Assembly: GCA_017560225.1 (NCBI GenBank) | Contig: JAFYOJ010000155.1 | Location: 1-37,996 of the forward strand | DNA from: Clostridia bacterium | Lineage (GTDB): Bacteria; Bacillota; Clostridia; UBA1212; UBA1255 | Direction of reading: 5' to 3' | DNA length: 37,996 nucleotides | Shown here: positions 1 through 37,996 of the stretch, in pieces | How the letters are laid out: each line of letters opens with the position of its first letter | How positions within the stretch are numbered: the stretch's first letter is position 1 | Program-made: the position numbers and the translations under genes | Notes under the pieces: model-generated | What the model was told of the DNA's origin: nothing | Databases searched by the model: none | What the model saw: only the letters and a program-made list of their open reading frames with translations

Positions 1-51
1 ATATTGGATAAAATTTGGTATGATATGCGAAAGTATGGACAAGCATCTTGA
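1..51 (+). CDS. C-terminal tail of an upstream gene (partial)
   Basis: Frame 1 is open from the window edge and stops at TGA 49-51, giving a 16-residue tail rich in charged and aromatic residues (ends KYGQAS). It lies 21 bases before the sugar transferase, as expected for an operon partner. Frame 2 is also open (to TAA 65-67), so the assignment is tentative. No function can be given from so short a piece. Confidence 0.35.
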   Translation: MLDKIWYDMRKYGQAS

Positions 52-72
52 AAGAGAGGCGTTGTAATAATT

Positions 73-1503
73 ATGCAGTTAGATAGCACGAAACAAAATA
101 AAGGAACACGCAAGGACATCAGCAAAAGCATGATGCGTGCGATTTTTGGGTTTGTTGAAATTGCCATATTGTCTATTACATACTACGTAGGGTGGCGCCA
201 TGGGTATGCCAGTGCACTGTTCCCGGACTACTTGGTTCGCGGTAAATATGTGCTGATGGGTGTCTATGCGTTGGTGCTTTGGGTCCTGTTCCATAACACG
301 GAGGGATTCATGTATGGAAATCTGCGGAAATTTGAGCTTTCTTTGGCACAGTGGATTGCATTATTTGTTGCCAATATTATTACGTATTTCCAGCTTTGTT
401 TGATTGCAAATGCAATGGTTACTCCCGTCCCTATGGCGATTATTACGGCGGTGAATTTGCTCCTTGCATTCTTAATGGTCTGTCTCAGCAGCGCAGTATT
501 CCATAAATTCTACCAACCCCACAACATGATTATGGTATTTGGTACAGAGAATGCCCTTAGTATAAAATTCAAAATGGATACACGTCAGGATAAGTACCGT
601 ATCAAGAAATTGATTTCTGCTAAAGAGGACATAGACACCATTTGCAAAGAAATACTGAACTATGATGCTGTTATTTTAAATGATATTCGGGCGGAAGTTC
701 GAAACGATATTTTGAAATTCTGTTATGAAAATAGTTGCCCTGTCTATGCAGTGCCCAAGATTTCCGACGTTATTATACGAAGCGCAGAGGATATTCAATT
801 GTTTGACACTCCGATTATTTTGATCAGAGGAACCGGTCTTTCTCGTGCCCAGCGTTTTGTAAAGCGGATTTTCGATATTTTCCTTTCCGGACTTGGTTTG
901 TTGCTGACATGGCCGATTTTGCTTATTATTGCTATTGCCATTAAATTGGAGGATGGCGGCCCTGTATTTTACCGTCAACGCCGTGCCACCAGAAATTATC
1001 AAGAATTTGATATTCTTAAATTCCGGAGCATGATTGTGAACGCGGAGAAGATGGGAGAGGTAATTCCTGCAACGGGAAAGGATCCCAGAATCACCAAAGT
1101 GGGACGCGTAATTCGTGCCATTCGTGTGGATGAACTTCCTCAGTTAATCAATATTTTGAAAGGCGATATGTCCGTTGTAGGTCCTCGTCCGGAGCGGTTA
1201 GAGCACGTACGCAAGTATGCGGAAGACGTGCCGGAGTTTGGTTACCGTTTGAAAGTAAAGGGCGGTTTGACCGGCTACGCCCAGGTCTATGGGAAATACA
1301 ACACCAGCCCCTATGATAAAATTCGCTTGGATTTAATGTATATTCAGCATTATTCCATTTGGTTGGATATTAAGATTATTCTCATTACACTGCGTATTTT
1401 GTTCCAGAAAGAAAGTACGGAAGGATTTGATGTGGCAGAGGAGAATGAGCGCCGCAAAGAGGAACTGCTAAAGGAAATTCATCATGAAAATGAAGAAGAA
1501 TAA
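73..1503 (+). CDS. Exopolysaccharide initiating sugar-phosphate transferase (WbaP/EpsL-type)
   Basis: This 476-residue membrane protein should transfer a sugar-1-phosphate from a nucleotide sugar to undecaprenyl phosphate, the first step of a surface polymer on the inner membrane face. About four membrane segments occupy residues 22-145. A soluble CoA-binding-like domain follows (about 150-230). A fifth hydrophobic segment (about 265-291) leads into the bacterial sugar transferase domain. That domain contains KFRSM (316-320), the catalytic Asp-Glu pair in VDELPQL (353-354) and VVGPRPE. The length fits the polyprenyl glycosylphosphotransferase family. The start at 73 has only a distant AGAGAGG (53-59), so the start is moderately sure. 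The next gene overlaps its end by 20 bases. The donor sugar cannot be read from sequence. Confidence 0.93.
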   Translation: MQLDSTKQNKGTRKDISKSMMRAIFGFVEIAILSITYYVGWRHGYASALFPDYLVRGKYVLMGVYALVLWVLFHNTEGFMYGNLRKFELSLAQWIALFVANIITYFQLCLIANAMVTPVPMAIITAVNLLLAFLMVCLSSAVFHKFYQPHNMIMVFGTENALSIKFKMDTRQDKYRIKKLISAKEDIDTICKEILNYDAVILNDIRAEVRNDILKFCYENSCPVYAVPKISDVIIRSAEDIQLFDTPIILIRGTGLSRAQRFVKRIFDIFLSGLGLLLTWPILLIIAIAIKLEDGGPVFYRQRRATRNYQEFDILKFRSMIVNAEKMGEVIPATGKDPRITKVGRVIRAIRVDELPQLINILKGDMSVVGPRPERLEHVRKYAEDVPEFGYRLKVKGGLTGYAQVYGKYNTSPYDKIRLDLMYIQHYSIWLDIKIILITLRILFQKESTEGFDVAEENERRKEELLKEIHHENEEE

Positions 1504-2644
1504 AATTGTATTCTTAGTCTTGCATCTGGGCTGTGGCGGTGCGGAGCGTGCGGTGATTTCAGAAGCGAATCTGTTGTCTGCGCATTATCCTGTGGAGATT
1601 TTATCTGCTTATCAGATGGGACCGGTCCCTGCTTTCCCGGTGGATGCCAAGGTGAAGGTAACTTATCTTCAAGAAAATTTGCGTCCCAATAAAGAGGAAT
1701 TGCGGAAAAGTATTGCAAGCAAGAATCCGATTTCTATTGTGCGGGAAATTTGTCGCAGTTTACGTATTTTATATTTGCGTACCCACTTAATGAAGAAGGC
1801 CGTTCGAAACAGCGACGGCCATATATTTATTTCTTCCCGATATTTGTACCATCGTCTGCTGACCAAACACGCGCCCAAAGGTGCGGTTTGCATTGCCCAG
1901 GAACATAACCATCATAACAATGATGAACGATATATTCGCAAGCAAGTCAAGGCTGTGGCCAAGATGGATTATTTTATGCCCGTATCGGCAGAGTTGGCGG
2001 CATTTTACAAAACCCGTGTTCGCCCAAGTGTTTCTTGTGTGTATATTCCTCATCATTTGGAAGTGATCCCGGAAACTGTTTCGCCCCTGACCGGGAAGGG
2101 AATTATTTCCGTAGGTCGTTTTTCTCCGGAAAAAGGCATGGATGAGCTGATTCGGGTGTATCAAGGCATTGCGAAAGATCATCCCGATTGGGCATTGCAT
2201 CTTGTGGGTGATGGAGAACAAAGAGCCCTTTTGGAGCAGCAAGCGGCAGAAACCGGGCTGGGGGATCAAATTCATTTTCACGGATTTTGCACCCAAGAAC
2301 AAATTCGCAACTTGATGCAAGAGATGTCGATTTACGTGATGACCTCCCATACAGAGGCATTTGGTTTGGTATTGATTGAGGCGCAGGCCATGGGACTTCC
2401 TTGTGTGGCTTACGACAGCGCCCGGGGTGCCGGAGAAATTCTTCGATCCGAGGAGAACGGCATTTTGATTGCGGCGCGGAATCGGGGTAAGATGGTAGAG
2501 GCGATTGGTAAAATGATTGAGGATGAAGACCATCGCCGTCAGATTGGACAAAATGGCCGAGCATCGGTACTTGTATATAGTAAAGAAAACGTGGAGAAGA
2601 AATGGGTTGCATTGATTCAATCCTGCGGAGGCACAGCGGTATGA
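1484..2644 (+). CDS. Glycosyltransferase family 4 (GT-B fold)
   Basis: This 386-residue cytoplasmic glycosyltransferase probably adds a sugar to the lipid-linked polymer intermediate. The N-terminal half has the GGAER signature (18-22) near the first beta strand, typical of GT4 enzymes. The C-terminal half starts at the segment SVGRFSPEKGMDEL and carries the retaining E-x7-E motif in EAFGLVLIE, followed by a GAGEIL segment. There is no membrane span. It starts inside the preceding gene; an alternative ATG lies six bases downstream at 1490. It ends in an ATGA overlap with the TagA-like gene, so the two are likely translationally coupled. Acceptor and donor are unknown. Confidence 0.92.
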   Translation: MKMKKNKIVFLVLHLGCGGAERAVISEANLLSAHYPVEILSAYQMGPVPAFPVDAKVKVTYLQENLRPNKEELRKSIASKNPISIVREICRSLRILYLRTHLMKKAVRNSDGHIFISSRYLYHRLLTKHAPKGAVCIAQEHNHHNNDERYIRKQVKAVAKMDYFMPVSAELAAFYKTRVRPSVSCVYIPHHLEVIPETVSPLTGKGIISVGRFSPEKGMDELIRVYQGIAKDHPDWALHLVGDGEQRALLEQQAAETGLGDQIHFHGFCTQEQIRNLMQEMSIYVMTSHTEAFGLVLIEAQAMGLPCVAYDSARGAGEILRSEENGILIAARNRGKMVEAIGKMIEDEDHRRQIGQNGRASVLVYSKENVEKKWVALIQSCGGTAV

Positions 2645-3366
2645 AACAATATTTTGATCGATTATACAAAAATACCAACAGCGCATTTATGGCGGAATTG
2701 CGGAGAAACTTGGAAAATAACCGCAAGACGTTTATTGTGACTGCCAACCCGGAAGCCTTTATGTTTGGAGAGAAAGATCCGGAAATGGACGCACTGCTCA
2801 TGGATGATGCTGTCACGGTGGTGGCAGACGGAATCGGTATTGTGAAAGGCGCCGCTATGCTGGATGTACAAGTGGCGGAGCGAATCCCCGGCGTAGATAT
2901 TGCGGAGAATTTAATGCAATATGGCCACGAATTGGGGAAAAGTATTTTTATGTTGGGGTCCAAACAAGAAGTGCTGGATGCTATGTGCCGTGTATTGGCA
3001 GAAAAATATCCTAATCTGACAATTGCGGGCGCCATTCATGGCTACGTGCCGGATAAAGACGCGGCTTTTGCGGAAATTGCCCAAGCGAAGCCGGATATTA
3101 TTTTGGTAGCCCTGGGGATTCCTGCACAGGAGAAATTGATTTATAAACATTTTTCCAAATTCGAGAAAGGTATTTTTGTGGGCGTGGGCGGCAGCTTAGA
3201 TGTACTCAGCGGCAGTAAAGAGCGTGCGCCGGCGTTCTTTATTCGTCATAATTTGGAATGGTTTTATCGCATTGCGAAAGAACCGAAACGGATTAAGCGA
3301 TTTTATAATAGCCACGTGAAATTTATTTTCCGTGTACGCAAAGAGGGAAGGAAGTTGAGAGGATGA
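2641..3366 (+). CDS. tagA: WecG/TagA/CpsF-family glycosyltransferase (TagA-like)
   Basis: Members transfer N-acetylmannosamine (TagA) or ManNAcA (WecG) to a lipid-linked GlcNAc. The 241-residue product shows the TANPE segment (Thr34) and the VADGIGIV segment (Asp63), matching the catalytic Thr and Asp of TagA. It also has LVALGIPAQEK and GVGGSLDVLSG, typical of the family. I chose ATG 2641 rather than the upstream in-frame ATG at 2602. The reasons are a GGAGG at 2627-2631 and an exact ATGA overlap with the stop of the preceding gene. The Arg/Lys-rich C-terminal tail fits peripheral membrane binding. It sits directly before tagD and near mnaA, which makes its donor, UDP-ManNAc. That favours a teichoic-type linkage role. 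Confidence 0.92.
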   Translation: MKQYFDRLYKNTNSAFMAELRRNLENNRKTFIVTANPEAFMFGEKDPEMDALLMDDAVTVVADGIGIVKGAAMLDVQVAERIPGVDIAENLMQYGHELGKSIFMLGSKQEVLDAMCRVLAEKYPNLTIAGAIHGYVPDKDAAFAEIAQAKPDIILVALGIPAQEKLIYKHFSKFEKGIFVGVGGSLDVLSGSKERAPAFFIRHNLEWFYRIAKEPKRIKRFYNSHVKFIFRVRKEGRKLRG

Positions 3367-3755
3367 AAGTTGTTATTACTTACGGAACGTTTGATTTGCT
3401 CCATAAGGGGCATGTGAATATCTTACGCCGCGCGAAAGAATTAGGCGATTATTTAATTGTAGGCGTGTCCACGGATGAATTCAATGCTATAAAGGGCAAG
3501 AAATCCTATTACTCCTACGAGGACCGGAAGATGATCGTAGAGGCGATTCGTTACGTGGATCTGGTTATTCCTGAAGAAAAATGGGAACAAAAGCCGGAGG
3601 ATATTAAGAAATATAACGTAGACGTGATGGTAATGGGCAGTGACTGGGCAGATTCCAATGAATTTAGCGGATTACAGGAGTTGTGCGAGATGGTCTTTTT
3701 ACCCAGAACGGAAAATATTTCCACCACGCAAATCAAGTCGGACTTAAAGGCATAA
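3363..3755 (+). CDS. tagD: Glycerol-3-phosphate cytidylyltransferase
   Basis: TagD makes CDP-glycerol from CTP and glycerol-3-phosphate, the precursor of poly(glycerol phosphate) polymers. The 130-residue length matches the family. Visible motifs are GTFDLLHKGH with the nucleotidyltransferase HxGH (His14, His17) and the C-terminal RTENISTT signature (residues 115-122). The start overlaps the tagA stop by ATGA. No CDP-glycerol glycerophosphotransferase (TagB/TagF type) is present in this window, so the user of the CDP-glycerol must be encoded elsewhere or upstream. Confidence 0.95.
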   Translation: MKVVITYGTFDLLHKGHVNILRRAKELGDYLIVGVSTDEFNAIKGKKSYYSYEDRKMIVEAIRYVDLVIPEEKWEQKPEDIKKYNVDVMVMGSDWADSNEFSGLQELCEMVFLPRTENISTTQIKSDLKA

Positions 3756-3780
3756 TACGAAGTAAAGGATTGTGGAGACT

Positions 3781-4884
3781 ATGATTAAAGTAATGAGTAT
3801 TTTCGGCACGCGTCCGGAAGCCATTAAGATGGCGCCTTTGGTGAAAGAGTTAGAAAGTCGCCCGGAAATTCAAAGTATTGTTTGTGTCACCGCGCAGCAC
3901 CGAGAGATGCTGGACCAAGTGCTGACTACTTTTGATATTCATCCGGATTATGATTTGAATATTATGCAGCAAGGACAGACTTTGGCGGATATTACAACCC
4001 GTGCGCTGCAGGGCTTGGACGGTGTAATTAAAGAAGCAAAGCCGGATATTATTTTAGTCCACGGCGATACGACCACCACTTTTGCCGGCGGACTGGCGGC
4101 ATTCTATAACCAAGTGTCCATCGGTCACGTAGAGGCGGGACTTCGCACCTATAATAAATATTCTCCTTATCCGGAGGAAATGAATCGTCAGATGGTCGAC
4201 TGTATGACAGATATGTTCTTTGCACCGACTACATTGAGCCGGGATAATTTGCTGAAAGAGAATATTCCCGCGGACAAGATTTACGTCACCGGAAACACGG
4301 CCATTGATGCTATGCAAACTACGGTGGAAGCTGACTATCACCACGAAGTGCTGGATTGGGTGGGAGAGGACCGTATGATTCTGTTGACGGCCCACCGACG
4401 GGAGAACTTGGGAGAACCTATGAAGCAGATCTTCCGGGCCATTCGTCGTGTCTTAGATGAGGTTTCCGATATAAAAGTGGTATACCCTATTCACAAGAAT
4501 CCTTTAGTGCGCGCTGCGGCGGAAGAGGTTTTGCAGGGCTGCGACCGCGTTCGTTTAATTGAACCGTTGGAAGTATTTGATTTCCACAATTTCCAGAACT
4601 GTTCGTATATCATTTTGACAGACAGCGGCGGTATTCAAGAAGAAGCGCCGTCTTTGGGGAAGCCTGTGTTGGTATTGCGTGATACTACGGAGCGACCGGA
4701 GGGCATTGATGCCGGCACGTTGAAACTGACCGGTACCGATGAACAGGTCATTTATGAAGAAACCATGCGTTTACTTACCGATCAAGATGCCTATGCGGCT
4801 ATGAGCAAGGCCTCTAACCCGTACGGCGACGGTCTTGCCAGCCGACGAATTGCCGATGCAATTATTGCGAAATTCAGCAAATAG
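3781..4884 (+). CDS. mnaA: UDP-N-acetylglucosamine 2-epimerase (non-hydrolysing)
   Basis: The enzyme interconverts UDP-GlcNAc and UDP-ManNAc in the cytoplasm and would feed the neighbouring TagA-like transferase. The 367-residue protein contains FGTRPEAIKMAPLV at the N-terminus, VHGDTTTT (Asp96), HVEAGLRT (Glu118), TAHRREN, and DSGGIQEEAPSLGKPVLV near the C-terminus, all hallmarks of the WecB/MnaA family. A GTG at 3772 is also in frame. ATG 3781 is preferred because it leaves an AAAGGA at 3764-3769 at normal spacing and gives the usual family N-terminus. It follows tagD by 25 bases. Confidence 0.95.
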   Translation: MIKVMSIFGTRPEAIKMAPLVKELESRPEIQSIVCVTAQHREMLDQVLTTFDIHPDYDLNIMQQGQTLADITTRALQGLDGVIKEAKPDIILVHGDTTTTFAGGLAAFYNQVSIGHVEAGLRTYNKYSPYPEEMNRQMVDCMTDMFFAPTTLSRDNLLKENIPADKIYVTGNTAIDAMQTTVEADYHHEVLDWVGEDRMILLTAHRRENLGEPMKQIFRAIRRVLDEVSDIKVVYPIHKNPLVRAAAEEVLQGCDRVRLIEPLEVFDFHNFQNCSYIILTDSGGIQEEAPSLGKPVLVLRDTTERPEGIDAGTLKLTGTDEQVIYEETMRLLTDQDAYAAMSKASNPYGDGLASRRIADAIIAKFSK

Positions 4885-4899
4885 GGGGCGCGCGGTAAA

Positions 4900-5880
4900 A
4901 TGATCAGTGTGGTTGTCCCCGTTTATAACACCAAGCAGTATTTACGAAAATGTGTGGCGTCTCTTTTGCAGGAAGTGACGGTGCCTTTTGAACTTCTGCT
5001 TGTGGATGACGGTTCTACCGACGGGGAGTCCGGTGTCCTGTGTGATCGTCTGGCCGAGGAATACCCTACGTTCATTCGGGTGATTCATCAACAAAATAAA
5101 GGATTGGGTGGCGCGCGGAATACCGGTATTCAAGAAGCGCGCGGGGACTATGTTTTTTTTGTAGACAGCGATGACACGGTTGTTCCCGGTGCGTTAGACA
5201 AATTGCATCAATTGACCATCCGTTATCCCGCTGTGGATATTTTCTCCTTCTGTTTCTTAATAGAAGACGAAAGCGGGATTCATCCTTATGAGAAAGAACA
5301 TGCTTTTTCTGCAGAAACGCCTTTTTCTTTGCGACAGCGCCCGGAGTATATGTTATTGTCGCCCAGCGCATGGTGCAGGGTGTGGCGCAGAAGCCTTTTT
5401 ACAGAAAATCAAATCTGGTTTCCGGAGCGGGCCTGGTATGAGGATATCCGCACCGTAACCAAACTTTTCCCGTTGGCGAAGGAAATTTTATGGATTCCGG
5501 ACGCGCTCTATGTATATTACCAACGCGCGGGATCGATTATGAACTCGGCGAACTTAGATCGCAATCGGGAAATTATTGATGCTTTTGAGGATTTGTTGGG
5601 TTGGTATCGGGAAAATGGATTGTTTGACGTTTACTATAAAACGCTGGAACGTCTGTGTGTGGAGAATTTATATGTAGCGGCCTCAGTTCGTGTGCTTCGA
5701 GGTAACCCGAAACACCCTCTCCTTCGAGAATTTGAAGAATATATGGCGGCGCAGTTCCCGGAATACAGAAAAGTGGATTGCAGCGATTTGCCGAAGGCGC
5801 GAAGATTGGTCTATTATTTGCTGCATCTTCGACAATACAAACTTATCGGTTGGTTATTTAAGTTGCGAAAAGGGCTATAG
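4900..5880 (+). CDS. Glycosyltransferase family 2 (GT-A fold)
   Basis: This 326-residue cytoplasmic transferase is likely involved in assembly of the repeat unit. It has the N-terminal GT2 signature VVVPVYNTKQYL, then LLVDDGSTDG (34-42), GARNTG, and the metal-binding acidic motif VDSDD (88-92). A later W-Y-E-D-I segment is common in inverting GT2 enzymes with an acidic catalytic base. No membrane segment is evident. An AGGGGG lies before the ATG. The flippase gene starts 13 bases after its stop. The sugar transferred cannot be inferred. Confidence 0.93.
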   Translation: MISVVVPVYNTKQYLRKCVASLLQEVTVPFELLLVDDGSTDGESGVLCDRLAEEYPTFIRVIHQQNKGLGGARNTGIQEARGDYVFFVDSDDTVVPGALDKLHQLTIRYPAVDIFSFCFLIEDESGIHPYEKEHAFSAETPFSLRQRPEYMLLSPSAWCRVWRRSLFTENQIWFPERAWYEDIRTVTKLFPLAKEILWIPDALYVYYQRAGSIMNSANLDRNREIIDAFEDLLGWYRENGLFDVYYKTLERLCVENLYVAASVRVLRGNPKHPLLREFEEYMAAQFPEYRKVDCSDLPKARRLVYYLLHLRQYKLIGWLFKLRKGL

Positions 5881-5893
5881 GAAAGGGTCTTTT

Positions 5894-7183
5894 ATGAAGA
5901 TTGGCAAATTTGATTTTAACGATAAACGGGGCGTGCTTTTGAAGAATACGATTATGTTGTACATTCTTCAATTTTCCACGTACATTTTGGCGCTGGCGGT
6001 GGCACCTTATCAAAGTCGTGTGCTGGGGCCGGAAGTTTACGGCGGCGTGCTCAATGCGTCTATGGCGATTGTCGTATATTTCCAACTCATTATCGACTTT
6101 GGATTCCTGCTTTCTGCCACAGAAGAAGTTTCCAGAGAACGGGAGAATAAAGGTCGTTTGCGGGAAATATTCAGCGCTATTACCTTGTGCAAGATTGGAC
6201 TTGCCTTGGCATCTTTTGTGTGTTTATTCATTTTGTGTCAGGTAATCCCGGCGTGGAAACAAAAAGAAACCGTATTGATTTTGACCTTTATTGCCACGTT
6301 CTTAAACTCTTTAATGCCGGATTATTTATATCGGGGATTAGAGAAAATGACGGCCATTACGGTGCGTACGGTGTTGATTAAAACCTTTTTCACCGTGGCG
6401 GTATTCTTGTTTTTGCGTGGCCCGGAAGATGTATGGATGATTCCTACTTTTAACATTGTGGGCAATGGTGTGGCGTTAATTGCCGCATATTGGCATATTG
6501 TAAAAGCTTTCGGGATTCGATTTACAAAGGTCCGCATAGGCGTGGTAGTACAAGAAATAAAACAATCCTCTGTTTTCTTCTTCTCTCGCATTGCCACAAC
6601 CGCCTATACGGCATTGAATACGGTGTTGTTAGATATTATCTCCGGCAGTGGTGCGGAAACGGGGTATTATACATCCGCCGATCGTTTGATTACGGTGGGC
6701 AAGAATGGTGTTTCCCCTGTTGCGGACAGTTTATATCCCTATATGGCCAAGCATAAAGACTTTAAGTTAGTCAAGAAAGTGCTGCTTGTTTTCGAACCGA
6801 TTATTTTTGTGTTCTGTGCCGGGGTATTTATTTTTGCAGAGCCATTTTGTATGTGGTTCTTCGGTGCGGATTACGGGCCTGCAGGCAACGTGCTTCGTGC
6901 TATGCTGCCGGTGGGCGTGGTGGTGCTGCCCAGTTATATTTTAGGATTCCCGACTTTGACGGCGATGAACTTGACGAAACATGCCAACTATTCTACGGTG
7001 GTGGGCGCTTGCTTCCAACTGTTTATGTTGGGATTTTTATTCTTGACGAATCACGTTAATATGGTTACACTTGCCCTGAGTGTGTCGATTACGGAAACGC
7101 TGATTTTGCTTTATCGTATTGTTGTTGTTGTGATATACCGGGACCGTATGGAAAAAGTACCGGAAGATGAGCAGGATGCCTAA
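5894..7183 (+). CDS. Wzx-type lipid-linked oligosaccharide flippase
   Basis: This 429-residue, highly hydrophobic protein has about 12-14 membrane segments. It belongs to the MATE/MVF-like polysaccharide transporter class that moves undecaprenyl-linked repeat units across the membrane. Family-typical features are the N-terminal segment LLKNTIMLYILQFSTYIL followed by APYQSRVLGPEVYG. I start it at ATG 5894, preceded by GGAAAGGG; the reading frame continues upstream, but that part overlaps the GT2 gene and reads as a shadow. A flippase implies a Wzy-type or single-unit export route rather than the TagGH ABC exporter used for classical wall teichoic acid. No Wzy polymerase is recognisable in the window. 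Confidence 0.9.
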   Translation: MKIGKFDFNDKRGVLLKNTIMLYILQFSTYILALAVAPYQSRVLGPEVYGGVLNASMAIVVYFQLIIDFGFLLSATEEVSRERENKGRLREIFSAITLCKIGLALASFVCLFILCQVIPAWKQKETVLILTFIATFLNSLMPDYLYRGLEKMTAITVRTVLIKTFFTVAVFLFLRGPEDVWMIPTFNIVGNGVALIAAYWHIVKAFGIRFTKVRIGVVVQEIKQSSVFFFSRIATTAYTALNTVLLDIISGSGAETGYYTSADRLITVGKNGVSPVADSLYPYMAKHKDFKLVKKVLLVFEPIIFVFCAGVFIFAEPFCMWFFGADYGPAGNVLRAMLPVGVVVLPSYILGFPTLTAMNLTKHANYSTVVGACFQLFMLGFLFLTNHVNMVTLALSVSITETLILLYRIVVVVIYRDRMEKVPEDEQDA

Positions 7184-7237
7184 TGGGCATACTGGATTTG
7201 GGGAAGATAAAGGCGTAGAGAGGAGCCTGACGAGATT

Positions 7238-8791
7238 GTGATTGTTCGCAAAGATGAAGAATTTGAAATGCTGGCAATTGATATGGAGAAAGCCGCCCGC
7301 ACAAAACGGATACAACAGCGTGTGCGTTTGGGTTTGCGGTGGGGTTCCTGGGGATTGTTTGCCTTAGAAGTACTTGCGGTCATCAGTTTTGTTGTATACG
7401 TGGGCATTTTGTCCTTTTTACCTACGCTGTATTTTGCTGTTTTGCTGATTGTTGCGGTATCGTTACTTGCGGTACAGTATATGGCTCTTCGTCTGCAGAA
7501 AAGACCTGCGGGCACGAGTATTATCAGCTTGGTTATGAGTGTGGTGATGCTGGTTTCCTCTATTTCCGGCGTTTCCTTGTTACGCTTTTTCTACGAGAGT
7601 ATTTACAACTCCAATAAAGGTTCAAACGTATCGACGATTCTTGTAAGTATTTATGTCAAGCAGGAATCTTCCTATCAAGATTTGGAAGATCTGGAATATT
7701 GCACTTTCGGTGTTCGACCTGATGAAATGAATGACACCACAGAGAAAGCAGTAGCCCGTCTTCGCACGTCTTTGAATAATCACTTAAAGGTTACGGAATA
7801 TACAGACTACGATGCATTGATTGCGGCCTTGAAGGATGACTCCGTGGATGCCATTATATTGGATCAGGTACTGTTCAGCAATATCAAAACAAATATTGAC
7901 AGCACATTTACCACGTGGGCGCGGGCGTTGCCCACCAACTTGCGGGTAGAGCAAAGTATTAGTCTGACAGAAGTCAGCGTTTCCAAGACCCCGTTTATTG
8001 TGTATATTTCCGGCGTGGATACCCGCGACGGATGGCCGACGCAAGATAATGGTCTTTCCGACGTCAACCAAATTGCGGTGGTAAATCCGAAAGCCAAGAA
8101 AATCCTACTGATTAACACGCCGCGGGATACGTATGTTCCGCTTCTGGGTGATACGACGAAAATGGACAAGTTGACCCATGCCGGTGTGTATGGCTTGAAT
8201 TGTTCCATGGGCACCTTGGAAGCGTTATATGATATTCAGTTTAATTATTATGTTCGTGTGAATTTCCATTCTTTGATCAATATTATTGACGCGTTGGGCG
8301 GTATCACGGTGCAGGCAGATTTTAATTTTACCACCATTCCCGATGCATCTTTGTATGGAAATGTGTATACGTTCTATAAAGGACCGAACTATATCACCGG
8401 CGATAAGGCGCTGGCTTTCGCGCGGCACCGATATAATATGCCCGGTGGCGATATGCAGCGTGGTGTTCATCAACAAAGGATTATGGAGGCTGTTTTCAAG
8501 AAATTAACTACGGCAACGGCTCTTTCCAATTTCTCCGACATTATGAAAGCCATTACCAACAACACCAAAACCACCATTTCGTCGGGGGATATCAATGAAT
8601 TGCTTCAAATGCAGTTGAAAGATCATGCTTCCTGGGAAATTGAAACTTGCTCCTTGAATGGGTACGGTATGTTCGGCACTTTGTATGCTTTTGGTGATGG
8701 CATTAAATATGACGTATTAGGCGTTCCGGAGGACCAGTTGACAGAGATTAAAGACAAGATCAAGGACACTTTGCGTGCCCATATTGAATAA
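7238..8791 (+). CDS. LytR-CpsA-Psr (LCP) family glycopolymer ligase
   Basis: LCP proteins attach lipid-linked polymers to peptidoglycan on the outer face of the membrane. The 517-residue product has three predicted membrane segments (about 36-58, 60-82, 95-117), then an accessory extracellular domain, then the LCP domain (about 246-460). The LCP domain shows SGVDTRDG, INTPRDTYVPL, DKLTHAGVYG and the arginine-rich RHRYNMPGGDMQRG segment. The GTG start at 7238 has GAGAGGAG 12 bases upstream; ATG 7268 is an alternative. Its position as last gene of the polymer cluster fits a role in attaching the product of this locus to the wall. The accessory domain before the LCP core resembles that of CpsA-type proteins. 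Confidence 0.92.
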   Translation: MIVRKDEEFEMLAIDMEKAARTKRIQQRVRLGLRWGSWGLFALEVLAVISFVVYVGILSFLPTLYFAVLLIVAVSLLAVQYMALRLQKRPAGTSIISLVMSVVMLVSSISGVSLLRFFYESIYNSNKGSNVSTILVSIYVKQESSYQDLEDLEYCTFGVRPDEMNDTTEKAVARLRTSLNNHLKVTEYTDYDALIAALKDDSVDAIILDQVLFSNIKTNIDSTFTTWARALPTNLRVEQSISLTEVSVSKTPFIVYISGVDTRDGWPTQDNGLSDVNQIAVVNPKAKKILLINTPRDTYVPLLGDTTKMDKLTHAGVYGLNCSMGTLEALYDIQFNYYVRVNFHSLINIIDALGGITVQADFNFTTIPDASLYGNVYTFYKGPNYITGDKALAFARHRYNMPGGDMQRGVHQQRIMEAVFKKLTTATALSNFSDIMKAITNNTKTTISSGDINELLQMQLKDHASWEIETCSLNGYGMFGTLYAFGDGIKYDVLGVPEDQLTEIKDKIKDTLRAHIE

Positions 8792-8815
8792 TTCCAAAAG
8801 GGAGGGCCTTTGATT

Positions 8816-10924
8816 ATGTTGAGTCAAGCCTATCATTTTACAGCAGCTAAACCCGTTTGGGCGAAGGATCGCAGTCGGGAAATGAATGTAAATCTTCTTT
8901 TTGCCGGGACACTTCCCAAAATGCCCAAGGCCACCTTGGCCATCACCGCTGCCTGCTCCTACGTGGCTTATTTAAACGGGGCCTTTCTGTGCGCCGGCCC
9001 TGCCCGCACCGCCCACGGTTTCTTCCGTGTAGATGAGATTTCCCTGGACGGCCATCTTACCAAGGACAATAATGTACTGGAAATTAAGAGCTTAGGGGCC
9101 TATTTGGATTCCTATCAGCATCTCCGTCAGCCCTCTTTTCTGTGCGCGGAAGTGGTTTCGGCGGGGAACGTGGTGCTTCGGACGGATGTGGCAGGTGAAA
9201 ATATTTTCAAATGCACCCTCATTACAGAGCGGATTCAGAAAACCCATCGTTTCTCTATTCAAAGAACCATTGCGGAGGTGTATGATTACACCCGAGATGC
9301 ACATACACCTGTAGTACTGGAATTGGGCGAGGGTGGGACTTTTATTACCCGAAACATTCCCTATCCGGATTTCTCGGTGGTTCCGGCGAAACACGTATTG
9401 GCCAGCGGCCAAGTGATCCATACGGATAAAGCGCCTACATACGTGGATTTTGTGGCGAATTTGCCACCGGAATTCAAGGCTTTCGACTTTGCGGAGTTTG
9501 AGGCTTGCTCCGTATGGGATGCCCAGAAATTAGAATTCCGTCCCAATCGTTTGGAACGGACCGAATACGACGGCAATCCGCTAACATTTGCAAAGGATTC
9601 CTATGCTTTGTTCGATCTTGGCTGCGAGAAGACCGGTATGATCGGCCTTACGGTAACTTGCCAAGAACCCACTACAATTTATGCTTTGTTTGATGAAATT
9701 CTGCAAGAGGATCCTGCAAATCCGTTGAATTATGTGCGGATGGCCACTACGGCAGTGGTACGTTGGCATTTGCCGGCAGGCACCCACCAGCTTCTTTCTT
9801 ACGAGCCTTATTCTTTCCGCTATTTGCAGCTTTGCGTAGTAGACGGTGCATGCACCGTGGAGAACGTCCATTTGCGCAACTATTCCTTTGGCCCCATTGC
9901 AAGCAAGACCTTCCAAGATCCTGCTTTGCAGAAGATTTATGATGCGGCCATTGAAACTTTCCGGCAGAACGTGGTGGATATTTATATGGACTGTCCTTCC
10001 AGAGAGCGGGCCGGTTGGCTTTGCGACAGCTATTTTACGTCCCGCGTAGAACGGGTGCTTACGGGGAAATCCGAAGTGGAACGAAACTTCCTGGAGAATT
10101 TCTTGCTGCCGGATGGATTTGAAAATTTGCCGGCAGGGATGCTGCCCATGTGCTATCCTGCGAATTTCCGGGATGGAAACTTTATCCCCAACTGGGCGAT
10201 GTGGTACGTACTGGAATTGGAAGAATACCTGGCGCGCACCGGTGATCAAGCCTTGATTGATCTGGCGAAAGACCGCATGTATGCATTGCTGCATTATTTT
10301 AAAGGTTTTGAGAATGAGTACGGTTTATTGGAGAATTTGGAGCGCTGGGTGTTTGTGGAATGGTCCAAGGCCAATGATCTGGTGCAGGATGTCAACTTCC
10401 CCTCCAATTTCTTGTATGCGGCTATGAAGAAAGTCATGGGCCGTTTGTATCAGGACGATGCTTTGCTTCGAGAAGGAGAGGCACTGCTTGAGACGGCACG
10501 GGCGTGGTCCTTGTCGGGAGAGGGCGTGTTCTTCTGCGATAATGCGGTGCGGGAAAATGGAAAATTGGTGCTTTCCGGGGAATGTACGGAAGTGTGCCAG
10601 TATTATGCATTCTACTTCGGCGCCGCTACGCCGGAAGCGAATCCGGAATTGTTCCGCATCTTAACAGAGGATTTCGGTCCCCAAAGAAAGCAGACGGGGG
10701 CGTACCCGGAGATTTATTTCGCCAATGCCTTTATCGGCAACTATTTGCGGTTAGACTTGCTGCAACGGTGGGGCATGAAAGAAAAGTTGATTGAAGAAAT
10801 CAAAGGGTATTTTACCTTTATGGCAGAACGTACCGGCACCCTTTGGGAGCACGACAACATTTCCGCAAGCTGCAATCACGGCTTTGCATCCCATATTATT
10901 TGTTGGTTGACGGAGGCATTGTAA
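8816..10924 (+). CDS. GH78-like (alpha-L-rhamnosidase-type) six-hairpin glycosidase
   Basis: This 702-residue protein lacks a signal peptide, so it is probably cytoplasmic. An N-terminal beta-rich region is followed by a jelly-roll-like part. The (alpha/alpha)6 catalytic domain starts near residue 365 and contains DCPSRERAGW (392-401). That resembles the GH78 DCPxRDE segment that carries the general acid. The segment here is one residue shorter than in classical GH78, so substrate identity is uncertain. Start ATG 8816 is preferred over TTG 8810 because GGAGGG (8801-8806) is then 9 bases away. It sits between the LCP gene and the chromate transporter pair, so it could act on imported rhamnosides or on polymer fragments. 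Neither is shown by the sequence. Confidence 0.75.
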   Translation: MLSQAYHFTAAKPVWAKDRSREMNVNLLFAGTLPKMPKATLAITAACSYVAYLNGAFLCAGPARTAHGFFRVDEISLDGHLTKDNNVLEIKSLGAYLDSYQHLRQPSFLCAEVVSAGNVVLRTDVAGENIFKCTLITERIQKTHRFSIQRTIAEVYDYTRDAHTPVVLELGEGGTFITRNIPYPDFSVVPAKHVLASGQVIHTDKAPTYVDFVANLPPEFKAFDFAEFEACSVWDAQKLEFRPNRLERTEYDGNPLTFAKDSYALFDLGCEKTGMIGLTVTCQEPTTIYALFDEILQEDPANPLNYVRMATTAVVRWHLPAGTHQLLSYEPYSFRYLQLCVVDGACTVENVHLRNYSFGPIASKTFQDPALQKIYDAAIETFRQNVVDIYMDCPSRERAGWLCDSYFTSRVERVLTGKSEVERNFLENFLLPDGFENLPAGMLPMCYPANFRDGNFIPNWAMWYVLELEEYLARTGDQALIDLAKDRMYALLHYFKGFENEYGLLENLERWVFVEWSKANDLVQDVNFPSNFLYAAMKKVMGRLYQDDALLREGEALLETARAWSLSGEGVFFCDNAVRENGKLVLSGECTEVCQYYAFYFGAATPEANPELFRILTEDFGPQRKQTGAYPEIYFANAFIGNYLRLDLLQRWGMKEKLIEEIKGYFTFMAERTGTLWEHDNISASCNHGFASHIICWLTEAL

Positions 10925-10925
10925 A

Positions 10926-11486
10926 ATGCTGGAATTATTTTGGACATTTTTCAAAATTGGCTTGTTTACTTTCGGCGGCGGCTATGCCATGATTGCCCAG
11001 GTGAAAGAAACCATTGTGGAGAAGAAACAATGGATGACGGAAGAAGAAATGGTGCAGATGTTGGCCATTGCAGAATCGACTCCGGGCCCCATTGCCATCA
11101 ATATGGCTACCTACGTGGGTTATAAGCGCCGTGGTATATGGGGGAGTGCTGTGGCTACCTGCGGTGTGGTACTGCCTTCTTTGGTGATTATTTACGTGAT
11201 TTCCTTGTTCTTGGATGCCTTTATGCAGTTCCGGTTGGTTGCGTGGGCTTTCACGGGCATCAAGTGCGCCGTGGCATTCCTGATTTTGCGGGCGGGTTAC
11301 GGATTGTTTAAGAAACTTCCCCGAAAGATCCTGCCGATGAGCATGTTCGTCATCGTGATGGGCATTATGTTGGCTATGGAGTTATTCTCCGTGTCCTTTA
11401 GTTCTGTATTCTTGATTTTGATGGGCGGTTTGATCGGCATTGTGGTGTACGGCATTGTGGGCGCCAAGAAGGAGGGGGTAAAATGA
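10926..11486 (+). CDS. Chromate transporter, first half of a split CHR pair
   Basis: This is a 186-residue membrane protein of the short-chain CHR family (ChrA half). It carries the signature FKIGLFTFGGGYAM near the N-terminus and ESTPGPIAINMATYVG. Two such halves usually form a heteromer that moves chromate or a related oxyanion. GGAGG (10912-10916) is well spaced from the ATG. The stop overlaps the next gene's start by ATGA, which should help 1:1 synthesis. In anaerobic gut-type Firmicutes the real substrate is unknown; chromate is a family label. Confidence 0.9.
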   Translation: MLELFWTFFKIGLFTFGGGYAMIAQVKETIVEKKQWMTEEEMVQMLAIAESTPGPIAINMATYVGYKRRGIWGSAVATCGVVLPSLVIIYVISLFLDAFMQFRLVAWAFTGIKCAVAFLILRAGYGLFKKLPRKILPMSMFVIVMGIMLAMELFSVSFSSVFLILMGGLIGIVVYGIVGAKKEGVK

Positions 11487-12058
11487 TTTATTTAACCCTT
11501 TTCTTAGAGTTCTTTAAAATGGGCCTTTTCACCTTCGGCGGCGGCTACGCCATGATTCCTTTGATTGAGGAAACGGTGCTGCGATACGGTTGGCTAACAG
11601 AAGCTCGCTTCTCTGAAATGCTGGGCGTCTGCGAATCTACACCGGGCCCGGTGGCGGTCAACATGGCGACGTATATCGGCGCTGTGCAAGGCGGTTTTTT
11701 AGGTAGTCTTGTGGCAACGCTGGGCGTTGTGTTGCCGTCTTTCATTATTATTGTGCTGATTGCGGCCATTTTGAAAAATTTCACGGATCATCCTATCTTC
11801 AAGGGCTTTGTTCGGGGTGTGCAACCGGTGGTGATTGGACTGATTTTGTCTACCGGTGTGATTTTGTTTGCCAAAGCACTGGGCTACGTGAGCCTGACGG
11901 AGTTTAAGGCTGACTGGATTTCTGTGATTATTTTTGCGCTCTTGATTGGTATTTATTGGCTGGCACTGAAAGTGTTTAAGAAAAAGTTATCTGCGATTCA
12001 GTTGATTTTAATTTCTGCCGGTTTAGGATTGGGTGTTAATTTTTGCTTTTGGGCGTAA
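11483..12058 (+). CDS. Chromate transporter, second half of a split CHR pair
   Basis: This 191-residue paralogue of the preceding gene repeats the same signatures: FKMGLFTFGGGYAMIPL, CESTPGPVAVNMATYIG and a VVLPSFIIIVLI membrane segment. It overlaps the partner by four bases. Together they replace the single two-domain ChrA found in many proteobacteria. The C-terminus ends in a hydrophobic helix. The stop is followed at once by the repeat-rich intergenic region at 12059-12261. Confidence 0.9.
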   Translation: MIYLTLFLEFFKMGLFTFGGGYAMIPLIEETVLRYGWLTEARFSEMLGVCESTPGPVAVNMATYIGAVQGGFLGSLVATLGVVLPSFIIIVLIAAILKNFTDHPIFKGFVRGVQPVVIGLILSTGVILFAKALGYVSLTEFKADWISVIIFALLIGIYWLALKVFKKKLSAIQLILISAGLGLGVNFCFWA

Positions 12059-12152
12059 ACCCTTGATTTTTTGGGTTAAAACCCAAGAAATTCGTGTTTT
12101 CACCCAAACGTTGGGCGAAAATCGTCAAAAAAGTCATTTTTCACCCAAACGC
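12046..12152 (+). repeat. Cluster of short direct and inverted TTGGG/CCCAA repeats
   Basis: Two near-tandem copies of about 21 bases start at 12046 (TTTTGGGCGTAAACCC) and 12069 (TTTTGGGTTAAAACCC). The second forms a hairpin, TTGGGTT (12071-12077) with AACCCAA (12080-12086). A further inverted repeat pairs 12097-12107 with 12111-12121, 11 bp with one mismatch. Its left arm TTTTCACCCAA recurs at 12138-12148, so 12111-12121 has two possible partners. The function is unknown; a regulatory or mutually exclusive RNA structure is possible. Confidence 0.5.
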
Positions 12153-12205
12153 CTAACCGCAGGCACTTTCCGGTCATACTTTCGGACAATCTTGCATACT
12201 TTTTG

Positions 12206-12235
12206 AATCAGGCAGTACGTAGCGACTGCCTGATT
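12206..12235 (+). terminator. Hairpin before the P-type ATPase gene, possible terminator
   Basis: A perfect 11-bp inverted repeat pairs AATCAGGCAGT (12206-12216) with ACTGCCTGATT (12225-12235) around an 8-base loop. It is followed by only two more Ts. It is about 150 bases after the chrA pair and 26 bases before the ATPase start. It may end the upstream transcript weakly or act as a leader structure of the ATPase gene. Confidence 0.45.
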
Positions 12236-12261
12236 TTGACTAAACAGGGAGTGCATGCAAG

Positions 12262-14745
12262 ATGGAAGGACTCAGTTCCAAAGAAGCCGCCGGAAGACTG
12301 GCACAATATGGCAAGAATATCATCAAAAGAGGCAAGAAACGCCCGGTGGTCTTATTATTCTTAAAACAATTTGCCGACGTAATGACTTTAATCTTGCTGG
12401 CCTGTACCGGCGTGTCCATTTTTATGGGGGATGAAATCGAGGCCTTCGTGATGGTGGGCATTGTCCTTGCTAATGGCATATTAGGCTTCGTTCAGGAATT
12501 TCGCACAGAGAAAACCATAGAGGCCCTTGCTACGATGTCTGCGCCCAAAGCCCACGTGCTTCGGGACGGGCAGGTGCAGGAAATCCCGGCAGAACGGGTA
12601 GTCCCCGGGGATTATGTGTGTGTCAAAGCAGGAGACATTTTACCTGCCGACGGAATCTTAAAGAAAGCCACGGACTTCCGGGCGGACGAATCTATGCTCA
12701 CCGGCGAATCGGAGCCGGTTTCAAAAGCCACAGGCGAAGTATACGGAGGCACGCAGGTGGTGGGTGGCAACGCCGTGGTGGAAATTACAGCCACGGGAAT
12801 GCAGACGGAAATGGGTAAAATATCCGCACTTCTTTCCAGCGTTTCCCAGGAAGAAACCCCCTTACAGAAAAGACTTTCCAAATTAGGTAAATATATTGTA
12901 CTGGCCTGCCTGGCGGTTTGTTTCATTGTTACCCTTTCCGGCATTCTGAAAGGCGAACCGGTGCTGGATATGTTGCTGTCCGGCATTTCTCTTGCTGTAG
13001 CGGCCGTTCCGGAGGGCCTAACGGCCATTGTCACCATTTCTCTTGCCTTAGGCGTGCAGCGTTTATGTCAGCAAGGGGCTTTGGTGCGCAAACTCAGCGC
13101 TGTGGAAACGCTGGGGGGCACTACGGTGATTTGCTCCGACAAAACGGGCACATTGACCCAAAATAAAATGACTTTGCGGAAAGTGGTGCTGCCCGGGGAG
13201 ATTCTGCCGGCGCGTACGGCGGGGGAGCGGGGTAAAATGGTTTTAATTGGCACCGCCTGCAACAATGAAAGCGACGCCACGGAGCGCGCCATTGCGCAAA
13301 TTGGTACATATTTACAGGAACAAACGCCCCTTTTTACGCGTCTGTATGAATTTCCTTTTAACTCTAATCGAAAATGTATGTCCGTGGTGGTGAGAACCCC
13401 TCAAGGAGAGCACTTGCTTTTGCTCAAAGGCGGTGCGGACATTGTGGTAAAGAAATGTGTGGAGAATTCCCTGTATGCCCCTAAATTGTCTGCCTGTTAT
13501 AACCGTATGGCAGGAGAGGCCCTGCGGGTGATTGGCTGTGGTTGGCGGAAGCTCACTGCCCAAGAGGCACAAAGAATTACAGCAGCCAAAGCCGGGAGTC
13601 TGCGCCCGGAGGACTTTGAACGGGATCTTTCTTTTGCCGGTTTTTACGGCCTTGCAGATCCGCCAAGGCCGGAGGCGAAAGAGGCCATTGAACAATGCCG
13701 GCAGGCAGGAATCCGCACGGTGATGATTACCGGCGATCACAAGAAAACGGCCGCTGCTATTGCGGCGGAATTGGGTATTTCGGGGAACGGCCGTCGTGTG
13801 CTTACCGGAGAGGAAATGGAAAAGATGGATGAAGCACAGCTTACGGAAGCTGTTTCTCGCGTTTCTGTATTTGCGCGGGTGAAGCCGATCCATAAATTGC
13901 GCATTGTGCAGGCTTTTAAGCGGTTAGGGCACGTGGTGGCTATGACGGGAGACGGCGTGAATGATGCGCCGGCGGTGAAAGAGGCCGATATTGGGATTTG
14001 TATGGGTAGTACCGGCAGCGACGTCACCCGGGAAGCGGCAGCGATGGTATTGGTGGACGACCGGTTTGTGACCATTGCAGAAGCGGTGCGACAAGGAAGA
14101 GCCATTTTCGATAATATCCGGAAATTTATTCGCTATATGCTTGCTTGTAATTTAGGCGAAGTGATTACGATGTTTATCGGCGTGCTGGCGGGACTTCCGC
14201 TGCCTTTATTTCCCATACAAATCTTATGGGTGAATTTGGTGACGGACGGTTTGCCGGGCATTGCGTTGGGATTGGATCCGCCGGATGAGGACGTGATGCG
14301 GCGTCCTCCTATTCAACCGGAAGCGGGGATTTTCACCAAGAAAATTGTCTTTCAAATTATATTTCGCGGCATTTTGACGGGATTGTGTACATTGGGTGCG
14401 TTTGTGAGCATTCTGGCGATTTCCGGGGATGAGGATGCGGGTCGGACGGCGGCGTTTCTGACGCTGGTAATGATTCAGTTGGTGCATGCCTTCGAGTGTC
14501 GGTCCTATGATAAGTCTTTATTTGAGATGGATTTGCGGGAAAATAGTTTATTGGTGATTTCTGTGGGAATTTCTCTTTTGATGATGGCAGCGGTCATTTA
14601 TTTGCCGCCACTGCAAAGCATTTTCCGGACAGTACCCCTCTCCCTTTCTCACTTGCCGATTGTCTTTGGTTTTACGCTGGTTGGGCCTTTGGCGGGCGCT
14701 GTGACGCTAAGTGGGGCGAAAGGACAATCCGGTGTGCGTGGGTGA
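12262..14745 (+). CDS. Cation-translocating P-type ATPase (P2, Ca2+-type)
   Basis: This 827-residue pump should export Ca2+ (or another cation) from the cytoplasm using ATP. It has the short cation-ATPase N-terminal domain, the actuator loop TGES (147-150), and the transmembrane metal-site motif PEGL (250-253) typical of P2A Ca2+-ATPases. It also has the phosphorylation motif DKTGT (Asp293) and the hinge TGDGVNDAPAVKEADIGI. C-terminal membrane helices include ILWVNLVTDGLPGIALGLD. The start has GGGAG (12247-12251) 10 bases upstream. The length is close to other bacterial SERCA-like pumps. Ion specificity is inferred from family motifs only. Confidence 0.93.
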   Translation: MEGLSSKEAAGRLAQYGKNIIKRGKKRPVVLLFLKQFADVMTLILLACTGVSIFMGDEIEAFVMVGIVLANGILGFVQEFRTEKTIEALATMSAPKAHVLRDGQVQEIPAERVVPGDYVCVKAGDILPADGILKKATDFRADESMLTGESEPVSKATGEVYGGTQVVGGNAVVEITATGMQTEMGKISALLSSVSQEETPLQKRLSKLGKYIVLACLAVCFIVTLSGILKGEPVLDMLLSGISLAVAAVPEGLTAIVTISLALGVQRLCQQGALVRKLSAVETLGGTTVICSDKTGTLTQNKMTLRKVVLPGEILPARTAGERGKMVLIGTACNNESDATERAIAQIGTYLQEQTPLFTRLYEFPFNSNRKCMSVVVRTPQGEHLLLLKGGADIVVKKCVENSLYAPKLSACYNRMAGEALRVIGCGWRKLTAQEAQRITAAKAGSLRPEDFERDLSFAGFYGLADPPRPEAKEAIEQCRQAGIRTVMITGDHKKTAAAIAAELGISGNGRRVLTGEEMEKMDEAQLTEAVSRVSVFARVKPIHKLRIVQAFKRLGHVVAMTGDGVNDAPAVKEADIGICMGSTGSDVTREAAAMVLVDDRFVTIAEAVRQGRAIFDNIRKFIRYMLACNLGEVITMFIGVLAGLPLPLFPIQILWVNLVTDGLPGIALGLDPPDEDVMRRPPIQPEAGIFTKKIVFQIIFRGILTGLCTLGAFVSILAISGDEDAGRTAAFLTLVMIQLVHAFECRSYDKSLFEMDLRENSLLVISVGISLLMMAAVIYLPPLQSIFRTVPLSLSHLPIVFGFTLVGPLAGAVTLSGAKGQSGVRG

Positions 14746-14778
14746 ATTTACCAGCCCGAAAGGTCTTCCTTTTTCGGT

Positions 14779-14826
14779 TTGAATGTGTTATGCTTCTACT
14801 CGTCTGCAGACAGATTGAATGTGATA
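14779..14826 (+). promoter_or_regulatory. Candidate extended -10 promoter and direct repeat before the C39-like gene
   Basis: TGT followed by TATGCT (14789-14794) is a possible extended -10. The -35 17 bases upstream is poor. The 9-base word TTGAATGTG followed by a TA-rich pair occurs at 14779 and again at 14815, 36 bases apart. This is weak evidence for a promoter with a repeated operator-like word. Confidence 0.3.
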
Positions 14827-14843
14827 GAGGAGTGAGAAAGAAC

Positions 14844-15872
14844 ATGAAACTGAGAAGGAAAATAGTAGCCGGTTGCGCATTAGCTTGCTTAATGGTTTGT
14901 ATTTCCGTACCCCGTTTTCATGCTGCAACCCAATCATCTGGAGCAGGTATTGTAACTACACAAAGTACCGGACTGAACGTTCGGCAGGAGGCAACCAGTA
15001 CGAGCAATCGTTTGGCGGTGCTCCCCAAGGGGTCTTACGTGACCATTTTAGAAAAGCGGGGAGATTGGTGGTACGTAGAATACGGGAAGGGAAAATACGG
15101 ATACTGCGCAGCTCAATATATTACAAAAGATATGAATAGTCTTGCCGGGTTTGTCAATACACAGCAGACAGGTTTGAATGTACGAAAGGGTCCGGGCACC
15201 CGGTACGGCGTAGAAGCATTGTTGGAGAAAGGTACGATTTTCGTATTGCTGTCCCAGGAGAACGGTTGGTCGCGGATTTTGTACAATGGGGTGAAAGTGG
15301 GTTACGTAAGCAGTACATACGTAGCGCCGGTGACACCGCAGACGCAGCAACCGCAAACGCCGACAGTTACTCCAAAGCCTAACACGCAATATGCAGCGGT
15401 TGCATTGAATATTCCGTCTTTCAAGCAAATTGACAGCAGATGGAGAAATTATCCGATTGGAACACAAGGGGGCACCATTGGTTCCATTGGATGCACGCTG
15501 ACCGGTATTTCTATGATGGAGTCTTACCGTACCGGCGGAGTGATTACGCCCGATGTGCAGGCGTCTAAGATGAGCTTCACCGCAGGTGGCGCATTGTACT
15601 GGCCGTCAAACTATGTAAAGACGTCGGTTTTGGATCGGACAAGCTGTATGCAGCAGGCGTACGAAATACTGCAATCTGGCCGGCCGGTATTGATTGGCGG
15701 GAAAACGTATAAAGGCACCAATCACTGGATTGTAATTACAGGTTATACCGGAAGCAGCGGCACGTTGTCGCCTTGGAATTTCACCATCAACGATCCGGGA
15801 TCGGATAAGACGAATTTAGGGGCGTATTTTGATAGTTGTTCTTGGATTCACAGTTTGGTGTATTATAAGTAA
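14844..15872 (+). CDS. Secreted SH3-domain protein with C39-like peptidase domain
   Basis: The 342-residue exported protein has a signal peptide (about 1-27, ending near HAA). Two bacterial SH3 domains follow (about 35-95 and 101-160), each with the GLNVR signature. A Pro/Gln/Thr linker (about 161-182) leads to a C39-like papain-fold domain (about 185-342). Likely catalytic residues are Cys217 in GSIGCTLTG, His294 in TNHWIVITGY and Asp317 in INDPGS. It probably acts at the cell wall, with the SH3 domains binding peptidoglycan. I start it at ATG 14844, not at the in-frame upstream codon near 14742: the upstream extension would bury the signal peptide, and AGAGGAG (14826-14832) fits 14844. A strong terminator follows, so it appears to be transcribed alone. 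Confidence 0.88.
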   Translation: MKLRRKIVAGCALACLMVCISVPRFHAATQSSGAGIVTTQSTGLNVRQEATSTSNRLAVLPKGSYVTILEKRGDWWYVEYGKGKYGYCAAQYITKDMNSLAGFVNTQQTGLNVRKGPGTRYGVEALLEKGTIFVLLSQENGWSRILYNGVKVGYVSSTYVAPVTPQTQQPQTPTVTPKPNTQYAAVALNIPSFKQIDSRWRNYPIGTQGGTIGSIGCTLTGISMMESYRTGGVITPDVQASKMSFTAGGALYWPSNYVKTSVLDRTSCMQQAYEILQSGRPVLIGGKTYKGTNHWIVITGYTGSSGTLSPWNFTINDPGSDKTNLGAYFDSCSWIHSLVYYK

Positions 15873-15880
15873 TGGATAAG

Positions 15881-15914
15881 AAAAGGGGTTGTCATACAAT
15901 GAGGCCCCTTTTTT
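15881..15914 (+). terminator. Intrinsic terminator after the C39-like gene
   Basis: AAAAGGGG (15881-15888) pairs with CCCCTTTT (15905-15912). An inner TTGT/ACAA helix extends the stem, and a run of six Ts completes it at 15909-15914. It lies eight bases after the stop codon. Confidence 0.88.
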
Positions 15915-15933
15915 ACTATTCTGTGAATAAATT

Positions 15934-15962
15934 TTGACAGCAAAAGTTTAATGTGATAAAAT
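15934..15962 (+). promoter_or_regulatory. Sigma-A promoter of the CapD/FlaA1-like gene
   Basis: A perfect TTGACA (15934-15939), a 17-base spacer and TAAAAT (15957-15962) form a near-consensus housekeeping promoter right after the terminator. Transcription should start near 15969, which leaves a short leader before the gene. Confidence 0.85.
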
Positions 15963-15995
15963 AAAAATGTATGTAATGTGACAAAGAATTGTGAG

Positions 15996-17894
15996 ATGAG
16001 TTATTTGTTCTCAAAAGCAAAGTTAAAGAGAGTTCTTCTGCTGGCGACTGACATTCTTGGTTTGGTTGCGGGCTATATACTTGGACAGTTTGTGGTCAAT
16101 GGCACACAAGCCATGACACTTATTTTTCTGCCGCAGAATTTACTGTTTTTAATACTGGGGCTGTGTATCTATTTGGTCTGCTTTATTTTGCTGGATCTGT
16201 ATACAATTATCCTGCGACGGATTTGCTTTGAAGATATGTTTAAGTGTGCTATGGCCAATGTGGGCGCGGCTTTGTTGCTTGTGGCAGCAGATGGCGTATT
16301 TCGCACTTTCTGGCAGTGGCGTTTCTCTGTTCGCGTGTTGTTGATTATGATTGCCATGGAATTTGTGGGGACGATCGGTGTTCGAGCGATCCCCAGAACG
16401 TATGCTATGTTCAAGGAACTGTGGGCGGCTTATCGTTACGGTACCGGCAAGACAAGGATTATGATTTACGGCGCCGGCAATGCGGGAATTTCCTTAATGA
16501 AAGATATGTCCAGAAATCCGCAGAAAGGATATGAAGTCGTCGGATTTATTGATGATGATCCTGCTAAGGTAGGCGGGAAGATTAACAATATTCGTGTTTA
16601 CGCATCCGGGGAAGAAGAGCTTGTCAAGGCGGCAAGTAAGTTAAGGGCAGACATGATTATCTTTGCCATTCCTTCTGCTTCCGCTGAGACAAGACGCACG
16701 GCTATTCTTCGATGCAGAGCGACCAATTGTACGGTGAAGACATTGCCTGCGCTTTATGATATGGTCCTTTCCGGGGAAGTGTCTTTTGGACAGGTTCGGG
16801 ATGTGGATATTAACGATATTTTACAGCGAGACGAGAACTGCTTGGATATTGAGAAGATTAGCTCGTATTTGACCGGAGAGACTGTGTTGGTAACCGGTGC
16901 CGGCGGATCGATTGGTTCGGAAATCTGTCGCCAAATTCTTCGTTTCTCGCCGAGGAAACTGGTTTTGTTTGATATTTACGAAAATGCGGTCTATGATTTA
17001 GTCCACGATTTAAAGAGAGAATATGGTTTGACGATTCCGGTGGATACCTATATTGGTTCTGTTCGGGATTATGCTCGTTTGGATAAAGTGTTTAACAAAG
17101 AAAAGCCCGGCGTGGTATTCCATGCGGCAGCCCACAAACATGTGCCGCTCATGGAGGATAGCCCGGGAGAGGCAGTCAAGAATAATGTGTTTGGCACCTA
17201 TAATGTGGTCCGTGCTTGTGATTGTCATCAGGTAAAGAGCTTTGTGTTGATTTCTACGGATAAAGCAGTGAATCCCACCAATGTAATGGGCACCACGAAA
17301 CGGATGGCAGAAATGATCGTCCAAGCTTTTTCCACCCAAAGTAAGACGAAGTATGTGGCAGTACGTTTTGGTAACGTATTGGGCAGCAACGGCAGTGTTG
17401 TGCCTTTGTTCAAAAAACAGATTGCTCAAATGGGTCCTGTTACCGTGACCCATCCGGAAGTGACCCGTTTCTTTATGACCATTCCGGAGGCTTCCCGGTT
17501 GGTGATTCAGGCCGGCGCTATGGCTAAAGGCGGCGAAATCTTTATATTAGATATGGGCGAGCCGGTCAAGATTGCGGATTTGGCCCGCAATATGATTCGC
17601 TTGTCCGGATACACACCGGATGTGGATATTAAGATTGAGTACGTGGGCCTGCGTCCCGGTGAGAAGCTCTATGAAGAGCTGCTTCAAAGTGTGGAAGAAA
17701 CTACAAAGACGGAGCATGATGGTATTTTGGTGGCGCAGCCTTTTGCCCTTGAGTGGGCGCAAGTGGAGCGCATGCTGCAAGATTTTGGCGCTGTATTAAA
17801 TACAGGAAATGATGCTTTGGTTGTGGAGAAATTAAAGGAATACGTACCTACGTACTGTCCGGATCAGCAATTTAAACGGAAAGAATATTGCTAA
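15996..17894 (+). CDS. Membrane nucleotide-sugar 4,6-dehydratase (CapD/PglF/FlaA1 family)
   Basis: This 632-residue enzyme probably converts UDP-GlcNAc to a 4-keto-6-deoxy sugar, a first step toward bacillosamine-, FucNAc- or QuiNAc-type sugars for surface glycans. About four N-terminal membrane segments (to about residue 115) precede a CoA-binding/Rossmann part with YGAGNAG. The SDR domain begins with VTGAGGSIGSEICRQI and contains STDKAVNPTNVMGTTK, where MGxxK replaces the usual YxxxK as in this subfamily, and GLRPGEKLYEEL. ATG 15996 is preferred; GTG 15978 is also in frame but lies close to the predicted transcript start with no binding site. Either start has a weak Shine-Dalgarno. It has its own promoter, apart from the glycan locus at 73-8791. 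Confidence 0.9.
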   Translation: MSYLFSKAKLKRVLLLATDILGLVAGYILGQFVVNGTQAMTLIFLPQNLLFLILGLCIYLVCFILLDLYTIILRRICFEDMFKCAMANVGAALLLVAADGVFRTFWQWRFSVRVLLIMIAMEFVGTIGVRAIPRTYAMFKELWAAYRYGTGKTRIMIYGAGNAGISLMKDMSRNPQKGYEVVGFIDDDPAKVGGKINNIRVYASGEEELVKAASKLRADMIIFAIPSASAETRRTAILRCRATNCTVKTLPALYDMVLSGEVSFGQVRDVDINDILQRDENCLDIEKISSYLTGETVLVTGAGGSIGSEICRQILRFSPRKLVLFDIYENAVYDLVHDLKREYGLTIPVDTYIGSVRDYARLDKVFNKEKPGVVFHAAAHKHVPLMEDSPGEAVKNNVFGTYNVVRACDCHQVKSFVLISTDKAVNPTNVMGTTKRMAEMIVQAFSTQSKTKYVAVRFGNVLGSNGSVVPLFKKQIAQMGPVTVTHPEVTRFFMTIPEASRLVIQAGAMAKGGEIFILDMGEPVKIADLARNMIRLSGYTPDVDIKIEYVGLRPGEKLYEELLQSVEETTKTEHDGILVAQPFALEWAQVERMLQDFGAVLNTGNDALVVEKLKEYVPTYCPDQQFKRKEYC

Positions 17895-17973
17895 TTTTGT
17901 TTGCGTTTTGTTCACAGTCAACCCACGAGAATGCCACGGTTTATTTATAGAATGTACACGCGGAGGTATTGCT

Positions 17974-18924
17974 ATGATTGAAATTACCAATTTGACGAAG
18001 CGTTATGGGCAGATTAAGGCCCTGAATGACGTTTCGTTTCATGTAAAGAAAGGCGAAATACTGGGTTTCCTGGGACCTAATGGTGCCGGGAAGTCTACGA
18101 CGATGAATATTCTTACCGGTTACATTCCCTATACAGAGGGGTCTGTAAAGGTGGGTGGATATGAAATTATGGAGCAACCGGAAGCGGTAAAGAAGCAAAT
18201 CGGATATTTGCCGGAGTTGCCTCCCTTGTATCAGGATATGACGGTGCAGGAATACCTGAACTTTATTTGCGATTTAAAGAGCGTACCCCAAAAAGTGCGA
18301 AAGGCACAGCTGGACGATATTTTGTATATGGTGAAGATTGGGGATATTCGCAAGCGTTTGATTCGGAATTTATCGAAAGGATACAAGCAGCGTGTAGGTG
18401 TTGCACAAGCATTGGTGGGCAATCCCCCTATTTTGATTTTGGACGAGCCTACCGTTGGTTTGGATCCCAGTCAGATTATTGAAATTCGGAAGTTGATCAG
18501 TGCGCTTCGTCACGATCACACCATTATTTTGAGTACCCATATTTTGTCGGAGGTAACAGCGGTGTGCAGTTCTGTTGTTATGATCAACCACGGTAAAGTG
18601 GCAGCCTCCGGCAGTGTATCGGATTTCTCTGCTACAGAAGGTTCCGTTCGGAAATTTACCATTCACATTGTGGGGGACAAATCCTCTGTGCAGAAAGTTA
18701 TTAGCCAGACCCCCGGTGTGCGGAAAGTTGACTTTATTCGTGTGGACAAGGATGCCTCCGTATTTATGGTGGAATCCGGGAAAGACGTGGACGTGCGACG
18801 CCCTCTCTTTAATGAACTTAGCCGAAATTCCATGGCGATTTTGGAACTTCGTCCTGTGGGCAGAACGTTAGAAGAAATCTTTATTGATATCGTCAATAAA
18901 GACAAGAACAGTGCAGATCAGTGA
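17974..18924 (+). CDS. ABC transporter ATP-binding protein (GldA-like)
   Basis: This 316-residue ATPase powers an ABC-2-type system made with the next two or three genes. Visible are Walker A GPNGAGKST (34-42), the signature LSKGYKQRVG (about 134-143) and Walker B ILILDEPTVGLDP, followed by the H-loop STHILSEV. A C-terminal extension of about 90 residues follows the ATPase core, as in GldA/CcmA-like proteins. ATG 17974 with GGAGG (17962-17966) is the start; the upstream in-frame part has no binding site. It precedes the permease by 16 bases. Confidence 0.92.
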   Translation: MIEITNLTKRYGQIKALNDVSFHVKKGEILGFLGPNGAGKSTTMNILTGYIPYTEGSVKVGGYEIMEQPEAVKKQIGYLPELPPLYQDMTVQEYLNFICDLKSVPQKVRKAQLDDILYMVKIGDIRKRLIRNLSKGYKQRVGVAQALVGNPPILILDEPTVGLDPSQIIEIRKLISALRHDHTIILSTHILSEVTAVCSSVVMINHGKVAASGSVSDFSATEGSVRKFTIHIVGDKSSVQKVISQTPGVRKVDFIRVDKDASVFMVESGKDVDVRRPLFNELSRNSMAILELRPVGRTLEEIFIDIVNKDKNSADQ

Positions 18925-18940
18925 AAGGGCGGGACAAGGT

Positions 18941-19648
18941 ATGTGGACAATTTATAAAAGAGAAATGAATGCTTATTTCCGTTCTCCTGTTGCTTACTGT
19001 ATCATCGGATTCTTTATGGTACTGGTAGGTTTGTTCTTTTGGGTACGGAATTTAGTGCAAGGATCCGTTTATTTTTCGGATGTTTTATCCAGCATTGTTA
19101 CGTATCTAACCTTCTTTGCACCGCTGATTACCATGCGTTTATTAGCCGATGAGAAGAAGAATGGTACGGAGGTCCTGCTTCGTACGGCGCCGATGCCTAT
19201 GAGCCGCGTGGTTGTGGGCAAATATTTAGCAGGTCTTACCCTTTATTTGGTGATGATCGGGATTACATTCATATATCCCATTATGCTGACCTTCATGATT
19301 GACGGTGGTATCCCCGCAGGCAGAAATTTCAGTGGGTACGTAGCGTTTATTTTGTTGGGCGCTTGTTATTTGGCGGTTAGTTTGTTTGTTTCTTCTTTTA
19401 CGGAGAACCAAGTGGTTGCTGCAGTTGCCGGCGTTGTTGTGTTGTTGATTTTCTATTTTATGCAGTCCATTGGTAGTACGGTGGGCGGTAACTTTGGTGC
19501 GGTACTGCAATGGCTTTCTCCCTTGAAACGGTATTCTGATTTTGCCATGGGCGGTTTCAATCTGGCCTCTTTGTTCTACTATATTTCTTTCACGGCTGTG
19601 GGCGTCTTCCTTACGGTGATGAATGTGGAACGGAAGCGTTGGAATTAA
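18941..19648 (+). CDS. ABC-2 type permease (GldF-like)
   Basis: This 235-residue integral membrane protein has about six membrane segments. It begins with MWTIYKREMNAYFRSPVAY, the usual ABC-2 N-terminus. It contains RLLADEKKNGTEVLLRTAP, a conserved cytoplasmic loop of GldF-like permeases. ATG 18941 is taken as start since it follows the ATPase stop with a purine-rich AAAGGGCGGGACAAGG upstream; the longer frame from 18884 would overlap the ATPase. It is paired with the preceding ATPase and the GldG-like gene after it. The substrate is unknown. Confidence 0.9.
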   Translation: MWTIYKREMNAYFRSPVAYCIIGFFMVLVGLFFWVRNLVQGSVYFSDVLSSIVTYLTFFAPLITMRLLADEKKNGTEVLLRTAPMPMSRVVVGKYLAGLTLYLVMIGITFIYPIMLTFMIDGGIPAGRNFSGYVAFILLGACYLAVSLFVSSFTENQVVAAVAGVVVLLIFYFMQSIGSTVGGNFGAVLQWLSPLKRYSDFAMGGFNLASLFYYISFTAVGVFLTVMNVERKRWN

Positions 19649-19664
19649 CAGGAGGTGCGGAAGA

Positions 19665-21152
19665 ATGAAACAAGAGAAGAAAGAAAAGAAATTTATTTCA
19701 GCCCGTGTGCGACGGGATTTCCGATATGGTACCAATGCCCTTGTTTTGGTGGCTGCCGTGCTGGTTGTGTTTGTTTTGGCCAATTTAGCTTTGGAAAGTT
19801 TCTCCACGCAGCTTACGATTGATCTTACGAAAGAGAAATTATATTCTATTGGGGAAGTTACGGACAAGAATTTAAAGGCGCTTAAGCAAGACGTGGAAAT
19901 TGTTGCGTTATATGACCGAACCAAAGGGGAGTCCGATTCCGATCGTGCAGAAGTGATCCGCGTCTTGGATCAATATGCACAGTATGACCACGTGAAGATT
20001 TCTTACAAAGATCCGGACAGCAATCCCGGTTTAATTCGAAAATTGGTTGGAGAAACGGATGCGGCATCCTATTCTGAAGGCGACTATATTGTAAAATGCG
20101 GCGACAAGACCAGACGGATTGGTGCAAGTGATATGTTTGTTTATCAAACCTATCAATATATTTATCAGTATAAGTCTGCCATTCAAGTTGAACAGAAATT
20201 GACCTCGGCAATTTTGTTTGTTACTTCGGATGAATTCCCGGTGGTGTATTGTGCAACCGGACATGAAGAGAGAAGCCGTTCTGAATTTACAAATTTATTT
20301 AATCGAATTGAAGCCTTGGGGTGTGATATTCGGGATTTGGATCTTGCACAGAGCCAGGCAATACCGGAAGATGCAACGGTGCTTATCTTCCTTGGTCCTA
20401 AGTATGATTTGACAGAGTTTGAAGCCGCTATGGTAGAGGAGTGGCTGGAGCAAAGCGGCGGTCAGATGATCTTCTGTGCAGATTATGACCAAAGAGGCGA
20501 AGATTATGAGCGTTTCAATAAAATCCTTACCAAATTGTATGGTCTTTCTGTGAACTTGGATTTGGTAGAAGAAACGGAAGACAAGAAGAAAATTGCTCAA
20601 GAAAACAAAGATAGTGCATTTATCGGTACGTCCGTACCTAAAGGTCCCCTTGGCGATATGCCGAAGGGGTACGATATTTATCTGTTCTCCACCCGCAGTG
20701 TGAAGATTTATGCCCAGGATTCTGACGTTACATTTATCGAAAATTATCCGTTGATTCAATCTGCTGAATCCGGTAAGAGTACGGACTTTGCAGGCAATGT
20801 AACATCGGGTGTTCAGGTCGTTGCGGCGACCGCGGTCAACAGTGGGGTTCGTGGTCCGATTACCCATGCCGCTGTATTTGGATCTACACTGGGTTTTTCT
20901 GATGAATATTATCAGAGATACGAACAGGCTGTTCTTAACGAAATTAGCGCCTTTGGATACACGCTGCACTGGATGATCAGTGATTATGGCGTAAATGAAG
21001 GTAATTTGATTGAGGCGAAGCTTTACGACACCACAACCGTTGTATTGGACAAAGAAAAGAGCAATACCCTTGCTGTTGTTTCGATGGTTGTTATCCCGGC
21101 CTTAATTATTGGCGGTGGCGTTGTGGTATGGATGAGAAGGAGACATCTGTAA
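19665..21152 (+). CDS. GldG-like ABC auxiliary protein
   Basis: This 495-residue protein has one N-terminal membrane helix (about 24-46), a large extracytoplasmic region, and one C-terminal helix (about 467-487) ending in a basic tail. The segment LTIDLTKEKLYSIGEVTDKNLKAL after the first helix is typical of the GldG/ABC_transp_aux family. GGAGGT (19651-19656) supports ATG 19665. The gene order ATPase-permease-GldG-DUF4340 is recurrent in Firmicutes and Bacteroidetes. In Flavobacterium the GldAFG complex supports gliding and secretion; here no gliding genes are present, so that role should not be transferred. Confidence 0.85.
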   Translation: MKQEKKEKKFISARVRRDFRYGTNALVLVAAVLVVFVLANLALESFSTQLTIDLTKEKLYSIGEVTDKNLKALKQDVEIVALYDRTKGESDSDRAEVIRVLDQYAQYDHVKISYKDPDSNPGLIRKLVGETDAASYSEGDYIVKCGDKTRRIGASDMFVYQTYQYIYQYKSAIQVEQKLTSAILFVTSDEFPVVYCATGHEERSRSEFTNLFNRIEALGCDIRDLDLAQSQAIPEDATVLIFLGPKYDLTEFEAAMVEEWLEQSGGQMIFCADYDQRGEDYERFNKILTKLYGLSVNLDLVEETEDKKKIAQENKDSAFIGTSVPKGPLGDMPKGYDIYLFSTRSVKIYAQDSDVTFIENYPLIQSAESGKSTDFAGNVTSGVQVVAATAVNSGVRGPITHAAVFGSTLGFSDEYYQRYEQAVLNEISAFGYTLHWMISDYGVNEGNLIEAKLYDTTTVVLDKEKSNTLAVVSMVVIPALIIGGGVVVWMRRRHL

Positions 21153-21153
21153 G

Positions 21154-22587
21154 ATGAAACAATATAAGACGGCGATTATCGCCATTCTCTTAATTGCCAT
21201 TGCGGTGGCGGCATTCCTGCTTGTAAAGAATCTGCAACCGGAAGATTCCCAGGTTGCAACGCCTACGGCAGAAGACAATAGCGGATATGTATTTCCTTTC
21301 AGTACGGATAAGACAACACAAAATAAGATTATTGCAGTGGACTGTTTGGGAACGGAAACTTTGTCTTTGAAGAAGCAGAAGGATACGTGGATCTGTACCA
21401 CCTATCCGGAAATTCAAGTTGTCAACGATACGGTGACGACTTTGCTGGGCAGATTCTACTCTAATAATGGTGCTATCGTATACGAGGGCGCTGTGACCGA
21501 GGAAATTAAATCGGATTTTGGTTTTGATGGCCAAAAGAAACTGGTTGTTACCATGGAAGATGGAACTTCCTACACGGTGCTTTTTGGCGGATTGAATACC
21601 GCTTCTACTGCCCAATATGTTTGGTTGGAAGGTTCAGAAACCATTTATTTGTATTCAAAAAGTTTTGCGGAGAAAGTTTTTTTGCGAAAGGTGGATTTAA
21701 TTTCTAAGACCATCTTTGATTTCTCAGACGCCGGACAAATTGTACGTGCTGTTGTATGGCAGGGCGGCACGCGAAAGATGGAATTGTCAGCGTCCCTTAG
21801 CGGCGATGCGGATGCCAATCGCGTGTGGATGATGTCCATTCCGCTGGAGCGAAAAGGAAAGAATGCAAACATTGAATCCTGGATCACCAAAGTAGTGGCG
21901 ATCCAAATTGCAGATATTGCGGAATTAAATTGTTCGGATTTATCTGTATACGGTTTGTCACCTGCTGCCTATAGTGTTTCCTTTACTTCTCCCGAGAAGA
22001 CCATCACGCTTCATATTGGCAATAAAACCAAGGACGGCACACAATACTATGCCTCTATAGGAGACGGTACAGACGTTTATTTGGTGGGCGAAAGTGTTGC
22101 TGCATTTAAGGATGCAGATCCGCTCTTGTATATGGATGAAGTCGTCTATATGGTGATGTATACAGAACTTGCACACGTACGCATTACGATGAACGGCGTT
22201 ACAAGAACGTTGTCTTATGAATTTGATGAAGATAACCAGCCGACCTATATCTTTGAAGGTCACCGCACTTCTGATAAATATTCGGATTTAGGAGAAGGAT
22301 GTTCTCGGTTGCTTACGTCGCTTTATTACTTAGAGATGACTGCGCTGGAACTTCCCGGCGTGCCGGAAATACAAGGGAAGGTGCTTTGTACCGTGGAATA
22401 TGAATTGCGTGATGGCTCTACCCATACGGTGGTCTGCGCAGAGCGCGATGCTTCTACGATGTATTATTATGTGGACGGACAATACATCGGTGGCTATGGC
22501 CCGCAATACTATCTTACTTCCAGTGCGGAAAAATATGGGATAAAGGGTTGCATTGACGCTTTGCTGGAACTTCTGCATATTTCTTGA
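21154..22587 (+). CDS. DUF4340 domain protein
   Basis: The 477-residue product has an N-terminal membrane anchor (about 6-24) and a large beta-rich extracytoplasmic region. Its segments (for example SDFGFDGQKKLVVTMEDG and the later ALLELL end) match DUF4340 proteins that accompany GldG-like ABC systems. It starts two bases after the preceding stop, with AAGGAGA inside the end of that gene. It is the last of four tightly spaced genes and probably a subunit or partner of the same complex at the outer membrane face of the cell. The activity is unknown. Confidence 0.82.
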   Translation: MKQYKTAIIAILLIAIAVAAFLLVKNLQPEDSQVATPTAEDNSGYVFPFSTDKTTQNKIIAVDCLGTETLSLKKQKDTWICTTYPEIQVVNDTVTTLLGRFYSNNGAIVYEGAVTEEIKSDFGFDGQKKLVVTMEDGTSYTVLFGGLNTASTAQYVWLEGSETIYLYSKSFAEKVFLRKVDLISKTIFDFSDAGQIVRAVVWQGGTRKMELSASLSGDADANRVWMMSIPLERKGKNANIESWITKVVAIQIADIAELNCSDLSVYGLSPAAYSVSFTSPEKTITLHIGNKTKDGTQYYASIGDGTDVYLVGESVAAFKDADPLLYMDEVVYMVMYTELAHVRITMNGVTRTLSYEFDEDNQPTYIFEGHRTSDKYSDLGEGCSRLLTSLYYLEMTALELPGVPEIQGKVLCTVEYELRDGSTHTVVCAERDASTMYYYVDGQYIGGYGPQYYLTSSAEKYGIKGCIDALLELLHIS

Positions 22588-22613
22588 ATAAGATTATATT
22601 AGAAAGAATAACT

Positions 22614-22647
22614 ATAGAGGGAATGCCGGGAAAGGCAGTCCCTCTAT
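22614..22647 (+). promoter_or_regulatory. Hairpin that includes the start codon of the YkvI-like gene
   Basis: ATAGAGGGA (22614-22622) is the reverse complement of TCCCTCTAT (22639-22647), a 9-bp stem. Inside, after one A/G mismatch, TGCC pairs with GGCA around a GGGAAA loop. The right arm ends in the first two bases of the ATG at 22646. The only Shine-Dalgarno-like purines (GGGAAAGG) lie in the loop and inner stem, so folding would hide the start. Confidence 0.6.
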
Positions 22648-23704
22648 GTGTTTACAACGAAAGAAAAAGAACAAAGGCTTTGTTATTGCCGGGTTGTTTT
22701 TGTCCGGATTGGTGGGTGCGGGCTTTGGCAGTGGGCGGGAAATCTTTGTCTATTTTGCCTCCTTTGGTCCCGTGGGCATTGGGGGATTCATTCTTTCCTG
22801 CGCGGTATTATGGCTTGCTTCCGTTTGGATCTTAGAAATTGCAGTGGGACAACATTTTACCGGCGTGGACCAAATTTCTAAATTTGTGGCAAAGGGTAAA
22901 ATGGCGACTTTCTACACAATGGTGATACTGTTGTTTTCTTTTACCGGTTATGTTGCCATGATTTCCGGCATTCGCGATGTGTTGGAGCCGGTCTTTCCCG
23001 CGGTGGCGCGTCGTTTCCCCATTCTGTTTGGAATTTGTACGGGCGGGATTGTAGTTGCGTTCTCTTTGCTGGCGCTATATAGCAATTTTGCTGCCTATTC
23101 TCGCATTTGCGCCATTGTGACGCCATGCGTTATTTTTTGTGTGGCGGCGGTTTCTGTCTTTGCGGCATTTTACGCGCCATCCGGACCGCTTGCACCGCAA
23201 TGGGATGTTTCGCATATTGGATTGTTGTTTTTAAAGAGTTTTTTTTATATTGGATATAATTTGCTGTTCTTGTTGGGCATTTTGGGAAGGGCGGGCGCCC
23301 TTTCTGCCTCCGGAAGCGAAATTCGAAAGGGGAGTCTTTTGGGCGCCGGTTTGTTTTTTGCCTGCGGAACGTGTATTTTGGTTGCCCTTTGCACCATTCG
23401 TCCGGAAATTGCTCATCAAGCAATGCCGCTTCCTGCGGTGATCGGTACGTTTGGGGCGCTGCCAAAACAGATTTTTTCCTGCGTGCTAGCGCTGACGATG
23501 TTGCTTTGTTCGGCTTGCAATTTAGGTGCGGTAGGCAGTGTGCTGGGGCAAAAGTCTTTCATGGTCCCGCTACTTGCTTTGGCCGGCATCCCTTTGTCCT
23601 GCGTTGGGTTTGACTCGGTTGTTTCGGGGATATATCCCGTATTCGGCGTTGTTGGAATTTTGTTTTTGTTAGCCCTTGCACAAAGGCGTGGAAAAATTGT
23701 ATAA
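22646..23704 (+). CDS. YkvI-like membrane transporter
   Basis: This 352-residue protein has about ten membrane segments. It shows the signature GLVGAGFGSGREIFVYFASFG at its first helix, typical of the YkvI family distantly related to amino-acid carriers of the APC/LeuT-like fold. The substrate is not established. The first residues are basic (RKKKNKG), placing the N-terminus inside. No other in-frame start exists between the upstream stop codon (TAA 22589-22591) and this ATG. The ATG lies in a hairpin (22614-22647). The stop overlaps the -10 of the next gene's promoter. It is separated from the DUF4340 gene by 58 bases and may not belong to that system. Confidence 0.8.
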   Translation: MCLQRKKKNKGFVIAGLFLSGLVGAGFGSGREIFVYFASFGPVGIGGFILSCAVLWLASVWILEIAVGQHFTGVDQISKFVAKGKMATFYTMVILLFSFTGYVAMISGIRDVLEPVFPAVARRFPILFGICTGGIVVAFSLLALYSNFAAYSRICAIVTPCVIFCVAAVSVFAAFYAPSGPLAPQWDVSHIGLLFLKSFFYIGYNLLFLLGILGRAGALSASGSEIRKGSLLGAGLFFACGTCILVALCTIRPEIAHQAMPLPAVIGTFGALPKQIFSCVLALTMLLCSACNLGAVGSVLGQKSFMVPLLALAGIPLSCVGFDSVVSGIYPVFGVVGILFLLALAQRRGKIV

Positions 23705-23705
23705 T
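23676..23705 (+). promoter_or_regulatory. Promoter inside the end of the YkvI-like gene
   Basis: TTGCAC (23676-23681), an 18-base spacer and a perfect TATAAT (23700-23705) overlap the stop codon of the carrier gene. Start of transcription near 23712 would leave ATG 23740 with GGAAAGG upstream as the first start. This decides against the overlapping ATG at 23704. Confidence 0.65.
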
Positions 23706-23739
23706 GAAAGACAAGACCAAAACACCGGAAAGGTTACAG

Positions 23740-24984
23740 ATGGATATGAGTAGTACAAAAGAGAAAAAGGTCGTTAGCCGCAAGAAATTTGAAGAAATCA
23801 AGAAACAACAGCGCCGCAGGAAACGGATTACATGTACGGTGTTGGGTGTTCTGGCGCTTTTGCTGATTTTGGTGCTGGGTTATACTTTGGGCATCTATGA
23901 GAAAATGTTGGATGCTATGGGCATTAAGCGGGATATTTCTGTTACGCCTACGTTGACAACAATCGAATATGCGCCAAGAGGCGAGTACGTCATTGGTGCT
24001 GTGGCGGATAGTATTATTCTTTGCGATGAGAATGGCGTTACGGGGTTGGATCGGGACGGTGTGTGGAAGTGGAACGTACACTGCACGATTGAGAATCCTT
24101 TGATGCGCTGCGAAGAATCTTTTGTACTGTTATCTGAGTACGGCGGGAAGTGTGTTTGGGCCTTTGATGGCAATGGACAACGTTTCCGCTATGATTCGGA
24201 ATTGCCCATTATCGGTGCTTTTGCGGGAGATTCCGGAGAAACGCTGATGGTACTGTGCAAACAGAGTGAGTTTGAAACGTCTGCTACCTATTTAACGTGT
24301 AAAGATGGATTGTTGCAGGAAGTTTTTACCCGAAAGTTCGGCACGTATCACATGATTGCCGGCGCACAGTCCCAAAATCCTGATTTCTTGGCATTGTCCG
24401 GGGTTTATTCCTCCGGTGGAGCAATGACGGGTGCTGTGGTCTTTATGCGTACCCGAGATGGGGAAGTGATTTCTACCGCAGTAACGGAAGGTCAGGTTTA
24501 CCCCATTTTGACGTATTTGAATAAAGATACTGTGTTTGCCGTCAACGGGGAGTCTCTTCGTCTGCTGCGTAAAGCGGGCACCGCTACCTCGGATAAAGAT
24601 ATAGATAAAGAATTGTGGTCTGCCGGCGGCGGGAGACTGGCCATTGCGGATGCGGTTTGTGTCAATGGAAAATATTGTGTGGTTGCTTATCGGGAGGAAA
24701 ATGTGGAAGAGTCTTCCCGAACGATTTCTTCCTTAATATATTATAATAGTGCCGGCAAGGAAAAACACCGCGTAGAAGTAGACGGTCGCATTGAACACGT
24801 GTTGTCCTTTGGGAACACCGTGTTGGTATATACGGAGAATTGTGTATATATGTATAATGAAACCGGCAATTATATTGGTACACAGGAATTTTCCTCGAAG
24901 ATCCGTACGGTTTCATATTTAGACGATCGCACCGCGATGGTGGCTTGTCAAGACGGTCTTTATAGGGTTTCATTCGAAGGATAA
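23740..24984 (+). CDS. DUF5711 family membrane-anchored protein
   Basis: A highly basic cytoplasmic segment (KKQQRRRKR, about residues 20-28) precedes a single membrane helix (about 31-50) and a large extracytoplasmic region. That region has repeated beta strands of the kind seen in WD/PQQ-like propellers (for example the GVWKWNVHCTIENPL and SRLLYRV-type blades). This matches DUF5711 proteins of Clostridia, whose function is unknown. The 414-residue length depends on starting at ATG 23740, chosen from GGAAAGG (23727-23733) and the upstream promoter; ATG 23704 would add 12 residues. It is followed by cvpA with 12 bases between. Confidence 0.78.
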   Translation: MDMSSTKEKKVVSRKKFEEIKKQQRRRKRITCTVLGVLALLLILVLGYTLGIYEKMLDAMGIKRDISVTPTLTTIEYAPRGEYVIGAVADSIILCDENGVTGLDRDGVWKWNVHCTIENPLMRCEESFVLLSEYGGKCVWAFDGNGQRFRYDSELPIIGAFAGDSGETLMVLCKQSEFETSATYLTCKDGLLQEVFTRKFGTYHMIAGAQSQNPDFLALSGVYSSGGAMTGAVVFMRTRDGEVISTAVTEGQVYPILTYLNKDTVFAVNGESLRLLRKAGTATSDKDIDKELWSAGGGRLAIADAVCVNGKYCVVAYREENVEESSRTISSLIYYNSAGKEKHRVEVDGRIEHVLSFGNTVLVYTENCVYMYNETGNYIGTQEFSSKIRTVSYLDDRTAMVACQDGLYRVSFEG

Positions 24985-24996
24985 GGAGGCATTTAA

Positions 24997-25668
24997 ATGA
25001 TTGTTGTGGATTTAATTATTCTTGCGTTGATTGGTATTTGTATTTTCTTGGGTGCCAAGCGTGGGTTGATTCTTTCGTTGGTTTCTGCGCTTTCGTTGGT
25101 AATTGCACTTTTTGTGGGCTATTTGTTGATGCCCGTTGTGGGTGGTGTGTTGGCCGAGACGCCCCTTGCCACTTCTACGGAGGAGGCGGTCTATACAACG
25201 ATTTCGGAGGCGGTTCTTTCGGATGAAGGCTATGAACAAGCCTTGGCGAAAAGTGAACTGCCTGTGTTCGCGCGGGATACAGTGATTGATATTTTACAGG
25301 AATCCGAAGCCCATGACGCGCTGGATCAGGGCATTCACGATGCAGCTAAGACGGTGGCGGATTTGGTGGTGAAAGCGGTTTCTGTGCTCATTGTGGCGGT
25401 GATTACCTTTGTGGCCCTGCTTTTGGTTAAACCTCTTTGGAAAAGTATTCGGAAACTGCCTCTGCTTCACCAGGTGGACACTATTGGTGGCGTAGTCTTC
25501 GGCCTTTGCCAGGGTATTTTGGTTGTTAGTACGGTAATGTTGGTGTTATCTTTGTTTGGCACCGGCGGCATGCCGGCCGTGACGACGGCAATTCAGTCCT
25601 CCTTCTTGGGAAATTTATTCTATAGTTACAATTTCTTGGGGATGTTAGTTGCGTTATTTGTTGGGTAA
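24997..25668 (+). CDS. cvpA: CvpA family membrane protein
   Basis: The 223-residue protein begins with DLIILALIGICIFLGAKRGL, the CvpA family N-terminus, and has about four membrane segments: two N-terminal, one near 125-150 and one near the C-terminus. An extracytoplasmic loop lies at about 50-115. CvpA proteins are linked to colicin V production in E. coli and to envelope homeostasis more widely, but the biochemical role is unclear. AAGGAGG is well placed. It is co-directional with DUF5711 and probably in the same transcript. Confidence 0.85.
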   Translation: MIVVDLIILALIGICIFLGAKRGLILSLVSALSLVIALFVGYLLMPVVGGVLAETPLATSTEEAVYTTISEAVLSDEGYEQALAKSELPVFARDTVIDILQESEAHDALDQGIHDAAKTVADLVVKAVSVLIVAVITFVALLLVKPLWKSIRKLPLLHQVDTIGGVVFGLCQGILVVSTVMLVLSLFGTGGMPAVTTAIQSSFLGNLFYSYNFLGMLVALFVG

Positions 25669-25722
25669 AGGGGATGTTCGTAAAAAGTTTACAATTATTT
25701 TCGCATAAGTTGGAATTTATTG

Positions 25723-25751
25723 TTGACAAGTCCCCTTCGGTATGGTAAATT
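25723..25751 (+). promoter_or_regulatory. Sigma-A promoter of the rpmG-secE-nusG-ribosomal operon
   Basis: A perfect TTGACA (25723-25728), a 17-base spacer and TAAATT (25746-25751) with the extended -10 dinucleotide TG at 25743-25744. It lies 36 bases before rpmG and is the obvious promoter of the cluster. Confidence 0.8.
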
Positions 25752-25787
25752 AGACAATGCGCTTTTAAGCAATGGAGGTGTTACGGC

Positions 25788-25937
25788 ATGAGAGTAAAGG
25801 TTACTATGGCATGCACAGAGTGCAAACAGCGTAATTATACAACGTTAAAGAACAAGAAGAACGATCCGGACAGAATCGAAATGAGCAAGTACTGCAAGTT
25901 CTGTAAGAAGCATACCGCTCACAAAGAGACGAAGTAA
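25788..25937 (+). CDS. rpmG: Ribosomal protein L33 (zinc-ribbon form)
   Basis: This is a 49-residue protein of the large ribosomal subunit. Translation from ATG 25788 begins [19 protein letters not shown] and ends in HKETK. The two CxxC pairs (CTEC and CKFC) show the zinc-binding C+ form. TGGAGGTG lies just upstream. It is the first gene of the cluster after the promoter and precedes secE, the usual Firmicutes order. Confidence 0.97.
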
Positions 25938-25941
25938 TCCG

Positions 25942-25971
25942 GTTAGTTTAGGTAATGTTAGGTTAACTAAC
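25942..25971 (+). other. Hairpin between rpmG and secE
   Basis: GTTAGTT (25942-25948) pairs with AACTAAC (25965-25971) around a 16-base loop in a stretch with repeated GTTAG words. There is no T run, so it is not a terminator. A processing or stability element is possible. Confidence 0.3.
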
Positions 25972-25987
25972 AGTTAGGAAGTGGATT

Positions 25988-26224
25988 ATGGCGAAAGACG
26001 TCAAGCAAAAGAAACCGAATATTTTTGTAAGAGTCGGCTCTAAAGTTGGCGGCTTCTTCCGTGGTATCGTATCCGAATTGAAGAAGGTTACGTGGCCTAC
26101 CAAGAAGCAGGTTTTGATTAACACGCTTTCCGTTCTTGTGTTCTGCCTGGTGGTTGGACTGATTATTTTCCTGTGTGACTCGGGAATGAAGGCTTTGATG
26201 ACGCTGATCGAGCGTTGGAGCTAA
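25988..26224 (+). CDS. secE: Preprotein translocase subunit SecE
   Basis: This 78-residue single-span membrane protein is the essential gamma subunit of the SecYEG channel. The conserved cytoplasmic motif ELKKVTWPTKKQ precedes the C-terminal membrane helix (about 50-70). The basic N-terminal stretch of about 25 residues is slightly longer than in Bacillus. AGGAAGTGG lies upstream of the ATG. It sits in the standard place before nusG. Confidence 0.96.
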   Translation: MAKDVKQKKPNIFVRVGSKVGGFFRGIVSELKKVTWPTKKQVLINTLSVLVFCLVVGLIIFLCDSGMKALMTLIERWS

Positions 26225-26259
26225 TATCAGTTTTAGTTACTTGAAGGGAGGACAGCAGC

Positions 26260-26799
26260 ATGTTTATAGAAGGTGTTTCCAGTGAACCGCTTTGGTATGT
26301 TGTGCATACCTATTCCGGCTATGAGAACAAAGTGAAGGCAAGCTTGGAGCGTGTCATTGAGAATCGTGGCATGCAAGACTATTTCTTTGAGATTGTTATT
26401 CCGATGCTTGAGGAAGTTGAGATCAAAGATGGTCGTGAGAAGTCCGCATTGAAGAAGATCTTCCCCGGATACATTTTGTTAAAGATGATTATGACCGACG
26501 ATACATGGTATGTTGTTCGGAATATTCGTGGGGTAACAGGTTTTGTAGGTCTGGGCAATAAGCCTACTCCTCTTACAGAGCAAGAGATTGCTGCATTGGG
26601 TGTAGATGCTTCTGCAAAGGCTGTTGTGGATTATGAAGTAAATGATTCCGTACGGATTCTTTCCGGACCTTTGGAGAACTTTACCGGTGTGGTTGAGAGC
26701 ATCAACCCCGAGAAAGCTCAGGTTAAGGTTAAGGTATCGATGTTTGGCCGCGAAATTTCTGCGGAGCTTGAATATTCTCAGATTCAAAGAATATTCTAA
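26260..26799 (+). CDS. nusG: Transcription termination/antitermination factor NusG
   Basis: This 179-residue factor binds RNA polymerase and modulates elongation, pausing and termination. The NGN domain (about 10-115) has WYVVHTYSGYENKVK, FPGYILLKM and VRNIRGVTGFVG. A KOW domain follows (about 124-179), with NDSVRILSGPLENFTGVV. The length matches the family. AAGGGAGG precedes the ATG. It lies between secE and rplK as expected. Confidence 0.97.
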   Translation: MFIEGVSSEPLWYVVHTYSGYENKVKASLERVIENRGMQDYFFEIVIPMLEEVEIKDGREKSALKKIFPGYILLKMIMTDDTWYVVRNIRGVTGFVGLGNKPTPLTEQEIAALGVDASAKAVVDYEVNDSVRILSGPLENFTGVVESINPEKAQVKVKVSMFGREISAELEYSQIQRIF

Positions 26800-26814
26800 T
26801 TTACTTAGGCTGTA

Positions 26815-26840
26815 CAGTTTCGCTTATGCGAGATTGACTG
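26815..26840 (+). other. Small hairpin in the nusG-rplK gap
   Basis: CAGTTTCGC pairs with GCGAG and, after a short bulge, ACTG, around a TTAT loop. It lies about 40 bases before rplK. L1 or L11 feedback sites often lie in this gap, but the similarity is not good enough to name it. Confidence 0.25.
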
Positions 26841-26877
26841 CATAGATTTTTCTAATTATTTTGGGAGGTGGACGTTT

Positions 26878-27303
26878 ATGGCAAAGAAGGTAGTAGCATT
26901 GATTAAGCTGCAGATTCCTGCGGGTAAGGCTGCACCTACACCACCGGTTGGACCAGCTTTAGGTCAGCATGGCCTGAACATCATGGGATTCTGTAAAGAG
27001 TTCAATGAGAAAACGAAAGCGGACGCAGGATTGATTATTCCTGTTGTTATCACTGTTTATGCAGACAGAACGTTTACGTTTATCACAAAGACTCCTCCGG
27101 CCGCTGTATTGCTCAAGAAGGCATGCAAGGTTGAGAAGGGATCCGGTAAGCCCAACCGTGACAAGGTAGCGAAGATTACAAAGGCTGAGCTGCTTAAGTT
27201 GGCAGAGCAGAAGCAAGCAGATATGAATGCTGCATCTGTAGAAGCTGCTGCAAGCATGATCGCAGGTACTGCGAGAAGCATGGGTATCGTTGTTGTCGAC
27301 TAA
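26878..27303 (+). CDS. rplK: Ribosomal protein L11
   Basis: This 141-residue large-subunit protein forms the GTPase-associated centre with 23S rRNA. The N-terminus has [20 protein letters not shown] and [12 protein letters not shown], and the C-terminus contains GTARSMGI, all diagnostic. GGGAGGTGG sits upstream. The gene is followed by rplA after 42 bases. Confidence 0.98.
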
Positions 27304-27345
27304 TTCGACAAGATTAAGATTTTGTGATAAGGAGCGTGAATTATT

Positions 27346-28026
27346 GTGTTTAGAGGTAAGAAATATCAAGACAGCGCAAAGCTGGTAGATAAAGCAAAAC
27401 TCTATGATCCTGCAGAAGGTCTTAATGTTGTCATCGAGACAGCAAAAGCAAAGTTTGACGAGACAATCGAGGCTCACTTCAGACTCGGTGTTGACTCCAG
27501 ACATGCTGACCAGCAGGTTAGAGGCGCAGTTGTACTGCCCCACGGAACCGGTAAGAAGGTTCGCGTACTTGTTTTTGCAAAAGGTGCAAAGGCAGACGAG
27601 GCAGAAGCAGCAGGTGCTGATTTTGTAGGTGCTGAGGATCTTGTTGCTAAGATCCAGGGCGAGAACTGGTTTGACTTCGACGTAATCGTAGCTACACCGG
27701 ACATGATGGGTCTGGTTGGTCGTTTGGGTAAAGTTTTAGGTCCTAAGGGCTTGATGCCGAACCCCAAGGCTGGTACCGTTACGATGGACGTTAAGAAGGC
27801 TATTGAAGATCTGAAAGCAGGTAAGATCGAGTACAGATTGGATAAGACAAACATTATCCACTGTGTAATCGGTAAAGCTTCTTTCGGAGCAGAGAAGTTG
27901 GGCGAGAACTACACAACTTTGTACGATGCAATCGTAAAGGCAAAGCCCGCTTCCGCAAAGGGCCAGTATATTAAGAGCATCGTGGTAACTTCTACCATGG
28001 GCCCCGGCGTTCGTTTCAAAGGCTAA
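27346..28026 (+). CDS. rplA: Ribosomal protein L1
   Basis: This 226-residue large-subunit protein forms the L1 stalk and is an autogenous regulator of the L11 operon in many bacteria. Motifs include [12 protein letters not shown] and the C-terminal [12 protein letters not shown]. The GTG start at 27346 has AAGGAG 11 bases upstream. Length is close to the usual 229-235 residues. Confidence 0.97.
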
Positions 28027-28034
28027 GCCGGAAA

Positions 28035-28053
28035 TTTCAATTTAATATTGAAA
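28035..28053 (+). other. Small hairpin after rplA
   Basis: TTTCAAT (28035-28041) pairs with ATTGAAA (28047-28053) around a five-base loop just after the rplA stop. It is AT-rich and weak, perhaps marking the 3' end of the L11-L1 transcript portion. Confidence 0.3.
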
Positions 28054-28059
28054 GCCAAG

Positions 28060-28143
28060 ATTGAACCAAAGACAGCAGGCGTTAAGATCGGAACAGATTT
28101 TGAGTAAGTCCAGCCGAGGAGAGATTTTACGGAGAATGAATCG
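28060..28143 (+). ncRNA. Ribosomal protein L10 leader
   Basis: The segment has the typical conserved blocks of the Firmicutes L10 leader: AAAGACAGCAGGCGTT (from about 28068) and, about 30 bases on, CAGCCGAGGAGAG (28111-28123). In this family the RNA binds the L10(L12)4 complex and controls the downstream attenuator. Its place between rplA and rplJ, directly before a terminator hairpin, is as expected. Confidence 0.85.
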
Positions 28144-28144
28144 T

Positions 28145-28180
28145 AAACCCTTCTGTGTCTTTGTGTGCAGAAGGGTTTTT
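28145..28180 (+). terminator. Attenuator terminator of the L10 leader
   Basis: AAACCCTTCTG (28145-28155) pairs perfectly with CAGAAGGGTTT (28168-28178), followed by further Ts. It lies before the rplJ start, so it should act as a conditional terminator controlled by the L10 leader. Confidence 0.85.
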
Positions 28181-28218
28181 GATATATGCGTTCAATTTTC
28201 GAGAGGAGGTGTGATTGA

Positions 28219-28722
28219 ATGCCCAGTGAGAAAATTTTACAAACTAAGCAGGCAGAGGTTGCTCAGATCGCAGAAGAGATGAAGGCTTCTTTGGCAACAG
28301 TATTGGTATCTACCAGAGGTTTGACCGTAGAGCAAGATACAGAACTTCGTAATGAGCTTCGTAAAGCCGGTGTTGTATTTGCAGTAAGAAAGAATACGCT
28401 TGCTTTAAGAGCAGCGAAGGAAATCGGTATCGAAGGCACAGAGGAGCTGTTCAAGGGTCCTACCGCTATCGCTACATCTGCAAGTTCTTACACAGATGCT
28501 GCTAAGATTCTTTGCAAGTTCGAAGCTAAGTTCGACAAGCTGGAAGTTAAGGGCGGTATCATGGATGGAAAGGTAATTTCCAACGCAGAAGTTAAAGAAA
28601 TTTCGAAGATCCCTTCGAAGGAGGAATTGGTTGCAAGAGCTCTTTACGGCTTGAATGCACCGATCAGCGGTCTTGCGATTGTACTCAACGCAATCGTGGA
28701 GAAACAACAAGAAAGTGCCTAA
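28219..28722 (+). CDS. rplJ: Ribosomal protein L10
   Basis: This 167-residue protein anchors the L7/L12 stalk to the ribosome. It begins with the usual coiled start (MPSEKILQTKQAEVAQIAEEM) and has the SLATVLVSTRGLTVEQDTELR and FAVRKNTLALRAA segments typical of L10. GAGGAGGTG lies 9 bases before the ATG. It is probably autoregulated through the L10 leader upstream. Confidence 0.97.
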   Translation: MPSEKILQTKQAEVAQIAEEMKASLATVLVSTRGLTVEQDTELRNELRKAGVVFAVRKNTLALRAAKEIGIEGTEELFKGPTAIATSASSYTDAAKILCKFEAKFDKLEVKGGIMDGKVISNAEVKEISKIPSKEELVARALYGLNAPISGLAIVLNAIVEKQQESA

Positions 28723-28775
28723 GATTCGGGCACGCCATTAAACCAAAGGGTTATATTTTATGGAGGTAATTTAAA

Positions 28776-29159
28776 ATGGCTAGCGAAAAAGTTACAAATT
28801 TAATTGAAGAAGTTAAGGCTCTTACTGTTATGGAGCTGTCCGAGCTTGTAAAGGCTCTTGAAGAAGAATTCGGCGTATCTGCTACTCCTGCTGTTGCAAT
28901 GGTAGCTGCTCCTGCAGGCGGCGAAGCTGCTCCTGCTGAAGCTGAGCAGACTGAGTTCGACGTAATCCTTAAGGATGCAGGCGCTAACAAGATGAACGTT
29001 ATCAAGGTTGTTAAGGAACTCACCGGCGCTTCCTTGATGGACGCTAAGAAGATGGTTGACGAAGCTCCTAAGACGATCAAAGAGAAGATCTCTAAGGATG
29101 ACGCTGCTGCTATCGAAGCTAAGCTTAAGGAAGCAGACGCAACTGTTGAAGTTAAATAA
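28776..29159 (+). CDS. rplL: Ribosomal protein L7/L12
   Basis: This 127-residue acidic stalk protein has an N-terminal dimerisation helix region, an Ala/Glu/Pro-rich hinge (about 40-60), and the C-terminal domain [19 protein letters not shown] through [19 protein letters not shown] lies upstream. The gene ends 31 bases before a strong terminator and is not followed by rpoB, unlike the usual arrangement in Firmicutes. Confidence 0.98.
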
Positions 29160-29190
29160 TTCAATTTGAATTAAATTAAATCAACATAGA

Positions 29191-29226
29191 AAATCCCGCA
29201 GTTATAACAAACTGCGGGATTTTTTT
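29191..29226 (+). terminator. Strong intrinsic terminator after rplL
   Basis: A 13-bp perfect stem pairs AAATCCCGCAGTT (29191-29203) with AACTGCGGGATTT (29210-29222) around a six-base loop, and the T run continues to 29226. It closes the ribosomal protein cluster. Confidence 0.95.
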
Positions 29227-29302
29227 ATGCTTTTGGATACGGAATTTATGTATAGTGGATCATTTGCAACACGTTTGTTTTGATATAGTGTGCAGATAAT
29301 GT

Positions 29303-29350
29303 TAAATAAATGCCAACGGCGGTCATAGACAAGGAATGGCGTTTTATTTA
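29303..29350 (+). promoter_or_regulatory. Large AT-rich inverted repeat upstream of the surface operon
   Basis: TAAATAAATGCCA (29303-29315) pairs with TGGCGTTTTATTTA (29337-29350): 12 Watson-Crick pairs plus one T-G pair, with one bulged T, around a 21-base loop. It lies 42 bases before the first surface gene. It could be an operator dyad or a leader RNA structure. The promoter of the operon could not be placed with confidence; GATAAT at 29295-29300 is a candidate -10 but lacks a well-spaced -35. Confidence 0.5.
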
Positions 29351-29391
29351 CACTTATGACATAAATATATTTTATGAGGAAGTGGAACAAA

Positions 29392-31380
29392 ATGAAGCGA
29401 TTGGTCACTTTTATGTTAGCAATTATGATGATAAGTTCTTTGTTTTTGTGCAAACCATATCAGAATAAGGTGTTTGCCGACGAGAAACCGTCGTTGACCG
29501 TTCAGGTAAATAGTAATAATGAAATTGTGGTGAGTTGGAAGAACGTTTCTTTGGCCACAATGAACTCTCCGTCTGTTTCTGTTCAACTTCGGCGTGAGTC
29601 TAGTACGTCGGCTCTTGCCTATCATTATGTGTATAATACTTCCGCTTCCAATCCCGTTGATAATGGCACAAGCGGCTCTGTTACATTTAGTGATCAATAT
29701 GCAGGCGACGAAGGTCGCAAAGCAAATTTCCCGCTGGAAAATGGGGACTATTACGTGATTTTACGATTAAATGACGGTACCCTGAAACAGGATACACGAG
29801 TAGATTTTCACGTTGGCCCAAAACCGACGCTGACATTGGAGACACTTTCTTTCGCTGTTGGCAATCATATTCGGGTATCTTGGAAAGATGTATCGAAAGA
29901 CATTATGGAATCTCCGTCTGTTGCCATTCAACTTCGTCATCAGTCTGATACGGGAAGCGGTAAGGCGCTTGCCTATCATTATGTTTATAATACAACTATA
30001 AATAACGGGGAAGAAGGCTCTGTTACATTTAGTAATGAATATGCAGGCTCGGATGATCGCAAAGCAAATTTCCCTTTAGCTCCCGGAGAATACTATGTTA
30101 TACTTCGATTGAATGATGGTTCCTTAGAGGAAGAAACCCGTGTGGATTTCACCGTTGAACCGACACAGAAGATTGCCATGGAGAAGACCGTTTTTAAATA
30201 CGGAGAATCGATCCCGGTGAACTACAGTGGTATGAGCGGTGTTGCCAACGTGGCGATTCGTGTGTACCATACCGGCTATACGGTAGGTGTTTCAGGCAGC
30301 GAAGCTTATGTGACCATGACAGATGCATCCGGCAATGCTTTACATGGAGAGTCGGGTACGTTATCGTTCATGGCCGATGATGAACGACCGGCAGATGCAT
30401 CGAACAAGGTGCATTTCTTGCAGGCGGGCACTTATGAAGTGGTGATGGTCATTATCGGTAAGAATGAGGTATTTGGCAAAACGGTTGCTTTTGAAGTAAC
30501 CGATGTGGCGGGGAAGATTATGGCAGCTGCTCCGGAGCTGAAAGAATCTATTACGGTTCATTATATTGCCCATATTGATCGGACAATTCCGGCAGAAGAT
30601 GTGTCTATGAAATTTATCTTTAAGGGAGAAACCTTTACGGTGGCAGGCATTCCCGGCGAAACCCTTGGGAATAAGATTGTATACACATTCCCGTTAGAAG
30701 ATATTTTACCCCAAGATTTGGCTGAGAATATTTCGGCAGAGCTTTATGCCGGCGAGGAACTGTTAGATAGCCATACCGCGTATAGTGTACAACAATACTG
30801 TGTAAATATGCTGGCGAATACAACATCGGAGACCTTGAAGGTACTTTTGGTGAGCTTGCTTAATTATGGTGCAGAGGCACAAAAATATTTTACCGGTACT
30901 ACAGAGAATCTTATGAATGAGGTGTTGACGGAGTCCCAACGAGGCTATGTTTCTAACGTTGATATGAAACAAATAGAGGGTGTTGTGGCGACACCTGTAG
31001 ATGCTACCGATAATACAGGTGCGTATGTTTGGAAAGCTGCTACATTAGGCCTATATGATACGGTTCAAATTCGCGTGAAATTCTATGCGGAAACGACCGA
31101 AGGATTGGCAATTACGGCGAATGGAACCACCTATACCGACTTTGTTTCTATTGGGAATTATTTATATTACGTGTATATTCCTGTTTACGCAGATTGCTTT
31201 GCCGAGAAGTATACGATTTGCTTCCAAAATGCAAAAGGATTGCAAGGTGCGACATTGACATATAGTGTTAATACGTACATTTCCTACATTGCGAATCAGG
31301 AATCGTCTTCGGCGACCGATATTGCACAAGCAATTTGTAATTATGGTACGGCGGCTCAAAATTATGTGTTAACTTATTGA
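29392..31380 (+). CDS. Secreted surface protein with two Ig-like modules and duplicated C-terminal domains
   Basis: This 662-residue exported protein of unknown function has a signal peptide (about 1-29). Two copies of a 110-residue beta-rich module follow (33-142 and 145-257), marked by SPSV(S/A)(V/I)QLR, AYHYVYNT, SVTF, YAG and KANFPL..G.YYVILRLNDG. A third, diverged module lies at about 259-371. The C-terminal part has two related units ending YSV...NYGAEAQKYF (about 463-500) and YSV...NYGTAAQNYV (about 624-659), a domain type seen in secreted proteins of gut Clostridia. No anchor is evident. ATG 29392 is preferred over 29374: GAGGAAG is 9 bases upstream and the signal peptide then starts MKR. 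It leads a tight run of five exported proteins. Confidence 0.85.
   Translation: MKRLVTFMLAIMMISSLFLCKPYQNKVFADEKPSLTVQVNSNNEIVVSWKNVSLATMNSPSVSVQLRRESSTSALAYHYVYNTSASNPVDNGTSGSVTFSDQYAGDEGRKANFPLENGDYYVILRLNDGTLKQDTRVDFHVGPKPTLTLETLSFAVGNHIRVSWKDVSKDIMESPSVAIQLRHQSDTGSGKALAYHYVYNTTINNGEEGSVTFSNEYAGSDDRKANFPLAPGEYYVILRLNDGSLEEETRVDFTVEPTQKIAMEKTVFKYGESIPVNYSGMSGVANVAIRVYHTGYTVGVSGSEAYVTMTDASGNALHGESGTLSFMADDERPADASNKVHFLQAGTYEVVMVIIGKNEVFGKTVAFEVTDVAGKIMAAAPELKESITVHYIAHIDRTIPAEDVSMKFIFKGETFTVAGIPGETLGNKIVYTFPLEDILPQDLAENISAELYAGEELLDSHTAYSVQQYCVNMLANTTSETLKVLLVSLLNYGAEAQKYFTGTTENLMNEVLTESQRGYVSNVDMKQIEGVVATPVDATDNTGAYVWKAATLGLYDTVQIRVKFYAETTEGLAITANGTTYTDFVSIGNYLYYVYIPVYADCFAEKYTICFQNAKGLQGATLTYSVNTYISYIANQESSSATDIAQAICNYGTAAQNYVLTY
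29488..29817 (+). repeat. Ig-like module copy 1
   Basis: First copy of the shared 110-residue module (residues 33-142 of its protein). The DNA around AATATGCAGGC followed by GCAAAGCAAATTTCCC is closely similar to the other three strong copies. Confidence 0.8.
29824..30162 (+). repeat. Ig-like module copy 2
   Basis: Second copy (residues 145-257), next to copy 1 with almost no linker. It shares AYHYVYNT, SVTFSNEYAGSD and KANFPL with the copies in the anchored protein at 34602. Confidence 0.8.
30166..30504 (+). repeat. Ig-like module copy 3 (diverged)
   Basis: Residues 259-371 keep the strand layout of the module (FKYGESIPVNYSG at the start, SGTLSFMADD in the middle, LQAGTYEVVMVI near the end) but lack the AYHYVYNT core. 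This form is closest to the module inside the AraC-type regulator. Confidence 0.6.
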
Positions 31381-31394
31381 TTTTGGAGGATATG

Positions 31395-32273
31395 ATGAAG
31401 AAAATTTTATGCGGCATACTTGTTTGTATTTTGATGTTGTCTGTAGCGGCGTGTGGCTCTAATCAAAAGCCGCCCATTGCGTCTATGAGTCCGGAGGTTT
31501 CGGTAGAACCAACTGTGCCGGCTGCGACGGACGTACCTACTGTAGCACCGTCCCAACTGCCTACAGCACCTGTTACTGAAACGCCGGCGGCAACGCAAAC
31601 CCCGACACCTGTTGAATCTGTAACACCGGAAATTCTTAAGCTGGTTATAAACAGTGATGGTACGGTTTCTAATGGTGTAGTGGGCGGTCCTGCCATAGAA
31701 TCGTATGGCAACAAAACGGTAAGCGTAGACGCTGTTACCGGATTGAATGTGGTTACATTCCCGTCTAAGAATAGCGTGTACGACGTGCAAATTGGTGATT
31801 ACTACGGTGATATGGGTGAAGCTTTCTCTTTGGAAGTATATTTTAAATTAGATGCCATTCCCGCTGACGGATACGAAGGTATTGCAGAGAACTGCGAAGC
31901 TGGCGGTTTTGGGCTATATGTATTTAGCGATGCGAGCATCAAGTTCTATTTGAATTTAGAAGGCAGTTATGCAATTCTTACAGCACCGGAGAAAGCACAA
32001 GTGGGACAGTGGTACCATTGCGTATGTGTTTGGGATGGCGACCTTCTGCAGATGCATATGGATGGCCAGTTGGTAGATGAATATGTTAGTAATTGTGCCT
32101 ACGTTACGTTCCCTAGCGCAAACACAGCGTGGTATCTTTCCCTTGCCGGATGCTGTTCTGCAGGCGGCCATGGTGCGGGGGGAATCTGCGGTAGCATGGG
32201 CATTTGTAATTTGTACACAACGCCGTTGTCAGCAGATCAAGTTTCTTCTATTTATCAAGATTTAATGCAATAA
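31395..32273 (+). CDS. LamG-like (concanavalin A-fold) lipoprotein
   Basis: The 292-residue product is a lipoprotein: the signal peptide ends in the lipobox SVAAC with lipid-carrying Cys20. A Thr/Pro-rich linker (about 25-78, with TPTP-type repeats) reaches out from the membrane. The C-terminal domain (about 85-290) has EAFSLEVYFKLD, GQWYHCVCVWDG, MHMDGQLVDEY and a final SMGICNLYTTPLSADQV. These are typical of LamG/laminin-G-like jelly rolls that bind carbohydrate. It probably presents a glycan-binding domain at the cell surface. ATG 31395 is chosen with GGAGG at 31385-31389; ATG 31392 is equally in frame. It is 14 bases after the preceding stop. Confidence 0.87.
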   Translation: MKKILCGILVCILMLSVAACGSNQKPPIASMSPEVSVEPTVPAATDVPTVAPSQLPTAPVTETPAATQTPTPVESVTPEILKLVINSDGTVSNGVVGGPAIESYGNKTVSVDAVTGLNVVTFPSKNSVYDVQIGDYYGDMGEAFSLEVYFKLDAIPADGYEGIAENCEAGGFGLYVFSDASIKFYLNLEGSYAILTAPEKAQVGQWYHCVCVWDGDLLQMHMDGQLVDEYVSNCAYVTFPSANTAWYLSLAGCCSAGGHGAGGICGSMGICNLYTTPLSADQVSSIYQDLMQ

Positions 32274-32290
32274 ACTAGGAAGTGAAAGAT

Positions 32291-33409
32291 ATGAAACGAA
32301 CCTTGTTTGCACGATTGTTGCTTTTGTGCGTGCTTTGTGCGATGGTGCTCGGAAGCTTCATAGACGTAGGTCAAGCTTCTGTTACTGCCAGCGGGAATGA
32401 GTATGATCATATTGCGGCACTTTCGCTGGATGTGAAACATACGCTTCGATTTAACAACGATGGTAAATTTAAGATTGTAATCTTCTCGGACGTTCAGGAT
32501 GCGTACCCGTTAAAGGCAGATACGGTTCAGTATATGAATCAAATTTTGGATTCGGAACAGCCGGATTTGGTTCTGCTGGGTGGCGATAATCACAGCGGTT
32601 CACTGGGTAGTGAGAGTATCTTAAGGACGTATTTGACAGCATTGAGCGAACCTATGGAGACACGCAAGATTCCGTGGGCACAGGTGTACGGGAACCATGT
32701 AGAAGGTGGTTACAACTTTAAGATGGGGGCGCCGGGGAAAGAGAAACAGCAGGAAATTTTTGAATCTTTTTCCTATAATATTTCCAAAGCCGGAGACGTC
32801 TACGGTGTAGGCAACTATGTGTTACCGGTTCTTCGCTCTGATTCAGACAAAGTCGGATTTAATGTGTTTGCTTTGGATTCCCATACATATATGATTGACG
32901 GCAATGGCGGACAGAGCTTTGAGGACGCAGTTCTGTTGGATAGACCAATCTATGGCGGATTGAAAAAACACGTATATGAAACCATTCACTTTGACCAGAT
33001 TCGTTGGTATTGGAAGACTTCCGTTGCTTTGGAGAAGTATAGCGGTCAAAAGGTCGCTGCGATGATGTTCTTCCATATTCCGTTATACGAATATGAGTAT
33101 ATTGCGCAGAATCCCAATCAAACGGGCATGATCGGTGCGAACATGGATGGTATTTCTGCGCCTGAATTGAATTCCGGATTGATTCAAGCTTGCTATGAGC
33201 GTGGCGATGTAAAGGGTATTTTTGTGGGCCATTGTCATCGAAATGATTTTGTGGGTACCTACATAGGTATTCAATTGGGCTTTGTGCCAACCATTGGCAG
33301 TAATGCGTATTTCGATGCAAGCAATCGCGGTGCCCGTGTGATTGAAATTGACCAAAATGATGCGTTTAATTTCACAACACGTATGGTTTACTGCAAGGAT
33401 TTAAGATAA
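32291..33409 (+). CDS. Exported calcineurin-like metallophosphoesterase
   Basis: The 372-residue enzyme has a signal peptide (about 1-29, GQAS at the likely cleavage site) and acts outside the membrane. The five metallophosphoesterase motifs are intact: SDVQ (Asp67, Gln69), GGDN (Asp99), GNH (Asn135, His136), FFHIP (His262) and GHCH (His314, His316). It should hydrolyse a phosphomono- or diester with two metal ions. It resembles single-domain PhoD/Dcr2-like and CpdA-like enzymes, but the substrate is unknown. ATG 32291 with GGAAGTG upstream is preferred over GTG 32282. The next gene is its paralogue. Confidence 0.9.
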   Translation: MKRTLFARLLLLCVLCAMVLGSFIDVGQASVTASGNEYDHIAALSLDVKHTLRFNNDGKFKIVIFSDVQDAYPLKADTVQYMNQILDSEQPDLVLLGGDNHSGSLGSESILRTYLTALSEPMETRKIPWAQVYGNHVEGGYNFKMGAPGKEKQQEIFESFSYNISKAGDVYGVGNYVLPVLRSDSDKVGFNVFALDSHTYMIDGNGGQSFEDAVLLDRPIYGGLKKHVYETIHFDQIRWYWKTSVALEKYSGQKVAAMMFFHIPLYEYEYIAQNPNQTGMIGANMDGISAPELNSGLIQACYERGDVKGIFVGHCHRNDFVGTYIGIQLGFVPTIGSNAYFDASNRGARVIEIDQNDAFNFTTRMVYCKDLR

Positions 33410-33425
33410 GGAGAGGTGAACAAAC

Positions 33426-34556
33426 ATGTCTAAGAAATTAATCAGAACAGTTGTTTGCCTGTTTGTATGTATGGCCTTGTGTGCTGGATTGGTGGCTTGC
33501 GGAAACGTAACAAATCCATCTTCGCCTACTGCCGGCAGTGGTGCGCCTGTTGCGACGGTAAAGCCGGAGGATCTTGTGACGGGTAAAATGGATTTACACT
33601 TTGATTCTCTGGGAAATTTCAAAGTCGTTATTTTCTCTGATCTTCGTGTGTCGAAAAACGTAGATGCGAAAGTAATTGAGAATATTGAAACCATTCTAAA
33701 CAGGGAAAATCCATCTTTGGTTCTTTTGGGTGGCGATTTGCATGATGGTAGCATTTCCAACGAACAGGAATTGCGCACTGTTTTGGATCAACTCAATGCA
33801 CCTATGGAAGAACGGAAGATTCCTTGGTGTCACACATTTGGTGTACTTACTGAAGGCACGAAGACCGTGAAGAGTGGCTTCGGCCGTGAGGAACAAATGC
33901 GTATTTATCAATCGTATCCTTATTGTATTTCCGGTTCGGATACCGCCGATACGTACGGTGTGAGCAATTATGTGCTTCCTGTTTATATTCCGGATCAAGA
34001 TTCTGATAAGAAGAATGACAAAATTGGATTTAACGTATGGTGTTTGGATGCCAATAGTTATTTGAATGACTATGTGGCGGGTTTTGAAGATCAGGTTGTA
34101 CTGAAACGTAAATTAAGCGGTGGCAGCGACTTGGATTGTTTACACTATTCGCAGTTGCTTTGGTATTGGGACACGTCTGTTGCTTTAGAGAACTATAATG
34201 GCAAACAAATTCCGGGCATGATGTATTTCCAGGTGCCGATTTATCAATTTCAGTTATTGATTCGAAATCAACAACAAACCGGTGTACAAGGAACGTTGAA
34301 TAGCGGAACCAGAAAGGTCACGGCTTCCGAGCGGGAATCAGGCGCCTTGTGGGCATGCTATGAACGGGGAGACGTCAAGCATATTTTCTGCGGGTATAAT
34401 GAGAAGAATGATTTCAGCGGTAAATATTTAGGCATTACAATGGCTTTTTGCTCTACGGTAGGTACTTCTGCTGTACAGGAAACCGCCGGTGCTCGCGTTG
34501 TGGCTATTTCTCAAAATGGTGCTGCTGTAACAACGTCGATGTCTTATCTGAAATAA
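33426..34556 (+). CDS. Lipoprotein metallophosphoesterase paralogue lacking most metal ligands
   Basis: The 376-residue protein is a lipoprotein (lipobox LVAC, Cys25) and a full-length paralogue of the preceding enzyme. Shared segments include VLLGGD, NYVLPV, WYW(K/D)TSVALE and ACYERGDVK. Aligned to the active enzyme, the two Asp ligands remain (Asp72, Asp104). Gln69 is Arg74, Asn135-His136 are Val140-Leu141, His262 is Gln269, and His314/His316 are Tyr324/Glu326. It should therefore be catalytically dead or greatly altered, perhaps a binding or regulatory partner of the active enzyme. AAGGAGAGG precedes the ATG. The reading frame is intact, so it is not a decaying pseudogene. Confidence 0.88.
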   Translation: MSKKLIRTVVCLFVCMALCAGLVACGNVTNPSSPTAGSGAPVATVKPEDLVTGKMDLHFDSLGNFKVVIFSDLRVSKNVDAKVIENIETILNRENPSLVLLGGDLHDGSISNEQELRTVLDQLNAPMEERKIPWCHTFGVLTEGTKTVKSGFGREEQMRIYQSYPYCISGSDTADTYGVSNYVLPVYIPDQDSDKKNDKIGFNVWCLDANSYLNDYVAGFEDQVVLKRKLSGGSDLDCLHYSQLLWYWDTSVALENYNGKQIPGMMYFQVPIYQFQLLIRNQQQTGVQGTLNSGTRKVTASERESGALWACYERGDVKHIFCGYNEKNDFSGKYLGITMAFCSTVGTSAVQETAGARVVAISQNGAAVTTSMSYLK

Positions 34557-34601
34557 GTGCGTTTATAGATATTTAAATTTTGTATAAGAGGGTGGAATGA
34601 A

Positions 34602-35552
34602 ATGAGAAAAATTTTTTCAATTGTATTGGTACTTTCTTTGCTGTGTGCTATGTTTGCTGTAGAGGTTCAGGGCGCTGGTAGTGGAGCTCCGTCACTTTCG
34701 GTAAACGTGAAGAGTGCTAATGAAATTGTAGTCACGTGGGAGAATGTAACGCAGGAAACAATGGGTTCTCCTTCCACGTCTATTCAAATTCGAAGAGGGG
34801 ATGATACAGGAACGGGCGTAACGTTGGCTTATCATTATGCCTATAACACAACAGAGAATAATGGTGCCAGCGGCTCTGTTACGTTCAGCAATGAATACGC
34901 CGGCTCTGATAATCGCAAGGCGAATTTCCCGTTGACTGATGGTAATTATTACGCAGTTCTTCGACTGAATGACGGTTCCTTAGTAGAGTCAACGAAGACG
35001 GAGTTTACGGTAGGTGCACCGCCGGCTCCCCCTGAGTTGTCTGTACAGGTCAACAACGCTAATGAGATTGTGGTTAATTGGAAAAATGTGGTGCAGGAGG
35101 AAATTGGATCTCCGTCTGTGTCCATCCAAGTACGTAAGGAGAGTGACACCGGGACAGGTACCTCTCTTGCCTATCACTATGTTTATAATACTACAGTGAA
35201 TAACGGCGTAGAAGGAACAGTTACGTTCAGTAATGAATATGCCGGTTCGGATAACCGAAAAGAAAATTTCCCGTTGGAAGAAGGTACGTATTACGTTATT
35301 CTTCGTTTGGAGAACGGTTCTTTAATGGCAAATACAAAGACCGAATTTACTGTGAGTGCGGTGGAGCCAAGTGCAACGCCTAGTGAAAAGCCTGTTGAAA
35401 GTCCCAGTGCTACGCCCGAGAGTACGCTTGAAGCAACATCTACTCCTACACCGAATCAACCTACCGGCGACACGTCGTTGCTTTGGATTGCCTCTGTTAT
35501 GCTTGCATCTGCGGTGGTTTATGTTATGATAAAACGAAAGATTAAAGCGTAA
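34602..35552 (+). CDS. Anchored surface protein with two Ig-like modules
   Basis: The 316-residue protein has a signal peptide (about 1-24), two copies of the module also found in the first gene of this run (30-138 and 143-252), and a Pro/Ser/Thr/Glu-rich linker (253-286). It ends in an anchoring tail. The tail has NQPTGD (285-290), a membrane helix (about 292-310) and a basic KRKIKA end. This layout is that of a sortase-type sorting signal, with NQPTG in place of LPxTG. If sortase does not accept it, the helix still anchors it in the membrane. The gap to the previous gene is 45 bases. The function is unknown; the modules may bind the same partner as those of the first protein. Confidence 0.85.
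   Translation: MRKIFSIVLVLSLLCAMFAVEVQGAGSGAPSLSVNVKSANEIVVTWENVTQETMGSPSTSIQIRRGDDTGTGVTLAYHYAYNTTENNGASGSVTFSNEYAGSDNRKANFPLTDGNYYAVLRLNDGSLVESTKTEFTVGAPPAPPELSVQVNNANEIVVNWKNVVQEEIGSPSVSIQVRKESDTGTGTSLAYHYVYNTTVNNGVEGTVTFSNEYAGSDNRKENFPLEEGTYYVILRLENGSLMANTKTEFTVSAVEPSATPSEKPVESPSATPESTLEATSTPTPNQPTGDTSLLWIASVMLASAVVYVMIKRKIKA
34689..35015 (+). repeat. Ig-like module copy 4
   Basis: Residues 30-138 of the anchored protein, with SPSTSIQIR, AYHYAYNTT, SVTFSNEYAGSD, RKANFPL and LRLNDGSL. Confidence 0.8.
35028..35357 (+). repeat. Ig-like module copy 5
   Basis: Residues 143-252 of the anchored protein, with SPSVSIQVR, AYHYVYNTT, TVTFSNEYAGSD, RKENFPL and LRLENGSL. It follows copy 4 after a four-residue Pro/Ala linker. 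Confidence 0.8.
35503..35530 (+). promoter_or_regulatory. Candidate promoter of the AraC-type gene
   Basis: TTGCAT (35503-35508), a 16-base spacer and TATGAT (35525-35530), preceded by an extended -10 TG at 35522-35523. It lies inside the end of the anchored protein gene. Transcription would start near 35537, about 70 bases before the regulator. Confidence 0.5.
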
Positions 35553-35604
35553 GGAGTAGATTGCCATTAAGTGTTGGATCCCTATATTTCATTCAACCAA
35601 AAGA

Positions 35605-37092
35605 GTGAAATATTATGATGTATACTTGCAATGTGATTCGAGTGGCTCCCAAACCGTAGGCGTGCAAGGTTGGACGAATTGTACGAGTTACAAAGATCAG
35701 GATGAAACTCGAATTGTACTGACGCTCTGTAATCCAGAGAAGGGTATTTCTTTACCCTTCTCTGGATATTTGCGTTTTGAAATACCGGAAGAGGGACAAA
35801 TTGACAACAACGTAGGACTATGCATAGACATTGATGCGGAAGCTTGTACCATTAATCAAGTGCTGCTGAACAATATTTATGAAAAGCCTATTTTGTTAAC
35901 TATGGAAGAATTACGATTTGGTCGCGCGGTGCAATATAAACATCCGCCAGTTTCGTTGTTCCCGGTTTCCTCCGCTTCTATTGTGACGCCGGATACTTCC
36001 GGAGAAGACGGTAATCTTCGTTTTTGTTTTGATCATTTGCGGGAAGATGAATATTTACTCTTCTATCGAAATGTGGATCAAGGGGAGTATTTTAAGGAAA
36101 ATGTTTGCGAGATTTTCTTGCCCAAAAAATATTATTTGCCCGGTGAAGCAATTACAGTTTCGTATAGGAATGTATATGATTTTGAACAGGGCAAGAATAA
36201 AAATGCCACCAACGTTATGCTTTATCGAAGCAAGGATGTGCCGGGGAAGATACAAAGTCAGGAATATGTAATCCTTAAATTAGATACTGTTTGTCGCAGC
36301 TCATCCGGAATGGTGGTATTTCCACGAGATGGGGTTCGATTTCTAAATACCAATGCAACCGGTCGTTACGCTAGTGGTGAATATTGTATGCGACTTTTAC
36401 AAGCTTACCAACCGCTGTGTTCGGAACGGGCGCTTGTGATTACGGATGTGATGACAGAAACATGGTTAAATATGCCCTTGTCTGCAGGAATGTTCTATAT
36501 GAAAGCAACAAATATATGCGGCAATGTGGTTTTTCCGGAAGCGTCTGATGAGCAAATCACTTGCATACGTTTTACCTGTCCATCGCCTATCGTAGATATT
36601 TTTGAACAAAGCTTGCACTATATGCCGTATCTACAAAAGCATATTGGAACCCTTAAAGAAAAACGTACTTTGTGTGAATCTGCACTGAATGCGCTTTTGA
36701 ATTTTATTCTGCATGGCATTTACGTTGAAAACGTACATGATATGAGTACGAAAATTGAAAAGCATCGTGCCGGCTTGAACTATCATCAAATTGTCAGCTT
36801 TATCGAGGAGAATATCTGTGGCGATGTCAGCATGCAAGCATTGTGCAAGCAATTCTATTGTAGCGAAAGTTATTTGTCCCATCTCTTTAAGAAGCATATG
36901 CACATCAGTATTGCGACATACATTTATCGTGCCAAAATTGCAAAAGCGAAGGTTTTATTAGCTCAAAATGATAAGCGTATCTCTGAAATTGCTGAACTTC
37001 TACAGTATTCAGATATTTACTCGTTTTCTAGATCGTTTAAGAAAATAACCGGCATGTCCCCCTCGGCGTACCGCCGTTTGCAACAAAAATAA
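35605..37092 (+). CDS. AraC-family transcriptional regulator with Ig-like module in its sensor part
   Basis: This 495-residue cytoplasmic protein has no membrane segment. The C-terminal AraC/XylS DNA-binding domain (about 392-492) has two helix-turn-helices: VSMQALCKQFYCSESYLSHLFKK and RISEIAELLQYSDIYSFSRSFKKITGMSPSAYRR. Residues about 168-281 look like a diverged copy of the module carried by the exported proteins: YYLPGEAITVSYRNV, SGMVVFP and ASGEYCMRLLQ align with module strands. The N-terminal 165 residues are unrecognised and cysteine-rich. GTG 35605 is the start with only a weak AAAAGAG before it. Lying 52 bases after the exported genes, it probably regulates them. A 15-bp perfect inverted repeat lies within codons 43-55. 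Confidence 0.85.
   Translation: MKYYDVYLQCDSSGSQTVGVQGWTNCTSYKDQDETRIVLTLCNPEKGISLPFSGYLRFEIPEEGQIDNNVGLCIDIDAEACTINQVLLNNIYEKPILLTMEELRFGRAVQYKHPPVSLFPVSSASIVTPDTSGEDGNLRFCFDHLREDEYLLFYRNVDQGEYFKENVCEIFLPKKYYLPGEAITVSYRNVYDFEQGKNKNATNVMLYRSKDVPGKIQSQEYVILKLDTVCRSSSGMVVFPRDGVRFLNTNATGRYASGEYCMRLLQAYQPLCSERALVITDVMTETWLNMPLSAGMFYMKATNICGNVVFPEASDEQITCIRFTCPSPIVDIFEQSLHYMPYLQKHIGTLKEKRTLCESALNALLNFILHGIYVENVHDMSTKIEKHRAGLNYHQIVSFIEENICGDVSMQALCKQFYCSESYLSHLFKKHMHISIATYIYRAKIAKAKVLLAQNDKRISEIAELLQYSDIYSFSRSFKKITGMSPSAYRRLQQK
35732..35767 (+). other. Perfect 15-bp inverted repeat inside the AraC-type gene
   Basis: ATCCAGAGAAGGGTA (35732-35746) is the exact reverse complement of TACCCTTCTCTGGAT (35753-35767), with a TTTCTT loop. 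It lies about 130 bases into the coding region, and only short T runs follow. It could be an internal operator for autoregulation or a strong mRNA hairpin. Confidence 0.8.
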
Positions 37093-37129
37093 GGGGATGA
37101 CAGCACCGGATCTATCCACCATCTTCCAC

Positions 37130-37158
37130 TTGCGTGCCCTACCCTGATATGATAAAAT
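37130..37158 (+). promoter_or_regulatory. Promoter of the CAP-like gene
   Basis: TTGCGT (37130-37135), a 17-base spacer and TAAAAT (37153-37158), the same -10 and spacing as the promoter at 15934. The 120-base gap after the AraC-type gene holds this promoter and the dyad at 37163; no terminator was seen. Confidence 0.6.
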
Positions 37159-37162
37159 ACAG

Positions 37163-37177
37163 AAGTACGTGGTACTT
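37163..37177 (+). promoter_or_regulatory. Dyad at the predicted transcription start
   Basis: AAGTAC (37163-37168) and GTACTT (37172-37177) form a perfect 6-bp dyad around GTG. It covers the predicted start of transcription (near 37165), a usual repressor position. It may also be chance. Confidence 0.35.
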
Positions 37178-37211
37178 ATACGAAAGATAAAGGGTAGGAT
37201 CAAAGAAAACA

Positions 37212-37996
37212 ATGAAGCAATATCATGCACCACAACGGAAGTATGCTACTGTGCAGAAGCGAAGCGGTTTCACCGGCTCGGTTCTTCTTGCGGTAGCTTT
37301 TTTGTTGGGCATTCTTGTGACAAGTGGGCTCTTGATCCCCGGGAGCGTTCAAGCGGCGCAAGAAGCCACATTGCCCTCCATCGAACTATCCCAACCCATT
37401 TATACCCGTCAAGAAGACGAACTTCTTCTGCAAACCGAAGGGGCCATCGCCACGGAAATTGCGGCGATTCGCCAAGTACAGGGTTTGCCCGCTGTCACGG
37501 TATCTGATGTACTGTCCAAGAATGCACGATATATTGCCACTGCCATGCTTGCGCAACCGGATGATGCCGCTGCAACTGCAAAAGCGCAGAGCCTTTCTAA
37601 CCAAATATCGTATATTACACTCACTGCGGCCGTTTACGCCGAGGACTATTATTGCACCCAGGCCACTTTAGGTGCGGAATATTTTTGTAAAAGGGTACTC
37701 AACCACACCAATGCCAATGCGCTTCTCAAGAACGACATACAAGTGGTGGGTATCGCCCTTGTTCGAGGGGAATTTGAAGGGAAAACGGTTACTTGCGGTG
37801 TGATTTGTGCCGCCAAAACGCCGGTCACCCAAACACAAAGTGTAATTCCGGACAGTATTTTAGCCCAGGACACCCAGGCCCCCGTAGTGACAAGCAAGAA
37901 CATCTATGTGGCTACGGGCACGCAACTTACTGATGCCCAGATTCGCGAGGCCCTTCTTGTTTCCGATGAGCGGGGACAGACGCCGATCCTTACATA
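37212..37996 (+). CDS. Exported CAP/SCP-like protein with Ig-like tail (partial, runs off the window)
   Basis: From ATG 37212 the frame stays open to the window end (261 codons). AGGGTAGGAT lies 11 bases upstream. The N-terminus is basic and followed by a hydrophobic segment (about 19-42) and GSVQAAQ, a likely long signal peptide or anchor. Residues about 60-200 resemble a CAP (SCP/PR-1) domain: LQTEGAIATEIAAIRQVQGL at the start, a helix with KNARYIATAML, and NHTNANALLKNDIQVVGIAL matching the GHRxNIL...VGVG region. The metal-binding His pattern is weak. The last part (TQAPVVTSKNIYVATGTQL) looks like the start of a bacterial Ig-like domain. The C-terminus is unseen, so anchor and length are unknown. 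Confidence 0.75.
   Translation, partial: MKQYHAPQRKYATVQKRSGFTGSVLLAVAFLLGILVTSGLLIPGSVQAAQEATLPSIELSQPIYTRQEDELLLQTEGAIATEIAAIRQVQGLPAVTVSDVLSKNARYIATAMLAQPDDAAATAKAQSLSNQISYITLTAAVYAEDYYCTQATLGAEYFCKRVLNHTNANALLKNDIQVVGIALVRGEFEGKTVTCGVICAAKTPVTQTQSVIPDSILAQDTQAPVVTSKNIYVATGTQLTDAQIREALLVSDERGQTPILT

Follow-up and report, generated by a model that had tools for sequence, protein, structure and literature searches.

The regulator described here is the final gene of a cluster on the forward strand at positions 29374–37092 of the window (the whole stretch of 37,996 nucleotides that was analysed), from a Clostridia bacterium of the gut. The cluster consisted of the following genes:

29374–31380, forward strand: exported protein with a signal-like N-terminus, three modules (29488–29817, 29824–30159, and 30166–30501, placed by the module profile), and a C-terminal domain
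31377–32273, forward strand: lipoprotein with a laminin-G-like lectin domain (Pfam Laminin_G_3, E=7.7e-13)
32282–33409, forward strand: exported calcineurin-like phosphoesterase (Pfam Metallophos, E=2.2e-8)
33426–34556, forward strand: second calcineurin-like phosphoesterase, a lipoprotein, assigned from its likeness by eye to the first (Metallophos match weak, E=0.008, below the cut-off)
34602–35552, forward strand: two-module surface protein (modules at 34689–35015 and 35031–35357) with a C-terminal PTGD, a membrane segment, and a basic tail
35566–37092, forward strand: AraC-type regulator gene (P0001) in its likely true extent, with an ATT start (HTH_18, E=1.9e-20)

The C-terminal ends of the surface module proteins (window 35452–35552; P0012, P0013, and P0015) had a conserved PTGD or TTGD, then a hydrophobic segment and a basic tail, an arrangement like that of a non-canonical sortase signal.

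The open reading frame of the regulator (35605–37092, forward strand) encodes a protein of 495 residues, and GTG at 35605 is its first conventional start. A ribosome-binding site (AAGGAG, 35551–35556) overlapped the stop codon of the upstream surface-protein gene, and the in-frame residues KCWIPIFHSTKR upstream of the GTG aligned with the starts of the paralogues (MRFDIPVDCP.. and ..YKFPIIHST..). Because AAGGAG is well spaced and KCWIPIFHSTKR matches the paralogue starts, translation probably begins at ATT 35566, 9 bases past AAGGAG; this ATT is either a rare initiator or a sequence error. Within the regulator coding sequence there was a perfect 15-bp inverted repeat (window 35732–35767, ATCCAGAGAAGGGTA-TTTCTT-TACCCTTCTCTGGAT), one of only two perfect hairpins of at least 13 bp (loop 3–10) in the window. 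This hairpin was unique in the genome, had an RNA fold z of -4.6, and had no internal counterpart in the full-length regulator paralogues that were examined. It could be an intragenic terminator-like element lowering regulator expression.

In P0001, Pfam identified HTH_18 (73.4 bits, cut-off 33.6) at residues 413–491 and HTH_AraC (59.9 bits), and the protein has the C-terminal DNA-binding domain with two helix-turn-helix motifs by which AraC/XylS proteins are recognized. Neither a signal peptide nor a membrane segment was found in P0001 (maximum 19-residue hydropathy of 1.31, versus 1.9–2.6 in the exported neighbours). With residues counted from the GTG, the protein was divided as follows:

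35605–36105, forward strand: N-terminal domain, residues 1–167, found only in these regulators
36106–36450, forward strand: diverged Ig-like module, residues 168–282, assigned as a homologue of the exported modules by profile and hhalign
36478–36639, forward strand: remnant of the C-terminal half of an AraC cupin, residues about 292–345, assigned by profile and hhalign
36640–36777, forward strand: linker helices, residues 346–391, from AlphaFold2 secondary structure and colinearity with ordinary AraC proteins
36778–37077, forward strand: AraC DNA-binding domain with two helix-turn-helix motifs, residues 392–491, from Pfam and the PDB relatives 3oou and 2k9s (AraC)

A complete cupin (AraC_binding) was not detected in P0001, and residues 1–339 gave no match in Pfam. 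A profile of residues 283–345 matched the final part of the cupin in six ordinary AraC regulators. When residues 283–495 were compared with 27 ordinary AraC proteins by hhalign, the alignment was colinear from residue 292 over 203 columns (E=1.7e-41), and the cupin-remnant segment alone gave E=1.2e-4. The alignment with ordinary cupin AraC proteins began midway through the cupin and took in residues 292–495, whereas residues 1–282 did not align. The N-terminal domain, residues 1–167, matched no known family among Pfam and PDB sequences; it was also tried as a second module and rejected, as its hhalign score against the exported modules was 14.6 and column shuffles reached 17. Judging from its sequence, the regulator is a chimera in which the N-terminal domain and one module occupy the place of the cupin front. 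Because of the colinear alignment and the novelty of residues 1–167, we infer that the cupin front was replaced by the new domain and the Ig-like module, rather than having diverged extremely. Two cysteine residues at the edges of the regulator module, Cys168 and Cys272 (window 36106–36108 and 36418–36420), were invariant in five of five regulators; the first was not present in the exported modules, and the second was present in 3 of 26.

The initial annotation had proposed that this cytoplasmic regulator carries a diverged copy of the module of its exported neighbours, with the third module of the first surface protein as the example. A BLASTP comparison of P0001 with the first surface protein found nothing significant (E=0.76), so the proposal could not be settled within the window; an HMM of the five window modules alone gave P0001 9.4 bits, against 6.9 for the top decoy. 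We also used an HMM of 27 exported modules, collected from the exported proteins of this genome and of the sister species with the regulators excluded. This HMM matched P0001 with 42.1 bits at residues 169–279 and four related regulators with 19.9–26.6 bits at the equivalent position; among 20,005 decoys made by shuffling or reversing regulators, the top score was 10.4 bits. HMMs from disjoint sets of modules also found P0001, with 29.0 bits for those of the other operon of this genome and 36.9 bits for those of the sister species only. When all six frames of the genome were searched, the exported-module profile matched window 36115–36429 at E=2.2e-13. In the reverse direction, the regulator-module profile found in 291 genomes only the three regulators of this genome and eight exported modules, and the next matches (E=0.005) were in stop-broken frames. 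Profile–profile comparison of the regulator and exported modules by hhalign gave a probability of 98.2 and E=3e-14 over 98 columns with a score of 76, versus 17 or less for column-shuffled controls and 11–15 for other regions of these regulators. The match was thus significant in both directions over the whole module, as for a member of the exported Ig-like family.

The regulator and exported modules had not only core residues but also loop residues in common (K174, E181, G214, S218, P240, D242, and R245), among them the loop motifs G-D-x-P-G-x-x-x-S and F-P-x-D-x-x-R. These results showed that residues 168–282 are almost certainly homologous to, and long diverged from, the exported modules. 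The diverged copy claimed by the initial annotation was therefore borne out, with its boundaries (residues 168–281) correct to within about one residue. The third module of the first surface protein, in contrast, did not hold up as a special partner, since better single matches were found in other operons, such as P0012 residues 263–372 (28% identity, pairwise E=2e-8). Chance or convergence, in which an unrelated beta-rich domain acquired a similar strand pattern, would agree with the weak window-only profile and with a pairwise comparison that found no direct similarity to the first surface protein of the window, but is very improbable given reciprocal whole-genome profile matches (E 1e-7 to 1e-13), much lower decoy scores, and the loop motifs in common.

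The predicted structure of the exported module was a seven-strand Ig-like sandwich (pLDDT 95.7). Its matches to PDB folds were weak and non-specific (E about 1e-3, TM about 0.5); they included Ig-like domains of GH3 enzymes and GbpA, and no ligand was named in them. In the AlphaFold2 model of the regulator, made from three sequences, the module had a pLDDT of about 33, with five strands near the matching places; because this model is unusable in the module region, a fold common to the two kinds of module is a prediction from sequence. By Ig topology, the A-B, C-D, and E-F loops, which carry residues in common, would lie at one pole of the domain, an arrangement that a common binding site and a common domain interface would explain alike.

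Five copies of the regulator were found in two species of one genus, three in this genome, of which the two further ones showed 33% identity, and two in the sister species. All five were in operons that encode exported calcineurin-like phosphoesterases, and in four cases exported module proteins were encoded upstream; in every case the regulator gene was located about 8–40 bases after an exported-protein or isomerase gene on the same strand. The LamG lipoprotein or paired phosphoesterases were also present in the regulator clusters where the contig reaches far enough, and in several operons a xylose-isomerase-like TIM-barrel gene was immediately 5' of the regulator. The operon type is the same in all five copies and the protein has no signal peptide or membrane segment, in agreement with the earlier description of a cytoplasmic regulator beside exported proteins. 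The content of the operons suggests that a sugar- or phosphate-bearing compound is taken up and used. In the C113 copy (L013:1848–8956), a phosphoesterase gene was directly followed by the regulator gene, with no module proteins alongside; the sister species has two (L016). Partnership with an exported module protein is thus not obligatory.

Outside the genus, no relatives of the sensor half were found among 391 genomes of the class, 398 of the phylum, viral contigs, and a GTDB contig scan; the matches in these scans were a pair of contigs from a single water-deer rectum MAG (RGIG9099), which are apparently the same as contigs of the sister genome G006. The module family itself was wider in the order, being carried there by large exported proteins that have dockerin-like ends. 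One exported protein from a different genus of the same bacterial family (L101:4974–6974) had a module (residues 57–152) followed by a Metallophos calcineurin-like phosphoesterase domain, and this fusion suggests that the module belongs with phosphoesterases. At a locus of the same type (L066:1–2349), a module protein and a xylose-isomerase-like gene adjoined an ordinary cupin AraC regulator. In the sister genome, one contig (L015:1–222) had, instead of the front of the regulator gene, an unrelated A+T-rich sequence of about 220 bases that includes a 14-bp hairpin, and that front was carried on another contig; the junction is possibly an element end or a strain-level rearrangement.

In the phylogenetic tree of 31 modules, five of them from regulators, the regulator modules grouped together in a single clade (100/100) whose stem measured 1.91 substitutions per column, and they were not nearest to the modules of their own operons. 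Four of the five surface modules of the window (29488–30159 and 34689–35357) formed a tight clade of their own (100/100, stem 1.05), as if homogenized within the operon. The single regulator clade, its long stem, and its placement apart from the modules of the same operons indicate that the fusion predates the operon copies, and the simplest reading would be that it occurred once, before the copying of the operon and the split of the two species. The initial annotation had also suggested capture of the domain from the neighbour gene, and the tree contradicted this: a recent capture from the adjacent surface gene, for which the adjacency of the genes speaks, is highly unlikely with the regulator modules in one long-stemmed clade and with the window modules alone barely recognizing the regulator. 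Between the species, the identity of the regulator module was 85 and 72%, and that of the N-terminal domain was 65 and 47%. The regulator module was among the best-conserved parts of the regulator outside the helix-turn-helix domain, which indicated that it is under constraint. The surface modules were far less conserved across species, the best cross-species matches of the C20 protein being 25–38%.

We propose that P0001 is a one-component AraC-family activator with a rebuilt cupin effector domain. The rebuilt half would sense, after uptake, a soluble product of the material handled by the surface modules, the lectin, and the phosphoesterases, and the regulator would control the operon that holds its own gene. 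We give this explanation as a whole a probability of roughly 0.5. As to its parts, the rebuilt half is probably the sensor and its own operon probably the target, and the ligand would be an imported one related to what the surface modules bind. That the regulator module binds the same ligand as the surface modules is plausible, though less likely than not. We regard as doubtful the broader idea that homologous modules serve the regulator, and the exported proteins under its control, for binding one and the same ligand or one another, capture outside and control inside having co-evolved from one domain family.

The main rival explanation is a spacer role, in which the regulator module would be only a structural connector or dimerization domain, the fast-evolving residues 1–167 would sense, and the surface modules would likewise be spacers. 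Ig-like folds are often spacers, and tandem Ig-like modules of surface proteins are often stalks. That the exported module matched PDB entries only weakly and non-specifically, Ig-like domains of GH3 enzymes among them, is consistent with this role. The N-terminal domain could be the sensor, since it changes fast and varies more between orthologues than any other large part, whereas the module is highly conserved. A spacer would, however, need no origin in this particular family, and the residues in common with the exported modules extend beyond the core into the loops; we consider the spacer role a possibility to be taken seriously, but less likely than the activator proposed above. In another alternative, the regulator module would contact surface modules not yet exported, by homotypic interaction, and would read the export backlog rather than a small ligand. 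The same module family in the same operon would allow this; secretory precursors, however, are usually unfolded in the cytoplasm, and the C113 copy has no adjacent module protein, which makes a backlog sensor improbable.

AraC-type regulators usually have a cupin as effector domain, and the ligands of these effector domains are difficult to guess. P0001 represents a new sensor architecture within this known regulator family. If the activator proposed above senses an imported product, the sharing of a domain between the regulator and the exported proteins would offer a handle on the ligand: the ligand of the surface modules would be the first candidate for the inducer, and vice versa. The domain family has moved between surface proteins and a cytoplasmic regulator and was retained through the copying of the operon, and a signal of the kind that the cell handles outside may also be read inside.

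Compared with AraC/XylS regulators with an N-terminal cupin (PF02311 and PF12833), P0001 aligned colinearly in the double helix-turn-helix domain, the linker, and the back of the cupin, but its cupin front is replaced by the new domain and the Ig-like module, with no AraC_binding or Cupin match. In the TIGR04094 family, which comprises regulators beside YSIRK surface antigens, an AraC-type regulator adjoins surface-protein genes, as does P0001. EbrB of Enterococcus faecium drives the adjacent esp operon, and this system, with the same layout as that of P0001, is a precedent for AraC control of a surface-protein operon (PMC3669262). P0001 was not a member of TIGR04094, as it scored 93.4 bits against a cut-off of 200 and matched only model positions 271–383, the helix-turn-helix part. 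We know of no domain common to the regulator and the surface protein in the TIGR04094 or EbrB systems, and the literature, of which our coverage was incomplete, yielded no AraC regulator described as having a module in common with its exported neighbours. Y_Y_Y Ig-like domains occur in Bacteroides hybrid two-component regulators, which are membrane histidine kinases with a periplasmic part that end in an AraC-type helix-turn-helix domain. P0001 likewise combines an Ig-like domain with an AraC-type helix-turn-helix end, but it has no membrane segment or kinase. The closest likeness was to the exported Ig-like modules of the genus, which belong to no Pfam family and have the strand-bearing and loop motifs of the regulator module. 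In contrast to these, the regulator module is present as a single copy in a signal-less protein, forms its own long-stemmed clade, and has an invariant Cys168 together with Cys272.
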